Assembly: GCF_016862895.1 (NCBI RefSeq)
Contig: NZ_BONV01000009.1
Span: 124,001-188,000 of the forward strand
Direction of reading: 5' to 3'
Source: Planotetraspora kaengkrachanensis
Lineage (GTDB): Bacteria; Actinomycetota; Actinomycetes; Streptosporangiales; Streptosporangiaceae
Length of the DNA: 64,000 nucleotides
Position 1 is the first letter of the stretch; every line of letters starts with the position of its first letter. Of this stretch, positions 1 through 64,000 are shown piece by piece. Position numbers and translations under genes: made by a program. The notes below the pieces were generated by a model. It did not search any database. It saw only the letters and a list, made by a program, of their open reading frames with translations, and was not told the DNA's origin.

Positions 1-2709
1 CCTCTCCGTGGCCGACGGTGGCACGTCGACCCGCGTCCGCCGGGAGGCGCCGAGCGGCCGGCCGGCGAGGTCGAAGGCGGCCGCCGTCACCGTCACGCCG
101 GTGAGCGCCCGAGGGGTGTGGTTCACGGCGACGACCCGCCACTCCTGCGGATCGGCCTGGACGTGGACCGGCTCGCACGCCTTTCTGGCTCCGAAGTAGG
201 CGCCGTTGACGTCGAAGTCGTAGTCGTACGTCTGCCAGACCGTGCTGTGCCAGGCCGGGTGGGACATCCAGAGCATGAGGCCGCTCGCGTCCCGCCACAG
301 GTGGGCGTTCCACGCCTCGAACATGGCGCGGAAGTTCTCGTAGTTCACGAACTGGGCCTTGCGCGTGAAGTCGTCCAGCCCGGAGGCCGCGCCGAGACGG
401 ACCTCGATGGCGGCCTGGTAGTCCAGCGTCGCCTGGTTCCCCTTGGCACTCCAGTCGTGGTGGTACCACGGGCCGCCGATCGGCCACTCCGGCCCGCCGC
501 CGACGAGGGAGCGCATGCTCTCCGCCGTCGGCACCACGGGCATGCCGATCTCGGTGTGGAAGCCGAAGACGCCGCCGTACGTGGACGGCGAGTGATAGCG
601 GTCCGGCTCGATCCAGCCGTACGGGCCGCCACCGCTGACGACGCCTCCGGCCGAGTTGCTCTGGTACAGCGCGGCGGGCGCCTCCCCTTCGACGGCCTCG
701 CGCATGCCCTTGTCGACCGGGCCGGGCGGGTCGCCCTCGTTGGCCCCGCACCACACCGCGACGCTCGGGTGGATGCGGTAGCGGCGCACGGTGTCACGCG
801 CCAGATCCAGGAACGCCTGGTGGTCCGGCGGATCCATGGCCCACGCGTTGGGGAAGTCGTTCCACACGAGCAGGCCGTGCTCGTCGCAGGCGGCGTAGAA
901 CTCCTCGCGGGTGCTGCTGCCCACCCAGTTGCGGATCATGGTGAAGTTCATGTCGCGGTGCATCCGCACGGCCGCGTCCATCCGCTCGGGCGGCATGCGG
1001 CGCAGCAGTTCGTCCCAGCCCCAGTTGCCGCCCCGGCAGAAGACCCGGACGCCGTTGACGCTGATCTTCAACGGGACCGTGCCGCCGCCGGAGGACGGCG
1101 GTTCGTATTCGTAGCCGAACTGGCGGATGCCGAACCGGGTGGTGCGCCGGTCGCTCTCCACGCCGTCGACCGCGGCGACCACGGTCAGGTCGTGCAGGAC
1201 GGGCTCGCCGTATCCGTTGGGCCACCACAGCTCGGGATCGCGCAGGCGCAGCCGCCCGTACGCGGCGGGGGTGAAGGCGACGTCGGCGGTGGCGCCGGCG
1301 GGAAGGGCGACGGTCTGGGAGAGCTGGACGTCGCCGAACGCGGCGGACACGGTCATCCGCCTGTCCGAGGTGCCGGCGTTGCGCACCGGTACGACGATCG
1401 TGACCTCGGCGGTGCGGGTGTCCGGCAGGTCGGGGAGCGTGGTGTCCACGCGGGGGTCGCCGATGACCGCGTCGCCGGTCGAGCGGAGCCGCACGTGGTT
1501 CCAGATGCCCGCGGCGCGGTCGCGTACGGCCGGCATCCAGTCCCAGCCGGAGGAGGCCAGGTAGGTCGGCGAGTTGCGGTTCATCATGTCGGCCCCGGCG
1601 TCCACCCATGACCGGCCGGCCGGTCCCTTGTCGGCGGGGCTGCCGGGGAAGGGCATCGGGGTGATCTTCACCGCCAGGACCTGTTCACCGCCGGCGGCCA
1701 GCAGCTCCGTGACGTCGTGCGCGGCCCGCGCGAAGGGGTAGGTGAGCGTCCCGGTCCTGCGGCCGTTGAGCCAGATGTCGGCCGTGTGGTTGACGCCGTC
1801 GAACTCCAGCCAGATGTGGCGGCCGGGGCCTGCGCGCAGTTCGACGGGCAGGCGGAAGCCGCGCCGGTACCACCACGAGTGCCGCGAGAGCGCCTCGGGG
1901 ATGTGGAGGTTGCCGAACCCGGCCACCGGGTCGGGCAGGCGGCCCTGGTCCACCAGCGAGGTGAGCACGGTTCCGGGGACGGTGGCAGGCAGCCAGCGGC
2001 TGGTGTCCACGCCCGGCCGGGACAGGTCGGCGCCCTGGCCGCCGGCCCGGTCGTCCATGGTCAGCGTCCAGCCCGACTCCAGCGGCACCGTGCCGTCGGC
2101 CGCGACCAGCAGTTCGGGCGCCTCGTGGTCACGGGTCCCCCAGTCGGTCCAGCCGGTGGCGGACGGCCGGGGCTCGAGCGGGGTGCCGTACACCTCGAAG
2201 CCGTTCAGCCCGAGGGGGTTGGCGGTGGAGAGCCTGCGGACGGTCATCCGCACCCAGCGCGCGACCAGCGGGGCGGCCAGGCCGATCTCCACGACGCCGC
2301 CGGTGCCGGAGTCGGTGCTGTGGACGGTGGTCCACGAGCGGCCGTCCCGCGACGTCTCGACCGTGAAGTCCACCGCGCAGCTGGACAGGATCTCCTGGCC
2401 GGTCGTGCCGCCGCGCGGGTTGCCGCCGTCGGCGGGGACGAAGACCGGGTCGTCGGCCGTGGCCTCGAAGGTCAGCCGCACGGACTCGACCCGGCAGTCC
2501 GCCTGCAGGTCGACGGAGATCCACTGAGGGACGCCGTCGGCGGCCCGCCATCCGCTGCCCCGTACGCCGGTGGAGGTCAGCCCGTCCACCGCGAACTCGG
2601 CCTGCGTGGCGGCGTAGTCGGTGGACGACACGGCGACGGGGCGGTAGAGGGCGAGGTCGGCCGACGGGGCCGCACCCGGTTGTGGCTGTTCTGGCATTAT
2701 CTGACGCAT
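1..2709 (-). CDS. GH2 exo-beta-D-glucosaminidase-like enzyme with discoidin module (C-terminus outside window)
   Basis: Family 2 glycoside hydrolase, probably trimming terminal beta-linked amino-sugar residues. The frame is still open at base 1, so about 900 residues are visible. Numbered from the ATG at 2697, residues ~18-160 resemble an F5/8 type C (discoidin) module, ~207-350 the GH2 jelly roll, ~400-500 the Ig-like domain, and ~540 onward the TIM barrel. Putative acid/base is Glu654 (WCGANEG) and nucleophile Glu716 (FHTEIGMP). The segment YDYDFDVNGAYFG near residue 825 resembles CsxA-type exo-glucosaminidases. In-frame ATGs lie at 2709 and 2697, neither with a clear ribosome site; a TGA four codons upstream of 2709 rules out earlier starts. 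No signal peptide is visible, so it probably acts on imported oligosaccharide. It is the last visible gene of the sugar operon. Exact substrate is inferred. Confidence 0.88.
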   Translation of the reverse strand, partial: MRQIMPEQPQPGAAPSADLALYRPVAVSSTDYAATQAEFAVDGLTSTGVRGSGWRAADGVPQWISVDLQADCRVESVRLTFEATADDPVFVPADGGNPRGGTTGQEILSSCAVDFTVETSRDGRSWTTVHSTDSGTGGVVEIGLAAPLVARWVRMTVRRLSTANPLGLNGFEVYGTPLEPRPSATGWTDWGTRDHEAPELLVAADGTVPLESGWTLTMDDRAGGQGADLSRPGVDTSRWLPATVPGTVLTSLVDQGRLPDPVAGFGNLHIPEALSRHSWWYRRGFRLPVELRAGPGRHIWLEFDGVNHTADIWLNGRRTGTLTYPFARAAHDVTELLAAGGEQVLAVKITPMPFPGSPADKGPAGRSWVDAGADMMNRNSPTYLASSGWDWMPAVRDRAAGIWNHVRLRSTGDAVIGDPRVDTTLPDLPDTRTAEVTIVVPVRNAGTSDRRMTVSAAFGDVQLSQTVALPAGATADVAFTPAAYGRLRLRDPELWWPNGYGEPVLHDLTVVAAVDGVESDRRTTRFGIRQFGYEYEPPSSGGGTVPLKISVNGVRVFCRGGNWGWDELLRRMPPERMDAAVRMHRDMNFTMIRNWVGSSTREEFYAACDEHGLLVWNDFPNAWAMDPPDHQAFLDLARDTVRRYRIHPSVAVWCGANEGDPPGPVDKGMREAVEGEAPAALYQSNSAGGVVSGGGPYGWIEPDRYHSPSTYGGVFGFHTEIGMPVVPTAESMRSLVGGGPEWPIGGPWYHHDWSAKGNQATLDYQAAIEVRLGAASGLDDFTRKAQFVNYENFRAMFEAWNAHLWRDASGLMLWMSHPAWHSTVWQTYDYDFDVNGAYFGARKACEPVHVQADPQEWRVVAVNHTPRALTGVTVTAAAFDLAGRPLGASRRTRVDVPPSATER

Positions 2710-2737
2710 TCGGTTTCAGGTGATCGGAAAACGCTCA

Positions 2738-4504
2738 TCAGGCGTGGGATTCGCCCGCCGGCGATTGCACCGGGGATTCAGGCGGCTGCGCGTCTTCGAG
2801 TTCGACGCCCGCCTCGATGTCCGCGTCGGAGCACGAGCGCAGGACCACGTCGGGCGTCGCCGGGCCATGCCTGACGATGCCGTTGCCCCTGAACCGGATG
2901 CCGCGGGTGCTCTTGGCATCGAGCGCGGGCACCCCGTCGAGCATGAATCGGTTCTCCGCCACGACCACACCGCTGTGGACCGGCTGCCCGGGATCGCATC
3001 GGGTGTTCCTCGGGTCGAGGAAGATCGCCGGACCGCCCGGTTCGATGAACTCGTTGCCGCGTATCGTCAGGTCGCGCACCGGCCCGGACTCCCACCACTC
3101 GTCGGCGTCGCAGGAGACGTAGATTCCGGCCATCTCGGTGCGTTCGAAACGGTTCTGCTCGATCAGCACCGCGCGCCGGGTGGTCACGAGCACCCCACGC
3201 GTGGGGACGTTGCGGAAGATGTTGCCGACGATCCGCACGGCCGGCGTCAGCGTGATGTTCTCCGCCGCGGCCCGCCCGACGAGTTCGTCCGGGAGTTCCG
3301 CGTCGACGGTCACGACGATCCTGCGCAGCGGCCGGTCATGGTCGCGGCCGCTCGGCTGCCGGACGGTCCGGACCGTGGCCGAGGTGATCGCCTGGAGCGT
3401 GGTGCGATCCACGAGTTCGATCTCGTCACCGGGCGAGAACTGGGGGAAGCCCGCCGTCTCCGGATGCGGGTACTCCAGTTCGAGGGTGTGGCGATCCGGC
3501 CGGCCGGTGACCCGCAGGTAGGTGCCGTGGATGTTGATCGGATCGTCGTGCGGGCCGTCGAAGAGGCAGTCGCGCACGACCGCCTGTCCGGAGCAGCCGG
3601 AGAACTGGACGAAGTCGGCGAAGCCGGCACTGTGCCGCCCGCTGTCCGGCGGAGTCTGAAATTCGCACTCTTCGACGGTGACGTCCCGGCTCGTCTGGGC
3701 GACCACGCCGAATCCGTGCAGGAAGCAGAACCGCACCCCCGACAGGGTCACATCGGAGCTGTCGAGGACGAGCCCACCGGGGTGGTCGCGGGTCGTCGAC
3801 CGCATCGAGTAGACGAGTCCCAGGTCGGACGGTTCCTCGGCGTGCTCGTAGTCGATCCGCACGTCCCGCTCCCCCGCCGGCCGGATCGACCGTACGCGCT
3901 CGAAGAGGGGGTTGGAGCCGCGCCACGTCCGCCGGCCGGCGGGGTCGTGGATCTGGGTGTACTCGAGCGCGTCACGCCCTGACCAGGCGACCTCGCCGGA
4001 GCCGAGCGTCTCCCCATGCCAGCGGATCGAAGCACCTTCGACGGAGAAGAGCGTGGCCGCGGGCACCCGGATGCGCCGGTAGGCCCGTCCCTCCTCGACG
4101 CCCGCGTCCACGACGGTCGCGTCGACGACCGTCGGCACCGCGAAGTCGAACTCGAGGCCCTCGACGCGTATCCGGCGCGAGTCGATGACGGCGAACGTCG
4201 TCTGCACCCCATGCAGGACCAGCCGGGCCCCCTCCCCCGCGACGACGAGATCGTCCACCGACTCGACCAACAGCGCGATCGTCTTGACCCGGAACGCCGG
4301 ATCGTCGCCCACCGTGTTGGACACATACAGCTCACGCCGCGCCGCACCCTCCGACCACAGGTGATACTCCCCCGGCGCGAACCGCACCACCACAGGCCCG
4401 CCCACGGCGGCGGCGGCCGCCAAAGCCGCCGCCACCGCAGGCCCCGCATCCGACCGGCTCCCGGGAACCGCCCCGAAATCGGTGACGTCGAGCGATGTCG
4501 GCAT
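2738..4504 (-). CDS. GH110-like alpha-galactosidase, right-handed beta-helix
   Basis: A 588-residue parallel beta-helix protein resembling GH110 alpha-1,3-galactosidases, which remove terminal alpha-galactose without cofactors. GH110-like segments include DDPINIHG (~residues 319-326), RGVLVTTRR, the FERTEMAGIYVS stretch and DADEWWESG (~466). The N-terminal VTDFGAVPGSRSDAGPAV is the usual beta-helix entry motif. The ATG at 4504 is preferred because GGAGG lies 10 bases upstream. In-frame ATGs at 4513 and 4555 are possible, but at 4513 the GGAGG would be only one base away. No signal peptide, so it is probably cytoplasmic and works with the GH2 enzyme whose gene starts 28 bases after its stop. 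It could instead be another beta-helix glycosidase; the GH110 call rests on motif memory, not a search. Confidence 0.8.
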   Translation of the reverse strand: MPTSLDVTDFGAVPGSRSDAGPAVAAALAAAAAVGGPVVVRFAPGEYHLWSEGAARRELYVSNTVGDDPAFRVKTIALLVESVDDLVVAGEGARLVLHGVQTTFAVIDSRRIRVEGLEFDFAVPTVVDATVVDAGVEEGRAYRRIRVPAATLFSVEGASIRWHGETLGSGEVAWSGRDALEYTQIHDPAGRRTWRGSNPLFERVRSIRPAGERDVRIDYEHAEEPSDLGLVYSMRSTTRDHPGGLVLDSSDVTLSGVRFCFLHGFGVVAQTSRDVTVEECEFQTPPDSGRHSAGFADFVQFSGCSGQAVVRDCLFDGPHDDPINIHGTYLRVTGRPDRHTLELEYPHPETAGFPQFSPGDEIELVDRTTLQAITSATVRTVRQPSGRDHDRPLRRIVVTVDAELPDELVGRAAAENITLTPAVRIVGNIFRNVPTRGVLVTTRRAVLIEQNRFERTEMAGIYVSCDADEWWESGPVRDLTIRGNEFIEPGGPAIFLDPRNTRCDPGQPVHSGVVVAENRFMLDGVPALDAKSTRGIRFRGNGIVRHGPATPDVVLRSCSDADIEAGVELEDAQPPESPVQSPAGESHA

Positions 4505-4593
4505 GCGCGTCATGCCTCCGCCGGACGAGGCTGGCGTCCCCGCGACGCCGCGCACCGGTGGGTGCGCCGTGCGGGCGCCGCCGGACGCCGTCG

Positions 4594-4650
4594 CGCCCAG
4601 CCGGCCGTCGTCGGCCGCAGTGGCCCCGGCCCGCTCCGGCCGGCTGGGCG
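4594..4650 (-). repeat. Intercistronic stem-loop after the sugar-binding protein gene
   Basis: A perfect 13-base inverted repeat (CGCCCAGCCGGCC at 4594-4606 and its complement at 4638-4650, 31-base loop) begins five bases after the stop codon of the binding-protein gene. The gap to the GH110 start is 151 bases. No T-run follows, so it is unlikely to end all transcription. Such structures often protect or end part of the transcript so that the binding protein is made in excess over downstream genes; that role is inferred here. Confidence 0.7.
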
Positions 4651-4655
4651 CGGTG

Positions 4656-6320
4656 TCACTGACCGGCCTTGTACTTGTCGTAGGCCTGCTGGTTGAGCTC
4701 CAGATACCGCTTCAGGCCGACGCCGTCGAGCCCCTGGACGAAGGCGTCCCAGTCGCTGTCGAGGTTCTTGGAGCCGGTGATGAAGGCCAGCTGGCCCTGT
4801 GCGACGTAGCTCTCGAGGTTGGTCTTCAGCGTCGCCATCTCGCCGCTGACGCTCGGGTCGATCCAGACCGAGACGGTCGGGAAGAACTGCGCCTTGTCCT
4901 CGTGGCCCTCATAGAGCTTGGTCGCCTCGAACAACCGACGCTCGTATCCGTCCTCGGCGTAGATGTCCTTCGGCGTCACCTGGGCGTTGCGGTAGTCGAG
5001 GGTCAGGTTGTACTGCGCCATCGCGTCCCAGGAGAGGTTCTTGGGGGCCTGGGAGCCCGGCGTGCGCTTGTAGAGCGGCTTGATCGATTCGTCCAGCGCG
5101 ATGTCGTCGGGTCCCGGCTTGTTCCAGCCCACGCCCTCCGGACCCATCACCGCGGTCTCGGTGCCCTCGGTCGTGAAGATGTAGTCGAGCATCTTGATCG
5201 CCGCGACCTGCGCCTCCTTGCTGGCCTTGTTGGTCAGCATGAAGGTGAAGGTGCTGGAGCTCGGGTAGTTCAGGCCGCTGTAGCTCTTACCGGACGGCCC
5301 GGTCAGCGGCGGCGCGGCGTCGTACTGCTTGTCGCGGCCGTCCTTGGAGCCCAGCTGCACGAAGATGCCGGGGTGCAGGAGCGGCGCCGAGCCGACCATG
5401 ACCGCGTCGGGGTTGTTGCCGGTCGCCTGGAGCGCCTCGGCGTTCTGCGTGAACGCCGCCTTGTCGATCAGGCCGTCCTTGACCAGCGAGTTGATGTACT
5501 TCAGGCCTTCGCGCCACTCCGGCGTGGTCACCGGGGTGGTGACCTGGTCGCCGTTGAGGGTGAGCAGCCCGACCCCGCCGTTGTTCGCACCTGCGGGCGG
5601 ATAGGCGAACGCCCCCATCAGATACTCGATGAGGTGGCTGTCCTGCACGTCCGTGGTCATCGGGATCTCGTCGGCCTTGCCGTTGCCGTTCGGGTCCTTG
5701 GTCTTGAACGCCTTCAGGACCGTGCGCAGCTCCTCGGTGGTCTTCGGCATCTGCAGGTTGAGCTTCTTCAACCATGCCGTGTTGATCCACAGCTTGTCCG
5801 GATAGCTGCAGTGGAAGCAGTCCGACCACTGCGGCAGCGCGTAGATGTGCCCGTCGGGAGCGGTCGACATCTCCTTGAGCGTCTTGTTGGAGTCCAGCGC
5901 CTTCTGGATGTTCGGCGCGTTCTCCTTGATCAGCTGCTCCAGCGGGACGGCGACGCCCTGCTTGCCCAGCTTCAGCACCTCGGCCTGGGAGAACCCGTCC
6001 ACCCAGGGGATCAGCATGAACAGATCCGGGTAGTCGCCGCTGGCGAGCGCGATCTGCCGCTTCTCCTTGGCCGGCCCCGCGTCGAACGTGGTGGTCTGCC
6101 AGCGGAACTGGATCTTGAACTTGTCACTCATCAACTTCGTGACCGGGTTGGTGTCCAGGTTCGTGTCCGCGTCGGCGGGCGCGAGCGTGTCGATGATGAC
6201 CTTGCCGCCCGCACCGAGCTCCGGCTTGCTGGATTCGTCCTCGCCTGAGCTGCACCCCGCGACGACCAGAGTCGCGGCGATCGCCAGAGCGGCGGCTTTC
6301 CTGATGGGGGGTATTTTCAT
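4656..6320 (-). CDS. Sugar ABC transporter substrate-binding lipoprotein (LplA/YtcQ-type)
   Basis: A 554-residue extracellular solute-binding protein of the large carbohydrate-uptake type. The N-terminus is a lipoprotein signal: basic MKIPPIRK, hydrophobic run, lipobox VVAGC with Cys23, then an Asp/Glu/Ser-rich linker, so it should be anchored outside the membrane. The start at 6320 is fixed by GGAAGGA four bases upstream. The body contains the expected solute-binding pattern (YPDLFMLIPW, WINTAWLKKL, the DPNGNGKADEIPM loop). It lies 23 bases downstream of two LplB/LplC-like permeases and upstream of two glycosidases. The ligand is probably an oligosaccharide bearing alpha-galactose or beta-glucosamine ends, inferred from the enzymes. 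No ATPase is encoded here, as is usual for actinobacterial sugar systems that share an MsiK-like ATPase. Confidence 0.93.
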   Translation of the reverse strand: MKIPPIRKAAALAIAATLVVAGCSSGEDESSKPELGAGGKVIIDTLAPADADTNLDTNPVTKLMSDKFKIQFRWQTTTFDAGPAKEKRQIALASGDYPDLFMLIPWVDGFSQAEVLKLGKQGVAVPLEQLIKENAPNIQKALDSNKTLKEMSTAPDGHIYALPQWSDCFHCSYPDKLWINTAWLKKLNLQMPKTTEELRTVLKAFKTKDPNGNGKADEIPMTTDVQDSHLIEYLMGAFAYPPAGANNGGVGLLTLNGDQVTTPVTTPEWREGLKYINSLVKDGLIDKAAFTQNAEALQATGNNPDAVMVGSAPLLHPGIFVQLGSKDGRDKQYDAAPPLTGPSGKSYSGLNYPSSSTFTFMLTNKASKEAQVAAIKMLDYIFTTEGTETAVMGPEGVGWNKPGPDDIALDESIKPLYKRTPGSQAPKNLSWDAMAQYNLTLDYRNAQVTPKDIYAEDGYERRLFEATKLYEGHEDKAQFFPTVSVWIDPSVSGEMATLKTNLESYVAQGQLAFITGSKNLDSDWDAFVQGLDGVGLKRYLELNQQAYDKYKAGQ

Positions 6321-6343
6321 GGTTCCTTCCAATCGGTGAATTG

Positions 6344-7282
6344 CTAGCCCTTGACGGCGCCGACCATCACGCCCTTGGTGAAGTGGCGGGCGACGAAGGG
6401 ATAGATGATCAGTACGGGCAGGCTCGAGACGACGATGAGGGCGTACTTCAGGACGTTGGCCAGCTGTTGCTGCTGGAGCTGCTGGGCCACGTCCGCGACG
6501 CCGACGTTGCGCTGGTTCAGGATCAGCACGTTCCTGAGCACGATCTGCAACGGAAAGAGATCTTGATCCTTGAGATAGACCAGGGCGTCGAAGTAGGTGT
6601 TCCACTGGAAGATCACGTACATCAGCGCGAGGACGGCCAGCAGCGGCTTCGACAGCGGCAGGACCACCGACCGGAGATAGCGGAGCTCGCTCGCCCCGTC
6701 CAGCATCGCCGCCTCGTGCAGGTCCTCCGGGATGTTGGCGAAGAACGTGCGTGCGATGATCACCTGCCAGACGCCGATCGCGTTGGGGATCAGCAGCGCC
6801 CAGCGGGTGTTCAGCATGCCGAGGTCCTGGACCACCATGTACGTCGGGATCAGGCCGCCGGAGAACAGCATGGTGAAGATCAGGGCGGTCATCAGCACGT
6901 TGCGCCCGAAGAACCGCTTGCGCGACAACGGGTAGGCGATGGCGACGGTCAGCGTGACGCTGATCAAGGTGCCGAAGACGGCGTAGATCAGCGAGTTGTA
7001 GTACCCCCGCAGGATCTGCGGGTTGCTCAGCGCGACCTCGTAGGCGCGCAGCGAGAAGTCGACCGGCCAGAAGGTCACCCGGCCTGCGGAGACGGCACTC
7101 GCGCTGCTGAACGAGTTGGCGACGATGTAGATCAGCGGCAGCAGCACCAGCGCGAGGATGACCACCAGCATGCCCGTGACGGTGATCAGGAACACCCGGT
7201 CGCGGAACGGCTCGCGGACCCGCTCCTTCGCCGCCGGCTTCCGTCGCAGTCTGGACAGCGGCGACGTCGTCAGCGCGCTCAT
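6344..7282 (-). CDS. Sugar ABC transporter permease (LplC/YtcP-like)
   Basis: Inner-membrane permease of 312 residues with about six transmembrane segments. It carries the MalG-type EAA loop, visible as EAAMLDGASELRYLRSVVLPLSKP, which docks the ATPase. The ATG at 7282 overlaps the TGA of the preceding permease by four bases (ATGA), so the two are probably translationally coupled; upstream in-frame codons lie inside that gene. The C-terminal ARHFTKGVMVGAVKG is the normal end for this family. It pairs with the 7279-8304 permease and the 4656-6320 binding protein. Confidence 0.93.
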   Translation of the reverse strand: MSALTTSPLSRLRRKPAAKERVREPFRDRVFLITVTGMLVVILALVLLPLIYIVANSFSSASAVSAGRVTFWPVDFSLRAYEVALSNPQILRGYYNSLIYAVFGTLISVTLTVAIAYPLSRKRFFGRNVLMTALIFTMLFSGGLIPTYMVVQDLGMLNTRWALLIPNAIGVWQVIIARTFFANIPEDLHEAAMLDGASELRYLRSVVLPLSKPLLAVLALMYVIFQWNTYFDALVYLKDQDLFPLQIVLRNVLILNQRNVGVADVAQQLQQQQLANVLKYALIVVSSLPVLIIYPFVARHFTKGVMVGAVKG

Positions 7283-8304
7283 CCCCACAACCCCTTCCCG
7301 GTGATCCGCTTGGCGGCGAAGTTGACGAACAGGAGCAGGCAGAGATTGACCACCGAGTTGAACAGCCCGACGGCGGTCGCCATGCTGAAGTCCGCGTTGA
7401 CCAGGCCGGTCTTGTAGACGTAGGTCGCGATGATCTCGGACTGGGCGAGGTTCAGGTCGTTCTGCAGGAGGAAGGCCTTCTCGAACCCGATCGCCATCAT
7501 GTTCCCCACGCCGAGGATCAGGATGATCACGGCAGTGGGCATGATCCCCGGCAGGTCGACGTTCCGGATCCGCTGCCAGCGGCTGGCGCCGTCGATCTTC
7601 GCGGCCTCGTGCAGCGCGGGGTCGATGCCGGCGAGGGCGGCCATGTAGATGACGGCGGAGTAGCCCGTCGTCTGCCACACGTCCGACCACACGTAGATGT
7701 GCCGGAAGTAGTCCGGGTCGCCGAGGAAGTCGATCGCCGGGATCCCGAACAGGCCGATCGCGTCGTTCACGATGCCCAGCCGCGGCGACAGAATGAGGAT
7801 CGTCATCGACACCGCCACGACGGTGGAGATGAAGTAGGGCGCGTAGGTGAGCATCTGCACCGTGCGCTTGAACAGGCCGCCCCGGATCTCGTTGAGCGCG
7901 ATGGCCAAAATGATCGGAATCGGGAAACTGGCCAGCACCAGGTAGAACGCCAGGATGAAGGTGTTCTTCAGCAGCGTGCCGAAGACCGGGTTGCTGAAGA
8001 ACAGCTCGAAGTTCTTGAACCCGACCCAGTCGCTGCCCCAGATGCCCTTGATGACGTTGTAGTCCTTGAACGCGATGACGGCGTTGCTGATCGGGATGTA
8101 CTTGAAGATGACGAAGTACGCCAGCGGCACGATCACCAGCAGGTACAGCTGCCAGTACAGCCGCCAGGACCGCCGCGCATCGGTCCAGCGGCTGTGCAGG
8201 TAGCGCTCGACCGCGTTCCTGCTCCGCCGGGAGCCGGGCGGCGGCTCGGTCGGCGGCCGGGTGGTGCGGACCTGTGAGCCCGGGGACCGTGTGGTGATCT
8301 CCAT
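7279..8304 (-). CDS. Sugar ABC transporter permease (LplB-like)
   Basis: Permease of 341 residues: an Arg/Pro-rich cytoplasmic N-terminus of about 45 residues, then about six transmembrane helices. The EAA loop reads HEAAKIDGASRWQRIRNVDLPGI. The start ATG at 8304 overlaps the stop of the upstream 67-codon reading frame in the arrangement TGATG, with GAGGG about seven bases before it. This is the first full-length transporter gene in the operon. Confidence 0.92.
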   Translation of the reverse strand: MEITTRSPGSQVRTTRPPTEPPPGSRRSRNAVERYLHSRWTDARRSWRLYWQLYLLVIVPLAYFVIFKYIPISNAVIAFKDYNVIKGIWGSDWVGFKNFELFFSNPVFGTLLKNTFILAFYLVLASFPIPIILAIALNEIRGGLFKRTVQMLTYAPYFISTVVAVSMTILILSPRLGIVNDAIGLFGIPAIDFLGDPDYFRHIYVWSDVWQTTGYSAVIYMAALAGIDPALHEAAKIDGASRWQRIRNVDLPGIMPTAVIILILGVGNMMAIGFEKAFLLQNDLNLAQSEIIATYVYKTGLVNADFSMATAVGLFNSVVNLCLLLFVNFAAKRITGKGLWG

Positions 8305-8507
8305 CAACGCACCCTCAGGTCGGCGGCGTCGAGATCCCTGTCGACGCCGGCGGCGGGTGTGCACGGCGGCCGGAACCGGCCGTCCCTGATCACCGGTTCG
8401 GTACGGATGATGGCGCCCAACTCCGGAATGTGCTCGGCATAGCTGTCGTTCGGCATCGCGCCGGCCGGCACGTGCAGCAGCTCCATCAGGAAACGGGGTG
8501 ACGTCAC
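8304..8507 (-). pseudogene. C-terminal remnant of an enolase-superfamily (mandelate racemase/muconate-lactonizing type) enzyme
   Basis: A 67-codon frame whose product matches only the last ~55 residues of MR/MLE-type sugar dehydratases or racemases: AMPNDSYAEHIPEL, then IRDGRFRPPCTPAAGVDRD. This is the barrel-end strand and loop usually written as dG.v..p..PGlGv..d. The catalytic barrel and capping domain are absent. It still has a perfect AGGAGG seven bases before a GTG at 8507 (a GTG at 8513 is too close to it), and its TGA overlaps the permease ATG. It may survive as a translated leader coupling ribosomes into the transporter genes. Family assignment comes from C-terminal pattern only. Confidence 0.6.
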
Positions 8508-8721
8508 AGTCACACCTCCTGTTGAGGGTGGGGGTGGTACCTGTTGCGATATGGCCGGCCGTGGCCGGATAGAGGTCGGGTCAGGGTACGGCGAGCGACC
8601 GGACGCTCACCGCGGGCGCTCCCCCCACCCGCTCCTCGGCGAGGAGCACGCGGACGGACGCGGACGATCGTTGCCACAGGTGCCACAGCGGAGCCATGCC
8701 GTTCCCGGGAAACATAGGCGA
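8508..8721 (-). other. Leader region of the sugar operon
   Basis: About 200 bases between the predicted transcription start near 8715 and the GTG at 8507. It holds the AGGAGG at 8515-8520 and short overlapping frames that I do not believe are genes. I see no riboswitch-like motif or clear terminator. It may be the scar of the deletion that removed the body of the enolase-family gene. Confidence 0.4.
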
Positions 8722-8756
8722 AACGTAGGAGCAATATTTAACTTCGTCAAGTATTG
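8722..8756 (-). promoter_or_regulatory. Promoter and dyad operator of the sugar operon
   Basis: Reverse strand: -35 TTGACG (8745-8750), 17-base spacer, -10 TACGTT (8722-8727). Overlapping the -35 is an imperfect 25-bp dyad at 8732-8756 with arms CAATACTTGAC and GTTAAATATTG around a central GAA; 9 of 11 arm positions are complementary. This AT-rich island in GC-rich DNA looks like a repressor site (LacI or GntR type). No regulator gene adjoins it, so the controlling protein is probably encoded elsewhere. Confidence 0.7.
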
Positions 8757-8967
8757 ATTTCCGATCCGCAGTCGCCCTACGCTCAGCGGCACCTATCACC
8801 TGCAGGCTCGCCGCCCCGAGGACGTGATGCTTCAGTGCCGGTCGACCCCGAACACCCGACCTAGGGCAGGCACCGAGAGTGGATCTCGACCGCCGGCTCG
8901 CGGCGCATGGAGATCCGATGAATCCGCAACGGGTGGCACCGGAACCCGCCGTCGCCCGCGAATGCCG
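8757..8967. other. No gene recognised
   Basis: Stretch of about 210 bases between the sugar-operon promoter and the MFS remnant. I see no convincing reading frame, hairpin or operator in it. Confidence 0.4.
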
Positions 8968-9168
8968 TCAGTTCGGGGCGCGGCGTTCGATGCGAACCTG
9001 GGCGATGAGGCTGATGAGCGCGAGCAGGACGGTCAGCGCCGTGTAACAGACGACCGCGGGCACCTCGCCGAGAGGGCCGGTGAGGTAGCCCTCGATGACG
9101 ATGGGCACTCCGAACGCGACATAGGAGACGACGTGTGATGGCCGGCGCGGACCAGGCCGGACGAACAC
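8968..9168 (-). pseudogene. C-terminal fragment of an MFS transporter
   Basis: A 66-codon frame with two hydrophobic segments (SYVAFGVPIVIEGYLTG, then TALTVLLALISLIAQV) and a short basic tail RIERRAPN. This is the usual appearance of the last two helices of a drug-efflux-type MFS protein. The other ten helices are missing. It starts with GTG directly after the TGA of the HxlR gene and has no ribosome site of its own. The breakpoint between HxlR and this tail looks like a deletion junction. Confidence 0.6.
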
Positions 9169-9666
9169 TCAACCGCTCTGCGGGCCGGCCCAGTCGCCGT
9201 GCGCCACGATCGCGAGGTCCTCGAGGTCGAGATCCCTACCGGACACGGTGCGCGGGCCGATCATGACCGGTTCACCGGTGCCCCGTTCCACCAGGCGCAG
9301 GGGCCCGCCGTCCTCGCCCTGCAGGTGCTTCTTGCCCCACTGCATGAGTGCGAACACGGCGGGAACCAGGTCCCTGCCCTTCTCGGTCAGGATGTACTCG
9401 TAGCGGCTGCGCCTGCCAGGGACCTGATATGCCCGCTTGGCGAACAGACCGATGCCGGTCAGTTCCCTGAGCCGTGCGGCGACGATCGCGTCGGTCATCT
9501 TCGTCCGCCGGGCGAAGTCGTCGAACCGCGTCGTGCCGTAGAAGGCCTCGCGAAGGATCAGCATCGACGACCGCGTGCCGATGACGTCCATCGACTTCCC
9601 GATCGAGCAGTTGTCCAGCCGCCACGTGCTCCGATCGGCCAGAACGCCTTCGAATGTGAGCGACAT
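9169..9666 (-). CDS. HxlR-family transcriptional regulator
   Basis: Winged-helix regulator of 165 residues with the HxlR core: CSIGKSMDVIGTRSSMLILREAFYG leading into RFDDFARRTKMTDAIVAARLREL (recognition helix) and a wing near RRSRYEYILTEKGRDL. Such proteins usually sense redox stress or electrophiles. Cys20 in the N-terminal segment is at the position used as a thiol sensor in some relatives; sensing here is inferred. The gene starts 17 bases after the stop of the adjacent NAD(P)-binding protein and probably shares its transcript. A likely binding site is the GCTAT/ATAGC dyad at 10277-10294. Confidence 0.9.
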   Translation of the reverse strand: MSLTFEGVLADRSTWRLDNCSIGKSMDVIGTRSSMLILREAFYGTTRFDDFARRTKMTDAIVAARLRELTGIGLFAKRAYQVPGRRSRYEYILTEKGRDLVPAVFALMQWGKKHLQGEDGGPLRLVERGTGEPVMIGPRTVSGRDLDLEDLAIVAHGDWAGPQSG

Positions 9667-9683
9667 GACTCCGCCTGACGCCG

Positions 9684-10265
9684 TTAGTCGGTGATGAGGA
9701 CGACGCCGGACGGCTCGTCCAGCAGTTCGACCGTCCGGTCGGCGGCGCGGTCGATCTGGACGCGAGGCTCCGCGGGGATCCGTTGTTCGTTGTAGGTGCC
9801 CGGCCCGTAGAACTGCCCGTAGCTCAGTACGACGCCGCCTACGGCGAGGACGGAACGTTCCAGCTCGGCGACGGCCCGGGCGTCGGGCCCGTCCGGCAAC
9901 CCCCAGGCGACGGTCTGCGCAAGGATCTTCGGCGATCCGCTCCGCCGTGCCGCCTCGATCACGTTCTGGTTGCCCTCGGTCCGGATGCGGGCGTTGAGCT
10001 CCACGTGATCACCGATCTTCTCCACCTCGTCCGGCAGATCGGTCAGCTCGTTCAGGATGACGTCCGGGCCGAAGTCGCGAACCGCCTGGATCAACGCGTC
10101 CCGGTCGAAGACGTCACACACGATCGGCTCGGCGCCGAGATCGGCCAGCAACTCCGTCTTGGCGGGCGAGCGCGTCATGCCCCCGACCACGTGTCCCGCC
10201 CGCACCAGCCGGGGAATCAGCCGCTGGCCGATCACGCCGGACGCACCGGCGAGAAACACCCTCAC
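9684..10265 (-). CDS. Short NAD(P)-dependent epimerase/dehydratase-like protein
   Basis: A 193-residue atypical SDR. The N-terminal Rossmann motif is GASGVIGQ (GxxGxxG, residues 8-14), and VCDVFDRDAL follows as the acidic loop. The YxxxK motif of classical SDRs is not evident; the middle has QTVAWGLPD and YGQFYGPGTYNEQ, as in the NmrA/epimerase group. It is shorter than most epimerases (250-330 residues) but has a coherent end. GTG start at 10265, with GGAGGGG five bases upstream. Promoter and dyad lie directly upstream. It is co-transcribed with the HxlR gene, which suggests regulation by it. Confidence 0.85.
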   Translation of the reverse strand: MRVFLAGASGVIGQRLIPRLVRAGHVVGGMTRSPAKTELLADLGAEPIVCDVFDRDALIQAVRDFGPDVILNELTDLPDEVEKIGDHVELNARIRTEGNQNVIEAARRSGSPKILAQTVAWGLPDGPDARAVAELERSVLAVGGVVLSYGQFYGPGTYNEQRIPAEPRVQIDRAADRTVELLDEPSGVVLITD

Positions 10266-10276
10266 AACCCCTCCTA

Positions 10277-10326
10277 GCTATAGGATTTGATAGCCAGAAC
10301 CTAGATGCTGACTGTGCCGACGTCAA
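10277..10326 (-). promoter_or_regulatory. Promoter plus operator for the epimerase/HxlR operon
   Basis: Reverse strand: -35 TTGACG (10321-10326), 17-base spacer, -10 TAGGTT (10298-10303). Immediately downstream, where transcription starts, lies GCTAT-N8-ATAGC (10277-10294). A dyad over the start site suits repression. The most likely binder is the HxlR protein of the same operon. Confidence 0.65.
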
Positions 10327-10347
10327 GCCAGGTCTCTTGTGACGGAT

Positions 10348-11103
10348 TCAGGCGTTGTAGCCGCCGTGTGCGTCCAGCACGGCGCCCGTTATGTACGAGG
10401 CGGCGGGGCTCGCCAGGAAGGCGATCGCCACGGCGATCTCGTCGGGATGGCCCATGCGCTGCAGGGACAGCGAGCCGACCAGGGCCTTGAGAATCTCGGG
10501 ATCCGGCGGCTCCATTCCGCTCACCATCAGTCCGGCCTCCACGACGTTGGCAGTGATGCCGCGCGGCCCGAGGTCCCGCGCGACGCCCATGGTGTACCTC
10601 TCGATCCCCGACTTCGTCGCCGAGTAGTCGGCGACGCCCGGGACGCCCACCCGGGTGCCCAGCCCGGAACTCACCGTGATGATGCGGCCGTCGGCGCGCA
10701 GAACCCGGGAGGCGGCCCGGATGACGGCGATCACGCCCAGGTAGTTGGTGGCGTGCATCCGGTCGAGCGCGGCCGTGTCGGCGTCCGGGTCGTCCACCGT
10801 GCGCCCCTGCTCCGGTGAGATCGCCGCGTTGTTGACGAGGATGTCCAGGCCACCGAAGTACGCGACCACGTCGTCGATCAGCGCCGGCGCCCGGCCCGTG
10901 TCCGCCTGGTCCGACTTGAAGGCGACGGCCTTCGCCCCCTTGCCGCGCACCTCCTCGACGACGGCGTGCGCCTGCTCGTCGGAGCTGACATACGTGAACG
11001 CGACGTCGGCGCCCTGCTCGGCCAGCAGCCGTACGGTCGCGGCCCCCAGCCCGCGGGACCCCCCGGTGACCAGGGCGACCTTGCCCGTGAGCGGCTTGTT
11101 CAT
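10348..11103 (-). CDS. SDR-family oxidoreductase (FabG-like)
   Basis: Classical short-chain dehydrogenase, 251 residues. Cofactor motif TGGSRGLG, NNAA motif in ILVNNAAIS, catalytic Ser in ITVSSGL, Tyr-x-x-x-Lys as YSATK, and the C-terminal YITGAVLDAHGGYNA. Probably a 3-oxoacyl-type or ketone reductase using NADP(H); substrate unknown. The ATG at 11103 is preferred, with a weak GAGAAG just before it; a GTG at 11112 is possible. It is divergent from the Rrf2 regulator, and the shared intergenic space carries four copies of an octamer, so it is probably the regulator's target. Confidence 0.92.
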   Translation of the reverse strand: MNKPLTGKVALVTGGSRGLGAATVRLLAEQGADVAFTYVSSDEQAHAVVEEVRGKGAKAVAFKSDQADTGRAPALIDDVVAYFGGLDILVNNAAISPEQGRTVDDPDADTAALDRMHATNYLGVIAVIRAASRVLRADGRIITVSSGLGTRVGVPGVADYSATKSGIERYTMGVARDLGPRGITANVVEAGLMVSGMEPPDPEILKALVGSLSLQRMGHPDEIAVAIAFLASPAASYITGAVLDAHGGYNA

Positions 11104-11137
11104 TCTTCTCACCCCATTGCTCGATCCCTCGTGGATG

Positions 11138-11202
11138 GTCGTAACCGTAGTCGTTACGACATTTTGATCGCAACATTTCTTGTTACGACAGTGCGTCGTA
11201 AC
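11138..11202. promoter_or_regulatory. Double inverted-repeat operator between SDR and Rrf2 genes
   Basis: The octamer GTCGTAAC or its complement occurs four times. GTCGTAAC at 11138-11145 faces GTTACGAC at 11153-11160 (7-base gap). GTTACGAC at 11182-11189 faces GTCGTAAC at 11195-11202 (5-base gap). A fifth, partial copy lies near 11209. The sites sit in the 130-base gap between divergent starts and probably bind the Rrf2 dimer, controlling both genes. Confidence 0.75.
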
Positions 11203-11233
11203 ATGGATCGTTACGGCCGAGAGGAGCAGGTCC

Positions 11234-11668
11234 ATGAGCGCCAACAGCAGGTTGACCATCGCCGCGCACGCGCTGGCGTGGATCAGCCTCTACCAGCGCC
11301 AGGGCCATGAGGTCGCCACCTCAGAACAGATCGCGACCAGCGCGAACACCAACGCCGTGGTGATCAGGCGGTTGCTCGGCGAGCTGCGCAGGGCGGGGCT
11401 CGTGGAGTCTCGGAGAGGCGGGGGCGCGGGCTGGTCGATGGCACGCGAGCTGGAGTCGATCACCCTGCTCGACGTGTACGAGGCGGTGGAACCCGGCCCG
11501 CTGTTCGCGATGCACCGCGCCACCCCGGACCAGGAGTGCGTGGTGGGCTACGGCATCCAGCCGGCGATGCAGGGCATCTACGAGGTCATCGAGGAGACCC
11601 TGCGGCGCGAGTTGGCCCGCGTCACGCTGGAGGACGTGCTCCGCGACATCCTCGCGGCACCACGCTAG
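11234..11668 (+). CDS. Rrf2-family transcriptional regulator
   Basis: A 144-residue winged-helix protein: SRLTIAAHALAWISLY, then the HTH segment TSEQIATSANTNAVVIRRLLGELRRAGLVESRRGGGAGW, which is the Rrf2 signature (YwnA-like group). The Fe-S type CX~6C cluster motif of IscR/NsrR is absent; only one Cys is present (QECVVGYG), so a thiol or ligand switch is more likely than a cluster. The ATG at 11234 is preceded by GAGGAGCAGG. Divergent from the SDR gene. Confidence 0.9.
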   Translation: MSANSRLTIAAHALAWISLYQRQGHEVATSEQIATSANTNAVVIRRLLGELRRAGLVESRRGGGAGWSMARELESITLLDVYEAVEPGPLFAMHRATPDQECVVGYGIQPAMQGIYEVIEETLRRELARVTLEDVLRDILAAPR

Positions 11669-11731
11669 ACGGCCCGTGATCTTACGTCGCGGCGCCCGCG
11701 GCAGGCATGCGGATCCCGGTCGTCCGCACCC

Positions 11732-12658
11732 CTAGTGCTGTGGCTCCGCCGTCCACGGACGGAGCTTCTCGGGGTTGCGTATCGCCCAGAGGTGCTTGAT
11801 CCGGTCACCGACGACGTCGAACGCCAGCACCACCACGGTCACGCCGTCTCGCTGGGCCACCAGACCGGGCCGGCCGTTGACCGTACGCTCCAGGATCGTC
11901 AGGCCGGGTATCCGGCCGACGAGCTCGATGGCGTACCTCGCGACCTTCTCCCCGCCCTCGACCGGGCGGAACACGGCGCTGACCAGCCCGCCGCCGTCGG
12001 CGACGCCCGTGGCGTCGGGATCGAGGAGGCCGATGAGGGTCTCGATGTCCCTTGCCTCCCACGCCTCCTTGAAGTCCCTGACAATTCCGGCACTCCGGGC
12101 CGTCGGAGTCGCAAGGGTCTGCGACTCGCGTACGCGACGCCGGGCCGACGAGGCCAGTTGGCGGCAGGCGGCAGGCGTACGGCCGACGATCCCGGCCACC
12201 TCGGGGAAGGTGTAGCGGAAGACGTCGTGGAGGATGAACGCGACGCGCTCGGCCGGGGTCATCGATTCGAGCACGACGAGGAAGGCCATGTTGACCGACT
12301 CGTCGAGAGTGACCCGGTCGGCCGGATCGACCGGGGCGCCGCCCTCCGTTGGTTCCGGCAGCGGCTCAGGGATCCATTCGCCCACGTAGCGCTCTCGCCG
12401 GGCCCGCGCGGAACCGAGCAGGTCGAGGCAGATGCGGCTGGCGACCGTCGTCAGCCAGGCGCCGGGGGATTCGATGGCCTCCCGCTGCGGCCGCGACATG
12501 GCGTACCAGCGGGCGTACGTCTCCTGCACGACGTCCTCGGCATCGGACAGGGAGCCGAGGAGGCGGTACGCCAGATTGATCAGCTGACGCCGCTCGCTCA
12601 TGATCGCGCTCAGGCTCGGATCTGGCCGGTCGTCCGCCGGCTCGGATCGAGTGGTCAT
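11732..12658 (-). CDS. ECF sigma factor with SnoaL-like C-terminal domain (SigJ/ECF41 type)
   Basis: A 308-residue ECF sigma factor. Region 2 (LINLAYRLLGSLSDAEDVVQETYARWYAM) and region 4 (VAFILHDVFRYTFPEVAGIVGRTPAACRQLASSARRRV) are clear. After them comes a ~110-residue NTF2/SnoaL-like extension that begins DFKEAWEARDIETLIGLLDPDATGVADGGG. In ECF41 factors this extension takes the place of an anti-sigma factor. AAGGGAG lies five bases before the ATG at 12658; the frame extends further upstream but has no better start. ECF41 genes usually neighbour a DoxX, carboxymuconolactone decarboxylase or oxidoreductase gene. Here the divergent neighbour is a small membrane protein. Confidence 0.93.
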   Translation of the reverse strand: MTTRSEPADDRPDPSLSAIMSERRQLINLAYRLLGSLSDAEDVVQETYARWYAMSRPQREAIESPGAWLTTVASRICLDLLGSARARRERYVGEWIPEPLPEPTEGGAPVDPADRVTLDESVNMAFLVVLESMTPAERVAFILHDVFRYTFPEVAGIVGRTPAACRQLASSARRRVRESQTLATPTARSAGIVRDFKEAWEARDIETLIGLLDPDATGVADGGGLVSAVFRPVEGGEKVARYAIELVGRIPGLTILERTVNGRPGLVAQRDGVTVVVLAFDVVGDRIKHLWAIRNPEKLRPWTAEPQH

Positions 12659-12831
12659 GGTGACTCCCTTGGTGCCGCATCCGTCTTCACCGGTTCGACG
12701 AGACACCACGCCGAACTGTCAGGCCGGCGCGTCGCCTCACACTCCCGGCGGTCGCGTCGTCGGATCACTGAAACCCTCCGGCAGACGGGCCGTCGCGTCG
12801 ACGCCCGTCTCGCAGCGTCAAGGAGCCACCC

Positions 12832-13230
12832 ATGTTCTTGCGTGTCGCGATCACCGTGCAAGCCCTGGCCCTCTTCGTCCAGGCGATCACCGCCGGGCTG
12901 CTGTTGTCCTCGCCCGGCGGACACACGTTGCACAGCATCGGGGCGTACACCGTGTTCTTCGTGACGCTGTTCCACCTGCTCGTCGCGATCCTGGTGTGGC
13001 GGCCGGGCGGCGGCTCGCCCAGGCCGATCCTCTACGCGGTCGTGTTCTTCGGGCTCACGCTGGCCCAGATAGCGCTGGGCATCGCGCACGTGAAGACCCT
13101 GCACGTCCCGCTGGGCGTGCTGATGTTCGGCATGAGCGTCCTCCAGCTCAACCAGGTCTGGGCCGGGCGTCGGCACGTGGCCGCCCGGCTGCCGGCCGGG
13201 TCCGAGGTCCGTACCGGCCAAAAGGTCTGA
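12832..13230 (+). CDS. Small four-helix membrane protein
   Basis: A 132-residue protein with about four transmembrane segments (residues ~4-25, 35-57, 66-84, 89-108) and a short polar tail. AAGGAG six bases before the ATG supports the start. No catalytic motif is visible and I do not recognise a named family. It is divergent from the ECF41-type sigma factor and may be its target, by analogy with the small membrane proteins linked to that group. Confidence 0.82.
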   Translation: MFLRVAITVQALALFVQAITAGLLLSSPGGHTLHSIGAYTVFFVTLFHLLVAILVWRPGGGSPRPILYAVVFFGLTLAQIALGIAHVKTLHVPLGVLMFGMSVLQLNQVWAGRRHVAARLPAGSEVRTGQKV

Positions 13231-13264
13231 ACTCGTACGCCTGGCTTGAGACAGGATGGGCCAC

Positions 13265-13612
13265 ATGAGCATTCGCCGGGTCGTGCCCGACATCAGCAGT
13301 GAGGCGATCGACGAGAGCCGCGAGTTCTACGAATTGCTCGGTTTCGAGGAGGTCATGAACGCGGGCTGGGTGGTGACCCTGGCGTCACCGGACAACCCGA
13401 CGGCGCAGGTCACGCTCATGGGCCCCGATGCCTCGGCGGCCGTGCAGCCCGATCTCAGCGTGGAGGTGTCGGACGTGGACGCCGTCCATGCGGTTCTGGT
13501 GGCGGCCGGCGCCGAGATCGTCCACCCGCTCCAGGACGAGACCTGGGGCGTGCGCCGCTTCTTCGTCCGCGACCCCAACGGACGCGTCGTCAACGTGCTC
13601 GGCCACCGCTGA
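13265..13612 (+). CDS. VOC (glyoxalase/bleomycin-resistance fold) protein
   Basis: A 115-residue single-domain VOC protein: N-terminal RRVVPDISSEAIDESREFYELLGF, middle PDLSVEVSDVDAVHAVLVAAGAEIVHPL, and the terminal motif VRRFFVRDPNGRVVNVLGH with the family Asp-Pro-Asn-Gly. The Met at 13265 is preferred because relatives begin at this beta strand; an ATG nine bases earlier is in frame. Substrate unknown; members bind metals or small ligands. Confidence 0.88.
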   Translation: MSIRRVVPDISSEAIDESREFYELLGFEEVMNAGWVVTLASPDNPTAQVTLMGPDASAAVQPDLSVEVSDVDAVHAVLVAAGAEIVHPLQDETWGVRRFFVRDPNGRVVNVLGHR

Positions 13613-13648
13613 CCGGGAAGACCTGCACGCCCCGGTGAACGAGCCGGG

Positions 13649-15055
13649 TCAGCTCAGCGGGGCGGGCAACGCCAGCACGGCCCGGGCGAACGCGTCCCCT
13701 CGTTCGCCGTAGCCGGCGAACATGTCCAGCGAAGCGGCGGCCGGAGCCAGCAGCACGGTGTCCCCGGAGGCGGCGAGGCGGGCGGCTTCGGCGACGACGC
13801 GCTCCATGACCCCGCCGTCCCGGTCGGCCACCTCGATGACGGGAACACTCGGGGCATGGCGCTCGAGAGCCTCGCGGATGCGTTCCCGATCCACGCCCAG
13901 CAGTACCGCGCCGCGCAGCCGCGACGCGGCCTGCCGGACCAGATCGTCCACGTCGGCCCCCTTGAGCTGTCCCCCGGCGATCCACACGACCGAACGGAAG
14001 GCGGCCAGCGAGGCCGCAGCGGCGTGCGGGTTCGTGGCCTTGGAGTCGTCCACGTAGTCGACTCCGCCGACGCCGGCCACGTGCGCGATCCGATGCGGGT
14101 CCGGCACGTGCCCGGCCAGGCCCTGCCGTACGGCGGCGGCCGGGATCCCGTGCGCGCGGGCCAGCGCGGCGGCGGCGAGCGCGTCGGCCACGTTGTGCGG
14201 GGCGGGCGACCGGATGTCGGTCACGCCGGCGAGTTCCACCGCCTCATGCGCCGGGCCGGCCGCGAACGCCCGGTCCACCAGCACGTCGTCCACGACCCCG
14301 AGCTGCCCCGGACGCGGGGACCGCAAGGTGAAGCCCACCTTCAGGCCATGGGGGCCCTCCTCCGCGAGCCGGACAGGCCACGGGTCGTCGGCGTTGAAGA
14401 CGAGCACCGGGGCGCGGGCGAAGATCCGTCCCTTGGCCCGCGTGTAGGCGTCCATCGACCCGTGCCAGTCCAGATGGTCGGGCGCCACGTTGAGCACCGC
14501 CGCCGCCTGTGGCGCCAGGCTGGACGACCAGTGCAGCTGGAAACTGGACAGCTCCACCGCGAGCACGTCGTACGGGCCGTCTACGGCCTCGATCACGGGC
14601 GTGCCGACGTTGCCGACGGCGAGCGCGTTGCGGCCGGCGGCGGTGAGCATGGCTGTCAGCATGCGGACCGTCGTGGTCTTCCCGTTGGTGCCGGTCAGCG
14701 CCAGCCACGGCGCGGCGCCGCCGGGACGCAACCGCCAGGCCAGTTCCACCTCGCCGATCACTTCGACGCCGGCGGCGGCCGCCGCGGTGAGCACCGGGTG
14801 GTCGGGGCGCCAGCCCGGTGAGGTGACCACCAGTGACACGCCTTCCGGCAGGTGCGCAGGCCCGAACAGGACCCGTACGCCGAGTTCGGCGAGGTCGGCC
14901 GCGGCGGCGCGGCGCTCCTCGCCGTCCCGCGACTCCAGCACGATCACCTCGCACCCGGCCTGGGCCAGGCGGCGCGCGGCGGCCCGCCCGGAGATCCCGA
15001 GACCGGCCACGCAGACCAGGCCGCCCATCCCACCGCAGGCAAGGACCCCCCGCAT
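13649..15055 (-). CDS. murD: UDP-N-acetylmuramoyl-L-alanine--D-glutamate ligase (MurD)
   Basis: A cytoplasmic ATP-dependent ligase that adds glutamate to UDP-MurNAc-L-Ala. The 468 residues show the MurD layout: Rossmann-like N-domain with VAGLGISGRAAARRL, P-loop TGTNGKTTT (121-129), HLDWHGSMDAYTRAK, and the C-domain DDSKATNPHAAAASLAAF followed by WIAGGQLKGADVDDLV. The ATG at 15055 is preceded by GGAG. It is divergent from the aminotransferase-murC-hydrolase operon rather than in a division and cell wall (dcw) cluster. Whether it is the only MurD of the cell or a second copy cannot be told from this window. Confidence 0.92.
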   Translation of the reverse strand: MRGVLACGGMGGLVCVAGLGISGRAAARRLAQAGCEVIVLESRDGEERRAAAADLAELGVRVLFGPAHLPEGVSLVVTSPGWRPDHPVLTAAAAAGVEVIGEVELAWRLRPGGAAPWLALTGTNGKTTTVRMLTAMLTAAGRNALAVGNVGTPVIEAVDGPYDVLAVELSSFQLHWSSSLAPQAAAVLNVAPDHLDWHGSMDAYTRAKGRIFARAPVLVFNADDPWPVRLAEEGPHGLKVGFTLRSPRPGQLGVVDDVLVDRAFAAGPAHEAVELAGVTDIRSPAPHNVADALAAAALARAHGIPAAAVRQGLAGHVPDPHRIAHVAGVGGVDYVDDSKATNPHAAAASLAAFRSVVWIAGGQLKGADVDDLVRQAASRLRGAVLLGVDRERIREALERHAPSVPVIEVADRDGGVMERVVAEAARLAASGDTVLLAPAAASLDMFAGYGERGDAFARAVLALPAPLS

Positions 15056-15278
15056 GTCGCTCCAATCATTTCCTTGATCGATCCGGTTCCCGGCGACCAC
15101 GCACCTCGCCACTGCGCCGGCCGAGGCGAGCCAGCTTAGGGTCGACGGCATCGGTCCCTCATCCGCCTGATCGGCACGCGGCAGCGGCCGTTCCGGCCGG
15201 AAAGTGCGAGCGTGGCGGGGGTCCCCCCGCCGGCGAGCCGCCCCGGTGATACGTCGCCGATACCTGATGAAGCGGACA

Positions 15279-15307
15279 TTGATGTGCGATTCAGGCAGGG
15301 CTGATAC
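15279..15307 (+). promoter_or_regulatory. Promoter of the aminotransferase-murC operon
   Basis: -35 TTGATG (15279-15284), 17-base spacer, -10 TGATAC (15302-15307). The predicted transcript starts about 79 bases before the aminotransferase ATG. Confidence 0.55.
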
Positions 15308-15329
15308 CCCCCTTGCGGACAGTGGGTCT

Positions 15330-15347
15330 GTGCGCGAAACCGCGCAC
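15330..15347 (+). repeat. Leader hairpin
   Basis: GTGCGCG and CGCGCAC form a perfect 7-bp stem closed by AAAC, inside the predicted leader of the aminotransferase mRNA. No T-run follows, so it is not an obvious terminator; it may affect stability or translation. Confidence 0.45.
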
Positions 15348-15392
15348 CGGTCCTGGAGACCGTCACCACACGACGTAAGGAACACGCCTCGC

Positions 15393-16508
15393 ATGACCCT
15401 GCCCGTGATCGAACGCAAGCCGGCCTCTCGCCCGCTCCCGGCGGAGCAGAGGGAGGAGGTCCTCGCGAGTCCCGGCTTCGGTGACCACTTCACGGACCAC
15501 ATGGTGACGATCACGTGGACCGAGGACGCCGGCTGGCATCGCGCCAGGCTCGTGCCCTACGGGCCGCTGCCGATCGACCCCGCGAATCTGACGTTGCACT
15601 ACGCCCAGACCGTCTTCGAAGGGCTGAAGGTCCATCGGAGACCCGGCGGCGCCCTGGCGGCCTTCCGGCCGGAGGACAACGCCCGGCGCTTCCAGGCGTC
15701 CGCCCGCCGGATGGCCATGCCCGAGCTGCCGGTGGAGACCTTCGTCGCGGCCTGCGAGGCGCTCGTCCAGCAGGACAGGGCGTGGGTGCCCTCGCATCCC
15801 GGGCACGCCCTCTACCTGCGGCCGTTCATGTTCGCGACCGAATCCGGGCTGGGCGTCAGAGCGGCACGGGAGTTCCTCTTCGTCGTGATCGCCTCACCGA
15901 CGGAGGGCTACTTCGCCGGCGAGATCCGGCCGGTGTCGGTCTGGGTGGCCGAGGACCACGTACGGGCGGCCCCCGGCGGAACCGGAGCCGCCAAGACGGG
16001 GGCCAACTACGCCGCCTCTCTCATGGGACAGGCACAGGCCGCCGCACAGGGTTGCGACCAGGTCGTCTGGCTGGACGCGCTGGAACGGCGCTGGGTGGAG
16101 GAGATGGGCGCGATGAACCTGTTCTTCGTCTACGGGGAACGCGTCGTCACGCCCGGACTGACCGGCACCCTGCTGCCGGGCATCACCCGCGCCTCGCTTC
16201 TGACCCTCGCCCGCGACCTCGGTCACGAGGCGGAGGAGGCCCGGATCTCCCTCCAGGACTGGCGGCGGGACAGCGCGGACGGTTCGCTCACCGAGGTGTT
16301 CGCCTGCGGCACGGCCGCGGGGGTCGTCCCCGTCGGGTCGGTGAAGACCGCTCACGACCGGTGGACCGTCGGCGACGGGCGTCCCGGCAGGGTGACCATG
16401 CGCCTGCGCGAGGCGCTGCGTGCGATCCAGTCGGGCACGGCGGCCGACACCCGCGGATGGATGCGCGAAATGGCCCAGACGGGTCACCGGGCACCCGGCC
16501 GCTCCTGA
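15393..16508 (+). CDS. ilvE: Branched-chain amino acid aminotransferase (class IV, PLP)
   Basis: A 371-residue fold-type IV transaminase with a normal BCAT length. It shows TLHYAQTVFEGLKVHR, LYLRPFMFATE, the PLP lysine Lys201 in AAKTGANYAASL, EEMGAMNLFFVY and TEVFACGTAAGVVPVG. It should interconvert Leu/Ile/Val with their 2-oxo acids, using glutamate/2-oxoglutarate. The ATG at 15393 follows AAGGA about ten bases upstream. It is the first gene of an operon with murC (77-base gap) and a serine hydrolase. That context suggests it may supply an amino acid for a muropeptide or peptide rather than general metabolism; this is inference. Confidence 0.92.
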   Translation: MTLPVIERKPASRPLPAEQREEVLASPGFGDHFTDHMVTITWTEDAGWHRARLVPYGPLPIDPANLTLHYAQTVFEGLKVHRRPGGALAAFRPEDNARRFQASARRMAMPELPVETFVAACEALVQQDRAWVPSHPGHALYLRPFMFATESGLGVRAAREFLFVVIASPTEGYFAGEIRPVSVWVAEDHVRAAPGGTGAAKTGANYAASLMGQAQAAAQGCDQVVWLDALERRWVEEMGAMNLFFVYGERVVTPGLTGTLLPGITRASLLTLARDLGHEAEEARISLQDWRRDSADGSLTEVFACGTAAGVVPVGSVKTAHDRWTVGDGRPGRVTMRLREALRAIQSGTAADTRGWMREMAQTGHRAPGRS

Positions 16509-16585
16509 CGCGCCCCCCGCCGGATCACGCACCCGCGCGGCCTCTGCCCTTCTCCCGACCAGCCTTCTTCAAGGAGAGACTCCGC

Positions 16586-18019
16586 ATGTCCCCCAGCGTT
16601 CCCGCCCTGCCCGTGAACCTGCTCCGGCCGCACTTCATCGGCATCGGCGGAGCCGGAATGTCGGGTATCGCGAAGATACTCAACCGGCGCGGCGCCCGAG
16701 TGACGGGCAGCGACGCGCACGCGTCCGCCTCCACCGGAGCCTTACGCGACCTCGGCGTCACCGTACGGGCCGGGCACGACGCCGCGAACGTCCCCGCGGA
16801 CGCGTCCTGTGTGGTCGTCTCCAGCGCCATTCCCGCCGGCAACCCGGAACTGGCCCTGGCGACGGAACTCGGCATTCCCGTTGTGCACCGCTCCCAGGCC
16901 CTGGTCGCGTTGATGGAGGGCCACCGCACGATCGCGATCGCCGGCACCCACGGCAAGACGACCACCACGTCGATGCTGGCCGTGGCGCTCACCGTGATGG
17001 GCGCCGATCCGTCGTACGCCATCGGCGCCGATCTCGACGTGCCCGGCTCGAACGCCCACCAGGGCGATGGCGGGATGTTCGTCGCCGAAGCCGACGAGAG
17101 CGACCGCAGCTTCCAGATCTACACGCCCGAGGTCGCGGTCGTGCTGAACGTGGAGTTCGAGCACCACGCGAACTACGCCTCGCTGGAGGAGATCTACGAA
17201 TCCTTCGCGGCCTTCGCCGGCCGGATCATCCCGACCGGCTCACTGGTGATCTCAGCTGATCACGAAGGCGCCCGGGAACTGACCCGGCGGCTCGCCGGTC
17301 GCGGCGGCCCGCGGATCGTGACGTACGGCCGGTCGCCCGAGGCCGACGTCCGCATCCTCGACATCACCCTGCGAGGCATGACCAGCCGGGTCGTCGTCCT
17401 GATCGGCGGCGAGCGGCTCACCTTCACCGTCTCGGTGCCCGGCCGCCACTACGCCCACGACGCCGTCGCCGCGCTGGCCGCCGGGCACGCCTTCGGGCTG
17501 CCTGCCCGCGAACTCGCCCCGGCCCTCGCCGCCTACACCGGCGCCAGGCGCCGGCTTGAGCCGAAGGGCGAGGTCGCCGGCATCAGGGTCGTCGACACCT
17601 ACGCCCACCATCCGACCGAGATGACGGCCGACCTGGAGGCGCTGCGCGAAACCATGGGCGGCTCACGCCTTCTCGTCGTCTACCAGCCCCACCTGTTCTC
17701 CCGGACCCTGCACCTGGGCGCCGCCATGGGCGAGGCGCTGGCCCTGGCCGACGCCTCGGTGGTCCTCGACATCTATCCGGCCCGGGAACAGCCCATACCC
17801 GGTGTCACCAGCGATCTGGTCGTCGCCGCGGCCAGGGACGCGGGGGCCCGCGTGACCCCGGTGCACGACATGGCGGCGGTCCCCTCCGTCGTCGCCGCGA
17901 TGGCCAGGCCCCATGACGTCGTCGTCACGATGGGCGGCGGCGACGTCACGACGCTCGGCCCGCGGATCCTCGCCGCGCTGAGCCGCAGCGGCGCCGACGC
18001 CGGCCGGCTGCCACGGTGA
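16586..18019 (+). CDS. murC: UDP-N-acetylmuramate--L-alanine ligase (MurC)
   Basis: A 477-residue Mur ligase that adds L-Ala to UDP-MurNAc with ATP. N-terminal IGIGGAGMSGIAKIL is the MurC nucleotide-sugar motif; the P-loop AGTHGKTTTT spans residues 119-128; FVAEADESDRSF, VEFEHHANY and the C-domain VDTYAHHPTEMTADLEALRE complete the pattern. AAGGAG precedes the ATG at 16586. The stop overlaps the next start as GTGA. With murD next door, two successive precursor steps are encoded together outside a dcw cluster. Confidence 0.93.
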   Translation: MSPSVPALPVNLLRPHFIGIGGAGMSGIAKILNRRGARVTGSDAHASASTGALRDLGVTVRAGHDAANVPADASCVVVSSAIPAGNPELALATELGIPVVHRSQALVALMEGHRTIAIAGTHGKTTTTSMLAVALTVMGADPSYAIGADLDVPGSNAHQGDGGMFVAEADESDRSFQIYTPEVAVVLNVEFEHHANYASLEEIYESFAAFAGRIIPTGSLVISADHEGARELTRRLAGRGGPRIVTYGRSPEADVRILDITLRGMTSRVVVLIGGERLTFTVSVPGRHYAHDAVAALAAGHAFGLPARELAPALAAYTGARRRLEPKGEVAGIRVVDTYAHHPTEMTADLEALRETMGGSRLLVVYQPHLFSRTLHLGAAMGEALALADASVVLDIYPAREQPIPGVTSDLVVAAARDAGARVTPVHDMAAVPSVVAAMARPHDVVVTMGGGDVTTLGPRILAALSRSGADAGRLPR

Positions 18020-19104
18020 CCACGACAGGGAACCTGCCGCTGGGCCGATCCAGGAGGTCCAGGCCCTGCCACTCCGACCCCGTCACGCGGCTGCTGGAGG
18101 ACGGAGTGCGCCACAGGACCTTTCCCGGCGCCGTTTGGGCGACCGGCGACGCGGACGGCCTGGACGGTTCCGGAGCGGTCGGCGTGCCTGACCCGGCCGT
18201 CCCCGGCGCGCCCATGCGGACCGGCACCGTCTTCGACGTGGCGAGTCTCACCAAGATCCTCGTCACCTGGTCGTCGATCGGCGCCCTGTGGGAGACGGAC
18301 CGGCTCGACATCGACGCACCGCTCGACGCCTTCTGGCCCGAGGTGACAGGCCATCCGGTGGGCGGCCTCACCACCCGCCACCTGCTGACCCACACCGCCG
18401 GCCTCCCTCTGCGGGCTCAGCTCAGGCACCTGTACGGCATCGACCGCGCGGACATCCGCGAAGGTGTGCTGCGCGAGCCGCTTCGTCGTCCGCCCGGCCA
18501 GGCCGTCGAGTACACCGACCGGGCCGCCATCATCCTCGGTTTTCTCGCCGAGCACCTCACCGGCGTACGGCTTGACGAGCTCGCCGCGGCGCAGACCTGG
18601 CGGCCGCTCGGCATGACCACCACCTGCTACGGCCCCCTGGCACCGGAGATGCGATCCCGGTGCGCCCCGACCGAGGCCGACCCGGACACCGGCCTGCACG
18701 TCAAGGGGTCCGTGCACGACTTCTCCGCCCGGCTGCTCGGCCCCTCGTGCGGCAGCGCCGGCGTCTTCTCCACCACGGAGGACCTGGGCGTCTTCCTCCG
18801 GCACGTGCTCGGCGGAGCGACGTGCACCGGCCGGCCGGGATTCGGAGCGGCCTGGACCTCGCTCTCGCTGCGGGTCCAGACCGGTGACCTGCGGCCCGTA
18901 CGGGGACTGTTCTGGCAACTCGCCCCCGGCACCGACCCGGCGGACGACACCTGGGTCCACTACGGCTTCACCGGCGTCGGCATGTGGGTCAGCCCCCGGC
19001 TCGGCCGCTGGGCGGTCCTGCTGACGAACAAGGTGTACTACACCCGCGACAAACAGCCCCTCACCGATGTCCGCGACCGTTTCCGCAGCCTCGTCTTCGG
19101 CTGA
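18016..19104 (+). CDS. Beta-lactamase-fold serine hydrolase (class C/EstB-like)
   Basis: A 362-residue member of the penicillin-binding-protein-like hydrolases. Catalytic SxxK is Ser77-Leu-Thr-Lys80; the second motif is Tyr166-Thr-Asp168 (YxN in most relatives); the third is HYGFTG near residue 315 in place of KTG. No signal peptide or membrane anchor is visible, unlike secreted beta-lactamases, so it probably acts in the cytoplasm as an esterase, amidase or D-peptidase. The GTG start overlaps the murC stop by four bases, which ties it to the same job. Substrate unknown. Confidence 0.85.
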   Translation: MTTTGNLPLGRSRRSRPCHSDPVTRLLEDGVRHRTFPGAVWATGDADGLDGSGAVGVPDPAVPGAPMRTGTVFDVASLTKILVTWSSIGALWETDRLDIDAPLDAFWPEVTGHPVGGLTTRHLLTHTAGLPLRAQLRHLYGIDRADIREGVLREPLRRPPGQAVEYTDRAAIILGFLAEHLTGVRLDELAAAQTWRPLGMTTTCYGPLAPEMRSRCAPTEADPDTGLHVKGSVHDFSARLLGPSCGSAGVFSTTEDLGVFLRHVLGGATCTGRPGFGAAWTSLSLRVQTGDLRPVRGLFWQLAPGTDPADDTWVHYGFTGVGMWVSPRLGRWAVLLTNKVYYTRDKQPLTDVRDRFRSLVFG

Positions 19105-19130
19105 CTCGACTCCGCGGCCGAGATCGGCGG

Positions 19131-19772
19131 CTACCAGGTGTCCCAGTGGATCACCTGGTCGGGGTGGGGACGGGCGGCCGGCCGGAAGTCGGTCCCCTTG
19201 GTGTACGCGAGGGGCGACAGCACGGCCTGCGCGACGGTGTCATAAGGAATGCCGAGGATCTCCGCGACGTCCCGCTCGCGGGCCACGTGCATCGACGTCC
19301 ACGCGGTGCCGAGCCCGCGCGCCCTGGCCGCCAGCATGAAACTCCACATCCCCGGCAGGATGTTGCCGATCCCCGCGCTGGCCGAGGCCCGATCCGCACC
19401 CTCGGTGCAGCCGAGCACCAGCACGGGAGCCTCGCCCATGTGCTCACCCAGGTAGTCGGCCGAACTCGCCACCCTGCCCTGGATCCGATCACGCTCGGCG
19501 TCACCGGTGGTCAGCCTGCCCGCGTAGCCGGGCGACGCCTTGTACATGGCATACACCTGCCGGTACACCTCGCCGATCGCGCGCCGTTTCTCCTCGTCCC
19601 GGACCACCACGAACCGCATCGTCACCACATTCGACCCGGACGGCGCCTGCAACGCCATCGCCACGCACTCCCGCACCGCGTCGTCGGGGACCGGACGGGT
19701 GAAATCGAGCCGCCTGCGCACCGCACGCGTGGTGGAGAGCAACTGGTCAGGGGTGAGATCGAGCAACGTCAT
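19131..19772 (-). CDS. Nitroreductase-family protein
   Basis: A 213-residue FMN-dependent nitroreductase-like oxidoreductase: N-terminal TTRAVRRRLDFTRPVPDD, the APSGSN phosphate-binding loop, GIGNILPGMWSFMLAARARGLGTAWTS and the C-terminal GTDFRPAARPHPDQVIHWDTW. No ribosome site precedes the ATG. A TAGACT box seven bases upstream suggests a leaderless mRNA. Confidence 0.9.
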   Translation of the reverse strand: MTLLDLTPDQLLSTTRAVRRRLDFTRPVPDDAVRECVAMALQAPSGSNVVTMRFVVVRDEEKRRAIGEVYRQVYAMYKASPGYAGRLTTGDAERDRIQGRVASSADYLGEHMGEAPVLVLGCTEGADRASASAGIGNILPGMWSFMLAARARGLGTAWTSMHVARERDVAEILGIPYDTVAQAVLSPLAYTKGTDFRPAARPHPDQVIHWDTW

Positions 19773-19837
19773 GGCGACGAGTCTATGGATTCACGCCCGG
19801 GCGTCCCGCCGGGGACCCTTCGAGATCAGGCCGGAGA

Positions 19838-20089
19838 TCAGGGTGTCCATCCCAGGAACGCCTCGCCGGCCGACATGCCGCCCAGCCAGATGCCCGTCGC
19901 CGCGAACGGAACCGCCAGGCCCCAGGCGGAGCGTCTGTACACGGCCCGTACGGCCAGGCCGAACAGCACGGCCCACGCCACGAGAAGGACGATGATCGCC
20001 CAGAGCGGGGCCACCAGCCCGCTCGCCAGGTAGAAGGGCAACGTGCCCAGGTGACCGACCAGTCCCAGCCAGCTCGCCACACGGGACAA
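19838..20089 (-). CDS. Small membrane protein
   Basis: An 83-residue protein with about three hydrophobic segments (residues ~7-27, 28-50, 57-79). TTG start at 20089, with GGAGG nine bases upstream; a GTG at 20080 is an alternative. I do not recognise a family. Confidence 0.65.
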   Translation of the reverse strand: MSRVASWLGLVGHLGTLPFYLASGLVAPLWAIIVLLVAWAVLFGLAVRAVYRRSAWGLAVPFAATGIWLGGMSAGEAFLGWTP

Positions 20090-20310
20090 CCCGGGACACC
20101 TCCAAAAGGATCAGATCGCGCCTCGTTCACCGTACAGGTGATCCGCGCCGTGATCGGGCTAAGCCGCAATCAGGTCGCTCGCGCTCGTTAACTTGATCTT
20201 TACGGATTTGCCAGACGTGCATGTAAATGTCCTTTTTGGCCGCATCCTTGCCCCCGCCCAGGAACCCCTCACCTGGCCGAGGACGCAGGCCAGAAAGGGA
20301 CCGGCTCGCC

Positions 20311-20940
20311 ATGCGCCGAGTTGTCTCTGTGGTGTCAGCCGCCCTCGCGGCTCTCGTCATCTCCGGACTGACCGCTGGACCCGCCTCCGCCACCCCGCCC
20401 GGAATCCCGTCGGCGAGCACCGCGAAGTCGGAGCTGGCGGCGCTGACCGTCGCCGCCGAATCACACGCCTCCACCTACGACCGGAGCCTGTTCCCCCACT
20501 GGATCACCATCTCGGGCGCGTGCGACACCCGTGAGCAGGTGCTCAAGCGCGACGGCACCAGCGTGGTCACCAACTCGTCCTGCGCCGCGACCTCGGGCCG
20601 CTGGTACAGCCCGTATGACGGGGCCACCTGGACCGCCGCCTCCGACGTCGACATCGACCACATGGTCCCGCTCGCCGAAGCCTGGCAGTCGGGCGCCTGG
20701 AACTGGACGACCTCGCGACGCCAGGCGTTCGCCAACGACCTGAGCAGGCCGCAGCTGTGGGCGGTCACCGACAACGTCAACCAGTCCAAGGGCGACCAGG
20801 ACCCGGCCACCTGGAAGCCTTCGCTGACCTCGTTCCGCTGCACCTACGCCAGGGCGTGGGTCCAGGTGAAGTCCACCTACGGCCTCTCGGTGGACAGCGC
20901 CGAGAAGAGCGCCCTGAACAGCATGCTCGCGGCCTGCTGA
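20311..20940 (+). CDS. Secreted HNH-type nuclease (DUF1524-like)
   Basis: A 209-residue exported protein. Residues 1-28 are a Sec signal peptide ending in ASA. The mature part has paired cysteines (SGACDTRE, NSSCAATSG, SFRCTYAR, LAAC) and the nuclease core DVDIDHMVPLAEAWQSGAWNW, then NDLSRPQLWAVTDNVNQSKGDQDPATWKP; the His in DIDHMVP and the Asn/Asp pair form the metal site. The ATG at 20311 is the first start that yields a signal peptide. Transcription ends at the strong hairpin 34 bases after the stop. Confidence 0.92.
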   Translation: MRRVVSVVSAALAALVISGLTAGPASATPPGIPSASTAKSELAALTVAAESHASTYDRSLFPHWITISGACDTREQVLKRDGTSVVTNSSCAATSGRWYSPYDGATWTAASDVDIDHMVPLAEAWQSGAWNWTTSRRQAFANDLSRPQLWAVTDNVNQSKGDQDPATWKPSLTSFRCTYARAWVQVKSTYGLSVDSAEKSALNSMLAAC

Positions 20941-20973
20941 CGACTCGCGTGGCGCCGCCGACCGGCGGCGGGA

Positions 20974-21010
20974 GCGGCCCCCGACCAGCACTGCGCGGGT
21001 CGGGGGCCGC
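20974..21010 (+). terminator. Terminator of the nuclease gene
   Basis: Perfect 13-bp stem GCGGCCCCCGACC (20974-20986) and its complement (20998-21010) with an 11-base loop, followed by CGTCGTTTCC. Confidence 0.85.
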
Positions 21011-21187
21011 CGTCGTTTCCCGCCTTTCTCAACATGCCGCGGATCCGTCACTCCCCACGCAGCCCGTGCGCCCAATTCAATTGTCGCCGCCGGGCCGCAT
21101 ACATATCGCGTTTGAAATTGTCCACTTCCCCGAACACGGCAATGGCGACGGCCGCCGTGTCCAACGCCCGTGCTACAGTCCCCAGTC

Positions 21188-21697
21188 GTGGAGGAATGGA
21201 GATTCTGCCCGGTCTGCGGCCGCGACCTCGACCATCTCGGCAGCAGAGAGAACCCCTACGTGAAGTGCAGGGAGTGCGAATTCTTCAGATACAACAACCC
21301 TCTCCCCACGACCATCGGGGTCATAGAAGATGAGGGAAAGTATCTTCTCGTGCGACGCGCCATAGCGCCTGAATTGGGAAAATGGGACTCGGTGGGCGGT
21401 TTTCTGGCGCCCGGCGAGCGAGCAGAGGAATGCCTGGCACGAGAAGCCAGGGAAGAGATCGATTGCGAACTCGAGAACATCCGCCCGATAGGCAGTTATG
21501 CGTCGATATACGGATCGACCGGGCTGCGGACCGTCGGGTTCGCCTTCACCTGTTCTCTCGCCAGAGGCAGCCGCATAAAACTCTCCTCGGAAAACAGCGA
21601 ATACCACTGGTTCCGGCCCGAAGAAATTCCGGTACTGGCGTTCGAAGACGTCCGACGGGCGGTCGCGGATGTAGTCGGCGGCAGACAGCACGGATAG
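21188..21697 (+). CDS. Nudix hydrolase with N-terminal zinc ribbon
   Basis: Product of about 169 residues. The N-terminus has a CPVCGRDL ... KCREC zinc ribbon, as in NudC-like and NADH pyrophosphatase-type proteins. The Nudix box is GGFLAPGERAEECLAREAREEI (GX5EX7REUXEE) just after GKWDSV. It should cleave a nucleoside diphosphate derivative with Mg2+. The GTG at 21188 lies eight bases after a TACAGT box (21174-21179), so the message may be leaderless; an in-frame GTG at 21170 exists. The gene uses many A/T-ending codons (gaa, aaa, ata), unlike its neighbours, which suggests recent acquisition. Confidence 0.9.
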   Translation: MEEWRFCPVCGRDLDHLGSRENPYVKCRECEFFRYNNPLPTTIGVIEDEGKYLLVRRAIAPELGKWDSVGGFLAPGERAEECLAREAREEIDCELENIRPIGSYASIYGSTGLRTVGFAFTCSLARGSRIKLSSENSEYHWFRPEEIPVLAFEDVRRAVADVVGGRQHG

Positions 21698-21794
21698 CGT
21701 TCACTCCGGCGCGGCAAACGATTCGCGTTTCCAGTTTCCGAGGCTCGAGGAAATCGCGTCCCGTCGGCGGGCTGCGGCCCTGCGCTTCAAGCGC

Positions 21795-21836
21795 CCTAGT
21801 ACTCCAGCCGCACTTATTGATCTTTGAGTTGTCGCC
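21795..21836. repeat. Left 42-bp inverted repeat of the passenger element
   Basis: Starts CCTAGTACTCCAGCCGCAC and ends GAGTTGTCGCC. It matches the complement of 23912-23953 at 37 of 42 positions. The outer part is also the terminal repeat of the internally deleted element at 21797-22038. Confidence 0.85.
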
Positions 21837-22038
21837 GCTGCTAGTGAGACTGTTGAGCGTGGATCTGGTGGCGTCGCCACCACAGGGCCCAGCGGTGAAC
21901 GTGGCCTTCGTTGGTCGGTGGTCGGGTCAGTAGGGCGAACAGGCGACGAATCTCGTTGGCGGAGATCGCGATCAGGTGGTCGCCGTGAGTGATCGGTGTT
22001 GGGCCCTTCTGCGGGGCCGATGTGCGACTGGAGTACTA
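21797..22038 (-). mobile_element. Internally deleted IS701-like element (MITE-like)
   Basis: A 242-bp unit with terminal repeats at 21797-21813 and 22022-22038 (16 of 17 positions complementary). Between them, on the reverse strand, lies only the last ~50-60 codons of a transposase, ending at the TAG at 21841-21843. The peptide includes HLIAISANEIRRLFALL and HRWALWWRRHQIHAQQSH, which resemble the C-terminus of IS701-type DDE transposases; family assignment is tentative. Tetranucleotides CTAG and CTAA at the edges fit the YTAR target preference I associate with that family. Confidence 0.7.
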
Positions 22039-22091
22039 ACGCTCCGTCACCACCGAAAGAGAGACAGAGCCGTTCAATGGACAGACCCCGC

Positions 22092-23405
22092 TCACGGGAG
22101 CACATCCGTGCGCAGGCGGGTCTGGACGAACTTCTCTATCCGCCAGGAGCCATCGACCTTGGCGAACTCGCCGTGATAGTGGCCGTAGCCGCGCACCTTG
22201 AGGGTGCTGCCGTCGATCCAGTCCTCCATGTTGATGGTCGAGGACGCAGCCACCGGCGAGTGGACCTCGGTGGTGAAGGAGAACAGGTGGTGGATCGCGG
22301 TGGCGTCGCCGACGCTGGTGGTGATGACGTCCTCGATCTCCTTCGGGCCGGTCATCTGCATAACCTGGACGCCTTGCGGGTCATAGATCGTGAAGGTCGC
22401 CTCCGGTGCGAACAGCCGCGCGAGCTGGTCGAACTGTTTGTGGTCGGCGTAGTAGGCGTACTGGGCCATGAACTGGCGGATCTCGTCGACGATGACCAGC
22501 CGCTCAGTATCGGACACCGCGAAGAATCGGCGGAATCGCTCCGCGGTGGCCTGCGGGTTGTCGAACGCGTACGCGTGGGAAGCCTGCGCAATGACATCGG
22601 TTTCGATGTTCTCGGCGACCTGCCGGGCGCCGGCCAGCAGTTGGCCGCGGTAGTAGCCGTGGTCGCCGTTGAGCACCAGGACCGGCATCGGGAGCCGGGT
22701 CGTGAACTCGGCCCGGTTGGCCTTGCCGTCCTCGATCATGGCGCCGTAGTGCTGGAAGCCGCCGCGGATGCCGTTCGGGCCGGTGAAATGCGGCAGATAG
22801 TGGGCGACGCCGTATTCCTCGGCGTCCGGCCGCACCGAGGTCAGCCGGTAGAACGGTGTGAGGTATTCGGTTTCCTTGCCCTGGGTGAGGAACGTGGCGA
22901 GGTCGACCTGGCCGCTGAACCCGAAGCCATAGGTACCGCCCTCGACGGAAGGGTTCATCATCTCCTCAAGGCCGAAGCCGGGGATCAGCGTCTCGGAGAG
23001 CACCAGCCGGCGGACCTCGTCAGGGTGCCGTGACGCGTACGCGTAGACCACCATGCCGCCCACGTCCATGCCGACCAGGTTGATCGGTCCGAGACCCAGC
23101 CCGAGCACGATCTGCCGGATGTCCTCGGCGACGTTGGTCTTGGCGAAGGTGTCGCTCTCGGCTGGGTCGGAATCGCCCATGCCGCGCAGGTCGGGGGCTA
23201 GCACGGTGTAGCCCTGGGCCGCCAGCATCGGCATTAGCTCACGCCATACCGCCCAGGTGAACGGGAAGCCATGCACCAGCACGACCGCCGGGCCGGCGCC
23301 GCCGATCACGTAGTGGATGCGGGTGCCGTTCACTTCGGCGTAGCGGTGGTGGAAGCCGTGCAGGCCGTCTACCGCAGTTCCCGGTTCGGGATGAGTCACA
23401 GTCAT
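22092..23405 (-). CDS. Alpha/beta-hydrolase fused to a SnoaL/NTF2-like domain
   Basis: A 437-residue two-domain protein. Residues ~17-300 form an epoxide-hydrolase/haloalkane-dehalogenase-like fold: oxyanion region VHGFPFTWAVW (44-54), nucleophile Asp114 in GMDVGG (an aspartate, not a serine), acidic Asp248 and His277. Residues ~308-437 form a SnoaL-like cone (VDEIRQFMAQYAYYADHKQFDQLARLFAPEATFTIYD), a fold seen in polyketide cyclases and ring-cleaving enzymes. AGGAGG lies five bases before the ATG at 23405. Reaction unknown; hydrolysis of an epoxide or halide is a reasonable guess. It is divergent from MerR, whose dyad lies at its promoter, and is carried between the 42-bp repeats. Confidence 0.88.
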   Translation of the reverse strand: MTVTHPEPGTAVDGLHGFHHRYAEVNGTRIHYVIGGAGPAVVLVHGFPFTWAVWRELMPMLAAQGYTVLAPDLRGMGDSDPAESDTFAKTNVAEDIRQIVLGLGLGPINLVGMDVGGMVVYAYASRHPDEVRRLVLSETLIPGFGLEEMMNPSVEGGTYGFGFSGQVDLATFLTQGKETEYLTPFYRLTSVRPDAEEYGVAHYLPHFTGPNGIRGGFQHYGAMIEDGKANRAEFTTRLPMPVLVLNGDHGYYRGQLLAGARQVAENIETDVIAQASHAYAFDNPQATAERFRRFFAVSDTERLVIVDEIRQFMAQYAYYADHKQFDQLARLFAPEATFTIYDPQGVQVMQMTGPKEIEDVITTSVGDATAIHHLFSFTTEVHSPVAASSTINMEDWIDGSTLKVRGYGHYHGEFAKVDGSWRIEKFVQTRLRTDVLP

Positions 23406-23434
23406 CGGAGCCTCCTAGATTGTCGGTCGGCTCG

Positions 23435-23467
23435 AACGTAAACCTTGGAGTATGCTCCAAGGTCCAG
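23435..23467. promoter_or_regulatory. MerR-type operator and promoter between hydrolase and merR genes
   Basis: A perfect dyad, ACCTTGGAG (23442-23450), TATG, CTCCAAGGT (23455-23463). On the reverse strand it lies between a -35-like CTGGAC (23462-23467) and a -10-like TACGTT (23435-23440), about 20 bases apart. A long spacer filled by a dyad is the arrangement that MerR proteins untwist to activate. It points toward the hydrolase gene. Confidence 0.75.
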
Positions 23468-23519
23468 GGTGATCCGCGTCTCACTCCACTCCGCTCGGAT
23501 CGACAGGGAGGCTCAGCGT

Positions 23520-23885
23520 ATGTTGATCGGCGAATTCGCAAAACGCGTCGGCGTCAGCACCGACACGATCCGCTTCTACGGGAAGGTGGGCTTCTTCTCC
23601 AGTAGCCGCAGCGAGAACGGCTATCGGCACTACACCGAGAAGGACATCGAAACGGCCGACCTCATCGCCTCCGGGAAATCGATAGGTTTCTCCCTGCGCG
23701 AGATCCTGGCCTTCTCCCAGGAGATGACCGACGGCGTGCTAGATCACGCGCGAGCACAAGAGAGCCTGCAGTCCAAGATCAACCTCATCGACGAGCGGAT
23801 CGCATCACTGAAACGAGTCCGGAAGCTGGCGCAGCAGCAACTCGACTATTGCCGGGCGGTGGAGGCGCAAGAGCTCTCTGTGTGA
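23520..23885 (+). CDS. MerR-family transcriptional regulator
   Basis: A 121-residue regulator: HTH MLIGEFAKRVGVSTDTIRFYGKVGF, wing SENGYRHYTEKDIETADLI, and a coiled-coil dimer helix from ~residue 75 (QESLQSKINLIDERIASLKRVRKLAQQQLDYCRAV). A single Cys near the C-terminus replaces the metal-binding Cys pairs of CueR/ZntR, so it is probably a ligand or stress sensor. Residue 21 is Gly (FYGKVGF) where Tyr/Glu is common (YYE). GGGAGG precedes the ATG. It should activate the divergent hydrolase gene. Confidence 0.9.
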   Translation: MLIGEFAKRVGVSTDTIRFYGKVGFFSSSRSENGYRHYTEKDIETADLIASGKSIGFSLREILAFSQEMTDGVLDHARAQESLQSKINLIDERIASLKRVRKLAQQQLDYCRAVEAQELSV

Positions 23886-23911
23886 AACGCCGCTCTGGGC
23901 AGATAACGAAC

Positions 23912-23953
23912 GGCAACAACTCAAAGATCAATAGGTGCGGTCGGAGCACTAGG
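23912..23953. repeat. Right 42-bp inverted repeat of the passenger element
   Basis: Complement of the left repeat at 37 of 42 positions. Its outer CCTAGT overlaps the TAG stop codon of the MarR gene, so insertion happened exactly at the end of that gene or rebuilt its stop. Confidence 0.85.
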
Positions 23954-24398
23954 AGCGGCCGAGCCCGCCGTACACCTTCCGCAGAAGGGTGTGCAGCCGG
24001 AGCCGGTCCTCCCGGCTCAACGGAGCGAGGATCTCGTCCTGCACCCTTCTGGCGTCGGCGTCCAGCTCGGCGAGTGCCGTACGCCCGGAGTCCGTCAGGG
24101 TGACGGCGACCCGGCGCCGGTCACCGGGGTCACGCGAGCGGTCGACGTAGCCGGCGACGGCCAGCTCGTCCACCACCTTGGCCACGTCGCTCGGGTCCAT
24201 CGCGAGCCGGGTCGCCAGGTCACGCTGCGCGTGCGGGCCGAAGTCCGCCAGGGCCGCCAGCGTCGCCATGTGCCAGAGCCGGAGCCCGCGGGCGGCCAGC
24301 CGCTCGGCGAGCCCGGCTCGCGCCGCCTTGCCCGTCAGAGACAGCAGATAGGTGCTGAGCCCGAGCAGGCTGGGCGGCCGACCGGTGGAGAGGTCCAT
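23949..24398 (-). CDS. MarR-family transcriptional regulator
   Basis: A 149-residue winged-helix protein: LRLWHMATLAALADFGPHAQRDLATRLAMDPSDVAKVVDELAVAGYVDRSRDPGDRRRVAVTLTDSG is the MarR core with the DxRxR wing. The ATG at 24398 lies seven bases after a TACAAT box (24406-24411) and lacks a ribosome site, so the message is probably leaderless. A dyad at 24410-24423 overlaps that promoter. Its stop codon is formed by the end of the neighbouring inverted repeat. Divergent from a VOC protein gene. Confidence 0.9.
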   Translation of the reverse strand: MDLSTGRPPSLLGLSTYLLSLTGKAARAGLAERLAARGLRLWHMATLAALADFGPHAQRDLATRLAMDPSDVAKVVDELAVAGYVDRSRDPGDRRRVAVTLTDSGRTALAELDADARRVQDEILAPLSREDRLRLHTLLRKVYGGLGRS

Positions 24399-24405
24399 AC
24401 GGGCA

Positions 24406-24423
24406 ATTGTAGGGTTAGCCCTA
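24406..24423. promoter_or_regulatory. MarR promoter -10 and operator
   Basis: Reverse-strand -10 TACAAT (24406-24411), overlapped by the perfect dyad TAGGG-TTAG-CCCTA (24410-24423). It lies between the divergent MarR and VOC genes and suits autorepression. Confidence 0.65.
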
Positions 24424-24455
24424 TAGTGGGTCTTCACCTACTATTGGAGGACATC

Positions 24456-24863
24456 ATGGACGCCCTTCACCCCCGGCTGCTCGTCACCCGCTTCTCCCCC
24501 AGCTTCGCCTTCTACGACGCCGTCCTTCCCGAACTGCTCGGCGCCGAGCTGGCGAGAGGCGACGCGAGCGGGCCGTACGCCGCCTGGGACGTCGACGGTC
24601 AGGGGGTGCTGGTCCTGTTCGACCGTGCCGCGATGGCCGCGGTCGCGGGGACGGCGAGCCTGCCCGCCGACGGCTCCCCCGCGCAGGACGACGTGATGTT
24701 CGTGTGCCGGGTGGCCGACGTGGACGCCGCGCTGACGCTCTGCCTGCGCCATGGCGCGACACCGGCGGCCGCCGCGGCCGACCGTCCCGAATGGGGTCCG
24801 GGCCTCCGGACCGCCCACGTCCGCGGCCCCGAGGGCATGCTGATCGAGCTGCAGTCCTACTGA
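24456..24863 (+). CDS. VOC-family protein
   Basis: A 135-residue single VOC domain: LLVTRFSPSFAFYDAVLPELLGAEL, DDVMFVCRVADVDAALTLCLRHGA, and the closing RTAHVRGPEGMLIELQSY with the metal-type Glu in the last strand. TTGGAGG lies five bases before the ATG. Probably controlled by the divergent MarR. Substrate unknown. Confidence 0.9.
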   Translation: MDALHPRLLVTRFSPSFAFYDAVLPELLGAELARGDASGPYAAWDVDGQGVLVLFDRAAMAAVAGTASLPADGSPAQDDVMFVCRVADVDAALTLCLRHGATPAAAAADRPEWGPGLRTAHVRGPEGMLIELQSY

Positions 24864-24905
24864 GCGGCCTCTTCACAATCGGTGCGCCTGCCTCGTCGTA
24901 CAGGT

Positions 24906-25331
24906 ATGACCATCACCTTGCGTCGCCTGGTGCTCGTGGTGATGACCGCGGCCAACGCGGTCACCGGTGGCTGGGCCTACGGCGCTCCGCGACACTGGTA
25001 CGAAAACTTCCCAGGAATGGGCCGGAGCTGGCTGCCCCAACTTGGCCCCTTCAACGAGCACCTGGCCAAGGACGCCGGGGCGATGTTCCTGGCCCTCACG
25101 GTCTTGGGCCTGATCGCGCTGTGGCAGGTGAAGAACACCATGTTCATGCAGGTCACCGCGCTCGTCCTGCTGACGTTCAACGTGCTGCACCTGATCTACC
25201 ACATGCGTCATCTGCACGTGTACGGAGATCTCGACAAGGCGCTCAACGTCGTCGTACTGATCCTGCTGGTCGTCCTGCCCCTCGTGCTGCTGGTGCCCGA
25301 GCGGACCAGGAAACCGGTCGCCGCGGGCTAA
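24906..25331 (+). CDS. Four-helix membrane protein
   Basis: A 141-residue protein with about four transmembrane helices and the motif PFNEHLAKDAGAMFLALTVLG before the second helix, which looks like a conserved functional segment of an uncharacterised family. The start is uncertain: the ATG at 24906 has only ACAGGT upstream, and a GTG at 24882 is in frame. No known function recognised. Confidence 0.78.
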   Translation: MTITLRRLVLVVMTAANAVTGGWAYGAPRHWYENFPGMGRSWLPQLGPFNEHLAKDAGAMFLALTVLGLIALWQVKNTMFMQVTALVLLTFNVLHLIYHMRHLHVYGDLDKALNVVVLILLVVLPLVLLVPERTRKPVAAG

Positions 25332-25503
25332 CGCACGGCCGGCAGCACGCGATTCGAGAGCACCTGCCAGATGGCTTCGACCTCACGGAAGCCCGCATCG
25401 CGCAGCGCCGCCACGGGGACGTCGAATCCCGGCGGCGACTCCTGCCGCCGCTTGCCGGCGAACCGCCGAGTCCGCTCGGTCAGCAGCGCGGTCGGCGGCT
25501 CAC
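25332..25503 (-). pseudogene. C-terminal remnant of a class I SAM methyltransferase
   Basis: On the reverse strand an open frame reads GFDVPVAALRDAGFREVEAIWQVLSNRVLAG, the usual last two strands of a small SAM-dependent methyltransferase. It has no start, no SAM-binding motif and no proper stop; the frame runs into the membrane-protein gene. It lies just beyond the terminator of the large secreted protein. Confidence 0.55.
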
Positions 25504-25542
25504 GCCCGGTGCGCCGGGGACCGCCCCGACTTCGGCCGGCCA

Positions 25543-25571
25543 GGAAGGGCCCCCTTGCGGTGGGCCCTTCC
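25543..25571 (-). terminator. Terminator of the large secreted hydrolase gene
   Basis: GGAAGGGCCC (25543-25552) and GGGCCCTTCC (25562-25571) form a perfect 10-bp stem with a 9-base loop, 23 bases beyond the stop codon on the reverse strand. Confidence 0.8.
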
Positions 25572-25594
25572 GGTCAGTGCGTCCGAGCGCCCGA

Positions 25595-28500
25595 TCACCT
25601 CTTCTTGATGAGCGTCACCTCCACGGACCGGCTCGCGCTCCGACCGGTCGCGTTCTCGAACGTGATCGTGAGATCGACGGCAAGCCTGCCCAGCTTGATC
25701 AAGGTTTGGCGGTACGCGGGCGCGACCGTCACCTTCATCGTGAACGTGCTCCCCTCGCGCACCTGACGGGTGACCGTGGCCACCTTGTCGCCGGACAGGG
25801 TGACCGTGCCGGCCGTGTTCACCGTGGTGGTGATCGTCGCCGCGCCCGCGTCGGCGTCGGTCTCCACCTTGCCGATCTTGATCGTGGGCGGCGGGGTCAC
25901 CGGGGCGACGGTGTAGGTCACCGGGCTGGAGCGGGTCGCGTTCCCGGATGAGTCGACGACCAGCGCCTGGAACGTGACGTGCCTGCCGGCGTCCTTCGGA
26001 CCCGGCGTCCAGCTGAGCAGATACGGCGCGGTGGTGGTGCTTGCGACCTTGGTGCCGTCGACGAGCAGGCTCGCCGACTGGACGGCGAAGTCGTCGGCGC
26101 CACGGATGAGCGGATGCACCGTGGATCCCACCTGGAACACCGATCCACGCCCCGGGTCGGCCACTTCGGCCGTCGGCCCGTGGTCGGCGACGCGACCCAC
26201 TCCGGTCGGCACCCCCCGCGGCGGCGACGAGCGGAGACCGGTGACGGCGACCGTGGCCGCGCCCGTGCTGTCGGGGCCGGAGACGGCCTTGAGCCCGGTT
26301 CGTGTCTTGTGGCCCGTACCCAGGTAGCTGCCCGACAGGGCGAACGGTGCGCCTTCGCGCACGGCGGTGTTGCCGGCGTCGGCGTTGTACACCGCGAACC
26401 CGTTCCCGGTGAGGATGTCACCCGAAGCGGTGAGCGCTCCGGCCGTATCGGTGCCGGCGTCGGTCAGCAGGATGCCGTACGACTGCGACGGCGCGGGCGT
26501 GTAGTAGTTCCCGGTGATCCGGCTGTCGTTCACGAAGCCGGTCACACCGCTGGTGTACTTCACGCCGGCCTGCGGGAACAGGCTGTTCGGCTTGCCCGTG
26601 ACGACCGTACCGGTCACGTATCCGTGATACCGGATGCCGGTCCGGACGGTGTTGTCCGGGCTGCCGTCCTTGCCGCGGGCGCCGTCGAACAGGATGCCGC
26701 CCGATTGGTAGCCGGTGATCACGCTGTCGGTGACGGTGAGCTCGCTCTCGACCGTGCCGGGGCCTGCACCCTGGATCACGCCGGTCTTTACGACACCCCA
26801 GCCGTGCGGGTGCCCGGCCAGCTCCTGCGCGTCGGCCGCGACCTTCATCGGGCCGACGACGCTGTTCGCGACCCGTCCGGCCGCACCGAAGTAGGCGATG
26901 CCCGCCTCGGCCCAGACCTTGCCCGAGGTCACCGTCACGCCCGAGATGTCGACGAACATCTCGTTGGTGTCGGTCGAGCCGAGAGACTGCCTGGACACCG
27001 TGATCACGTTGCCGCCGCCGTCACGCAGGTACGGCTGGTCGCCCGCCAGCGTCCCGAGCGACTGGTCGGGCTCGATGGTCACCTTGTCGGATCCCGCACC
27101 CTTGATCTTCAAGGGCTTGTTGATGGTCAGGCCGTTCCTCGCGCCCGTCTGAACGGGGTTGGACGTGCTGTTCACCGGAGTCGAAGACTCCTGGTATACG
27201 CCCGCGCACACCACGATCGTGTCCCAGGGCGCCGCGTGGTCGACGGCCGTCTGGATCGAGGTGAACTGGGCGTTCGGGCACTGCTTCCTGTCGTCGTCGA
27301 CGGTCCAGGTCGTGTTCCCCTGCGGGTTCGCGACCACGTCGTTGAGCTTGACGTCGCCCGGAGTGTTGTCGTAGGCGGCGAGGTACGCCGCCGGGTCCGG
27401 ACCGGCCGTCCTGCCGTAGCCGGCGCCGTTCGCCCTGTCGCCGTCCGAAAGGATCTTCGATCCCGCCTCGCTCTCCTGGAAGCGCACGTCGGCCAGCTCG
27501 ATCGAGCCGGACTTCGGCATGTCGCCCACGCCGAAGCGGAACTCGAGCTTCGACAGGGAGCCGACGTCAACGCCCTGTGCGGCGAACTCACCGAGCGGGA
27601 CGCGGATCTGGTCGAGGACGATGTGCGTGTTCGGGGTGTTCGTTCCGGTCGACATGTGCAGGGCGTTGCCCCAGCGGGGGTCCCCGGCGTCGACGGTGCC
27701 CTCGTGGCCGGCCGTGTCGCTCAGCGCGATCACGAAGTTCTGGGTCGTCGAGGCCGGGTCGTACGACGTCGGCAGTTCGTTCGGCCACACCGGGTTCGCC
27801 GGGGTGCCGTTCACCGTCGTGTCCCGGGTGTTGTCGCCGCGATTGTCGGCGCCGGGGTTGCGGGTGTCGAAGAAGTTGACGGCTGCGCTCAGAGCCAGGG
27901 CCTTGAGGTCGCGCATGTCCTTCGACGCGGCCGGGATCTGGGCGGTGAGCGTGGCGGCCGAGTTCCGGTCCCACGCGAGGGTGAGCTGGCGGCCGTAGGA
28001 ATGGTTGATCGGGCTGTTCTCGCGGGTGCCGTTCTGCCCGCCGAGCGCGCTCGCCGTGGGCAGCGGGCAGGGCTTGGCCGCGGTCGGCAGCCTGCTCTTG
28101 CCGAGTTGCGACGGCGCGAAGTCCTGAGGCTCCGGGTTGCACCAGTCGTACCCGCCCGCGGTCCTAGCCGGCTTCGGTGCGACACCGGCGGCCTGCGCGT
28201 ACGGGTCGGCGAAGCCGCCGCCGGTCAGGGAGCCGCCGAGGGCGTTGAGCGTGAGCGGGTTGCCCACCTCGGGACGTATCACGTCGACCCGCTCCTGCGG
28301 CGCGGCGAAGTAGGTCGTGTTGACCCGCTCGTTGCACGGGATGGCCGTGCCGGACGGACTCGTGGGACACGCCGCCGGCGGGACCTGCAGCCCGGTGGAG
28401 GTGTCCGAGAGCTCACCGGTCATGTACGGCTGGAACGCGCCCTCGCCGCCGACGTAGCGGCGGAGGAAGGCGGCCATCGTGGCCAGTCCGAGCTTCTCCT

Positions 28501-29737
28501 GGTCGCCCATGCGTGCCGCGTCACCCGAGATCTTGGTGTTCACGGCGGGGTTGAGCGGATCGGAGTTGTCGATCGCGTAGTTCAGATTCGGGTCGGTGTA
28601 GCTCGCCGCACCGCTGAGCCGCAGGTTGTGCGGGTGGATGTTGTTGGTCGCGAACGGCGCCGAGTTGCCGCACGCGGCGTCGTTGTTGCTCTGGCCGTCC
28701 GCGCCGCCGTCGGCGTACCACACGGAGTTGTACCAGTTGTGGATCGCCCCCAGATGCTCCACCTGGATCCGCGGGAAGGGGTCGCCCGGGTTGACGTACT
28801 GGCTGCGCTCGAACAGGCGGGCGCCCTGCAGGTTGGAGACGTCGCCGTCGCACATCGGCAGGATCGCCATGAACGGCATGCCGTACGGCGCCTTGCGTTC
28901 GTAGTCGACCGGCGCCAGCGAGATGACACCGCGGATCGGGTACCGCGGGCCGTCGGTGCGGATGCGGTTGTAGTCGAGGAAGTTCGCGACGGCGTCGCCA
29001 CCCCGCGAGTGCCCCATCAGGCCGATGCGGGTCAGGTCGAGGTGGCCGGAGAGCGTCGTGCCGATGGTCGTGTGCGGGTCGACGGGCAGGCCCTTGGCCC
29101 GGGTCGCCGCGCTGATCGCGTCGAGAGCGGCGGCGATGAGCATGCGCCGGTTGTGCATGCCCTTGCCCTTGTTGTTGTCCTGCCGCATCATCAGCTGGTC
29201 CTGCGAGATGGAGAACGTCGTGTAGCCCCACGTGGCGAGGTTCTCCGCGAGGTACGCGTAGCCGTTCTCGTTGTGCTTGAACTGGGCGCACGTGAGGTTC
29301 ACGCTGTCCTGCCCGGAGTCGCACGAGCCGTGGTTGCCGTGCACCAGGATGATCAGCGGTGAGGGCTTGGTGCGCCGGGCCCAGTCCGGCATGTAGAGCT
29401 GACCGCGGATTTCGACCTGCTCCGGCGCCTGGGCCGTCCCTGCCGTGGGGGCGGCGCCGTCGGAGTTCGGCTCCTCGATGGCCGCCAGGCCGAACTTGGC
29501 CTCCTCGATGACCCGGTGCCCGAACGGCCCGCGGGCCATCGGGTCGGGCAGGTCCGCCGAAGTCGTCGTTCGCGTCGCTGCTGCCGTCGTGGACGCCGTG
29601 GTGGTCGCACTGGTGGTCGCACTGGTGGCCGCTCTGGCCGGCGCCGCCGTCACCAGCGAGGTCAGGGCCGATGAGACCGTCAGCGCGGCGATCACCCGGA
29701 GAAGCAGCCGGGCACTTCTCCGTGTTCTTTCTTTCAC
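25595..29737 (-). CDS. Large secreted alpha/beta-hydrolase fused to a beta-helix and Ig-like domains
   Basis: A 1380-residue exported protein. Residues 1-36 are a Sec signal peptide, then an Ala/Thr-rich linker to ~62. Residues ~65-470 are an alpha/beta-hydrolase with oxyanion segment LVHGNHGSC and nucleophile Ser244 in GHSRGG; several cysteines suggest disulfides. Residues ~560-760 look like a jelly-roll binding domain. At ~815 a pectate-lyase/pectinesterase-like right-handed helix begins (FTSIQTAVDHAAPWDTIVVCAGVYQES) and runs to ~1160. An Ig-like domain follows at ~1196-1285 and a final beta domain to 1380. GTG start at 29737 with GGGAGA just upstream. It may deacylate or cleave an external polymer while the helix binds or cuts it. 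Combination and substrate are not known to me. Confidence 0.88.
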   Translation of the reverse strand: MKERTRRSARLLLRVIAALTVSSALTSLVTAAPARAATSATTSATTTASTTAAATRTTTSADLPDPMARGPFGHRVIEEAKFGLAAIEEPNSDGAAPTAGTAQAPEQVEIRGQLYMPDWARRTKPSPLIILVHGNHGSCDSGQDSVNLTCAQFKHNENGYAYLAENLATWGYTTFSISQDQLMMRQDNNKGKGMHNRRMLIAAALDAISAATRAKGLPVDPHTTIGTTLSGHLDLTRIGLMGHSRGGDAVANFLDYNRIRTDGPRYPIRGVISLAPVDYERKAPYGMPFMAILPMCDGDVSNLQGARLFERSQYVNPGDPFPRIQVEHLGAIHNWYNSVWYADGGADGQSNNDAACGNSAPFATNNIHPHNLRLSGAASYTDPNLNYAIDNSDPLNPAVNTKISGDAARMGDQEKLGLATMAAFLRRYVGGEGAFQPYMTGELSDTSTGLQVPPAACPTSPSGTAIPCNERVNTTYFAAPQERVDVIRPEVGNPLTLNALGGSLTGGGFADPYAQAAGVAPKPARTAGGYDWCNPEPQDFAPSQLGKSRLPTAAKPCPLPTASALGGQNGTRENSPINHSYGRQLTLAWDRNSAATLTAQIPAASKDMRDLKALALSAAVNFFDTRNPGADNRGDNTRDTTVNGTPANPVWPNELPTSYDPASTTQNFVIALSDTAGHEGTVDAGDPRWGNALHMSTGTNTPNTHIVLDQIRVPLGEFAAQGVDVGSLSKLEFRFGVGDMPKSGSIELADVRFQESEAGSKILSDGDRANGAGYGRTAGPDPAAYLAAYDNTPGDVKLNDVVANPQGNTTWTVDDDRKQCPNAQFTSIQTAVDHAAPWDTIVVCAGVYQESSTPVNSTSNPVQTGARNGLTINKPLKIKGAGSDKVTIEPDQSLGTLAGDQPYLRDGGGNVITVSRQSLGSTDTNEMFVDISGVTVTSGKVWAEAGIAYFGAAGRVANSVVGPMKVAADAQELAGHPHGWGVVKTGVIQGAGPGTVESELTVTDSVITGYQSGGILFDGARGKDGSPDNTVRTGIRYHGYVTGTVVTGKPNSLFPQAGVKYTSGVTGFVNDSRITGNYYTPAPSQSYGILLTDAGTDTAGALTASGDILTGNGFAVYNADAGNTAVREGAPFALSGSYLGTGHKTRTGLKAVSGPDSTGAATVAVTGLRSSPPRGVPTGVGRVADHGPTAEVADPGRGSVFQVGSTVHPLIRGADDFAVQSASLLVDGTKVASTTTAPYLLSWTPGPKDAGRHVTFQALVVDSSGNATRSSPVTYTVAPVTPPPTIKIGKVETDADAGAATITTTVNTAGTVTLSGDKVATVTRQVREGSTFTMKVTVAPAYRQTLIKLGRLAVDLTITFENATGRSASRSVEVTLIKKR

Positions 29738-30566
29738 AAAGCTCTCCCGAAAAAGGAGTTGAGAAGTATTGCAATCGGGACGTTAGTCAGCCCACGTTTC
29801 TTGAGTGTTTCCCGAGGCATACGTCTCATTTGTTGAGATCTTTGGCCGAGGACGCGGCAACTAGGACGGCCCCGCCCCTGGATCGCCGCCCCGGATTTCA
29901 CGCACACTGACGACATCCGCGCCGCGGCCCCGACCTGCAGAAAAAGGAATGGGAGCCGCATCACGGCTCCCGGCTCGCCGAATTCACCGGCATGCCCGAC
30001 CGCTCACCCTGGCCCCGCGAGACGGGACGGCACCGGTTCCACCGCGCGATCGGACCGGGTTCACAAGAAAGTCCAGGTTAAGCCGCACCTCGATGCCCAT
30101 AGGCCGGAATGGCGCTCCACGATGCGCCCTCGTTTCGTTACCATGCGTCACGAAGCCGCGCCCGGGCGGCCCGGTTCATTTAACCTCGAATAAATATGTG
30201 CGTAACAAATTCCGGCGTAACCTGGATCAGGCTCGGATCACGAATTCGGAGCACCGGCATTTATTCGGTCGCGTCCGTGGAGCTGCTCGATTTCCGGCCC
30301 GGCCACGTCTTAATGCGAATGGAAAGACGTTCGCGATCCCGGGCGCCTTCAACGCATCCGGCTGAAGGCGGATCGCCGCTGCCGGGCCATGGGGACGCCG
30401 TTACTCCACGCGCCCTCCCCCAGAGGGTTCGGCCGGTCCGCGGGTAAGCTCATCAGGCCAGGCAGTGCCCTTGCGCCAGGTCGTTCGCCGAGAACCTCGG
30501 CTCCCTCCGGGCCGGCCTCAGGCGCACCGGCGTGATCACTCTCCGGTGAGCGGAAGGGGGGTCCAC
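29738..30566. other. Long intergenic region with no recognised gene
   Basis: An 829-base gap with lower GC than the surroundings (AT-rich near 30175-30260). Forward and reverse frames are short or have poor codon bias. The only clear structure is a reverse-strand terminator at 29940-29971. I recognise no known RNA family. Confidence 0.5.
29940..29971 (-). terminator. Rho-independent terminator with T-run, no matching gene
   Basis: GGGAGCCG and CGGCTCCC (29951-29958, 29964-29971) form an 8-bp stem with a 5-base loop. On the reverse strand it is followed by ATTCCTTTTTC. A good terminator needs a transcript, yet no reverse-strand gene lies between it and 30566. Confidence 0.75.
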
Positions 30567-31208
30567 GTGGCCGGACCCGCTTCCCCCGAGGATCTTGTCC
30601 GAGCCGTCCGGGCGGCGGGGGTCCGCGACGAGCGACTGCTCCAGGCGTTCCGCGCCGTACCGCGAGCAGGATTCATACCTGCCGACGATGCCGCAGCCGC
30701 ATACGACGACGTTCCCCTCCCGATCGCTCACGGGCAGGTGACCACGCAGCCATCGCTGTCGGCGAGGATGATCGAGGGCCTCGGCCTCACCGGGGACGAG
30801 CATGTGCTGGAGATCGGCACCGGAGTCGGCTTCCAGACCGCGCTGCTCGCTCGCCTGTCCCACGATGTCGTGAGCATCGACATGTGGCCAGATCTCGTTC
30901 AGCAGGCTCGGCGGAACCTGGCCCGCAATGGCGTGGACAATGTCGAACTGCTGCTCGGGGACGGGAGCGGCGGAGTTCCGGAGCACGCCCCGTACGACGC
31001 CGTCGTCGTGTCCGCGGCGTTTCCCGAGGTTCCCCCGCCGCTGATCGGACAGCTTGAGCACGGCGGCCGCCTCGTACAGCCCATCGGACCGGGCGGGCGG
31101 GAGGAGGTCGTCCTGTTCCGGCGCACCACCACCGGGCTGGAGCGCCAAGAGGTGCTGACGCCGGCCAGCTTCGTCCGCCTCCGCGGACGGTACGGCTTCA
31201 CGTCCTGA
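30567..31208 (+). CDS. Protein-L-isoaspartate O-methyltransferase-like protein
   Basis: A 213-residue class I methyltransferase of the PCMT group. RAVPRAGFIPADDAAAAYDDVPLPI and GQVTTQPSLSARMIEGL are the PCMT substrate-side motifs; motif I is VLEIGTGVGFQTALLA; later DAVVVSAAFPEVPPPLIGQLEHGGRLVQPIG. It should methylate isoaspartyl residues with SAM, or be a repurposed relative. GTG start at 30567 with GGAAGGGGG nine bases upstream. Confidence 0.9.
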   Translation: MAGPASPEDLVRAVRAAGVRDERLLQAFRAVPRAGFIPADDAAAAYDDVPLPIAHGQVTTQPSLSARMIEGLGLTGDEHVLEIGTGVGFQTALLARLSHDVVSIDMWPDLVQQARRNLARNGVDNVELLLGDGSGGVPEHAPYDAVVVSAAFPEVPPPLIGQLEHGGRLVQPIGPGGREEVVLFRRTTTGLERQEVLTPASFVRLRGRYGFTS

Positions 31209-31250
31209 CCAGAGCAGGCAGGCGGCGGCACCGTTCTCTCAGGACGTCGC

Positions 31251-31565
31251 TCAGGACGTGGTCTCTCTCAGGACGTCGTCGGCCATGGACGCGAGCAGGG
31301 CGGCGGCGGCTGAGATCTCCTGCAGCTGCTCGGCCGTCAGCGCTTCGAGGGCGGCGCGCAGTTCGTCGAGGTCACCGCGGTAAGCAGACCCCATCGCGCC
31401 CTGCGCGGCCAGGGTCTGCCGCATCCGGGCGAGTTCCGCCGCCGCCCTGCGCGCGGCAGGTTCGGCCATCTCGAGCGCCTCGGACAACGCCCGGCCGGCG
31501 CGGCCCATTACCTCGGAAATCTCCCGCAGCCACTCGGGGCTGCCACCAGGTGGATGTTCGCTCAT
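31251..31565 (-). CDS. Small alpha-helical protein of unknown function
   Basis: A 104-residue, Ala/Glu-rich protein predicted to be almost wholly helical, with possible coiled-coil stretches (RRAAAELARMRQTLAAQG, LDELRAALEALTAEQLQEI). No membrane segment, no Cys. AGGAGG lies 12 bases upstream of the ATG, slightly far. Codon use fits a real gene. No family recognised. Confidence 0.6.
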   Translation of the reverse strand: MSEHPPGGSPEWLREISEVMGRAGRALSEALEMAEPAARRAAAELARMRQTLAAQGAMGSAYRGDLDELRAALEALTAEQLQEISAAAALLASMADDVLRETTS

Positions 31566-31725
31566 GCACCGATCTTCCCTCCTGGCCGACGCGTGAGCAC
31601 GTCATCGCGGCCGTATTCCGCCATTCCCGTCGTTGTGGCGGCGGCTGATGGCGCCCTGTCCGCGGTGCCGCCGAGTGCGCATTGATGGTCGCCGGGGGCG
31701 AAGACCGGCGAGGCAACGCCTTTAC

Positions 31726-31744
31726 ATCGTAGATTTATTACGAT
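31726..31744. repeat. Small dyad at the end of the deacetylase gene
   Basis: ATCGTA-N7-TACGAT (31726-31731, 31739-31744) spans the TAA of the ChbG-like gene. The AT-rich centre and lack of a T-run argue for a protein site rather than a terminator. Weak evidence. Confidence 0.35.
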
Positions 31745-32574
31745 CCTGTCCACCAGTCTCCGACGACTTCGACGCCCTCGCTCTCGAGGGCCCTGTGCCA
31801 CACCGGGTCACGCAGCAGCCGCGCCTCCCAGGTCCGCACGATGCCGTCCGGTCCCGTGACCGCGTCCTCGCGGGACGGGTGGAGGAACAACTCGCTCGTG
31901 CCCTCGGGGAGGGCCACGAGCCGGTGGAGGTAGTCGTCACGCAGCCGCTCGTAGGCGCCGAGCTCGTGTGCCGGGCGCCGGTTGGTCGCGATCGTCTGCG
32001 GGATCGACACCCCGAGCGCGTCGGCGAGGGCGACCCCGCGCTCGTGCGCCGCCGACAACTGCGGCGGCAGTGGCCCGCCGACGTACGGCTCCGGGTCACG
32101 GGGCAGCCGGAAGGCGAGGCCGTGACGCGCGCACCACTCGAGCGTCTCGGTGAGCCACGATCGGCCGTGCAGGCCGTACAGGGTGCCGGCATGGGAGTCC
32201 GCCCCTTCGGGCGTAAGGCCCCGGTCGCGCATCCATCGCAGCTGCGCGCCCGCCTCCCGGATCACGTCCTCGGCCTCGCCGCGGGCCCCCAGAGCCGAAG
32301 GTTCGTCAGTGAGCGTCCCGTCCGGATCGACAAGGCTCGCCGCACCGTCCAGGGGCCGCCAGCGTGGAAGCCCGCGCTCGCTCGTGAGCGTCACGTGCAG
32401 CCGCGGCACGACGCCGAGCTCCCGGACCCGGTCCGCGGCCCGCTCCGCGGCCGGCGAGACGGCGATGAGCGTCGTCGCGCTGACATGCCCCTCGGCGAGC
32501 AGCGCGACGACGACCTCAGTCGTCCCGGGCTCACGGCCGAGATCGTCGGCCGTGATCACGACCCTTCGGGTCAT
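31738..32574 (-). CDS. ChbG/HpnK-type carbohydrate deacetylase (YdjC family)
   Basis: A 278-residue metal-dependent deacetylase. N-terminal VVITADDLGREPGTTEVVVAL carries the Asp pair; HVTLTSERGLPRW, GADSHAGTLYGLHGRSW supply metal His residues; SELFLHPSRED is the last conserved block. ChbG acts on N-acetylated chito-oligosaccharides and HpnK on hopanoid-linked sugar; here an acetylated oligosaccharide is likely. Its ATG overlaps the stop of the sugar symporter gene (TGATG), so uptake and deacetylation are coupled. Confidence 0.9.
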   Translation of the reverse strand: MTRRVVITADDLGREPGTTEVVVALLAEGHVSATTLIAVSPAAERAADRVRELGVVPRLHVTLTSERGLPRWRPLDGAASLVDPDGTLTDEPSALGARGEAEDVIREAGAQLRWMRDRGLTPEGADSHAGTLYGLHGRSWLTETLEWCARHGLAFRLPRDPEPYVGGPLPPQLSAAHERGVALADALGVSIPQTIATNRRPAHELGAYERLRDDYLHRLVALPEGTSELFLHPSREDAVTGPDGIVRTWEARLLRDPVWHRALESEGVEVVGDWWTGS

Positions 32575-33962
32575 CAGCTGCGCTCCGCGGCGGACTCGTT
32601 CACGGGACCGTCCGGCGGCGGCTCGGCCGGGGCATCCGCCGCGGGCGGCGTCTCGAGCGGCACCGAGACGAATCGCGCCGCGACGGCCCCGATCGCCGTC
32701 AGCACGAACGGGTAGACGCACAGGTACACCCGGAACGCGAGTCCTGCGTCGGTGCCGGGATCGTCACCTGAGTTGTAGCCGAAGAACACGCCCAGGGACG
32801 TGAGCGCGAGTCCCGTCACGATCCCGTTGAGGCGGCTGAAGAAGCCGAACGCGGACAGGAAGAGCCCTTCGCGGTGCTCCCCGTTGCGTGACGCGTCGGC
32901 GTCCAGCACGCGCGCGACGATGAGGTCGTTCGTCGCGAGCATCCCCGACCACCCGACGCCGACGAGCGCACCCGCGGCGATCGCCGTGACGAGGTCGACA
33001 GCGAAGAACAAGGCCGCGAAGCCGGCAGCCAGGACCGCGAAGGCGAGTCGCCAGGTCCACAGGGCGCCGCGCCGCGCGACGACGCGCGTCCACACCGCGA
33101 GGCCGCCCGCCGAGATGAGGATGACGATGCCCTGAAGGTAGAGCGCGTTCCCGACCGGGAGCCCGAGCGAGTAGCGCACGTACAGCTGGATGCCCGAGAG
33201 CACGAGTGCCATGGCGATCCCGTAGCAGGCGCCGGTGAGCCCGACCGTCCAGAACATCGGGTTGCGCACGATCGACCACACGCTGCGCAGCAACTGCGGC
33301 CGCTCCCGCGTGGAGTAGCGGGGACTCTCGCGCGCGCCGAGCGCCATGAACACGATCACGACGAGCGCGACCGCGCCGTAGATGATCGCCGTGATCTGGA
33401 ACCCTTCGGTGGATTCCTCGGTGCCGAACACCTCTGTCGTGAGCAGCGGGGTGACGGCGAGCGAGATCACGAGCGCCACGAGCTGGAAGCCCTGGCGCAG
33501 GCTGTTGGCGACGGCGCGGTCGCGCTCCCTCGGGTACAGCTCAGGGAGCAGCGCGCCGTAGTTCGCGTTGAGCATCGAGTCGAAGGCCTCGCACAGGATC
33601 GCGAACACCGCGAACCAGAGCAGGAGTCCGACACCCTGCAAGGTCGCCGGCGCGGAGAAGAACGCGATCATGCAGGCCGCGAGCATCGGCGCGCCGACGA
33701 GCAGCCACGGCCGGCGTCTGCCGAACCGGCTTCGGGTGCGGTCGGACAGGTGGCCGAGCACCGGATTGTCGAGCGCGTCGATGATCGCGTAGATCACCAT
33801 GACCGCGCCGTACGCGCGGACGTCGAGCCCGAGAATGTCGACGTAGAAGAGGATCATCGATCCCTTGATCATGTTGATCGGGATCGAGGTGCCGAACATC
33901 CCGATGGCGTAACGCCACGCGGGAGTCCTTTCCTGGGTGGAGGCCGTATCGGGCTGGGACAC
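32574..33962 (-). CDS. GPH-type sugar:cation symporter (MFS)
   Basis: A 462-residue, 12-helix transporter of the glycoside-pentoside-hexuronide group: GSMILFYVDILGLDVRAYGAVMVIYAIIDALDNPVLGHLSDRTRSRFGRRRPWLLVG is the MelB-like signature with the helix-2 Asp and the R-rich loop. GTG start at 33962 with AGGAGG eight bases upstream. First gene of a two-gene operon with the deacetylase. The likely cargo is an N-acetylated di- or oligosaccharide. Confidence 0.9.
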   Translation of the reverse strand: MSQPDTASTQERTPAWRYAIGMFGTSIPINMIKGSMILFYVDILGLDVRAYGAVMVIYAIIDALDNPVLGHLSDRTRSRFGRRRPWLLVGAPMLAACMIAFFSAPATLQGVGLLLWFAVFAILCEAFDSMLNANYGALLPELYPRERDRAVANSLRQGFQLVALVISLAVTPLLTTEVFGTEESTEGFQITAIIYGAVALVVIVFMALGARESPRYSTRERPQLLRSVWSIVRNPMFWTVGLTGACYGIAMALVLSGIQLYVRYSLGLPVGNALYLQGIVILISAGGLAVWTRVVARRGALWTWRLAFAVLAAGFAALFFAVDLVTAIAAGALVGVGWSGMLATNDLIVARVLDADASRNGEHREGLFLSAFGFFSRLNGIVTGLALTSLGVFFGYNSGDDPGTDAGLAFRVYLCVYPFVLTAIGAVAARFVSVPLETPPAADAPAEPPPDGPVNESAAERS

Positions 33963-34228
33963 GCGATGACCCTCCTCGCTGGTGCCGTCGGTGTGCGCGG
34001 CATCACCTTCCTACTCCAAGGAGAACGCCGGGTGAAGTGCCGTCCCCCGACGACGAATCGTGATGCCCCGGACTCCGCTTCGCGACAGCCGGAGCACCTG
34101 GCGATGAGCCTCTGGCGTGGAACTCTTCAGTCAGACGGCACAGCTTCGACGTCGCCGTGGCCGAGAAGTTCGTCGCGACCCGGCCCGGGAAGACGTGCAC
34201 CGCACCGGTGCACGTGCAGACGAGAAGC

Positions 34229-34465
34229 ATGACCACCGGATCTGAGCGCGAGCGGCTGGCCAACCGGATCCGCACGGGATTCCGCGCGATGCCGGCCGGG
34301 CGCGGCGCAGATCTGGCCTACGGACGGCGGCTTCCCGGGCTGCTCCGCGCCGGCGGCCACGCGACCGAGGAGGAGATCGAGCGCCACCTGGCCAACGTGG
34401 CGGCCGGCGGCATGGACCTCGCGACCGCGCCGATGGTGTCGGCATGGGGACGCCGTCCGGGGTGA
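34229..34465 (+). pseudogene. C-terminal remnant of a class I SAM methyltransferase, with internal deletion
   Basis: Codes for SERERLANRIRTGFRAM, AYGRRLPGLLRAGG and then HATEEEIERHLANVAAGGMDLATAPMVSAWGRRP. The last block is the usual C-terminus of a common actinobacterial methyltransferase. The ~35 residues normally found between the second and third blocks are missing, and the SAM-binding half is absent. Not convincing as a functional gene. Confidence 0.55.
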
Positions 34466-34512
34466 ATCGCGCCGCGTTCCCGGGCCGCCCCGGAGACGGC
34501 TGGACGGCGGTG

Positions 34513-35343
34513 TCACGAGTCGCGGCGAGAGAAGCTGAGACTCGCCGCCCCCAGTGCCACGACCACATATACCGTCAGGACCGCGATGGCCGCGGGAGGT
34601 GACAGCAGATACGCCGACTCCTGGCCCGCGATCTGGGGAGCGAGGTTGGGAATCAGCACCGAGGCCACCCACAGATGGACGGGCTCGGGCAGCATGTGCG
34701 CGAACATCGGCACCACCAGGGTGAGTGCCCCCATCACCGCTGTCGTCGCCGCCGCCGACCGCAGGACCACTCCCAGTCCCAACGCCACGAGGCCGGTGGC
34801 GAGGGTGGTGACGGCCGTACCGGCCGCGGAAGGGACCGACTCCCACCAGTGAGCCCAGGGATTGAGCGGTGCGGGCCGGTCACCGAGGATGAGCATGGCG
34901 CCGATCTGTGACAGGCCCGCGAACAGCACGCCGCCGGCAAGGGCTACGCAGGCGACCACCACGGTCTTGGCGGCCAGCAGCAGCCGCCGCTGGGGAACCA
35001 CGACCAGGCTGGGCGCGATGGACCCGGTCGAGTACTCGGACGTGATGGCCAGGACACCGAGCGAGCCGATGAAGAACGCCACGAGCGGCATGACGGCGAC
35101 GGCTGGATCGGCGCTCTCGAAGGACGCCTGCTCCTGCGGTGTGGCCTGATCGTAGGAGGCGACGTGGCTCATGATGACGACCAGGCCGATCAGGGTGCAC
35201 GCGGCCGCTCCGGCCCAGACCGCCCACGTGGAGCGCATGGTCCGGAGCTTGAGCCATTCCGCCGCGACGACGTCCATCACGGATGTGACCCCGGCCACGG
35301 CCGTTTCGGCCGGGGCATTCCTCGGCGGTGCTGTCTGCGTCAT
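34513..35343 (-). CDS. ABC-2 type transporter permease
   Basis: A 276-residue membrane protein with about six helices, of the BcrB/NatB-like group: AAEWLKLRTMRSTWAVWAGA at the first helix, FFIGSLGVLAITSEYSTGSIAPSL in the second, and NPWAHWWESVPSAAG before the last helices. Its ATG overlaps the stop of the ATPase gene (ATGA). The pair forms an exporter of unknown cargo, possibly an antibiotic or lipid. Confidence 0.9.
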   Translation of the reverse strand: MTQTAPPRNAPAETAVAGVTSVMDVVAAEWLKLRTMRSTWAVWAGAAACTLIGLVVIMSHVASYDQATPQEQASFESADPAVAVMPLVAFFIGSLGVLAITSEYSTGSIAPSLVVVPQRRLLLAAKTVVVACVALAGGVLFAGLSQIGAMLILGDRPAPLNPWAHWWESVPSAAGTAVTTLATGLVALGLGVVLRSAAATTAVMGALTLVVPMFAHMLPEPVHLWVASVLIPNLAPQIAGQESAYLLSPPAAIAVLTVYVVVALGAASLSFSRRDS

Positions 35344-36278
35344 GCGGATCCCAGGCCCTTTCTGCCGCCGCCGCGATGGTCGGCGGTGCGATGGTCGGCG
35401 GCCTCGTCGGTCATTTCGAGGTAGATGTCCTCGAGCGTGGCGCTGCGCTGCGTCAGCTCGTGAATCGGGATGCGCCGCTCGGCGGCGAGATCGCCGATCG
35501 TGGCGGTGTCGGCGCCCGTCACGACAAGGCGGTCCTGCGGCCCTGACGACACCGACATGCCGGCGGCCTGCAGGATCCCGCCCAGTTCCAGGTGCCTCGG
35601 GGATCGGACCAGGACGTCGCGGTAGAAACGCTTGGCGAGGTCCTCCATCGAGGACTCGGCGATCAGCCTGCCCCGTCCGATGATGAGCACGTGGTCGACG
35701 GTCAGGGCCATCTCGCTCATCAGGTGACTGGACAGCAGAACCGTCCGGCCTTCCGCGGCGAGCGTGCGCATCAGGCCGCGCATCCAGCGGATGCCCTCGG
35801 CGTCCAGGCCGTTCACCGGTTCGTCCAGCAGGATGACGCCGGGATCGCCGAGCAGTGCCGCCGCGATGCCGAGCCGCTGCCGCATGCCGAGCGAGAATCC
35901 CCCGACACGCTTGTGCGCCACGCCCTGCAGCCCCATCTGCTCCAGCAACGTCATGATCCTGGCGGAGGCGATGCGGTGACTGCGGGCCAGGCAGGCGAGA
36001 TGCTTGAACGCGGTGCGCCCCGGATGCAAGGTGCCGGCGTCGAGCAGCGCGCCCACCTCGTACAGCGGGCGGCTGATCTCCGCGTATCGACGCCCGTTGA
36101 CCAGGGCCACGCCGGACGTCGGGCCATGCAGGCCCACGATGACGCGCAAGGTCGTGGATTTCCCCGCGCCGTTGGGCCCGAGAAAGCCCGTCACCCTCCC
36201 GGGGGAGACCTGGAAGGACAGCCGGTCCAAGGCGAGCGTGGAGCCGTATCGCTTCGTCAACTCTCTTACTTCGATCAC
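35340..36278 (-). CDS. ABC transporter ATP-binding protein (BcrA/CcmA type)
   Basis: A 312-residue ATPase: Walker A GPNGAGKST (~34-42), signature FSLGMRQRLGIA, Walker B VILLDEPVNGLD, switch His in LLSSHL. The C-terminal ~90 residues carry the ATLEDIYLEMT regulatory segment typical of drug exporters. First gene of the pair, divergent from the histidine kinase gene; the ~225-base gap between them has no clear dyad. Confidence 0.93.
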   Translation of the reverse strand: MIEVRELTKRYGSTLALDRLSFQVSPGRVTGFLGPNGAGKSTTLRVIVGLHGPTSGVALVNGRRYAEISRPLYEVGALLDAGTLHPGRTAFKHLACLARSHRIASARIMTLLEQMGLQGVAHKRVGGFSLGMRQRLGIAAALLGDPGVILLDEPVNGLDAEGIRWMRGLMRTLAAEGRTVLLSSHLMSEMALTVDHVLIIGRGRLIAESSMEDLAKRFYRDVLVRSPRHLELGGILQAAGMSVSSGPQDRLVVTGADTATIGDLAAERRIPIHELTQRSATLEDIYLEMTDEAADHRTADHRGGGRKGLGSA

Positions 36279-36503
36279 ATGAACACGGTGACGAATCCAC
36301 CCCTCCCGGCGCGTCTGGCCGAGGTCGGAACTTCCGCGTCCGTCTACGGGCGTACACAGGCGACTACCGGCTCAGGCCTGGGGTGCATGCGGCGCGGGGC
36401 GGCGGCGCGGCGTGCACGAGCCGGCGGTATGGCCCCGGGTGGATGCGGGATGTCCTACCACGGGCAGATGCCGGATGATCTGGTGAGGGGATACCTTCTC
36501 GTC

Positions 36504-37703
36504 ATGACGTGGGCTCGGCGGCTTGACGGGCGGGACGTCGCCGACGTGGCGGCGGCGGTCCTCATGGCGCTGATCGTCGCGTACACCCTCGTCGATCCGC
36601 CGGGGCAGTTGTCATCGTGGCCCACGTGGTCCGCCTGGCCGGTGGCGGCGGTCGTCAGCTTTCCGATTGCGATGCGGCGGCGCCGGCCACGGGCCATGCT
36701 CGCCCTCGCGTGCACCACGGGGGTGCTCGCGACCGTGACCGGTGCCGCCGTGGTCGGCGCGATCTCGGTGACTTTCACTCCCACCGTGTTCGTGCTCTAC
36801 ATGGTGGCGGCCACCACCTCGGTCGTCTGGTCGTTGACGGGCTTGGCGGCCTGCCTGTCCGCCGCGGTGACCGCGGTCCTGATCTTCTATGCGCAGGTGC
36901 TCCCCGGTCTCGCCCCCGCGGCGTCGCCCACTGAGCTGCCGCCGTACTGGCCGGTCGAGATCGGCGTGATCGGTGTCCTCCTGACCGCCGTGTGGGCCGT
37001 CGGGGCCGTCGTCCGCTGGAAGCGGGAGACGACCGCTCGCCTCGTTCGTCACCTCGCCGAGGCCGCGGTGGCCGACGAGCGCAGGCGCATCGCCAGGGAA
37101 CTGCATGACGTCATCGGCCACAGCATGAGCCTGATCACCGTCAAGGCCACCGTGGCCAACCATGTCGCCGACGCCCGTCCGCAGGAGGTGCGCGCCGCGC
37201 TGGCCGTCATCGAGCAGACCAGCCGGAGCACGCTCAACGAGATCCGCCGAGTGCTGAACCTCCTGCGCTCCGACGGCGATCCCCAGCAGGCCCATGTGCC
37301 CGTTCCCGGCATGGCGGACCTGCCCGAGCTGGCCGCCCACGCCCGCTCGGCCGGAGTCGAGGTGGACCTGACCGTCCGCGAAGAGGTGGCGCTGCCTCCC
37401 GCGGTCGCGGTGTCGGTGTACCGAATCGTGCAACAGGCCCTGACCAACGTCGTCACCCACGCCGCGCCCACCCGCTGCTCGGTCACCGTCGACGTCGACG
37501 GGCGGGAGGCCGTGATCGAGGTCGTCGACGACGGCTCCCGCCATGCCCGGCCGCCGCGAGCGGGCCGAGGCGGTCACGGCCTCATCGGCATGCGCGAGCG
37601 CGCCAACATGTACGGAGGCACGTTCAGCGCGGGCCGCCGGCCCGAAGGAGGCTTTCGCGTGTCAGCACGTCTGCCCTACGACCCGACCGGCACCGAGGCA
37701 TGA
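36504..37703 (+). CDS. NarL-type sensor histidine kinase
   Basis: A 399-residue kinase with about five N-terminal helices (to ~170), then HisKA_3 with phospho-acceptor His201 in ERRRIARELHDVIGHSMSLI and an HATPase domain (QQALTNVVTHA, GRGGHGLIGMRERANMYGG). The ATG at 36504 lies six bases after TACCTT, compatible with a leaderless message; in-frame starts at 36468 and 36483 exist. It overlaps the response regulator gene by four bases. It may sense a cell-envelope drug or lipid and control the flanking exporters; this is inference from position. Confidence 0.92.
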   Translation: MTWARRLDGRDVADVAAAVLMALIVAYTLVDPPGQLSSWPTWSAWPVAAVVSFPIAMRRRRPRAMLALACTTGVLATVTGAAVVGAISVTFTPTVFVLYMVAATTSVVWSLTGLAACLSAAVTAVLIFYAQVLPGLAPAASPTELPPYWPVEIGVIGVLLTAVWAVGAVVRWKRETTARLVRHLAEAAVADERRRIARELHDVIGHSMSLITVKATVANHVADARPQEVRAALAVIEQTSRSTLNEIRRVLNLLRSDGDPQQAHVPVPGMADLPELAAHARSAGVEVDLTVREEVALPPAVAVSVYRIVQQALTNVVTHAAPTRCSVTVDVDGREAVIEVVDDGSRHARPPRAGRGGHGLIGMRERANMYGGTFSAGRRPEGGFRVSARLPYDPTGTEA

Positions 37704-38401
37704 CCGCCGGCACCGCTTCGCACCCGCCACCGCCCGTCCGGGTCCTGCTCGCCGAGGACCAGGTCCTGGTCCGCGACAGTTTCAAGGTGCTCATCGACGC
37801 CACACCGGGGATGACCACGGTGGGCGAGGCCGGCACCGGCGTCGAAGCCGTGCTCATGGCCCGCCAACTGCGACCCGACGTCGTTCTCATGGACGTGCGC
37901 ATGCCGGACATGGACGGCATCGAGGCGACCCGGCAAATCTGCGCCGACCCCGCGTGTTCCGGCGTGCGCGTGCTGATCGTCACCACGTTCGACCTGGACG
38001 AATACGTGTACGCGTCCCTGCGGGCAGGTGCGAGCGGCTTCCTCCTCAAGAGCGCCACCGCGACCGAACTCCTGGCCGCCATCCAGGTCGTCGCCTCCGG
38101 CGAAGCCCTGCTCGCGCCCACGGTGACCCGCCGGCTGATCACCGAATTCCTGCAGGGCCCTCCCCTCGCCCCGGTCGTGCGAGACCTCGGCGCCGTCACC
38201 CCGCGCGAGCGGGAGGTGCTCACCCTCATCGGCAGGGGAATGTCCAACTCCGAGATCGCCGAATACCTTCACCTCACCGTCGGCACGGTCAAGACCCACA
38301 TCGGCCGTCTCCTGGCCAAGCTGCACGCCCGGGACCGGGCCCAACTCGTCATCGCCGCCTACGAAGGCGGGCTCATCGCCATCCCGGACGGACGCCGGTA
38401 A
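37700..38401 (+). CDS. NarL/LuxR-type response regulator
   Basis: A 233-residue two-domain regulator. Receiver with acidic Asp19-Asp20-type pocket (LAEDQ), phospho-acceptor Asp65 (VVLMDVRMPDMDG) and Lys in LLKSATATEL; LuxR-type HTH from ~residue 165 (TPREREVLTLIGRGMSNSEIAEYLHLTVGTVKTHIGRLLAKL). ATG overlaps the kinase stop (ATGA). Probable targets are the divergent ABC pair and the DrrAB-like operon that starts 198 bases downstream. Confidence 0.95.
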   Translation: MTAGTASHPPPPVRVLLAEDQVLVRDSFKVLIDATPGMTTVGEAGTGVEAVLMARQLRPDVVLMDVRMPDMDGIEATRQICADPACSGVRVLIVTTFDLDEYVYASLRAGASGFLLKSATATELLAAIQVVASGEALLAPTVTRRLITEFLQGPPLAPVVRDLGAVTPREREVLTLIGRGMSNSEIAEYLHLTVGTVKTHIGRLLAKLHARDRAQLVIAAYEGGLIAIPDGRR

Positions 38402-38526
38402 CCGGTCTCCGTGCGGGGCGGGCTTCGTCTCCATCTCTGCGCGGTTCACCTTGCACGCACATGCGTCTGACGGTCGACCGAATCACTTAAATATCCAACT
38501 GATCGACGAATCAACAGGGCGAAATC

Positions 38527-38555
38527 TTGAAATAAGTCTGCACGCTGAGTACATT
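38527..38555 (+). promoter_or_regulatory. Promoter of the DrrAB-like operon
   Basis: -35 TTGAAA (38527-38532), 17-base spacer, -10 TACATT (38550-38555), about 43 bases before the ATPase ATG. The AT-rich block just upstream (38485-38525) may hold the response-regulator site. Confidence 0.65.
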
Positions 38556-38598
38556 CGGGCTCCGGCGCGCCCGTAATTCCCGCTGCGGAGGAGCATGG

Positions 38599-39552
38599 AT
38601 GACCGACTCGTCGACAGTGCTGATCGATGCGCAGGGGCTGCGGAAGGTCTACGGCCGGCCGGGAGACAAGGCGGGTTTCACGGCCGTCGACGGGATCGAC
38701 TTCCAGGTGCGCCGGGGAGAGGCCTTCGGGGTGCTCGGCGCGAACGGAGCCGGGAAGTCGTCGACCATGCGCATGATCGCTTGCGTGTCTCCGCCCACGG
38801 CGGGGAGTCTGCGCATCCTCGGCTACGACAGTGGCGCCGACGGAGCGAAGATCCGGGCGCGACTCGGCGTCGTGCCACAGGACGACACGATCGACACCGA
38901 ACTGACCGTGCGCGAGAACCTCCTGATCTACGGCCGCTATTTCGGGCTGTCATGGAAGGTTCTGCGCGAGCGGAGCACGCGACTGCTGGAGTTCACCCGC
39001 CTGTCCGAGAAGGCCGATGACGCGGTCGCGACCCTCTCCGGCGGCATGCGGAGGCGGCTCACCATCGCACGCGCCCTCATCAACGAGCCTGAGATCGTGC
39101 TGCTCGACGAGCCGACGACCGGGCTCGACCCGCAGGCCCGCCACCTGCTCTGGGAGCGGTTGTTCCAGCTCAAGCAGGACGGCGTGACCTTGTTGCTCAC
39201 CACGCATTACATGGACGAAGCCGAGCAAATATGCGACAGGCTGGTGGTGATGGACGCCGGCAAGATCGTCGCCGAGGGCGCGCCCGCCGAGCTGATCGCC
39301 CGCTACACCCTGCGCGAGGTGCTGGAGTTGCGGTTCGCCCCGGGAGAGCGGCAGATCATGACCGACAAGTGCCGCGGCCTCGCCGAGCGCATGGAAGAAC
39401 TGCCTGACCGGCTTCTGCTCTCCACTGACAACGGCGAGGAGACACTGAGCGCCGTGCACCGGCAGGGCGTCCAGCCGCTGACGGCGCTGGTCCGGCGGTC
39501 CAGCCTGGAGGACGTCTTCCTCACCCTGACCGGACGTTCTCTTCTCGACTGA
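38599..39552 (+). CDS. DrrA-type ABC transporter ATP-binding protein
   Basis: A 317-residue ATPase: Walker A GANGAGKSS, Q-loop GVVPQDDTIDTELTVRENL, signature LSGGMRRRLTIA, Walker B VLLDEPTTGLD, H-loop LLTTHYMDEAEQICDR, and the C-terminal SSLEDVFLTLTGRSL. This is the DrrA/NodI group that exports drugs, glycolipids or lipo-oligosaccharides. GGAGGAG five bases before the ATG. Followed by two permeases in the same operon. Confidence 0.94.
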   Translation: MTDSSTVLIDAQGLRKVYGRPGDKAGFTAVDGIDFQVRRGEAFGVLGANGAGKSSTMRMIACVSPPTAGSLRILGYDSGADGAKIRARLGVVPQDDTIDTELTVRENLLIYGRYFGLSWKVLRERSTRLLEFTRLSEKADDAVATLSGGMRRRLTIARALINEPEIVLLDEPTTGLDPQARHLLWERLFQLKQDGVTLLLTTHYMDEAEQICDRLVVMDAGKIVAEGAPAELIARYTLREVLELRFAPGERQIMTDKCRGLAERMEELPDRLLLSTDNGEETLSAVHRQGVQPLTALVRRSSLEDVFLTLTGRSLLD

Positions 39553-39578
39553 TCCCCCAGCGACCGCACCGAGGAGAC

Positions 39579-40373
39579 ATGCACACACTCGCCAGGGCGT
39601 TCTCGGCGCCGGCGTTCCGCGAGCTCGGCTACTGGCTGTTCCGCTACCGCCGCACGTGGCGCGGCTCGATCGTGATCAGCATCGGCAATCCGCTGCTCTT
39701 CCTGACCGCGCTCGGGCTGGGGCTGGGCACGCTGGTCGACCGCGAGGACAGCGCGTACCTGCACGGCCATTCGTACCTGACGTTCATCCTGCCGGGCATA
39801 CTGATCGCCGGCGTCATGCAGACCGCCTTCCTCGAAGCGTCCGGCCCCGTCATGCAGAGCGCCATGTCACGCGGCAGCTACCGCGCCGCCGCCTCGACTC
39901 CGCTGGAGCCGGCGGGCATCCTGTACGGGCACCTGATGTACTGGATCCTCCGGGCCACGCAGAACGCCGTTCTGTTCACCTGCGTGAGCATGTTCTTCGG
40001 CACCGTCGATCCTGCCAGGGCGCCGTTGCTCGTGCTGGTCGCGGTGCTGGTCGCGGTGGCCTTCGCCGCGCCGGCGGCGGCCTGGGCGGTGACCGTGACC
40101 CGCCCCTCCCAGATCAACGTGATGTTCCGGTTCGTGGTCCTGCCGCTCTACATGTTCTCCGGCACGTTCTTCCCGATCGAGCAGTTGCCGGTCTCGCTGC
40201 AATGGGTGGCGTGGGCGACACCCCTTTGGCACGGCGTCGACCTCGGCCGCACGGTCGCGCTGGGCACGGCCACGCCGTACGGCGTGCTGATCCACATCGG
40301 CTACCTGAGCGTGATGGTGGTCATCGGCCTGTACGTGGCCCGCCGTACCTACCGCCGCAAGCTGTACGTCTGA
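39579..40373 (+). CDS. ABC-2 permease (NodJ/DrrB-like), first of two
   Basis: A 264-residue six-helix permease: FRYRRTWRGSIVISIGNPLLFLTALGLGLG, YLTFILPGILIAGVMQTAFLEAS, MFRFVVLPLYMFSGTFFPIEQLP and the C-terminal VARRTYRRKL. GAGGAGAC before the ATG; 26-base gap after the ATPase. Probably forms a heterodimer with the following permease. Confidence 0.93.
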   Translation: MHTLARAFSAPAFRELGYWLFRYRRTWRGSIVISIGNPLLFLTALGLGLGTLVDREDSAYLHGHSYLTFILPGILIAGVMQTAFLEASGPVMQSAMSRGSYRAAASTPLEPAGILYGHLMYWILRATQNAVLFTCVSMFFGTVDPARAPLLVLVAVLVAVAFAAPAAAWAVTVTRPSQINVMFRFVVLPLYMFSGTFFPIEQLPVSLQWVAWATPLWHGVDLGRTVALGTATPYGVLIHIGYLSVMVVIGLYVARRTYRRKLYV

Positions 40374-40405
40374 GAAGGCCGTACGTCCGAAAAGAAGGAG
40401 GCTTC

Positions 40406-41209
40406 GTGACGGCGATGCCGACCGGCGCACCCGCCGGGAACCCCGTGCGCCCGGGCCGCGCGTGGACGATGGTCGAGCGCAACCTGATGATCTACCGCCA
40501 CACGTGGCCGGTCCTGCTCGCCGAGATCTTCGAACCCATGTTGTACCTGCTGGCGTTCGGCGTGGGCGTCGGCCTGCTCGTCGGCGACGTGCCGGGCCTG
40601 GGCGCCTCGGTTTCCTATCCGCAGTTCGTGGCCCCGGCACTGCTCGCCACCGCCGCGATGAACGGGGCCATGAACGAGACCACGTTCAACATGTACGGCA
40701 AGCTCACCACGGACAAGACGTACGAGTCGATCCTCACCACGCCCATGTCGGTCCGCTCTGTGGCGCTGGGCGAGGTCTTCTGGGCCCTCGTGCGCGGGGC
40801 CATCGTCGCCACCGTGTTCCTGGTCGTCGTGAGCATCTTCGGCCTGGCCGAACTGCCCGGGGCGCTCCTGGTCATCCCGAGCGCTCTGCTCATCGGATTC
40901 GCCTTCGCCGCGATGGGGCTGCTCACGGTGACGTTCCTACGGAGCTGGCAGGACTTCCAGCTGATCCAACTGGTGATGCTCCCCATGTTCCTGTTCGCCA
41001 CCACCTTCTTCCCGCTGAGCGTCTACCCGCGTGCGGTCCAGGTGTTCGTGGAGGTCCTTCCGCTCTACCACAGCGTCGAGTTGGTCCGGGCGGCCTTCCT
41101 CGGCACCGGCGGCGGGTACCCCGCCATCGCCGTGATCTATCTCGCCGTGCTCGGCGTCGTGGCGCTGGCCATCGCCGTACGCCGATTGGAAGACACGTTG
41201 CGTCCCTAA
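40406..41209 (+). CDS. ABC-2 permease (NodJ/DrrB-like), second of two
   Basis: A 267-residue six-helix permease related to the first: MIYRHTWPVLLAEIFEPMLYLLAFGVGVG, FVAPALLATAAMNGAMNE, MLPMFLFATTFFPLSVYPRAVQ and RRLEDTLRP at the end. GTG start at 40406 with AAGGAGG five bases upstream. The heteromeric arrangement (one ATPase, two permeases) matches DrrABC/NodIJ relatives. Confidence 0.93.
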   Translation: MTAMPTGAPAGNPVRPGRAWTMVERNLMIYRHTWPVLLAEIFEPMLYLLAFGVGVGLLVGDVPGLGASVSYPQFVAPALLATAAMNGAMNETTFNMYGKLTTDKTYESILTTPMSVRSVALGEVFWALVRGAIVATVFLVVVSIFGLAELPGALLVIPSALLIGFAFAAMGLLTVTFLRSWQDFQLIQLVMLPMFLFATTFFPLSVYPRAVQVFVEVLPLYHSVELVRAAFLGTGGGYPAIAVIYLAVLGVVALAIAVRRLEDTLRP

Positions 41210-41311
41210 CGTGACAACGGCTTCCGGCCGGCGATCCGGCAGTTCCTCTGGCCGATAATCCGGACGACCTTTATGAGGGAAAAACCCTGAGAACGACACG
41301 ATAATTAGCAA

Positions 41312-41329
41312 ATGGCCAGATGTGGCCAT
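41312..41329. repeat. Dyad between the exporter operon and the secreted-protein gene
   Basis: ATGGCCA-GATG-TGGCCAT, a perfect 7-bp arm dyad in an AT-rich stretch, 103 bases after the permease stop and about 90 before the secreted-protein gene. No T-run, so an operator is more likely than a terminator. Confidence 0.5.
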
Positions 41330-41358
41330 ATTTCAATAGATGTCGAGTCCTATGGTCA

Positions 41359-41387
41359 TTGAGCGTTAGAGTCACCATGCGTAAACC
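41359..41387 (+). promoter_or_regulatory. Possible promoter of the secreted-protein gene
   Basis: -35-like TTGAGC (41359-41364), 17-base spacer, -10-like TAAACC (41382-41387), about 30 bases before the ATG. Moderate matches only. Confidence 0.4.
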
Positions 41388-41418
41388 CTCCAGTCAGCGA
41401 CATCTCGCAAGGAGCCGC

Positions 41419-41865
41419 ATGAGACGCAAGATCGTCACCGGCCTGACCACGCTGGCAGCTTCCGTCCTCCTGCTCGCGATCCCGACGCCCGCGCACGCGG
41501 TGATAGGCGGCGACGTGATCCGTCACGACAGCATCCAGAATCTGATCATCGCCAAGGGCCTGTCCTTCTCCCCCAACGGCCAGGGTGGCAACTGCGACGT
41601 CTGGAACAAGAACGGCGGATCCACCTACACCTACCTGGACACGAACAACAACTGCTCGACGGCCAGCATGAACGGCAAGACCTACAGCTGGACGGTCTGG
41701 AACGACACCGACGTCTTCACCATGCAGTTCGAGGCCTACTGGGTGAGCATGCACGGCACCTGGAGACGCGTCGGCGCCAACGTTTACACCAGAATCCACG
41801 ACAACGAGAACGCGGTCTGCGAGCTCGAGTCAGATGGCGTCAACTGCTACGTGAGCTACGGCTGA
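41419..41865 (+). CDS. Small secreted protein with four cysteines
   Basis: A 148-residue exported protein. Residues 1-30 are a Sec signal peptide (MRRK, hydrophobic core, cleavage after AHA). The ~118-residue mature form is rich in Asn, Thr, Trp and Tyr, with four Cys (GGNCDVW, NNNCSTAS, NAVCELES, GVNCYVS) that could form two disulfides. AAGGAG before the ATG. It resembles no family I can name. Its place next to the exporter operon may be chance; Sec export does not need that exporter. Confidence 0.85.
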   Translation: MRRKIVTGLTTLAASVLLLAIPTPAHAVIGGDVIRHDSIQNLIIAKGLSFSPNGQGGNCDVWNKNGGSTYTYLDTNNNCSTASMNGKTYSWTVWNDTDVFTMQFEAYWVSMHGTWRRVGANVYTRIHDNENAVCELESDGVNCYVSYG

Positions 41866-42269
41866 CCGTAGGGCGACCCGGTTCAGACCGCCCTCCCGCG
41901 GATCCGGTGACCCGCCCGCGCGGGGACGGCCTGGCCTGTACAAGCGTTTCGCTCGAACACTTACCTTTCCGGTAACCGGCCACCGGAATCGACACGAGTG
42001 ATCCGCCCGAACATTTTCTGGTTCACCAACGCGCCGGAAAAGAAAACACCGCTACCGGTTCGGCTGCGCCACAGTGCGTCATTCTCGATCTTGACGGACA
42101 GGCCCGGAACGGGCGGCGTGTTCTCCATCAAAGGTTTATCAAGAGGCTATTTCTGCCTCTCGGGCCGAACAGTTCCATTACTCACCAGATAGTGATTATC
42201 TGGATACACCGTGTTACCGTTCGATGGTCATTCAGCGCCTCGATACGCGACCTTGGGTGCCACGTTGCC
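41866..42269. other. Intergenic region with two dyads, no gene recognised
   Basis: A 404-base gap. At 41967-41988 a hairpin TTCCGGT-N8-ACCGGAA may end the secreted-protein transcript. Lower-GC sequence follows, then the dyad at 42185-42203. Short forward frames here have poor codon bias. Confidence 0.45.
42185..42203. promoter_or_regulatory. Dyad upstream of the pentapeptide protein gene
   Basis: CCAGATA-GTGAT-TATCTGG, perfect 7-bp arms, 67 bases before the ATG at 42270. An operator is likely; the binding protein is unknown. Confidence 0.5.
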
Positions 42270-43874
42270 ATGACATCCCGGCTGAAGCTCGCTCTGCTCG
42301 ACGCCGCCTGGACGACGTGCGGCCTCTCGCCCGACTGCCTGGGCGCGGCCTGGGAGCCGTACGACCGATGCCTCGCGCATCTGGACCCGGTGGAGCTGGA
42401 GAGTGTGCTGCGGGGGTTGCTCCCCGGCCAGGGCATCGATCTGCGCGGCACCACTCTGGAAGAGGACCTGCTCACGCACGTCCTCGAGCGCGTCGAGCGC
42501 CGCCTGGGCAGAGCGCGGTTCGACCACGCGGTCTTCACAGGGCCGGCGCGCTTCCGCGAGGTCGCCTTCGCCGGCGACGCGACCTTCGACCACGCCCGCT
42601 TCGATCACCTCGCCTCGTTCTTCGGGACGAGCTTCTCCGGAAACGTGTCTTTCGGCGAAGCCCGGTTTCACCGCGAGTTCTCCCTGCACGGCGCCCAGGT
42701 ACGCGGTCATGGCCGCTTCGACCGCATTCTCGTCGCCGGCGACGCCCTCTTCGGCGAGGCCCGGTTCGACGAGGACACCTCGTTCCGCGGCGCGGAGTTT
42801 CGTGGATTCGCCGCGTTCGACGGAACGGCGTTCGCCGGGGATGCCGCCTTCCGTGGTGCCCGTTTCCGCCGGGCCGTCTCCTTTCGCGCCGCGGTCGTCG
42901 GGAGGATCGCCGGGTTCGACGGCCTGCGCTTCCACGGCCCGGCCTATCTCGGTCCGATGGTTGTCGGGCGGCGACTGTCGCTCTCGGACGTACGCGCCTG
43001 CGGGCCGCTTCATCTCGACACCGGCGGTTGCCGGGTGACCCTGCGCGCCGCGGTCGTCACCGGCCCGTTCACCGCGCGCCTGTCAGCCGCGGAGATCGAC
43101 CTGCGGGGCGCGACGCTCACGGGGACGTCGGACATCACCCGGAAGTCGGGACGGTTGCGTGTGACGTCACTCGACAACCTCGACGCCACCACACTCACGC
43201 TCAGCGGTGCCGATCTCCGTACATGCGGCCTCGGCGGGCTCCGCCGACCCGAGGGGCTGCGTCTGTCGGAATGCCTGTTCGACACGACCCCGGCCGGTGT
43301 GAGCTGGTGCCTCGGCTGGCCGCCCGTCCGGTGGTGGGGACGCCGAGTCGTCCTCGCCGACGAACGCCTTTGGCGGGGCTGGCCGCTGAGCGATCCGGAG
43401 GGGCGCGATGCCGCCGCCGAGCGCGTAAGAGCGAAGCGGCCGGGTTCGGCGCGGGCAGACGCATGGCGCGCCTCCGCGACGAGCCAGGGGAATGAGAGCC
43501 ATGGTGGCCGGCGCAGTGCGCAGTCGCTCGACGCCGACTGGCTCGGATCTCTGTACGAGCGGCTGCGGCCGGGCGTGCGCGACGCGAAGACCTCGACGGA
43601 CTTCGCGTTCGGGGCGATGGAGATGCGGCGGCTGAGCAGCCGGCGTGTCCGGGCCAGGGTGCTGCTGTCGCTGTACTGGCTGGCCTCCGGATACGGCCTG
43701 CGCGTCGGGCGCGCACTCGGCTGGCTCACGCTGGTGGCGGCACTGGCCGCGGGAACCGTGTGGTGGGCAGCGGGCACGCGTCCGACAAGGCATCGGATCA
43801 GCCAACACCCTCACATCGCTGTCGTACGTTCCAAGGCGGTCGTCTCCCCGGATCCAAGAGCACTGCACAAATAG
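42270..43874 (+). CDS. Pentapeptide-repeat membrane protein, apparently short at the C-terminus
   Basis: A 534-residue protein. Residues ~75-260 hold F-type pentapeptide-like repeats (units such as ARFDHAVFTG, ATFDHARFDH, TSFRGAEFRG), which fold as a right-handed square helix. Further beta-helical sequence runs to ~350. Then come a charged linker, FAFGAMEMRRLSS, and one transmembrane helix (ALGWLTLVAALAAGTVWWAAG). Relatives I recall continue with a second helix and a conserved tail ending near VRGRVKR; here translation stops ~35 residues after the first helix, so the gene may be frameshifted or truncated. The ATG at 42270 lacks a good ribosome site; a GTG at 42192 is in frame. Confidence 0.8.
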   Translation: MTSRLKLALLDAAWTTCGLSPDCLGAAWEPYDRCLAHLDPVELESVLRGLLPGQGIDLRGTTLEEDLLTHVLERVERRLGRARFDHAVFTGPARFREVAFAGDATFDHARFDHLASFFGTSFSGNVSFGEARFHREFSLHGAQVRGHGRFDRILVAGDALFGEARFDEDTSFRGAEFRGFAAFDGTAFAGDAAFRGARFRRAVSFRAAVVGRIAGFDGLRFHGPAYLGPMVVGRRLSLSDVRACGPLHLDTGGCRVTLRAAVVTGPFTARLSAAEIDLRGATLTGTSDITRKSGRLRVTSLDNLDATTLTLSGADLRTCGLGGLRRPEGLRLSECLFDTTPAGVSWCLGWPPVRWWGRRVVLADERLWRGWPLSDPEGRDAAAERVRAKRPGSARADAWRASATSQGNESHGGRRSAQSLDADWLGSLYERLRPGVRDAKTSTDFAFGAMEMRRLSSRRVRARVLLSLYWLASGYGLRVGRALGWLTLVAALAAGTVWWAAGTRPTRHRISQHPHIAVVRSKAVVSPDPRALHK

Positions 43875-43903
43875 GACGGCCATGCCGACGCCGCGAGCAA
43901 CGA

Positions 43904-45868
43904 TCACATGCCGTCGATCGGAATCGTCACGAACAGTGACGTGCCTTTCCCCGCGGGACTCTCGATGTGGATCTTGCCGCCGATGGCCTCGACCCGGTCC
44001 ATCAGACCGACCAGTCCCGATCCATGCCGGGGGTCGGCTCCCCCGACCCCGTCGTCGCGAACGGCGAGCCGCAGCACCGCGTTCTTCACGTTGTCGTCCA
44101 CATTGAGGTCGACGTGCACCACGGAGGCGTGCCCGTGTTTGGCCGCGTTGGTCAGCGCCTCCGACACCACGTAGTACGCGGTCACCTCGAAGCGTTCCGC
44201 CAGGCGCCGGCCGACGTTCACATTAAGCTCGACCGGGACGGCGGAACGGCGTGCGAGTGCCTTGAGCGCGAGCCCGAGGCCACCCTTCGACAGGATCCCC
44301 GGATGGAGACCACGCGAGATCTCCTGCAACTCCTCGACGGCGGCGGCCAGACCCCAGGCCGTATGGGACAACTGTTGTTTGAGCGCGTCCTGTTCGGCCG
44401 TGACCGCTGCCTCCGCCGTCCGCAGTTCGAGCGCGAGCGAGACGAGGCGCTGCTGCGTACCGTCATGCAGATCGCGCTCGATGCGGCGGCGGGACTCATC
44501 GGCGGCCGCGACGACCCGGGCACGGGAGGCGGCGAGTTCGGCGCGGCTCTCGGTGTTGGCGATCGCGGTGGCGGCGAGCTCGGTGAATTCGAGCATGCGC
44601 TCCTCGGTGTCTTCGGGCAGCGACTCCGGCGCGGTCGTGCAAGCGAGCAGCACCCCCCAAAGGCGGCCCTCGACCATGATGGGGCTGCCGACCGACATGG
44701 TGATCCCCCGCTCTCTCGCCCAAGCGGAGATCGCGCCGGTCGCACACGTGTTGGTCGTCCCACGCGCCGGCCGCCCGGTCCGCGACACCAGCGCTGAGAC
44801 GCTCTCATCCTCGATCGGCCAGCTCGAGCCCAGCGGCAACATGAACTGCGGGGCGACCGGCTTGCTCCACGCGCCGACGACCGTCATCGTCCCGTCAGGC
44901 TCATATCGCTGTATGGCCGCGCAATCCGCAGTCAGGATGTGGCCGATCTCGGCGGCGACCGCGCCGAACACCACGGCCGGCGAGACTGAGCGGGCGACGA
45001 CCGTGGCGACCCGCCGCAACGCGGCCTGTTCCTCCGCGATGCGACGGAGCTCGTCGCGGCTGTCCTCCAGGGAGCCCGCCATGGTGTTGAACGCCTGCTC
45101 GAGTGCGCCGATCTCGCCTGGCGAGGTCGCGGGCATCCGGACGCTCAGGTCCCCCGTAGCGAGGTCGGCGGCCATGAGGGACGCGCGGCGGACCGGCCGG
45201 ACGATCGACCGGATCATGTAGCCGTTGAAGGTGAGGACGAGGAGGATCGACGCCGCGACACCGGTCGCCGCCGCGATGGTCGCCCGGCGACCGGCTGCGG
45301 CGGCGCTGTCCTGGTTCTCCGCGAGAAGCTGCCGATTGAAGGCCACGAACCGGTCGAACTGCCGCCGAATCACGTCGAGGCGGCGTCGCCCGTCTTCGGT
45401 CACCGCGGCAGTGCGCACGGATGCGGGGTCTCGTCGCGCCGCCTCCACCGTCGGTATCGAATAGTCGCGAATGTAGGCCTCGATGGCGCGCGTGATCTGG
45501 CGCGCCCGTTCTCCCTGACCAGGGTGGCGGGCCGCTGAGAGCCGCTGAAGGGCGGCGGTCTGCTTGGGGATCACGGCCCGAGCGTGGTTCCACGGCTGGA
45601 GAAAGCGCTCCTCGCCCGTGAGGACGAACCCGCGCTGACCGGTTTCAAGGTCGACGACGAGCCTTTCGACGTAGTTCGCGCTTACCAGCATCTCCCTGGA
45701 CTGTCTCCGGAGATCCACCGCCTCGCGCAGACCCGCGAGCGCCAGAACGAGGACCGCGAAGGCGCCGCTGATGAGGATCAAGAGCAGCGCACTCGCGACG
45801 ACGGTGCGTCCGGTCAGTCCGCCTCGCCAGTCAGCCCATCGCGTACCTCGCCAAACGCGTGCCCCCAT
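43904..45868 (-). CDS. Sensor histidine kinase with CHASE3, HAMP and GAF domains
   Basis: A 654-residue kinase. Two helices (~residues 22-48 and ~195-215) flank a CHASE3-like sensor (VVDLETGQRGFVLTGEERFL). HAMP follows (RPVRRASLMAADLATGDLSVRM), then a GAF domain (~290-430), HisKA_3 with His near residue 468 (RRRIERDLHDGTQQRLVSLAL) and HATPase (YYVVSEALTNAAKHG, GSGLVGLMDRVEAIGG). The ATG at 45868 has AGAGGA seven bases upstream. No response regulator adjoins it. Confidence 0.93.
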   Translation of the reverse strand: MGARVWRGTRWADWRGGLTGRTVVASALLLILISGAFAVLVLALAGLREAVDLRRQSREMLVSANYVERLVVDLETGQRGFVLTGEERFLQPWNHARAVIPKQTAALQRLSAARHPGQGERARQITRAIEAYIRDYSIPTVEAARRDPASVRTAAVTEDGRRRLDVIRRQFDRFVAFNRQLLAENQDSAAAAGRRATIAAATGVAASILLVLTFNGYMIRSIVRPVRRASLMAADLATGDLSVRMPATSPGEIGALEQAFNTMAGSLEDSRDELRRIAEEQAALRRVATVVARSVSPAVVFGAVAAEIGHILTADCAAIQRYEPDGTMTVVGAWSKPVAPQFMLPLGSSWPIEDESVSALVSRTGRPARGTTNTCATGAISAWARERGITMSVGSPIMVEGRLWGVLLACTTAPESLPEDTEERMLEFTELAATAIANTESRAELAASRARVVAAADESRRRIERDLHDGTQQRLVSLALELRTAEAAVTAEQDALKQQLSHTAWGLAAAVEELQEISRGLHPGILSKGGLGLALKALARRSAVPVELNVNVGRRLAERFEVTAYYVVSEALTNAAKHGHASVVHVDLNVDDNVKNAVLRLAVRDDGVGGADPRHGSGLVGLMDRVEAIGGKIHIESPAGKGTSLFVTIPIDGM

Positions 45869-45995
45869 GGCGCATCCTCTTGACAAAGACTGTCACCTGT
45901 GCTCAGCCTACGCCGCCGGAAACGGTGAACCGAGCCCGGCCGGAACCGTTCCTGCTGGCAGGGAGCGTTCAAGGGGGCGCTGGCATGGAGTCGAA

Positions 45996-47009
45996 ATGGG
46001 GGCTGACGGCGAAGACGACGACCGCACCTCCGACGATCGTGGAGGTATGGAGAGCGACTGCCGCACTGACCGACTGCCAGGGGAATCGCGGAGGGACGCC
46101 CCGGCCACCGTGCGGACGACGGCCGCGGATCCCAGGAACCCCCTGGGTCCCGTGGACATGGCGCGGGCCGTCCAGACGCGGCTCGCCCAGATCAACGACA
46201 CCAGGAATCCCGGCGCGCGGGTCCCCGTGCCCGCAGGCCACGGTGAGATCGCGCTGCTCGCCCAGACCATCAACGCCACATTGACGCACCTGGATCACGC
46301 CGACGATCAGGCCACCGCGGTGCTCGACCGGCTCGGCCGGTTCGCCGCCGACGCCTCGCATGAGTTGCGCACCCCGGTCGCCGCGCTGCGCGTGGAGCTG
46401 GAGGAGTCCCGGCTGCACCCCGAGCTGATGGACCCGTCCGAACTGCTCGACCGCGCGCTGAAAGGCGTCGAGCGGCTGCAAACGATCATTTCGGACCTGC
46501 TCCTGCTGGCCCGGCCCGACCTCGTCGCGCTCCCCATGCCCCAGCACGTCGACCTGACGGAACTGATCCTCGACGAGATGTCCCGGCACCCGCGGCACCA
46601 GAAGATCCAGCTGTCCGTCGAGACCGACGAGGGAATCATGGTCAATGCCGACCACCTCCAGATCCGCGGGATGCTGGCCATCCTTCTGGACAACGCCTGC
46701 CGTCACGCCGAGGGCACGGTGCTGGTCCGCATCCGCCTCCAGGGTGGAGTGGCCGAACTGTCCGTCTCCGAGGACGGCCAAGGCGGCGCGGAAGCCGACC
46801 GGCAGCGGAACTTCGAGCCGTTTTCCCGGCTTGACGGCACTCGCTGCCACAGCCATGACGGCAGCGGGCTGAGCCTGGCCATCGCACGGGAGATCGCCCA
46901 TGGCTGTCAGGGATCCCTGTGGGTCGACGAGGCGCCGGAGCGGGAGGCGCGGTTCGTCGCCCGGATCCCGGTGACCCGGGCAGTCCCCGCACCGGCACTG
47001 GGACTGTGA
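45996..47009 (+). CDS. Histidine kinase lacking its membrane sensor (HAMP-HisKA-HATPase)
   Basis: A 337-residue protein. After a ~45-residue disordered, acidic start comes the second half of a HAMP-like linker (VPVPAGHGEIALLAQTINATLTHL), HisKA with His122 (LGRFAADASHELRTPVAALRVEL) and HATPase (LQIRGMLAILLDNACRHAEGTVLV, GSGLSLAIAREIAHG). The transmembrane sensor that normally precedes HAMP is absent, and no response regulator is adjacent. GGAG lies five bases before the ATG at 45996. Either a 5'-truncated relic or a soluble kinase; the catalytic core looks intact, though the first glycine box (EDGQGGAE) is slightly altered from DxGxG. Confidence 0.75.
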   Translation: MGADGEDDDRTSDDRGGMESDCRTDRLPGESRRDAPATVRTTAADPRNPLGPVDMARAVQTRLAQINDTRNPGARVPVPAGHGEIALLAQTINATLTHLDHADDQATAVLDRLGRFAADASHELRTPVAALRVELEESRLHPELMDPSELLDRALKGVERLQTIISDLLLLARPDLVALPMPQHVDLTELILDEMSRHPRHQKIQLSVETDEGIMVNADHLQIRGMLAILLDNACRHAEGTVLVRIRLQGGVAELSVSEDGQGGAEADRQRNFEPFSRLDGTRCHSHDGSGLSLAIAREIAHGCQGSLWVDEAPEREARFVARIPVTRAVPAPALGL

Positions 47010-47174
47010 GTCCTCGCCGTCTGCCGGCTTCTCAGCAGGACCGCCGGCATGGGGACGATGGGCTCCTCGGCCCGGCCGACCAGGTGACATGGGCCCCACA
47101 TGAGGACACGTGCAGGACACGGGCAGGACACGGGCCCCACGATGACGCGCAGCCCGACGAGTAGCGTGGTCCCC

Positions 47175-48929
47175 ATGCGGATCGAGGACTATGCCCTCAT
47201 CGGCGACACGCAGTCAGCCGCCCTCGTCGGCCGTGACGGATCGATCGACTGGCTCTGCCTCCCCCGGTTCGACTCCCCCTCATGTTTCGCGAAGCTCCTC
47301 GGCGACGAATCCAACGGCTTCTGGCGGTTGGCCCCCACCGGGCACCAGATGGCCACGCGCCGCGCGTACTCCAATGACACGCTGATCCTCGAAACCGTAT
47401 GGGAGACCTCCACGGGAACCGTCAAGGTCATCGACTTCATGCCGCCGCGGCACGCCAACCCCGCGCTGGTCCGGATCGTGGAGGGCGTGTCCGGGACGGT
47501 GGACATGACCGCGGAGATCAGCATCCGGTTCGACTACGGCAGGATCGTCCCCTGGGCCCGCCGTTTCGACGGACGCCTCCACGCCATCGGCGGACCCGAC
47601 TCGGTCTGGATCGACGCGCCCCTCCGCTTGGAGGGCAGCGGCGACCGGCACACCGGCACCTTCACGATCGCCTCAGGGCAACGCCGGTCGTTCGTTTTCA
47701 CGTGGCACCCTTCGCACCAGCCGCAGCCCTACGGCATCGATGCCGGCGAGCAACTCGCCAAGACCAGCCTGTTCTGGGAGGAGTGGGTCTCCCGCTGCTG
47801 GCTCCCGAGTCCCTGCCGCGCCGCCGTAGTCCGCTCCCTCATCACGCTCAAGGCGCTCACCTACAGCCCGACCGGCGGCATCGTGGCGGCTCCCACCACG
47901 TCGCTGCCCGAACATCTCGGCGGGGCGCGTAACTGGGACTACAGATATTGCTGGCTGCGCGACGCCGCGATGACACTCGACGCCCTGACCGAATCCGGAT
48001 ACATCACCGAGGCGGGCGCCTGGCTCGACTGGCTGCTCCGCGCCATCGCGGGCCGCCCGGAGGACCTCCAGATCATGTACGGCGTGGCAGGCGAACGGCG
48101 CCTGCCGGAGCAGGCGCTCGACTGGCTTGCCGGCTACGAGGGCTCCCGCCCGGTGCGGATCGGCAACGGCGCGGCCGGTCAGCTTCAGCTCGACGTCTAC
48201 GGCGAGGTGCTCAACTGCTTCTACCGGGCCCGCAAGCTGGGGATGCCGCCCTACGACTACGCCTGGTCCACCGTCTGCAGGCTGATGGACTTCCTCGAGC
48301 GCAGCTGGGACCAGCCTGACGAGGGGTTGTGGGAGGTCCGCGGCCCGCGACGGCATTTCGTCCATTCCAAGGTCATGGCGTGGGTGGCGGCCGACCGGCA
48401 GGTACGGGCGATCGAAGAGCTCGGCCACACCGGTCCCCTCGACCGCTGGCGGGCCATGCGTGACCGGATCCACGCCGAGGTCTGCGGCAAGGGCTTCGAC
48501 CCCGATCGCGGCACGTTCACCCAGTCGTACGGCTCCCGCGAACTCGACGCCGCGCTGCTCCTCATCCCGATCGTCGGCTTCCTGCCCCCTGAGGACCCCC
48601 GGGTCATCGGCACGATCGACGCGATCGAACGCGAGCTGATGCCCGACGGCTTCGTGCTGCGCTATCCGATGTCCGAGATCAACGACGTCGACGGGCTTCC
48701 CGGAGCCGAGGGCGCCTTCCTCGCCTGCAGCTTCTGGCTGGCCGAGGCGCTCGTCCTGATCGGCCGCAAGAGCGAGGCGATGGACCTGTTCGAACGGCTG
48801 CTGGCCCTCACCAACGACGTGGGCCTGCTCGCCGAGGAGTACGACCCCGTCCGGGCGCGCCAAATGGGCAACTTCCCTCAGGCGTTCACCCACATCCACC
48901 TGATCCGTACGGCCCAGGCGCTCAGCTAG
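47175..48929 (+). CDS. GH15 glucoamylase/trehalase-like enzyme
   Basis: A 584-residue cytoplasmic GH15 enzyme: MRIEDYALIGDTQSAALVGRDGSIDWLCLPRFDSPSCFA is the beta-sandwich start seen in actinobacterial trehalases; the (alpha/alpha)6 barrel has ARNWDYRYCWLRDA, QLDVYGEVLNCFY (likely general acid Glu) and EGAFLACSFWLAEAL (likely base region). Mycobacterial relatives hydrolyse trehalose. The ATG at 47175 lies seven bases after TAGCGT (47162-47167), suggesting a leaderless message. Trehalose or a malto-oligosaccharide is the expected substrate. Confidence 0.93.
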   Translation: MRIEDYALIGDTQSAALVGRDGSIDWLCLPRFDSPSCFAKLLGDESNGFWRLAPTGHQMATRRAYSNDTLILETVWETSTGTVKVIDFMPPRHANPALVRIVEGVSGTVDMTAEISIRFDYGRIVPWARRFDGRLHAIGGPDSVWIDAPLRLEGSGDRHTGTFTIASGQRRSFVFTWHPSHQPQPYGIDAGEQLAKTSLFWEEWVSRCWLPSPCRAAVVRSLITLKALTYSPTGGIVAAPTTSLPEHLGGARNWDYRYCWLRDAAMTLDALTESGYITEAGAWLDWLLRAIAGRPEDLQIMYGVAGERRLPEQALDWLAGYEGSRPVRIGNGAAGQLQLDVYGEVLNCFYRARKLGMPPYDYAWSTVCRLMDFLERSWDQPDEGLWEVRGPRRHFVHSKVMAWVAADRQVRAIEELGHTGPLDRWRAMRDRIHAEVCGKGFDPDRGTFTQSYGSRELDAALLLIPIVGFLPPEDPRVIGTIDAIERELMPDGFVLRYPMSEINDVDGLPGAEGAFLACSFWLAEALVLIGRKSEAMDLFERLLALTNDVGLLAEEYDPVRARQMGNFPQAFTHIHLIRTAQALS

Positions 48930-49073
48930 GCCGCTGGAACCACGGAGGTAACGCGATCCACATGCGCCTCGGCACCACCGTGTTCACCGTCGCGTTGGCA
49001 GTCCGCCGCACGCTCAACTGGGCCGCCTGCCGAGCGCCTGCCTTCCAGGAGCTTGGGATCGCGCCGACGAAGG

Positions 49074-50783
49074 TCAGCGTGACAGCCGCAAGCGGATACC
49101 GCCGCTGAGAGCCGAATCGTGCAGCTCGATCAGCGCCGGGCGGAAGTTGCCGGGAACCTCGAAGATCAGCGTGCCGGTGAACGATTCGCCGGGGTCGAGC
49201 TTCCTTGCACCCGTTTCTGCTCCCACCTTGTCCAGGAGCCTTCGCGCGGAGTACTCGTCCTGCGCCGCGTTGAGGACCTTCTGCTCCGACGCCCCGAACG
49301 TCCGGCTCTGCTCTCCGGCGTTGGTGACCTTCACATTGATCCGGCAGGTGCGTTCGGTCGTCACGCGACCGGCCCGCGTGCAGTCGGCCGCGCTCACGGT
49401 GAATCGGAACTGCCCGTCGACGCCCGGGCCGGCGGAAGCGGCACCTGGGTCGTCCTTGCGGACCACCGCCGACACGACGGCGGTGACCACGAGGACGAGG
49501 ACGAGCCACAGCAGGCAGCCCCGGCACCCTCGCCGTTTGGGCCTGGCCGCTGGGGGCCGGGGTGCCGGCTGCGGGACGACAGGCGGCGTCCAGCCGGGCG
49601 GTGGACCGGCCGAGGGAGCCGGTACCGGTCCCCCTGCGCCTCCGTGTCCCCACACGCCAGGCGGACCGCTACGGGGCCGGCCATGGTCGTGGGCCGGCAT
49701 GGCGCCCGGGTAGCCCTGCGAGGGCGCGCCGCTCCGAGGTCCCCACGCGGGCGGGTCGCCGTGAGGTGCGCGCCCAGGCAGGTCGCCGTGAGGTGCCCGC
49801 CCAGGCATGCCTCCCTGATGGATGAGCGGAGCCATCACCACCGAGTCCCACGCCTGAGTGAGATGCCGGGTGGCGGCGAGCTGAACCGGCTGGTCGCCCG
49901 GCGCGTCCGGGGATCCGACGAGTTCGAGCAGGAGTCGGCGCGCCGACGGGCGTCGCCCTGGATCCGGGTTCAGCGCCTCGGCCACGAGACGGTCAAGCGG
50001 GGCCACCAGACCGGAGAGGTCTGGCTGGGCGTGCCGCATTCTGGCGGCCATGACCATCGCGTCCCCTTCGCCGAAGGGATGGCGGCCGAGGGCCGCGTAC
50101 GCGATCATGCAACCCCACGCGAACACGTCTGCCGCGGGGCTGACGTGGTCGTCGAAGAGTTCCGGCGCCATCCATCCGGCACTGCCGACCACCAAGCCGG
50201 CCTGAGTGTGGCCGGAGCCCGCCTCAGCCGAGCGGGCGATGCCGAAGTCGATCACACGGGGCCCGCCCATCGAGAGCAGGACGTTGGATGGTTTCAGGTC
50301 GCGATGGATCAGCCCTGCGGCGTGGATCGCGGTGAGCGCCGCAGCCACCCCGACCGCTGTGGCGTGCAGGACGGAAGCCTGAAGTGGCCCGCGCTCGCTC
50401 ACATAGGCATCAAGCGCCACACCCTCGATGAACTCCGTGACCATGTACAGCATCCCGGCGTCCTCACCATGATCGAGAACACCGGCCGTGCAGAACGAGG
50501 CGACCTTCTTCGCGCTGTCGACCTCGGAGAGGAACCGTGCGCGGTATGCCGGATCCACGGCCAGGTCCGCGCGGATGACCTTCACCGCGACGGGTTGGCC
50601 GCCGGGCGCCTGCCCCAAATACACGACGCCCATGCCGCCGGAGCCGAGCCGACCGAGCAACCGGTAGTCGCCGATGGCCGCGGGATCTCGGGGCGTCAGG
50701 GGACCTTCAGCGACCTGCCGACCCTGGCCCTGGGCCCACTGACCCAAGGCCAGCGTTTCATCCCGCTGGTCGTCCCGATTCAA
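49074..50783 (-). CDS. Membrane Ser/Thr protein kinase with extracellular DUF4352-like domain
   Basis: A 569-residue PknB-type kinase. Kinase domain ~40-300: GSGGMG loop, Lys68 (AVKV), HRDLKPSN (160-167, Asp162), DFG (179-181), APE. A Pro/Gly-rich linker (~320-410) contains two tandem PGRAPHGD units encoded by a 27-bp repeat at 49755-49808. One transmembrane helix (CLLWLVLVLVVTAVVSAVV) precedes a ~115-residue beta domain like DUF4352. TTG at 50783 is preferred, with GAAGG seven bases upstream; no ATG or GTG lies between it and the conserved kinase start. The likely ligand is outside the cell. Confidence 0.9.
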   Translation of the reverse strand: MNRDDQRDETLALGQWAQGQGRQVAEGPLTPRDPAAIGDYRLLGRLGSGGMGVVYLGQAPGGQPVAVKVIRADLAVDPAYRARFLSEVDSAKKVASFCTAGVLDHGEDAGMLYMVTEFIEGVALDAYVSERGPLQASVLHATAVGVAAALTAIHAAGLIHRDLKPSNVLLSMGGPRVIDFGIARSAEAGSGHTQAGLVVGSAGWMAPELFDDHVSPAADVFAWGCMIAYAALGRHPFGEGDAMVMAARMRHAQPDLSGLVAPLDRLVAEALNPDPGRRPSARRLLLELVGSPDAPGDQPVQLAATRHLTQAWDSVVMAPLIHQGGMPGRAPHGDLPGRAPHGDPPAWGPRSGAPSQGYPGAMPAHDHGRPRSGPPGVWGHGGAGGPVPAPSAGPPPGWTPPVVPQPAPRPPAARPKRRGCRGCLLWLVLVLVVTAVVSAVVRKDDPGAASAGPGVDGQFRFTVSAADCTRAGRVTTERTCRINVKVTNAGEQSRTFGASEQKVLNAAQDEYSARRLLDKVGAETGARKLDPGESFTGTLIFEVPGNFRPALIELHDSALSGGIRLRLSR

Positions 50784-51016
50784 CCCTGAGCCTTCGCATT
50801 GCAACTGGTTTGTCCGCACCCTAGCGTGTCCATCGCGTACGCGGATCCGACCGAGCCGCCTCGCAAGACCGTCGGTTCGGCGCCTCACACTGCCGGCTTG
50901 GGAACTGACACCACGCGCCCGAGCTGCGGAAACGGTGAGCAGCGCATGCGGCTCGGCTCGCCGCGAGTCCCGGCGAGCAACAGAAGACAGATCGGTATGC
51001 CCAATAGACTGCCGCA

Positions 51017-51451
51017 ATGTCGCGGAGAAGCCGGTGGGTGGTTACACCAATAGCCGCAGTCGTGGTCTGCGCATTAGGCGCCGTCGCGTGGGACTGGGGC
51101 ATCATCCCGCCGTTTCAGCGGTACACGGTCGCCATGCCTCCCGTCACCGCGACTCCCGAGCAGGTCACGTTGGCGTACTTGAGAGCGTTGGACGCGCACG
51201 ACACGAAAACCGCGCGCGCCCTGTCGACGAAGGACCATCGCCCCGTGACGGACCTGTGGCTTCAGGGGACCACAGGGATATCAGACATCGACATCACGGA
51301 TTCCCGGGGCGAGAGCGGGGCCACCGTGGCCACCTCGTTCACCACCCATGGAAGTGACGACAGTTTCGTGGATGGGTCCTATTGGGTGTACACCCTCACA
51401 AGGGACTCTCGCAGTGGACGTTGGCTCATCAACTCGGAGGGGATGGGCTGA
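51017..51451 (+). CDS. Small membrane-anchored protein of unknown function
   Basis: A 144-residue protein with one N-terminal transmembrane helix (~8-25) and an exterior alpha/beta domain that resembles the small NTF2-like fold (PEQVTLAYLRALDAHDTKTARALSTKDHRP). A TAGACT box (51005-51010) six bases before the ATG suggests a leaderless transcript. It is divergent from the kinase gene and may be its partner or substrate; that is a guess. Confidence 0.72.
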   Translation: MSRRSRWVVTPIAAVVVCALGAVAWDWGIIPPFQRYTVAMPPVTATPEQVTLAYLRALDAHDTKTARALSTKDHRPVTDLWLQGTTGISDIDITDSRGESGATVATSFTTHGSDDSFVDGSYWVYTLTRDSRSGRWLINSEGMG

Positions 51452-51494
51452 TCGCGATCGAAACATTCGGCGCGGTCCGGGACATCACGGGTAA

Positions 51495-51665
51495 CTAGAC
51501 AAAACGCACGCCGTCGTGCTGACTTACCGCTGGCGCGCCCTCGCTCAGGGCGTCGAACACTCTGACCGCGAAGGCTTCTGTGACGATTTCTCGCACCTCG
51601 GCGGGTGTGGCCCAGTGGAACTGCCGGACCTCATCGTTGAAGGAGAGTTGTCGTGAGGCGTACCG
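51495..51665 (-). pseudogene. C-terminal fragment of a Nudix hydrolase
   Basis: Reads SFNDEVRQFHWATPAEVREIVTEAFAVRVFDAL and GAPAVSQHDGVRFV, the usual end of a Nudix protein. The Nudix box is missing and the upstream frame is of low quality. A truncated relic. Confidence 0.6.
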
Positions 51666-51807
51666 CCGGAAGTCGTGGAGTCCGCTTTTCGCATTCAGTC
51701 CCCCCACTCGCCCTGACGCCGCATGCGCTCGTCGGGATGTGCGGGAGGACCAGCGGAAACGCAGGCGAGGCCGGGGCACGGCCATCGTGCCCCGGCCTCG
51801 CCACGAC

Positions 51808-52797
51808 TCAGTGCAGCGGGTGGGCCCGGAAGAAGTCCCACATCACGGCGGTGGCGGAGATGGTCTGGGTGACGTGCCCGGGGCCGCTGTCGGCCAGTTC
51901 GCCGGGCCACGTGTGGCCGCCGCCCTCGATGCGGTAATGAATGACCGCCGAGTGGGCCCGGCAGCCGGTCCACTGGAAGGCGGTGATGTCGTCCTCGGCG
52001 AGGATCGTCTGCGGGGCGCCGTCGCAGCCGTCGCGCTCGGCCCACGCGGCGGTCCAGTCGAACACCGGCGGGAGGCCGTCTTCCGGCTCACCCAGGTAGT
52101 CGACGATCGAGTCGGCGGTGCCGTGGAAGTCGAGGATCGGCACGGCCCGCCGCGGAGCGCAGTTCTGCTCCCCGGCCTGGTAGAACGCTCCCGAGACCGG
52201 TGCGGCGGCCGCGATCCTGCGCGAGAGGCGGCAGGCCAGGACACCGGCGAAGCCTCCGCCGTTGGACTTTCCCGTGACGTAGATGCGGGCCGGGTCGACG
52301 CAAAGGGTGCCCTGCAGTTCGTTGAGAAGGTCGCTGACGAACAGCACGTCGTCGGCGCCCGACGCGTAAGGGGCGCCCTGCCACGCGGTGTGGCCGCCCT
52401 CGCCTATCAGGCCCAGCGGGTAGACGGCGATCGCGTCGAGCGCCGAGATGCCGGTGAACCCTTCGATCTGCTCACTGCTGCCTTTGCGGCCGTGGAACGC
52501 CATGACCAGCGGCGTCTTCCTCCCGGGTCGGTAGCCCTCGGGAAGGTGCAGAACGTAGGAGCGCGTCACGCCGCCGGAGACGATGGTGCGCTGCTCCGAG
52601 ACCCCGGGCTCCGCCGTGGGCGCCCGCCGGCAGCCTCGGGTCGGGACCGGGTGGTCGACGACCCCGGCCTCATGCCCGCGCGGACCGGCCTGCCGTACGG
52701 GTTCCGCCGACGCGGGCGTCACGGCGGCCGCGGTGAGTCCCACGACGAGCGCGGCCGACGCCGCGACGCGTAGGAGTTTGGGGGTGAACGTGCGCAT
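51808..52797 (-). CDS. Secreted PHB depolymerase/feruloyl esterase-like hydrolase (LpqC type)
   Basis: A 329-residue exported alpha/beta-hydrolase. Signal peptide 1-31 (cleavage after ASA). RSYVLHLPEGYRPGRKTPLVMAFHGRKGS holds the oxyanion loop; nucleophile Ser178 in GKSNGG; acid near DFHGTADSIVDY; His in EGGGHTWPG. The family includes PHB depolymerases, feruloyl and acetylxylan esterases. GGAAGG precedes the ATG at 52797. It lies 60 bases beyond the amino-acid ABC operon and might share its transcript. Confidence 0.9.
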   Translation of the reverse strand: MRTFTPKLLRVAASAALVVGLTAAAVTPASAEPVRQAGPRGHEAGVVDHPVPTRGCRRAPTAEPGVSEQRTIVSGGVTRSYVLHLPEGYRPGRKTPLVMAFHGRKGSSEQIEGFTGISALDAIAVYPLGLIGEGGHTAWQGAPYASGADDVLFVSDLLNELQGTLCVDPARIYVTGKSNGGGFAGVLACRLSRRIAAAAPVSGAFYQAGEQNCAPRRAVPILDFHGTADSIVDYLGEPEDGLPPVFDWTAAWAERDGCDGAPQTILAEDDITAFQWTGCRAHSAVIHYRIEGGGHTWPGELADSGPGHVTQTISATAVMWDFFRAHPLH

Positions 52798-52857
52798 GCT
52801 GAACCAGCCTTCCGCCGAAGGTTTGCGGGTTGGGGGGTGCGGTGAGCGCGGCGGGGA

Positions 52858-53625
52858 TCAGGTGACCGCGCTCAGGAACGCCTGGAGGCGCGGACTTTCC
52901 GGTGCGCCGAAGAACTTGTCCGGAGCGGCCTTCTCGATCAGCCTGCCGTGGTCGAGGAAGACGACCTGACCGGCGGCCTCCTGCGCGAAGCGCATCTCGT
53001 GCGTCACCACGATCATCGTCATTCCCTGCCCGGCCAGGTCGCGCATGATGGACAGCACGCCCTTGACCAGCTCAGGGTCGAGCGCGGACGTCGCCTCGTC
53101 GAACAGCATCACCTCCGGTTCCATCGCCAGCGCGCGGGCGATCGCCACGCGTTGCTGCTGGCCTCCTGACAGTTGCGCCGGCCGCCGGTGCTCCAGGCCG
53201 GCCAGGCCCACAGACGCCAGCTGCGCGCGTGCCCGCTCCGCCGCCTCCTCGGCCGGCAGCTTGCGTACGCGCCGGAGTGCGAGCGTGATGTTGTCCAGCG
53301 CGGTGCGGTAGGGGAACAGGTTGAAGGTCTGGAAGACCATGCCGACCCGAGCGCGGACCGCGTCGATGTCCGCCGACCCGTCGGTCACGTCGGTGTCGCC
53401 GAGGAACACCCTGCCCTCGTCGGGTTCCTCGAGCCGGTTGGTGCAGCGCAGCAGGGTCGACTTGCCCGAACCCGAGGGTCCGACGATGCACGTGGTCTGA
53501 CCGCCCGGGACCTCCAGGCAGATGTCGTGGAGGACCTGGGTCCGCCCGAATCTCTTGTTCACGTGGTCGAAGGTCACCGGGGTGCCGTGGGTCGCGGGTG
53601 CCTGCGATGTGGTCTGTGCCGTCAT
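52858..53625 (-). CDS. Polar amino acid ABC transporter ATP-binding protein (GlnQ-like)
   Basis: A 255-residue ATPase: Walker [24 protein letters not shown]-loop, signature [12 protein letters not shown], Walker [14 protein letters not shown]-loop [10 protein letters not shown]-terminal [16 protein letters not shown]. Starts four bases after the permease stop. Confidence 0.94.
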
Positions 53626-53629
53626 GGGG

Positions 53630-54412
53630 TCATCCCGTGCCTTGGTGTGCGAGTGCCCGGTCCCTGTCGGTTGCGCTGTCGGTCGCGCTGTCGGCCGGAG
53701 CGTCCTTCCGCCCGTCCCGGAGCCGCCGTTCCCAGGCGTTGACCGCGTAGGTCATCGGCACGGTGATCGCCAGGAAGAGGAGGCCCGCCGCCACGAGCGG
53801 CGACAGCGACGCGTTGACGATCGCCGTGTCCTGCGCGATCGCGAACATCTCCCGCTGGCCGGCCGTCAGGCCGAGGAGGTAGACCAGCGCGGTGCCCTTG
53901 ATGACGAGGATGAACTGACCGGTCAGAGGCGGCAGGACGCGACGGGCCCCGGTCGGGAAGACCACGAACCGCAGCGTCTCGAGGTGGGAAAGGCCGAGGC
54001 TGCGGGCCGCCTCCGTCTGTCCCTTCTCCACGCTCTGGAATCCCGCCCTGAAGATCTCGGCCATGTAGGCGCCTTCGAGCAGGCCGATCGCCAGCGCGGC
54101 ATATCCGTAGGTGCTCTCACCGAACAGCGTGATGCCGGCGAGCGGCAGTCCCTGCCCGACGAGGTAGACGGTGAGGATGTGTGGCAGCCCTCGGAGGACG
54201 TCGACGTACACCCGGCACGGCAGACGGACCGCCACCTTGGACGACATCAGCCCGGCCGCGATCACGACGCCGACGACGACGCCGATCACGCTGGCGAGCA
54301 CCGCCAGGAGCAGCGTGTTGAGGAGGCCGACTCGCAGCAGAGTCGGCAGGGTCTGCCCGATGAGGTCGAGGTTGAAGAACGTCTCCCAGACCCGCTGAAG
54401 GCCCTCGAACAT
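53630..54412 (-). CDS. Amino acid ABC transporter permease (HisM/GlnP-like)
   Basis: A 260-residue permease with about five helices and the EAA loop in QTEAARSLGLSHLETLRFVVFP. It follows the binding-protein gene by ten bases. The C-terminus is hydrophilic and Asp/Ala/Thr-rich, which is slightly longer than normal. A single permease serves as homodimer. Confidence 0.93.
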   Translation of the reverse strand: MFEGLQRVWETFFNLDLIGQTLPTLLRVGLLNTLLLAVLASVIGVVVGVVIAAGLMSSKVAVRLPCRVYVDVLRGLPHILTVYLVGQGLPLAGITLFGESTYGYAALAIGLLEGAYMAEIFRAGFQSVEKGQTEAARSLGLSHLETLRFVVFPTGARRVLPPLTGQFILVIKGTALVYLLGLTAGQREMFAIAQDTAIVNASLSPLVAAGLLFLAITVPMTYAVNAWERRLRDGRKDAPADSATDSATDRDRALAHQGTG

Positions 54413-54422
54413 CGCAGGCCTC

Positions 54423-55328
54423 CTACGAGCTCGCGGACGGCGCCACGGACGCCGCGGCCCCGGCGGGGGCGGTCGTCGGCATGCCCGGGTGCTCGGTGAC
54501 CAGTTCCTCGGGTATCTGGGCGTCCGCCGGGTTCCACTTGTAGAACAGCCGGGTGTACGTGCCGTCCTCGATCATGCTGTCGAGGTTCTTGTTCACCGCG
54601 TCGAGGAGCTTCTGCTTGTCCTTGGCGACCGGGAACGCCGTCTTGCCCGACGTGATCACCTCGGAGGCGGTGAAGTCGTCATGCTGGGCGAGCAACTCGC
54701 GCACGGTGGCGGTGCCGGAGAACAATCCGTCCACCTGCCCCGCGGTCAGGGCGTTCGCGCTCGACGCGATGTTCGGGAACTCCTTGATGACCACCGTGGG
54801 AGCGGTCTTCTGCAGCAGCGGGATGAGCGCGCTTCCGCGGGTGATGGCGACCGTCTTGCCCCCGGAGGCGCTGATGGTCGCGAGCGGCGATCCCTTGAGG
54901 GAGATCAGCTGCGCCTCGCCGTACGAGACGGCGGCGGTGAAGTTCGTGACGGCCTCGCGTTCCGGCGTGACCAGGACGCCGAACGCCGCGGTGTCGTACC
55001 GGTGATTGCGGACGCTGGGGAGCAGGCTCGCGAAGTCGCTGGAGACGTACGTCGTCTTCAGGCCCATGCGCTTGGCGATCTCATCCATGAGGTCGACGTA
55101 CATGCCGGTGGCCTTGCCGTCCTGCAGGAACGACGCGGGCTTGTCGTCGGTGCGGAAGGCGATCGACAGGGTGCCCGGCTTGATCAGCCCCAGATCTGCG
55201 CCGTTCTGTGTGGCGGCGTCGGTGGCGTCGGCGCCGCCGCAGGCTGAGCCGGCCAGCGCGACCGCCAGGGCGATCGTGGCCAGCCGCAAGGAGGTCCGAC
55301 GTCTGTCGCGTACGGATGCGGGGGGCAT
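54423..55328 (-). CDS. Amino acid ABC transporter substrate-binding lipoprotein
   Basis: A 301-residue SBP_bac_3-type protein. Signal peptide with a lipobox-like LAGSAC (Cys30). Core: LSIAFRTDDKPASFLQDGKATGMYVDLMDEIAKRMGLK, RYDTAAFGVLVTPEREAVTNFT, VAKDKQKLLDAVNKNLDSMIEDGTYTRLFYKW. A 30-residue Pro/Ala-rich tail ends it. The ligand is probably an amino acid or small amide; the creatininase-family neighbour hints at a cyclic amide or guanidino compound. Confidence 0.93.
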   Translation of the reverse strand: MPPASVRDRRRTSLRLATIALAVALAGSACGGADATDAATQNGADLGLIKPGTLSIAFRTDDKPASFLQDGKATGMYVDLMDEIAKRMGLKTTYVSSDFASLLPSVRNHRYDTAAFGVLVTPEREAVTNFTAAVSYGEAQLISLKGSPLATISASGGKTVAITRGSALIPLLQKTAPTVVIKEFPNIASSANALTAGQVDGLFSGTATVRELLAQHDDFTASEVITSGKTAFPVAKDKQKLLDAVNKNLDSMIEDGTYTRLFYKWNPADAQIPEELVTEHPGMPTTAPAGAAASVAPSASS

Positions 55329-55381
55329 GGTGGCTCCTTGATGTGGTGAACGAAGGGTTTGTGCGTAGGACAGACCGATGC

Positions 55382-56227
55382 TCAGAGGGGACGGGGGCCG
55401 GCCGCCGAGCCGGCATCCGGCGACGGCAGGGCGATGAACTGCTCCAGGAACGAGGTGAGCCGGTCGAGGGCGACCGACACCTGCCGCTCACCGAACTCGG
55501 CGCTGGCGGCGGTGGCGTCGCCGAGGGCTCCGTTCGGGTCGAGGCGGTGGTACGGCTGGGGAAAGTGGATCGCGGGATGCATCCGGCTGAGCCGTCCCGC
55601 CGCGTCGAGGTCCGCCCGCCGGTTCGTGCCGCGGACGAGGCTTTCCTTACGCACCAGCTCAGGTGCCAGGTAGAGCGCCTGCGAGGTCTCCACCTCACAC
55701 GAATGACCGCGCAGTTCGCTGACCCCCTCCTGGCTGATGACGTCCGGTACCAGGGCGGAGATGCCGCTGGAGGCCAGGTGCAGGTCGGGGAAGTCGGTGC
55801 GCAGGCGGACCGAGACGACGTCGACCACCGCATTGTTGCCGCCGTGGCCGTTGAGCAGGAACACCTTGCGCCAGCCGTGCCGGTACAGGCTGTGCACCAT
55901 CTCGTAGACGACCTGCTGCAACGTCTGCGGCGTCAACGTGATCGTGCCGGGAAAGCCCATGTGGTGCTCGGACAGGCCGACCGTCGTCTCCGGTGCGATC
56001 ACCGCGCGCGGCGCCATTCGTTCGGCGACCAGCTTGGCCAGCTCGACAGCGCGGACCGTGTCCGTCTGCAGGGCCATGCCGCGGCCGTGTTGCTCGCATG
56101 AACCGAGCGGCACGATCACCAGCGGCGCCGCCTCGCGGGCGGCCTCCACCTCGGGCCAGGTCATCTCGGCGAGAAGGTAACCGCTCCCCCGAGTGCGACT
56201 CCGCTGCTGCGGCCCTACGCCTTGCAA
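55382..56227 (-). CDS. Creatininase-family amidohydrolase
   Basis: A 281-residue metal-dependent amidohydrolase: VPLGSCEQHGRGMALQTDT (metal Glu/His and Asp), SEHHMGFPGTITLTPQT, FLLNGHGGNN, GHSCEVETSQAL (metal Glu). This family opens cyclic amides (creatinine) or hydrolyses formamides. TTG start at 56227 with GGAGA six bases upstream. It lies in one operon with the GntR gene (69-base gap) and the ABC genes (53-base gap), so it probably degrades the imported compound. Confidence 0.92.
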   Translation of the reverse strand: MQGVGPQQRSRTRGSGYLLAEMTWPEVEAAREAAPLVIVPLGSCEQHGRGMALQTDTVRAVELAKLVAERMAPRAVIAPETTVGLSEHHMGFPGTITLTPQTLQQVVYEMVHSLYRHGWRKVFLLNGHGGNNAVVDVVSVRLRTDFPDLHLASSGISALVPDVISQEGVSELRGHSCEVETSQALYLAPELVRKESLVRGTNRRADLDAAGRLSRMHPAIHFPQPYHRLDPNGALGDATAASAEFGERQVSVALDRLTSFLEQFIALPSPDAGSAAGPRPL

Positions 56228-56296
56228 TGTGGTTCTCCAGTCTTTCTCGATACAGCCGGAGCGCCCGCGAACACCGAGCCGGGGCGCGATTCGATG

Positions 56297-56995
56297 TCAG
56301 GACAGGCGCGATGCGACCGCGTTGCGGATTTCGGTCAGGTGCGCACGGGTCAGTTCACCGGCTCGTTCCGCGTCCTGCTCGGCGACCGCCTCGAAGATGG
56401 CGACGTGCTGGCCGTAGTCGGCCCGGTGGTCGTACATCTGCCGCACCTCCCGCTGCTCCCGCCTGCGTACGGCGAGCAGCGAGTCGATCACCTCGTAGAT
56501 GACGGTGTTGCCCGACGCCGCGGCGAGTTCGCGGTGGAAGTTCAACCGCGCGTCGGGCCGGTCGGCGTCGCGCGGCTCCAGCGCGGTCGCGAGCGCCGCC
56601 CGGAGCCGGTCGAGGTTGTCCGACGTGCGGTGCAGCGCCGCCCGCATGGCGATGGTGGGCTCGATCATCAGCCGGGCCTCGACGAGCTGCAGGGTCGCCT
56701 CGGTGGTGATCCCGGTCGTGTGGGGGTTGGCGAGAACCATCCGGGAGACGCCGGCTCCCACGTAGACACCCGAGCCGTGCCGCAGCTCGACCGCTCCGGT
56801 CGCCTGCAGGCCGCGAAGCGCCTCCCTGATGGTCGGCGCCGTGACCGAGAACCGCTTCGCCATCTCCCGGACCGTGGGAAGCCCGTCGCCGTAGCCCAGG
56901 TTCTCCTGCCTGATGATCTCCAGGATCTGGGTCATCAATCCGTCGGTGAGGCTGGGCCTCATCGACGGGGAGACAGGCGCGTCGTACTCCGCCAT
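56297..56995 (-). CDS. GntR-family (FadR-type) transcriptional regulator
   Basis: A 232-residue regulator: wHTH MTQILEIIRQENLGYGDGLPTVREMAKRFSVTAPTIREALRGLQATGAVELRHGSGVYVG, then an all-helical FCD ligand domain (EARLMIEPTIAMRAALHR, LNFHRELAAASGN, HVAIFEAVAEQD). His residues in FHRELA and the later HVAIF segment fit a metal/ligand pocket. The ATG at 56995 is the last start before the HTH. First gene of the creatininase/ABC operon; the dyad at 57027-57047 is likely its site. Confidence 0.92.
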   Translation of the reverse strand: MAEYDAPVSPSMRPSLTDGLMTQILEIIRQENLGYGDGLPTVREMAKRFSVTAPTIREALRGLQATGAVELRHGSGVYVGAGVSRMVLANPHTTGITTEATLQLVEARLMIEPTIAMRAALHRTSDNLDRLRAALATALEPRDADRPDARLNFHRELAAASGNTVIYEVIDSLLAVRRREQREVRQMYDHRADYGQHVAIFEAVAEQDAERAGELTRAHLTEIRNAVASRLS

Positions 56996-57026
56996 GCTTC
57001 CGCCATCCGTTTCGAGCTCGTAACGA

Positions 57027-57047
57027 CCAAGTGAACTAGTCAATTGG
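57027..57047. promoter_or_regulatory. GntR operator candidate
   Basis: Dyad with arms CCAAGTGA and TCAATTGG around ACTAG (7 of 8 arm positions pair). It contains a TTGACT -35-like hexamer on the reverse strand and sits 32 bases before the GntR start. No good -10 at standard spacing was found. Confidence 0.6.
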
Positions 57048-57273
57048 TGACTTTGGCAGTAGGGCGATCTTCTGTCAACGCCACGAAACGCGGAATTTCC
57101 TGAAGCGATGGAGAGCCGCCACCTCAAGTGCAGCGACGGCGACCGGCGAGGCGGCGCCCGACGCCGGATGCCGTTAGGGGCGGACGACCTGGGACACGGG
57201 GGCCACGGTCGGCCTCGGGTGAAGGTGATGCGGGAACGTCAGCTGCTGAGGCGACCCAGATGCCGGTGCCCGT

Positions 57274-57894
57274 TCAGTGGGACTCTCCGGTGGACCCTCG
57301 GCGAGCGTCGGATGACGCGGCATCGAGGAGCGGTCCGAGCTCTCGTGCGACGGTGAGCAGGGCGCGTACATCCTGCTCCGCTCTGGCGATCAGTATCGCT
57401 CCCTCCAGGGCGCTGATCATGAGCGTGGCGAGCGAGCCGGCCTGCTCGGCCGGCACGCCCATGTCCGTCAGGGCCTGGGCGACAGGCCTGCTCCAGGCCG
57501 CGAACGCGGCTGCGGCGGCCTGCCTGGTGGCGTCGGTGGCATGAGCGCAGTCGACCGTCGCCGCGGCCACGGGGCACCCGCCCGCGAACCCTGTCGTCTG
57601 GTATTCGTCGGTCCACTGACGCACCATCGCGGCGAACAGCAGGCTCGGCGACGGCTCGGGCATCTCAGACAGGAAACGGGCGATCCGCTTGGCGGCGTAG
57701 CGGCCGGCCCAGTCCACCGCCTCGTTGACGAGCTGTTGTTTGCCTCCGGGGAAATGGTGCTGAAGCGACCCCCGCGGCGCCTGCGCGTGCGTGACGACGT
57801 CGCGCATGCCCGTCGCGGTCACCCCGTCGCGCCGTATGAGCTGGGCGGCGCTGAAGACCATCCGCTCGCGCGATCCTCGTACGGGCCCCGTCAT
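57274..57894 (-). CDS. TetR-family regulator (LmrA/YxaF-like)
   Basis: A 206-residue regulator: [52 protein letters not shown] is the TetR HTH, with the [10 protein letters not shown] variant of LmrA/YxaF proteins; the C-domain has [14 protein letters not shown] and [23 protein letters not shown] six bases before the ATG at 57894. Divergent from the dehydrogenase gene, with a dyad between. Confidence 0.92.
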
Positions 57895-57975
57895 GATCGA
57901 CCTCCAGGCGACGCGACTGACCAGAACCAGTGTCCCGCCTCGTGACCCGTTCCCGTGCGGCACGGCGGCAGCTAC

Positions 57976-57991
57976 TATGACGGCTGTCATA
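57976..57991. promoter_or_regulatory. TetR operator candidate
   Basis: Perfect dyad TATGAC-GGCT-GTCATA in the 121-base gap between divergent TetR and dehydrogenase starts. TACTAT (57973-57978) could be a forward -10 overlapped by it. Confidence 0.65.
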
Positions 57992-58015
57992 ATCGGATCC
58001 GGGCGGCGGTGCAGG

Positions 58016-58930
58016 GTGGTCACAGGCTTCATCGGACTGGGTGTGATGGGGCAGCCCATGGCACTCAACCTGGCCAAGGCGGGGACGGATCTGGTCGTGT
58101 GGAACCGTACCGCGGCCAGGAGCGAGGCCCTCGGCGCGGCGGGTGCGACGGTGGCGGAGTCTCCCGCGGAGGTCTTCGCGTCGGCCCGCCTGGTCCTCCT
58201 GATGCTCGCCGACGGCGGCGCGATCGACTCCGTTCTGGGTCGCGGCACGCCGGAGTTCGGAGTGAACGTCGCAGGGCACACGATCGTCCACATGGGGACG
58301 ACGTCTCCGGAGTACTCGCACGCGCTCGAAGCCGACATCCGCGCGTCCGGGGGCGCCTATGTGGAAGCTCCGGTCTCCGGCTCGCGCGAGCCCGCGGAGG
58401 CGGGACGTCTCGTGGCGATGCTGGCCGGAGAGCCGGCGGACGTTGAGGCGGTTCGCCCGCTGCTTCAACCGGTCTGCCACGCGACGTTCTCCTGCGGGGC
58501 GGTGCCCAACGGGCTGGTCATGAAGCTGGCGGTGAACCTCTTCCTGATCACCATGGTGACCGGCCTCACGGAGGCGTTCCATTTCGCCGAACGGCACGGG
58601 CTGGACAGGGAGCGGTTCCTCGCCGTGCTCGACGCCGGTCCGATGGCGAGCGGCGTCTCCCGCATGAAGGCTCCCAAACTGCTGGACCGGGACTTCGCCG
58701 TGCAGGCCGCGGCCCTGGACGTCCTGAAGAACAACAGGCTGATCGCCGAGGCGGCCAGGCGGTCGGGCCTGGCCTCACCGCTGCTGGACGTCTGCCACGC
58801 GCTCTTCGACGAAACCGTCGGGCTGGGACACGGCGGGGCCGACATGGTGGCCGTGCTGCAGGCCATCGAGGCGCGCACCGAGGCGGCCGATCGGCACCCG
58901 GAGCCTGACGGCGCCTCGTCGATTTCCTGA
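58016..58930 (+). CDS. 3-hydroxyisobutyrate dehydrogenase-like NAD(P)-binding protein
   Basis: A 304-residue beta-hydroxyacid dehydrogenase: [20 protein letters not shown] (Rossmann), [27 protein letters not shown], catalytic Lys region [13 protein letters not shown], and [21 protein letters not shown]. Substrate may be a small hydroxyacid or imine. The GTG at 58016 fits the usual family start; an ATG at 57977 is in frame but lies inside the operator dyad. Probably repressed by the divergent TetR. Confidence 0.9.
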
Positions 58931-58947
58931 GGGATCTTGTTTCCGGA

Positions 58948-59151
58948 TCATTCGCGGTGCCGGCGCAGGCGCGGCGGAGCCGCACCCCGGTGCCTTGTGC
59001 CGGCCACCGGCGGACGGGATGGAGCAAGCGGCTTTGGGGCGGACGGCGGCCGGGGAGGCGGCCGCACCGGCCACAGGGCGGCGATGGTAACGATCGCGGA
59101 GATCGTCAACAGGACGCCCGCCAAGATTTCGAGAAGCACAGTGGTCGGCAT
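58948..59151 (-). CDS. Small single-helix membrane protein
   Basis: A 67-residue protein: one transmembrane helix (TTVLLEILAGVLLTISAIVTIAAL) and a Pro/Arg-rich tail likely in the cytoplasm. GGGGAGGG lies four bases before the ATG at 59151. No family recognised. Confidence 0.6.
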   Translation of the reverse strand: MPTTVLLEILAGVLLTISAIVTIAALWPVRPPPRPPSAPKPLAPSRPPVAGTRHRGAAPPRLRRHRE

Positions 59152-59397
59152 CGCGCCCTCCCCGCGACCTCGCTGTGGACATGTGACCACGAGGACGTAG
59201 GTCTTCCCGCACTCACATGCCGGGCGGGAAGGTCACCCGCCGGCTCCCATGCTCGGGGTGGCGATCGGAGTCTCGAACGGCGGGTACTCCCCGTACTGAT
59301 TCCACTATCCGCGCAGGTCAGGACCTAGTCAAATCCCCGCGCACCCGTTCCAGGCTCCTGCCCGGGGCGCAGCGAGTGCCCTGGCTTAACCTGATGA

Positions 59398-59522
59398 CGA
59401 GGGGAGTACTTCCCAAGTGCCGATCCGGTCAGTACGGACGTGGCATGAACGTCCCCGGGCGGCCGCCCGCACAGTGCAGGTGAAGGAGACCTCGAGCAGC
59501 CGAGTGCGTTCGAGGAGGTCCC
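59398..59522 (+). ncRNA. yybP-ykoY-type (Mn2+) riboswitch candidate with ribosome-site switch
   Basis: The two conserved blocks of this class are present: GGGGAGTA at 59401-59408 and GGAGACC at 59485-59491. P1 can form between CGAGG (59398-59402) and CCTCG (59490-59494). Between them a helix with TGCC/GGCA and CCG/CGG pairs and a GC-rich hairpin fit the four-way junction. The P1 strand CCTCGA (59490-59495) is also perfectly complementary to TCGAGG (59510-59515), which overlaps the ribosome site GAGGAGG (59512-59518). With metal, P1 would form and free the ribosome site. It precedes a TerC-family gene, the commonest partner of this class. Called by eye, not by covariance model. Confidence 0.72.
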
Positions 59523-60560
59523 GTGCCAGCGGAGGTGGTCCTGTCGGGAGCCGATCTTGAAACGATCGGTTCGCCGAGCCTGTGGACGATCACCATCGCC
59601 GGCCTGGTGCTGCTGCTGGCCGTCGACTTCATCGTGACCCGCCGCCCGCACGAGGTGCGGATGCGCGAAGCGGTGGGCTGGTCGCTCTTCTACCTGGCCC
59701 TGCCTGTGATCTTCGGCGTCTTCATTTGGGGGGCCTTCGGGTCCCGCGTGGCGACGGAGTTCTTCACCGGCTACGTCGTGGAGAAGTCGCTCTCGGTGGA
59801 CAACCTGTTCGTGTTCATGCTGCTGCTGTCCGCCTTCGCGGTCCCTCCCGAGCTGGCCCGCCGGGTCCTGCTGTACGGCATCGTCGGGGCGCTGGTGCTA
59901 CGCGGGATCTTCATCGCGCTGGGCGCGGCCGTCCTGCAGAGCGGCGCATGGGCGTTCCTGCTGTTCGGCGGGATACTGATCGTCACCGCAGGGAAGATCA
60001 TCAAGCAGGCGTTGAGCGGAAAGGAGCAGGAGGTCGACATCGCCTCCATGCGCACGATCCGGCTGCTGCGGCGCTTCATGCGGGTCACCGACGACTTCCG
60101 CGGCTCCCGCCTGGTCGTTCGCGAGGACGGACAGCGCGCCCTGACCCCGCTGGCGCTGGCCATCGTGGCCGTCTTCGCCACCGACATCGTCTTCGCCGTC
60201 GATTCTGTGCCCGCTGTGTACGGCGTGACCCAGGACCCCTTCCTCGTCTTCGCCACCAACGCCTTCGCCCTGCTGGGCCTGCGGGCGCTCTACTTCGTGC
60301 TCCTCGGCGTCCTGACGAAGCTGCGGCACCTGAACCACGGCCTCGGCGTCATCCTCGCCTTCATCGGGATCAAGCTCGTCCTCCACTGGGCACACGGCCT
60401 GTGGGCGTGGGTTCCGCAGATTCCCACTCTGGTCTCACTGGGGGTCATCGTCGCCGTCCTGAGCACCGTCACGATCACGAGCATGCGCGCCAACCGCCGC
60501 GATGCGAAGCCCGCTTCCCCACCCGCCAAACGTGAACCCCGCTCTCGGCCGACGCGCTAG
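59523..60560 (+). CDS. TerC-family membrane protein (probable Mn2+ exporter, Alx/MeeY-like)
   Basis: A 345-residue protein with about nine helices. Conserved acidic TerC motifs: VEKSLSVDNLFVFMLL (helix 3) and IVAVFATDIVFAVDSVPAVYGVTQDPFLVFATNAFALLGLRALYF, with the paired Asp residues thought to bind metal. GTG start at 59523, with GAGGAGG four bases upstream inside the riboswitch expression platform. Members export Mn2+ or load it on secreted proteins; that fits the leader. Confidence 0.95.
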   Translation: MPAEVVLSGADLETIGSPSLWTITIAGLVLLLAVDFIVTRRPHEVRMREAVGWSLFYLALPVIFGVFIWGAFGSRVATEFFTGYVVEKSLSVDNLFVFMLLLSAFAVPPELARRVLLYGIVGALVLRGIFIALGAAVLQSGAWAFLLFGGILIVTAGKIIKQALSGKEQEVDIASMRTIRLLRRFMRVTDDFRGSRLVVREDGQRALTPLALAIVAVFATDIVFAVDSVPAVYGVTQDPFLVFATNAFALLGLRALYFVLLGVLTKLRHLNHGLGVILAFIGIKLVLHWAHGLWAWVPQIPTLVSLGVIVAVLSTVTITSMRANRRDAKPASPPAKREPRSRPTR

Positions 60561-60685
60561 GAGCACCAGCTCAAGTACGGATCAGGCCGCGGCTTCAAGG
60601 CTGGACAGCCTCACCGACAAGATCAGCTGCGCTGAACAAGCGAAGGTCCCGGATGGAAGCCGACAAGGCCTGGCATCCTGTGCGA

Positions 60686-61438
60686 ATGCGACAGGTCACC
60701 GTGCTCGGCAGTTGCGGCGCCTTTCCGGAACCAGGCCGTGCCTGCAGCGGTTTCGCGGTGGACTGGGACGGCTACCGCTTGGTGCTCGACCTCGGATACG
60801 CCACGCTGCCGCGGCTCCTGACGCACTGGCCGGACGGCGCCGTGGACGCCGTCGTCATCACCCACGAGCACCCCGATCACTGCATCGACCTTCACGGGCT
60901 GTTCCGGATGCGGTTCTACGGCGACTCCGGTGGACCGCGACTGCCGTTGTACTGCCCGCCGGGCGTGCTCGACCGCATCGGCGGCCTGGAACCCGACGCC
61001 GACCTGGAAGCGGTCTTCGAAGTGCATCCGCTGCCCGGCAGCCACCGGATGGGGCCGTTCGACCTGACGGGACTGTCGCTCCCGCACTACGTGCCCAACG
61101 CGGGCGTCCGCGTACAGGCCGACGGGATCGCCTTGGCCTACTCCGGGGACACCGGCCCGACCTCCGTGCTGGCCGAGCTCGGCCGCGACGCCGACCTGTT
61201 CATCGTCGAGGCCACCGACCGCGAAGGTGAGACGAGCCGCCCCGTACGCAATCTCCTGACCTCCACCGAGGCCGGTCACTGGGCCCGCCGGGCGGGCGCC
61301 CGCCGACTGATGCTCACCCACTTTTGGCCGGGCAACGACCGGGCCGCCTCAGTCGCCGCCGCTCGACTGGCGTTCGACGGAGAAGTGCTGGCCGCCGAGG
61401 AGGACCTCACCGTCACGCTCGGGACCACCGATCACTGA
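60686..61438 (+). CDS. MBL-fold metallo-hydrolase (RNase Z-like group)
   Basis: A 250-residue metallo-beta-lactamase-fold enzyme: TVLGSCGAFPEPGRACSGFAV start, metal motif ITHEHPDHC (HxHxDH form as HEHPDH), ALAYSGDTGPTSVLAEL (metal Asp) and LMLTHFWPGND (metal His). The N-terminal GSCGAFPEP loop is shared with the arylsulfatase/phosphodiesterase-like members. The ATG at 60686 matches the usual family start but lacks a ribosome site; an ATG at 60653 has AAGG upstream. Substrate unknown. Confidence 0.9.
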   Translation: MRQVTVLGSCGAFPEPGRACSGFAVDWDGYRLVLDLGYATLPRLLTHWPDGAVDAVVITHEHPDHCIDLHGLFRMRFYGDSGGPRLPLYCPPGVLDRIGGLEPDADLEAVFEVHPLPGSHRMGPFDLTGLSLPHYVPNAGVRVQADGIALAYSGDTGPTSVLAELGRDADLFIVEATDREGETSRPVRNLLTSTEAGHWARRAGARRLMLTHFWPGNDRAASVAAARLAFDGEVLAAEEDLTVTLGTTDH

Positions 61439-61710
61439 AGGCTGTTCGCACCGTCACGGAGCCCACGTAGGTGAGGCGCGTTCCTGACTGTGGCCTGCGC
61501 CCCATGCCGCGGCGGTGTGCTTCGGCGAACTTGGGATCGAACCGCCGAACGCGTTGAACGCGGGCCGTGCCGCTGCGCGGGTACCCCTGCCATCGAGATC
61601 CGCTACCCCGCACCGCCTAGGGTCGGAAACCGTACAGTCCCGGTCCTGGCCATGTACCTGCGCACGCGAGACAGTGGAACCCGCTCCCATTGCCGATCCC
61701 TCGGGTGCCC
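61439..61710. other. Intergenic region, no gene recognised
   Basis: A 272-base gap. It contains a peptide-like frame with GELGIEPPNALNAG and a tRNA-like ten-mer on the reverse strand; neither holds up as a gene. Confidence 0.4.
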
Positions 61711-62859
61711 ATGAGCCGCTTCGAAGATCGCATACCTCGTCTCCCCGGCCACCCTGTGCGAACAGACAAGATCGCACGGGGACGCGCCCCATGGCGATAT
61801 TGGATATCGGCGCCCTTCGTCTTCACCGCGCTCTTAGGACTCATCACACTGGCCTGCGCCCTGTTCCTCCCCCGCTATGTCCTCGCATGGGACCTGGGCA
61901 CCGCCAAGCCACCGGACGACTACGCCGCCGCAGTGAACGGCATCCGAACCGCCCTGCTCCAAGGCGTCGGTGGTTTGGTACTTCTGATCGGCGCCTATCT
62001 GACCTGGCGTCAACTACAGCTCAGCCGCCACGGGCAGGCCACGGAGTCCTTCGCCGCCGCCATCACCCATCTGGGCGATCCAAACCTGGACGTCCGCCTC
62101 GGCGGCATCTACGCCCTCGAACGCATCTCCCGCTCCTCCTCGGCCGACCGCCGGTCCATCTCGGAGATCCTCTCCTCGTTCGTCGGCAACCGCACCCGCG
62201 ATCCTCAACGAGGTGCAGGGCACGCGCGGCAGGCCGGCACACCGCCGGGCAGCGAGGTCAACCTTTCCCTGCGAGCCCCCGACATCCACGCAGCGCTGAC
62301 CGTGCTCGGCCGCCGGGCCCCGATCCGAGGTCAGGTGCTCCTTCTCGACCGCCTGGTCCTTCCCAAGGCCAACCTCGCCTCCGTTCGGCTCCGGGACGCG
62401 GATCTCCACTTCAGCGACCTGACGGAGGCCTCCCTCATCGGAGCCGATCTGACCCGAGCGGATCTCACCGGAGTAAGACTGGCGGAGACGAACCTCATCG
62501 ACGCCGTTCTCTACCAGGCCGACCTGCGCGACGCCGTCCTGACCGGGGTCATCGCGGAGGGCGTTGATCTCCGTGGAACGGATCTGACCAGGGCCGACCT
62601 GCGGAATGCCAACTTGCGCGGCGCTCGCATGGACTACGCCGACCTTCGAGAGGCCACGCTGGCCGGCGCCGACCTGACAGGCGCCTCGCTGAAACGAGTG
62701 GTCTTCGACGAGAAGACCGAATGGCCCGAGGGCTTCGACGCCTCACGTATCAAGCCGACGCGCCGACGGAATCTTCCACCCATCAGTCCCCGCACCTACG
62801 ATGAGTTCGCCGTCCCAAAGGTGGCCGCCAAGAACGGGCAGCCATCCGACTCCGCGTAA
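61711..62859 (+). CDS. Pentapeptide-repeat protein with two membrane helices
   Basis: A 382-residue protein. Two N-terminal helices (~29-53 and ~81-102) are followed by a conserved helical block (ESFAAAITHLGDPNLDVRLGGIYALERIS) and, from ~210 to 330, canonical A(D/N)Lxx pentapeptide repeats (ADLTRADLTG, ADLRNANLRG, ADLREATLAGADLTG). The repeats form a rigid square helix, probably in the cytoplasm. The same layout is common in Streptomyces-like genomes; function unknown. ATG at 61711 preferred; a TTG at 61690 is in frame. Confidence 0.88.
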   Translation: MSRFEDRIPRLPGHPVRTDKIARGRAPWRYWISAPFVFTALLGLITLACALFLPRYVLAWDLGTAKPPDDYAAAVNGIRTALLQGVGGLVLLIGAYLTWRQLQLSRHGQATESFAAAITHLGDPNLDVRLGGIYALERISRSSSADRRSISEILSSFVGNRTRDPQRGAGHARQAGTPPGSEVNLSLRAPDIHAALTVLGRRAPIRGQVLLLDRLVLPKANLASVRLRDADLHFSDLTEASLIGADLTRADLTGVRLAETNLIDAVLYQADLRDAVLTGVIAEGVDLRGTDLTRADLRNANLRGARMDYADLREATLAGADLTGASLKRVVFDEKTEWPEGFDASRIKPTRRRNLPPISPRTYDEFAVPKVAAKNGQPSDSA

Positions 62860-63147
62860 CCTGCCGTAATCATTCCATCTGCCACGTCGCGCGGGGATAC
62901 CCGACGAGTCCGCACAGTAAGTCGTCGTGTAGACGGTCGGGGCTGTGATCACCCTTGCGGTTTCTTCCGGTTGGGCTCCCGGGAAGCCCGAGATCAGGCA
63001 GAGGTCCACGATGTTGACCTCATTGGTCGTCCCCACCTCGGAGATCGTGTCGAGAATGCGCACCGTGCCGCCGCGCTCGAAGTCCGCCCATCCGGCGGTG
63101 CCCTTGATCGTCACCTCGTAGCTGCCGCCGGCCAGGCTCGTCTCCTG
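62743..63147 (-). pseudogene. Possible fragment of an unknown protein
   Basis: A reverse-strand frame reads SYEVTIKGTAGWADFERGGTVRILDTISEVG and TNEVNIVDLCLISGF with protein-like composition, then degrades into low-quality sequence and overlaps the end of the pentapeptide gene. It lacks a ribosome site. It may be the C-terminal domain of a lost gene. I do not recognise the family. Confidence 0.3.
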
Positions 63148-63265
63148 AGGTCGTTGTCAGCACACGCCATGGCCGCTTTCTCCTCGTTCGTGCTTGTGGC
63201 AGACCGATCAGGCCTCAGCATCTGATGAGCGAGATTGCGAAACACCCGAAAAATACGGATTTCAG

Positions 63266-63353
63266 TGCCCGGGACCGCCTGGCCGCCGCCGGCGTCGCCA
63301 ACGTCACCGTGTTCCTCGGCGACGGCGCACTCGGCCGCCCCGAAGGTGCGCCG
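63266..63353 (+). pseudogene. Short PCMT methyltransferase fragment
   Basis: About 29 codons read ARDRLAAAGVANVTVFLGDG and ALGRPEGAP, the segment that follows motif I in isoaspartyl methyltransferases. The intact gene at 30567-31208 has the equivalent stretch NLARNGVDNVELLLGDG. No start, SAM-binding motif or stop belongs to it. Confidence 0.5.
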
Positions 63354-63361
63354 TGCGCGGC

Positions 63362-63384
63362 GGCCGCCCCTGAGGGGGGCGGCC
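63362..63384 (-). terminator. Terminator of the right-edge secreted protein gene
   Basis: GGCCGCCCC (63362-63370) and GGGGCGGCC (63376-63384), 9-bp stem and 5-base loop, 53 bases beyond the reverse-strand stop codon. Confidence 0.7.
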
Positions 63385-63437
63385 CCCGCTATGTGCGTTA
63401 CGTCCCGTCAATCCACGGTCAACGCGGTCCTCCGGCG

Positions 63438-64000
63438 CTAATCACGCAGGGTTGCGGGATCAGTGGCGGCTTCGCCCGCCAGGTTGGTGAAGACCGCGCG
63501 GAACCGGGTGCCGTCGGGATGGTCCTGCGGGCTGGTCAGTGTCAGGGTGGTGCTGGTCGCGCCGCTGACGTCGGCCCAGTCGCCGCCGGGCGGGCTCGCC
63601 TGCCACCGCACCGCCGGCTGCGGGTCGCCCGTCGCCGCCGCCGTGAAGGACACCGGACCGCCGTTGGCCGTCGCGTCCGCGGGCTGGGTGGTGACTGCCG
63701 GAGCGACCGGTTGCGCCGACGCCAGGTGCATGGCGAGCACATTGTCGCCGGTGACGGCGAACGCGACACGGCCGATCACCTGGCTGCCGGCGCCGATGTT
63801 CAGCCGCAGGTCACTGCCACCGTTCTCACGGCCGCTCAACGCGGCCTCGGGCAGCGGGATCGCCGCGGTCTTCCAGGTGCCGGTGTTGGTGTTCGTCACG
63901 CGGGCCGAGTCCCGGTAGGCGTTGTTGTTCACGTTGCCGTAGGAGTCGTACTGGATGCCCCAGCTGCCCGTCCCCTGGTCGAAGTAGCTGATGTACGCGG
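63438..64000 (-). CDS. C-terminal part of a secreted Ig-domain protein, probably a glycoside hydrolase (5' end outside window)
   Basis: About 187 residues are visible; the frame runs open past 64000. The first ~100 form a carbohydrate-binding-like beta domain (GSWGIQYDSYGNVNNNAYRDSARVTN, GTWKTAAIPLPEAALSGRENGGSDLRL), of the type found at the end of secreted glycosidases. After it an Ig-like domain (TTQPADATANGGPVSFTAAATGDPQPAVRWQAS ... TLTSPQDHPDGTRFRAVFTNLAGEA) closes the protein. The stop TAG at 63438 is followed by a terminator. Enzyme family cannot be told from this part. Confidence 0.8.
   Translation of the reverse strand, partial: AYISYFDQGTGSWGIQYDSYGNVNNNAYRDSARVTNTNTGTWKTAAIPLPEAALSGRENGGSDLRLNIGAGSQVIGRVAFAVTGDNVLAMHLASAQPVAPAVTTQPADATANGGPVSFTAAATGDPQPAVRWQASPPGGDWADVSGATSTTLTLTSPQDHPDGTRFRAVFTNLAGEAATDPATLRD

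Follow-up and report, generated by a model that had tools for sequence, protein, structure and literature searches.

The window (the whole stretch of 64,000 nucleotides of Planotetraspora kaengkrachanensis DNA that was analysed) holds, between a NUDIX gene and a marR gene, a divergent gene pair flanked by fragments of insertion sequences (Table 1). The closest PDB structures to the hydrolase domain are Cif-like epoxide hydrolases (7jqx, Cif-like 1, E 7e-50), and no NCBIfam cut-off was reached among 25 of the 29 families listed. In the alignment to 7jqx, the HGFP sequence (an HGXP motif) and a VGMDVGG stretch with the position of the Asp nucleophile are conserved, a His in the catalytic region is aligned, the position of the putative lid His falls on a Gly, and the Tyr position is kept on our reading. 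The lid His assignment and the positions of the His-Tyr ring-opening pair in this alignment are putative; the pair itself and, in part, the roles of the catalytic residues are described in PMC8244358. The regulator, which reached none of 14 NCBIfam cut-offs, is CueR/MerR-like, and dyads related to the one lying between the two genes, some of them with changed arms, occur at all seven loci examined (a Devosia MAG locus, L063, with 48% identity over residues 1-300, was excluded from the dyad search and from the cargo counts below). Judging from these comparisons, the cargo is probably an epoxide-hydrolase-type enzyme under a divergent MerR switch, with a predicted function of enzyme and regulator in detoxification.

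Table 1 Features of the element and its immediate flanks (positions in the window)
Feature	Position	Strand	Basis or remark
NUDIX gene	21170-21697		left flank
Left outer target site, CTAG	21796-21799		letters; YTAR at flanks of other IS701 copies
IS701 internal-deletion remnant, 236 bp	21800-22035	minus	3' part ~21800-22016, 5' end ~22017-22035
End of ISL3-family element	22036 to ~22086		right limit approximate
Cargo block common to four Planotetraspora and Pseudonocardia, ~97-99%	22089-23910		to 23895 in P. silvatica
Alpha/beta-hydrolase (Cif-like epoxide hydrolase type) fused to SnoaL-like domain	22092-23405	minus	Pfam, PDB comparison
MerR-type dyad ACCTTGGAGTATGCTCCAAGGT	23442-23463		between the divergent genes
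MerR-family regulator, 121 aa, divergent from hydrolase	23520-23885	plus	Pfam
IS701 3'-end scrap, 38 bp, second copy, inverted relative to the left one	23911-23948	plus	
Right outer target site, CTAG	23949-23952		holds the MarR stop codon TAG
marR gene	23949-24437	minus	right flank

IS701 ends and their target sites

The longest inverted repeat listed in 20000-26000 pairs 21795-21837 with 23911-23953 over 43 nt, of which 38 (88%) are complementary. Its ungapped score of 28, the best of the region, compares with 12-18 in 12 Markov-shuffled versions, confirming that the repeat is real and beyond chance. By sequence match, both arms are the 3' ends of one and the same IS701-family element. The 3' part of the left remnant aligns with a copy elsewhere in the genome at 93% over 214 bp, and its inner end agrees exactly with the 5' end of that copy over 22-24 nt, target bases included; its outer terminus is complete to the final base. 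The right copy breaks off at 23910/23911, and neither piece encodes a transposase. The arms disagree at 5 of the 38 IS bases, and four of these five differences lie within the terminal 15, so that the right end was possibly inactive.

These observations bear out much of the earlier note, which had reported 37 of 42 complementary positions between 21795-21836 and 23912-23953 (we obtain the same count, with a score above all 12 shuffles), had read the left repeat as one end of a deleted IS701-like element (as the 214-bp and 22-nt matches bear out) and had found the same IS end within the right repeat. CTAG does lie at both outer edges, and the right edge does supply the MarR stop. The 42-bp repeat as a unit has to be given up: it is made of the last 38 bp of IS701 and the CTAG target, with no special terminus. 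The claim that the repeats enclose exactly one gene pair is correct as regards the hydrolase/SnoaL fusion and the divergent merR, both recognised by Pfam, but overlooks about 50 bp of ISL3 sequence. By eye, the MarR of P. phitsanulokensis continues for some four codons beyond the stop of the window's MarR.

A single full-length copy of this IS was found in the organism's own genome, in searches that scored 40 of 153 and 40 of 64 candidates and in an assembly of 96 contigs, from which collapsed IS copies may be missing. It lies at G000:C4:360046-362903 (in locus L043 at 5048-7908) with CTAG on each side; the C-terminal part of its transposase matches the IS701 model NF033540 (NCBIfam) with E 1.3e-105, and the gene is split by an IS3-family insertion. 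A full-length IS with these ends, which the earlier note had proposed as a check, thus exists in this genome, but in broken form. Besides the window's two pieces, the same genome holds scraps of 143 bp (78%), 99 bp (86%) and 44 bp (84%). Solo truncated IS701 3' ends were seen in three other Planotetraspora species (L046:3633-3686, L045:15679-15738 and L044:3635-3845).

Targets were read from nine copies with two ends of this type, namely the own-genome copy and eight different ones from the fetched loci, L094 and L149 (the same copy) being counted once. Each is flanked by YTAR at both ends; the four flanking bases are identical in six and differ by one base in three. The eight uninterrupted relatives span 1446-1503 bp, the transposase of each being possibly but not necessarily intact. 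According to PMC2266710, almost all IS701 elements generate a target duplication of exactly four base pairs; our literature search returned no paper that names CTAG together with the IS701 family and target site duplication. The window has CTAG at both outer flanks and CTAA at the inner flank. The match between the two outer ends offers modest support for composite transposition, because single IS copies can have unequal flanks, and it is weak by itself because this IS is often flanked by CTAG. Indeed, the same data are compatible with two independent IS701 scars around a cargo that came by another vehicle (a plasmid, recombination or another IS), with the left junction arising by an IS-adjacent deletion: since IS701 copies sit at YTAR, the two CTAG sites could agree by chance, and a third of the two-ended copies have unequal flanks anyway. 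Solo 3' ends and short scraps elsewhere in the genus likewise favour this alternative, which we nevertheless regard as rather unlikely, for reasons that emerge at a second locus.

The inner edge of the left remnant records what the IS had entered. Positions 22036-22071 match one end of an ISL3 element (NCBIfam NF033550) in the same genome (G000:C12) at all 36 nt. Flanking the IS701 on its inner side is the CTAA at 22036-22039, whose counterpart in the ISL3 element contains the transposase stop codon. The full match together with this flank indicates that the left IS701 inserted into an ISL3 copy. Outside the outer terminus, CTAG and unrelated DNA follow, joined exactly at the end of the IS: an ISL3 search at E 1 found no match in 20000-21795, where ISL3 sequence would be expected, and the lone 20-bp match (E 0.48) falls within the IS701 remnant. 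An IS transposase has probably re-joined the left outer end to new DNA, because junctions exact at the terminus and at a YTAR site are what a transposase makes, whether it moves the unit as a whole or deletes DNA next to the IS.

Nothing related to the left flank turned up among the genomes searched, and no empty site was found. When the joined flanks were compared with the marR regions of six relatives, the alignment score exceeded 60 in one of the six, on the marR side only; the left flank scored 22 against P. phitsanulokensis, a value reached by 106 of 300 shuffles. At 1e-15 the NUDIX gene matched nothing else in 297 family genomes, nor did it at 1e-25 in 394 class genomes, the organism's own being included in each set; among the rows listed, 8-11 candidates per genome were scored, so weak relatives could escape. 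It too was probably acquired recently. Its G+C content is 59%, against 69% for the window. A gene beside marR in P. mira that at first seemed to be a second NUDIX has no homology to the window's. Gene order across 20166-25324 is rearranged relative to P. phitsanulokensis, where the nuclease gene adjoins the counterpart of the 24882-25331 gene and marR lies about 6 kb off.

Spread of the cargo and a second IS701-flanked locus

The cargo block is 98-99% identical in P. phitsanulokensis, P. mira, P. silvatica and P. thailandica, 97% in Pseudonocardia alaniniphila, 84% in Actinoplanes sp. TBRC 11911 and, in pieces, 68-77% in Actinacidiphila guanduensis. Within the genus, the hydrolase diverges by 0.017-0.042 at fourfold sites, and the Pseudonocardia gene differs by 0.043 from the window copy and by 0.051-0.065 from the other Planotetraspora copies; merR differs from the window copy at one to three of 57-58 such sites within the genus. 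In the same species, six other window genes (ABC ATPase, ABC permease, binding protein, GH15, MarR and nuclease, not each of which was found in all species) gave 0.13-0.49 in 20 comparisons, or 0.13-0.32 without MarR. OrthoANI values within Planotetraspora are 84.5-95.3% according to PMC11431748. Apart from short shared edges, the flanks of the cargo differ in each species; nearby blocks of 514 bp and 71 bp are each common to two loci. On these grounds (low hydrolase divergence together with differing flanks), the spread of the cargo is recent and horizontal. The 514-bp block, 89% identical, is found in P. phitsanulokensis and P. silvatica (L056:9703-10216 and L058:7537-8049), and its protein gave only a weak TPR match, below the cut-off.

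With four candidates per genome scored, a search for the cargo at 1e-90 returned 1 of 394 genomes of the class, the organism's own (the other four Planotetraspora, all carriers of the cargo, are evidently not part of this sample). Searches for a phage vehicle gave no DNA match in the phage collection and, in IMG/VR, one pattern match that is no relative; among plasmid records, none covered 80% of the protein and none covered 80% of the element. In the 13-kb stretches around the cargo of P. mira, P. silvatica and P. thailandica there is no IS701 transposase match or terminus, and a search of the Pseudonocardia locus for termini found none. Since the cargo stands free of IS701 in three of the four other Planotetraspora species, IS701 is one possible carrier among several. 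In four of the six nearest copies (the window's counted), the cargo is bounded differently, which is a further point for independent scars.

The fourth species, P. phitsanulokensis, repeats the arrangement. At a different locus it has the same junction of IS701, CTAA, ISL3 and cargo, with about 610 bp of the left IS701 kept and a 268-bp, inverted IS701 fragment on the right, so that the 3' ends of both pieces point outward; both are truncated, and their outer ends are therefore not visible. With 40 candidates per genome scored, the two pieces flanking the cargo are the only matches longer than 100 bp to this IS in that genome. The shorter ones are of 62 bp and 44 bp, and two further short matches are to a part of the query read as IS3 sequence. 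Independent insertions would not easily produce such an inverted arrangement around one cargo at two separate loci. Long IS701 stretches are few in the genus, yet they flank the cargo on both sides, inverted, at two loci in two species, and it is this that weighs against two unrelated scars.

Origin of the element

We therefore favour, and hold to be fairly probable, the view that 21796-23952 is the remnant of a decayed IS701-family composite transposon. Since sister species have almost the same hydrolase-merR pair at other loci, the pair is probably mobile cargo, its carrier having decayed here. We infer the following order of events: an ISL3 element would have landed beside the hydrolase gene; an IS701 would then have inserted into it at CTAA, with a second, inverted IS701 at the merR end of the pair; acting through their 3' ends, which faced outward, the two copies would have carried the whole of IS, cargo and IS to a CTAG that lay between the NUDIX gene and marR and was thereby duplicated; and internal deletions would later have removed both transposase genes. 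Against this composite origin stand the empty site that was looked for and not found, the mismatches between the arms, the unequal flanks of some single copies, the truncation of both IS pieces in P. phitsanulokensis, the three species whose cargo lacks IS701 nearby and the other IS701 scraps in the genus.

The element is a relic and not a defined mobile family. The earlier note had suggested a non-autonomous, transposase-mobilised element; of this, the IS origin, the CTAG target, the mobility of the cargo and, probably, a past transposition as a unit stand, but a present-day passenger element does not, as the only full-length copy found in the genome is broken, no other pair was seen in the 341 genomes scanned, and three of the four other Planotetraspora carry the cargo without IS701 nearby. 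A family of non-autonomous elements with 42-bp termini of its own and various cargoes is very improbable. It would fit the intact left outer terminus and the existence of a source IS; against it, the 38 bp are nothing more than the 3' end of IS701, four of the 15 terminal bases are not the same in the right end as in the left, and a scan of 341 family genomes for 3'-type ends, allowing up to three mismatches, gave 31 ends in 25 genomes and no other contig with a cargo enclosed between two of them (draft contigs can split pairs). Other elements with the same ends and different cargo, which the earlier note had envisaged, were thus not seen in these genomes, many of which are drafts that may hide pairs.

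More tentatively, the pair may possibly be a self-contained detoxification switch spreading by relay, in which ISL3, then IS701 and, elsewhere, other elements capture it, carry it and leave scars. If so, a gene rare among the sampled actinomycetes has recently reached all five Planotetraspora genomes and another order, at different loci. The locus is in itself a legible example of accessory genes being acquired, transported and abandoned by IS elements in a rare genus of actinomycetes. That the cargo has spread recently through all five genomes suggests that removal of the enzyme's substrate, whatever this may be, has been selected for.

Relation to known systems

The hydrolase shares with the Cif-like epoxide hydrolases (7jqx) the fold and motif only, with no implication of virulence, and differs from them in its C-terminal SnoaL-like domain, the Gly at the lid position and the divergent MerR gene. 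With the IS701 family the element has in common the NF033540 match of its source IS, a transposase of that family, and the 4-bp target duplication (identical flanks in six of nine copies, YTAR in nine of nine). Like composite transposons, it has two inverted copies of one IS around a cargo and the same 4-bp target at both outer ends (CTAG at 21796 and 23949); unlike them, its IS copies are remnants without transposase, and its movement is deduced. The locus is better described as an IS701 composite transposon in decayed form, whose cargo has travelled widely.
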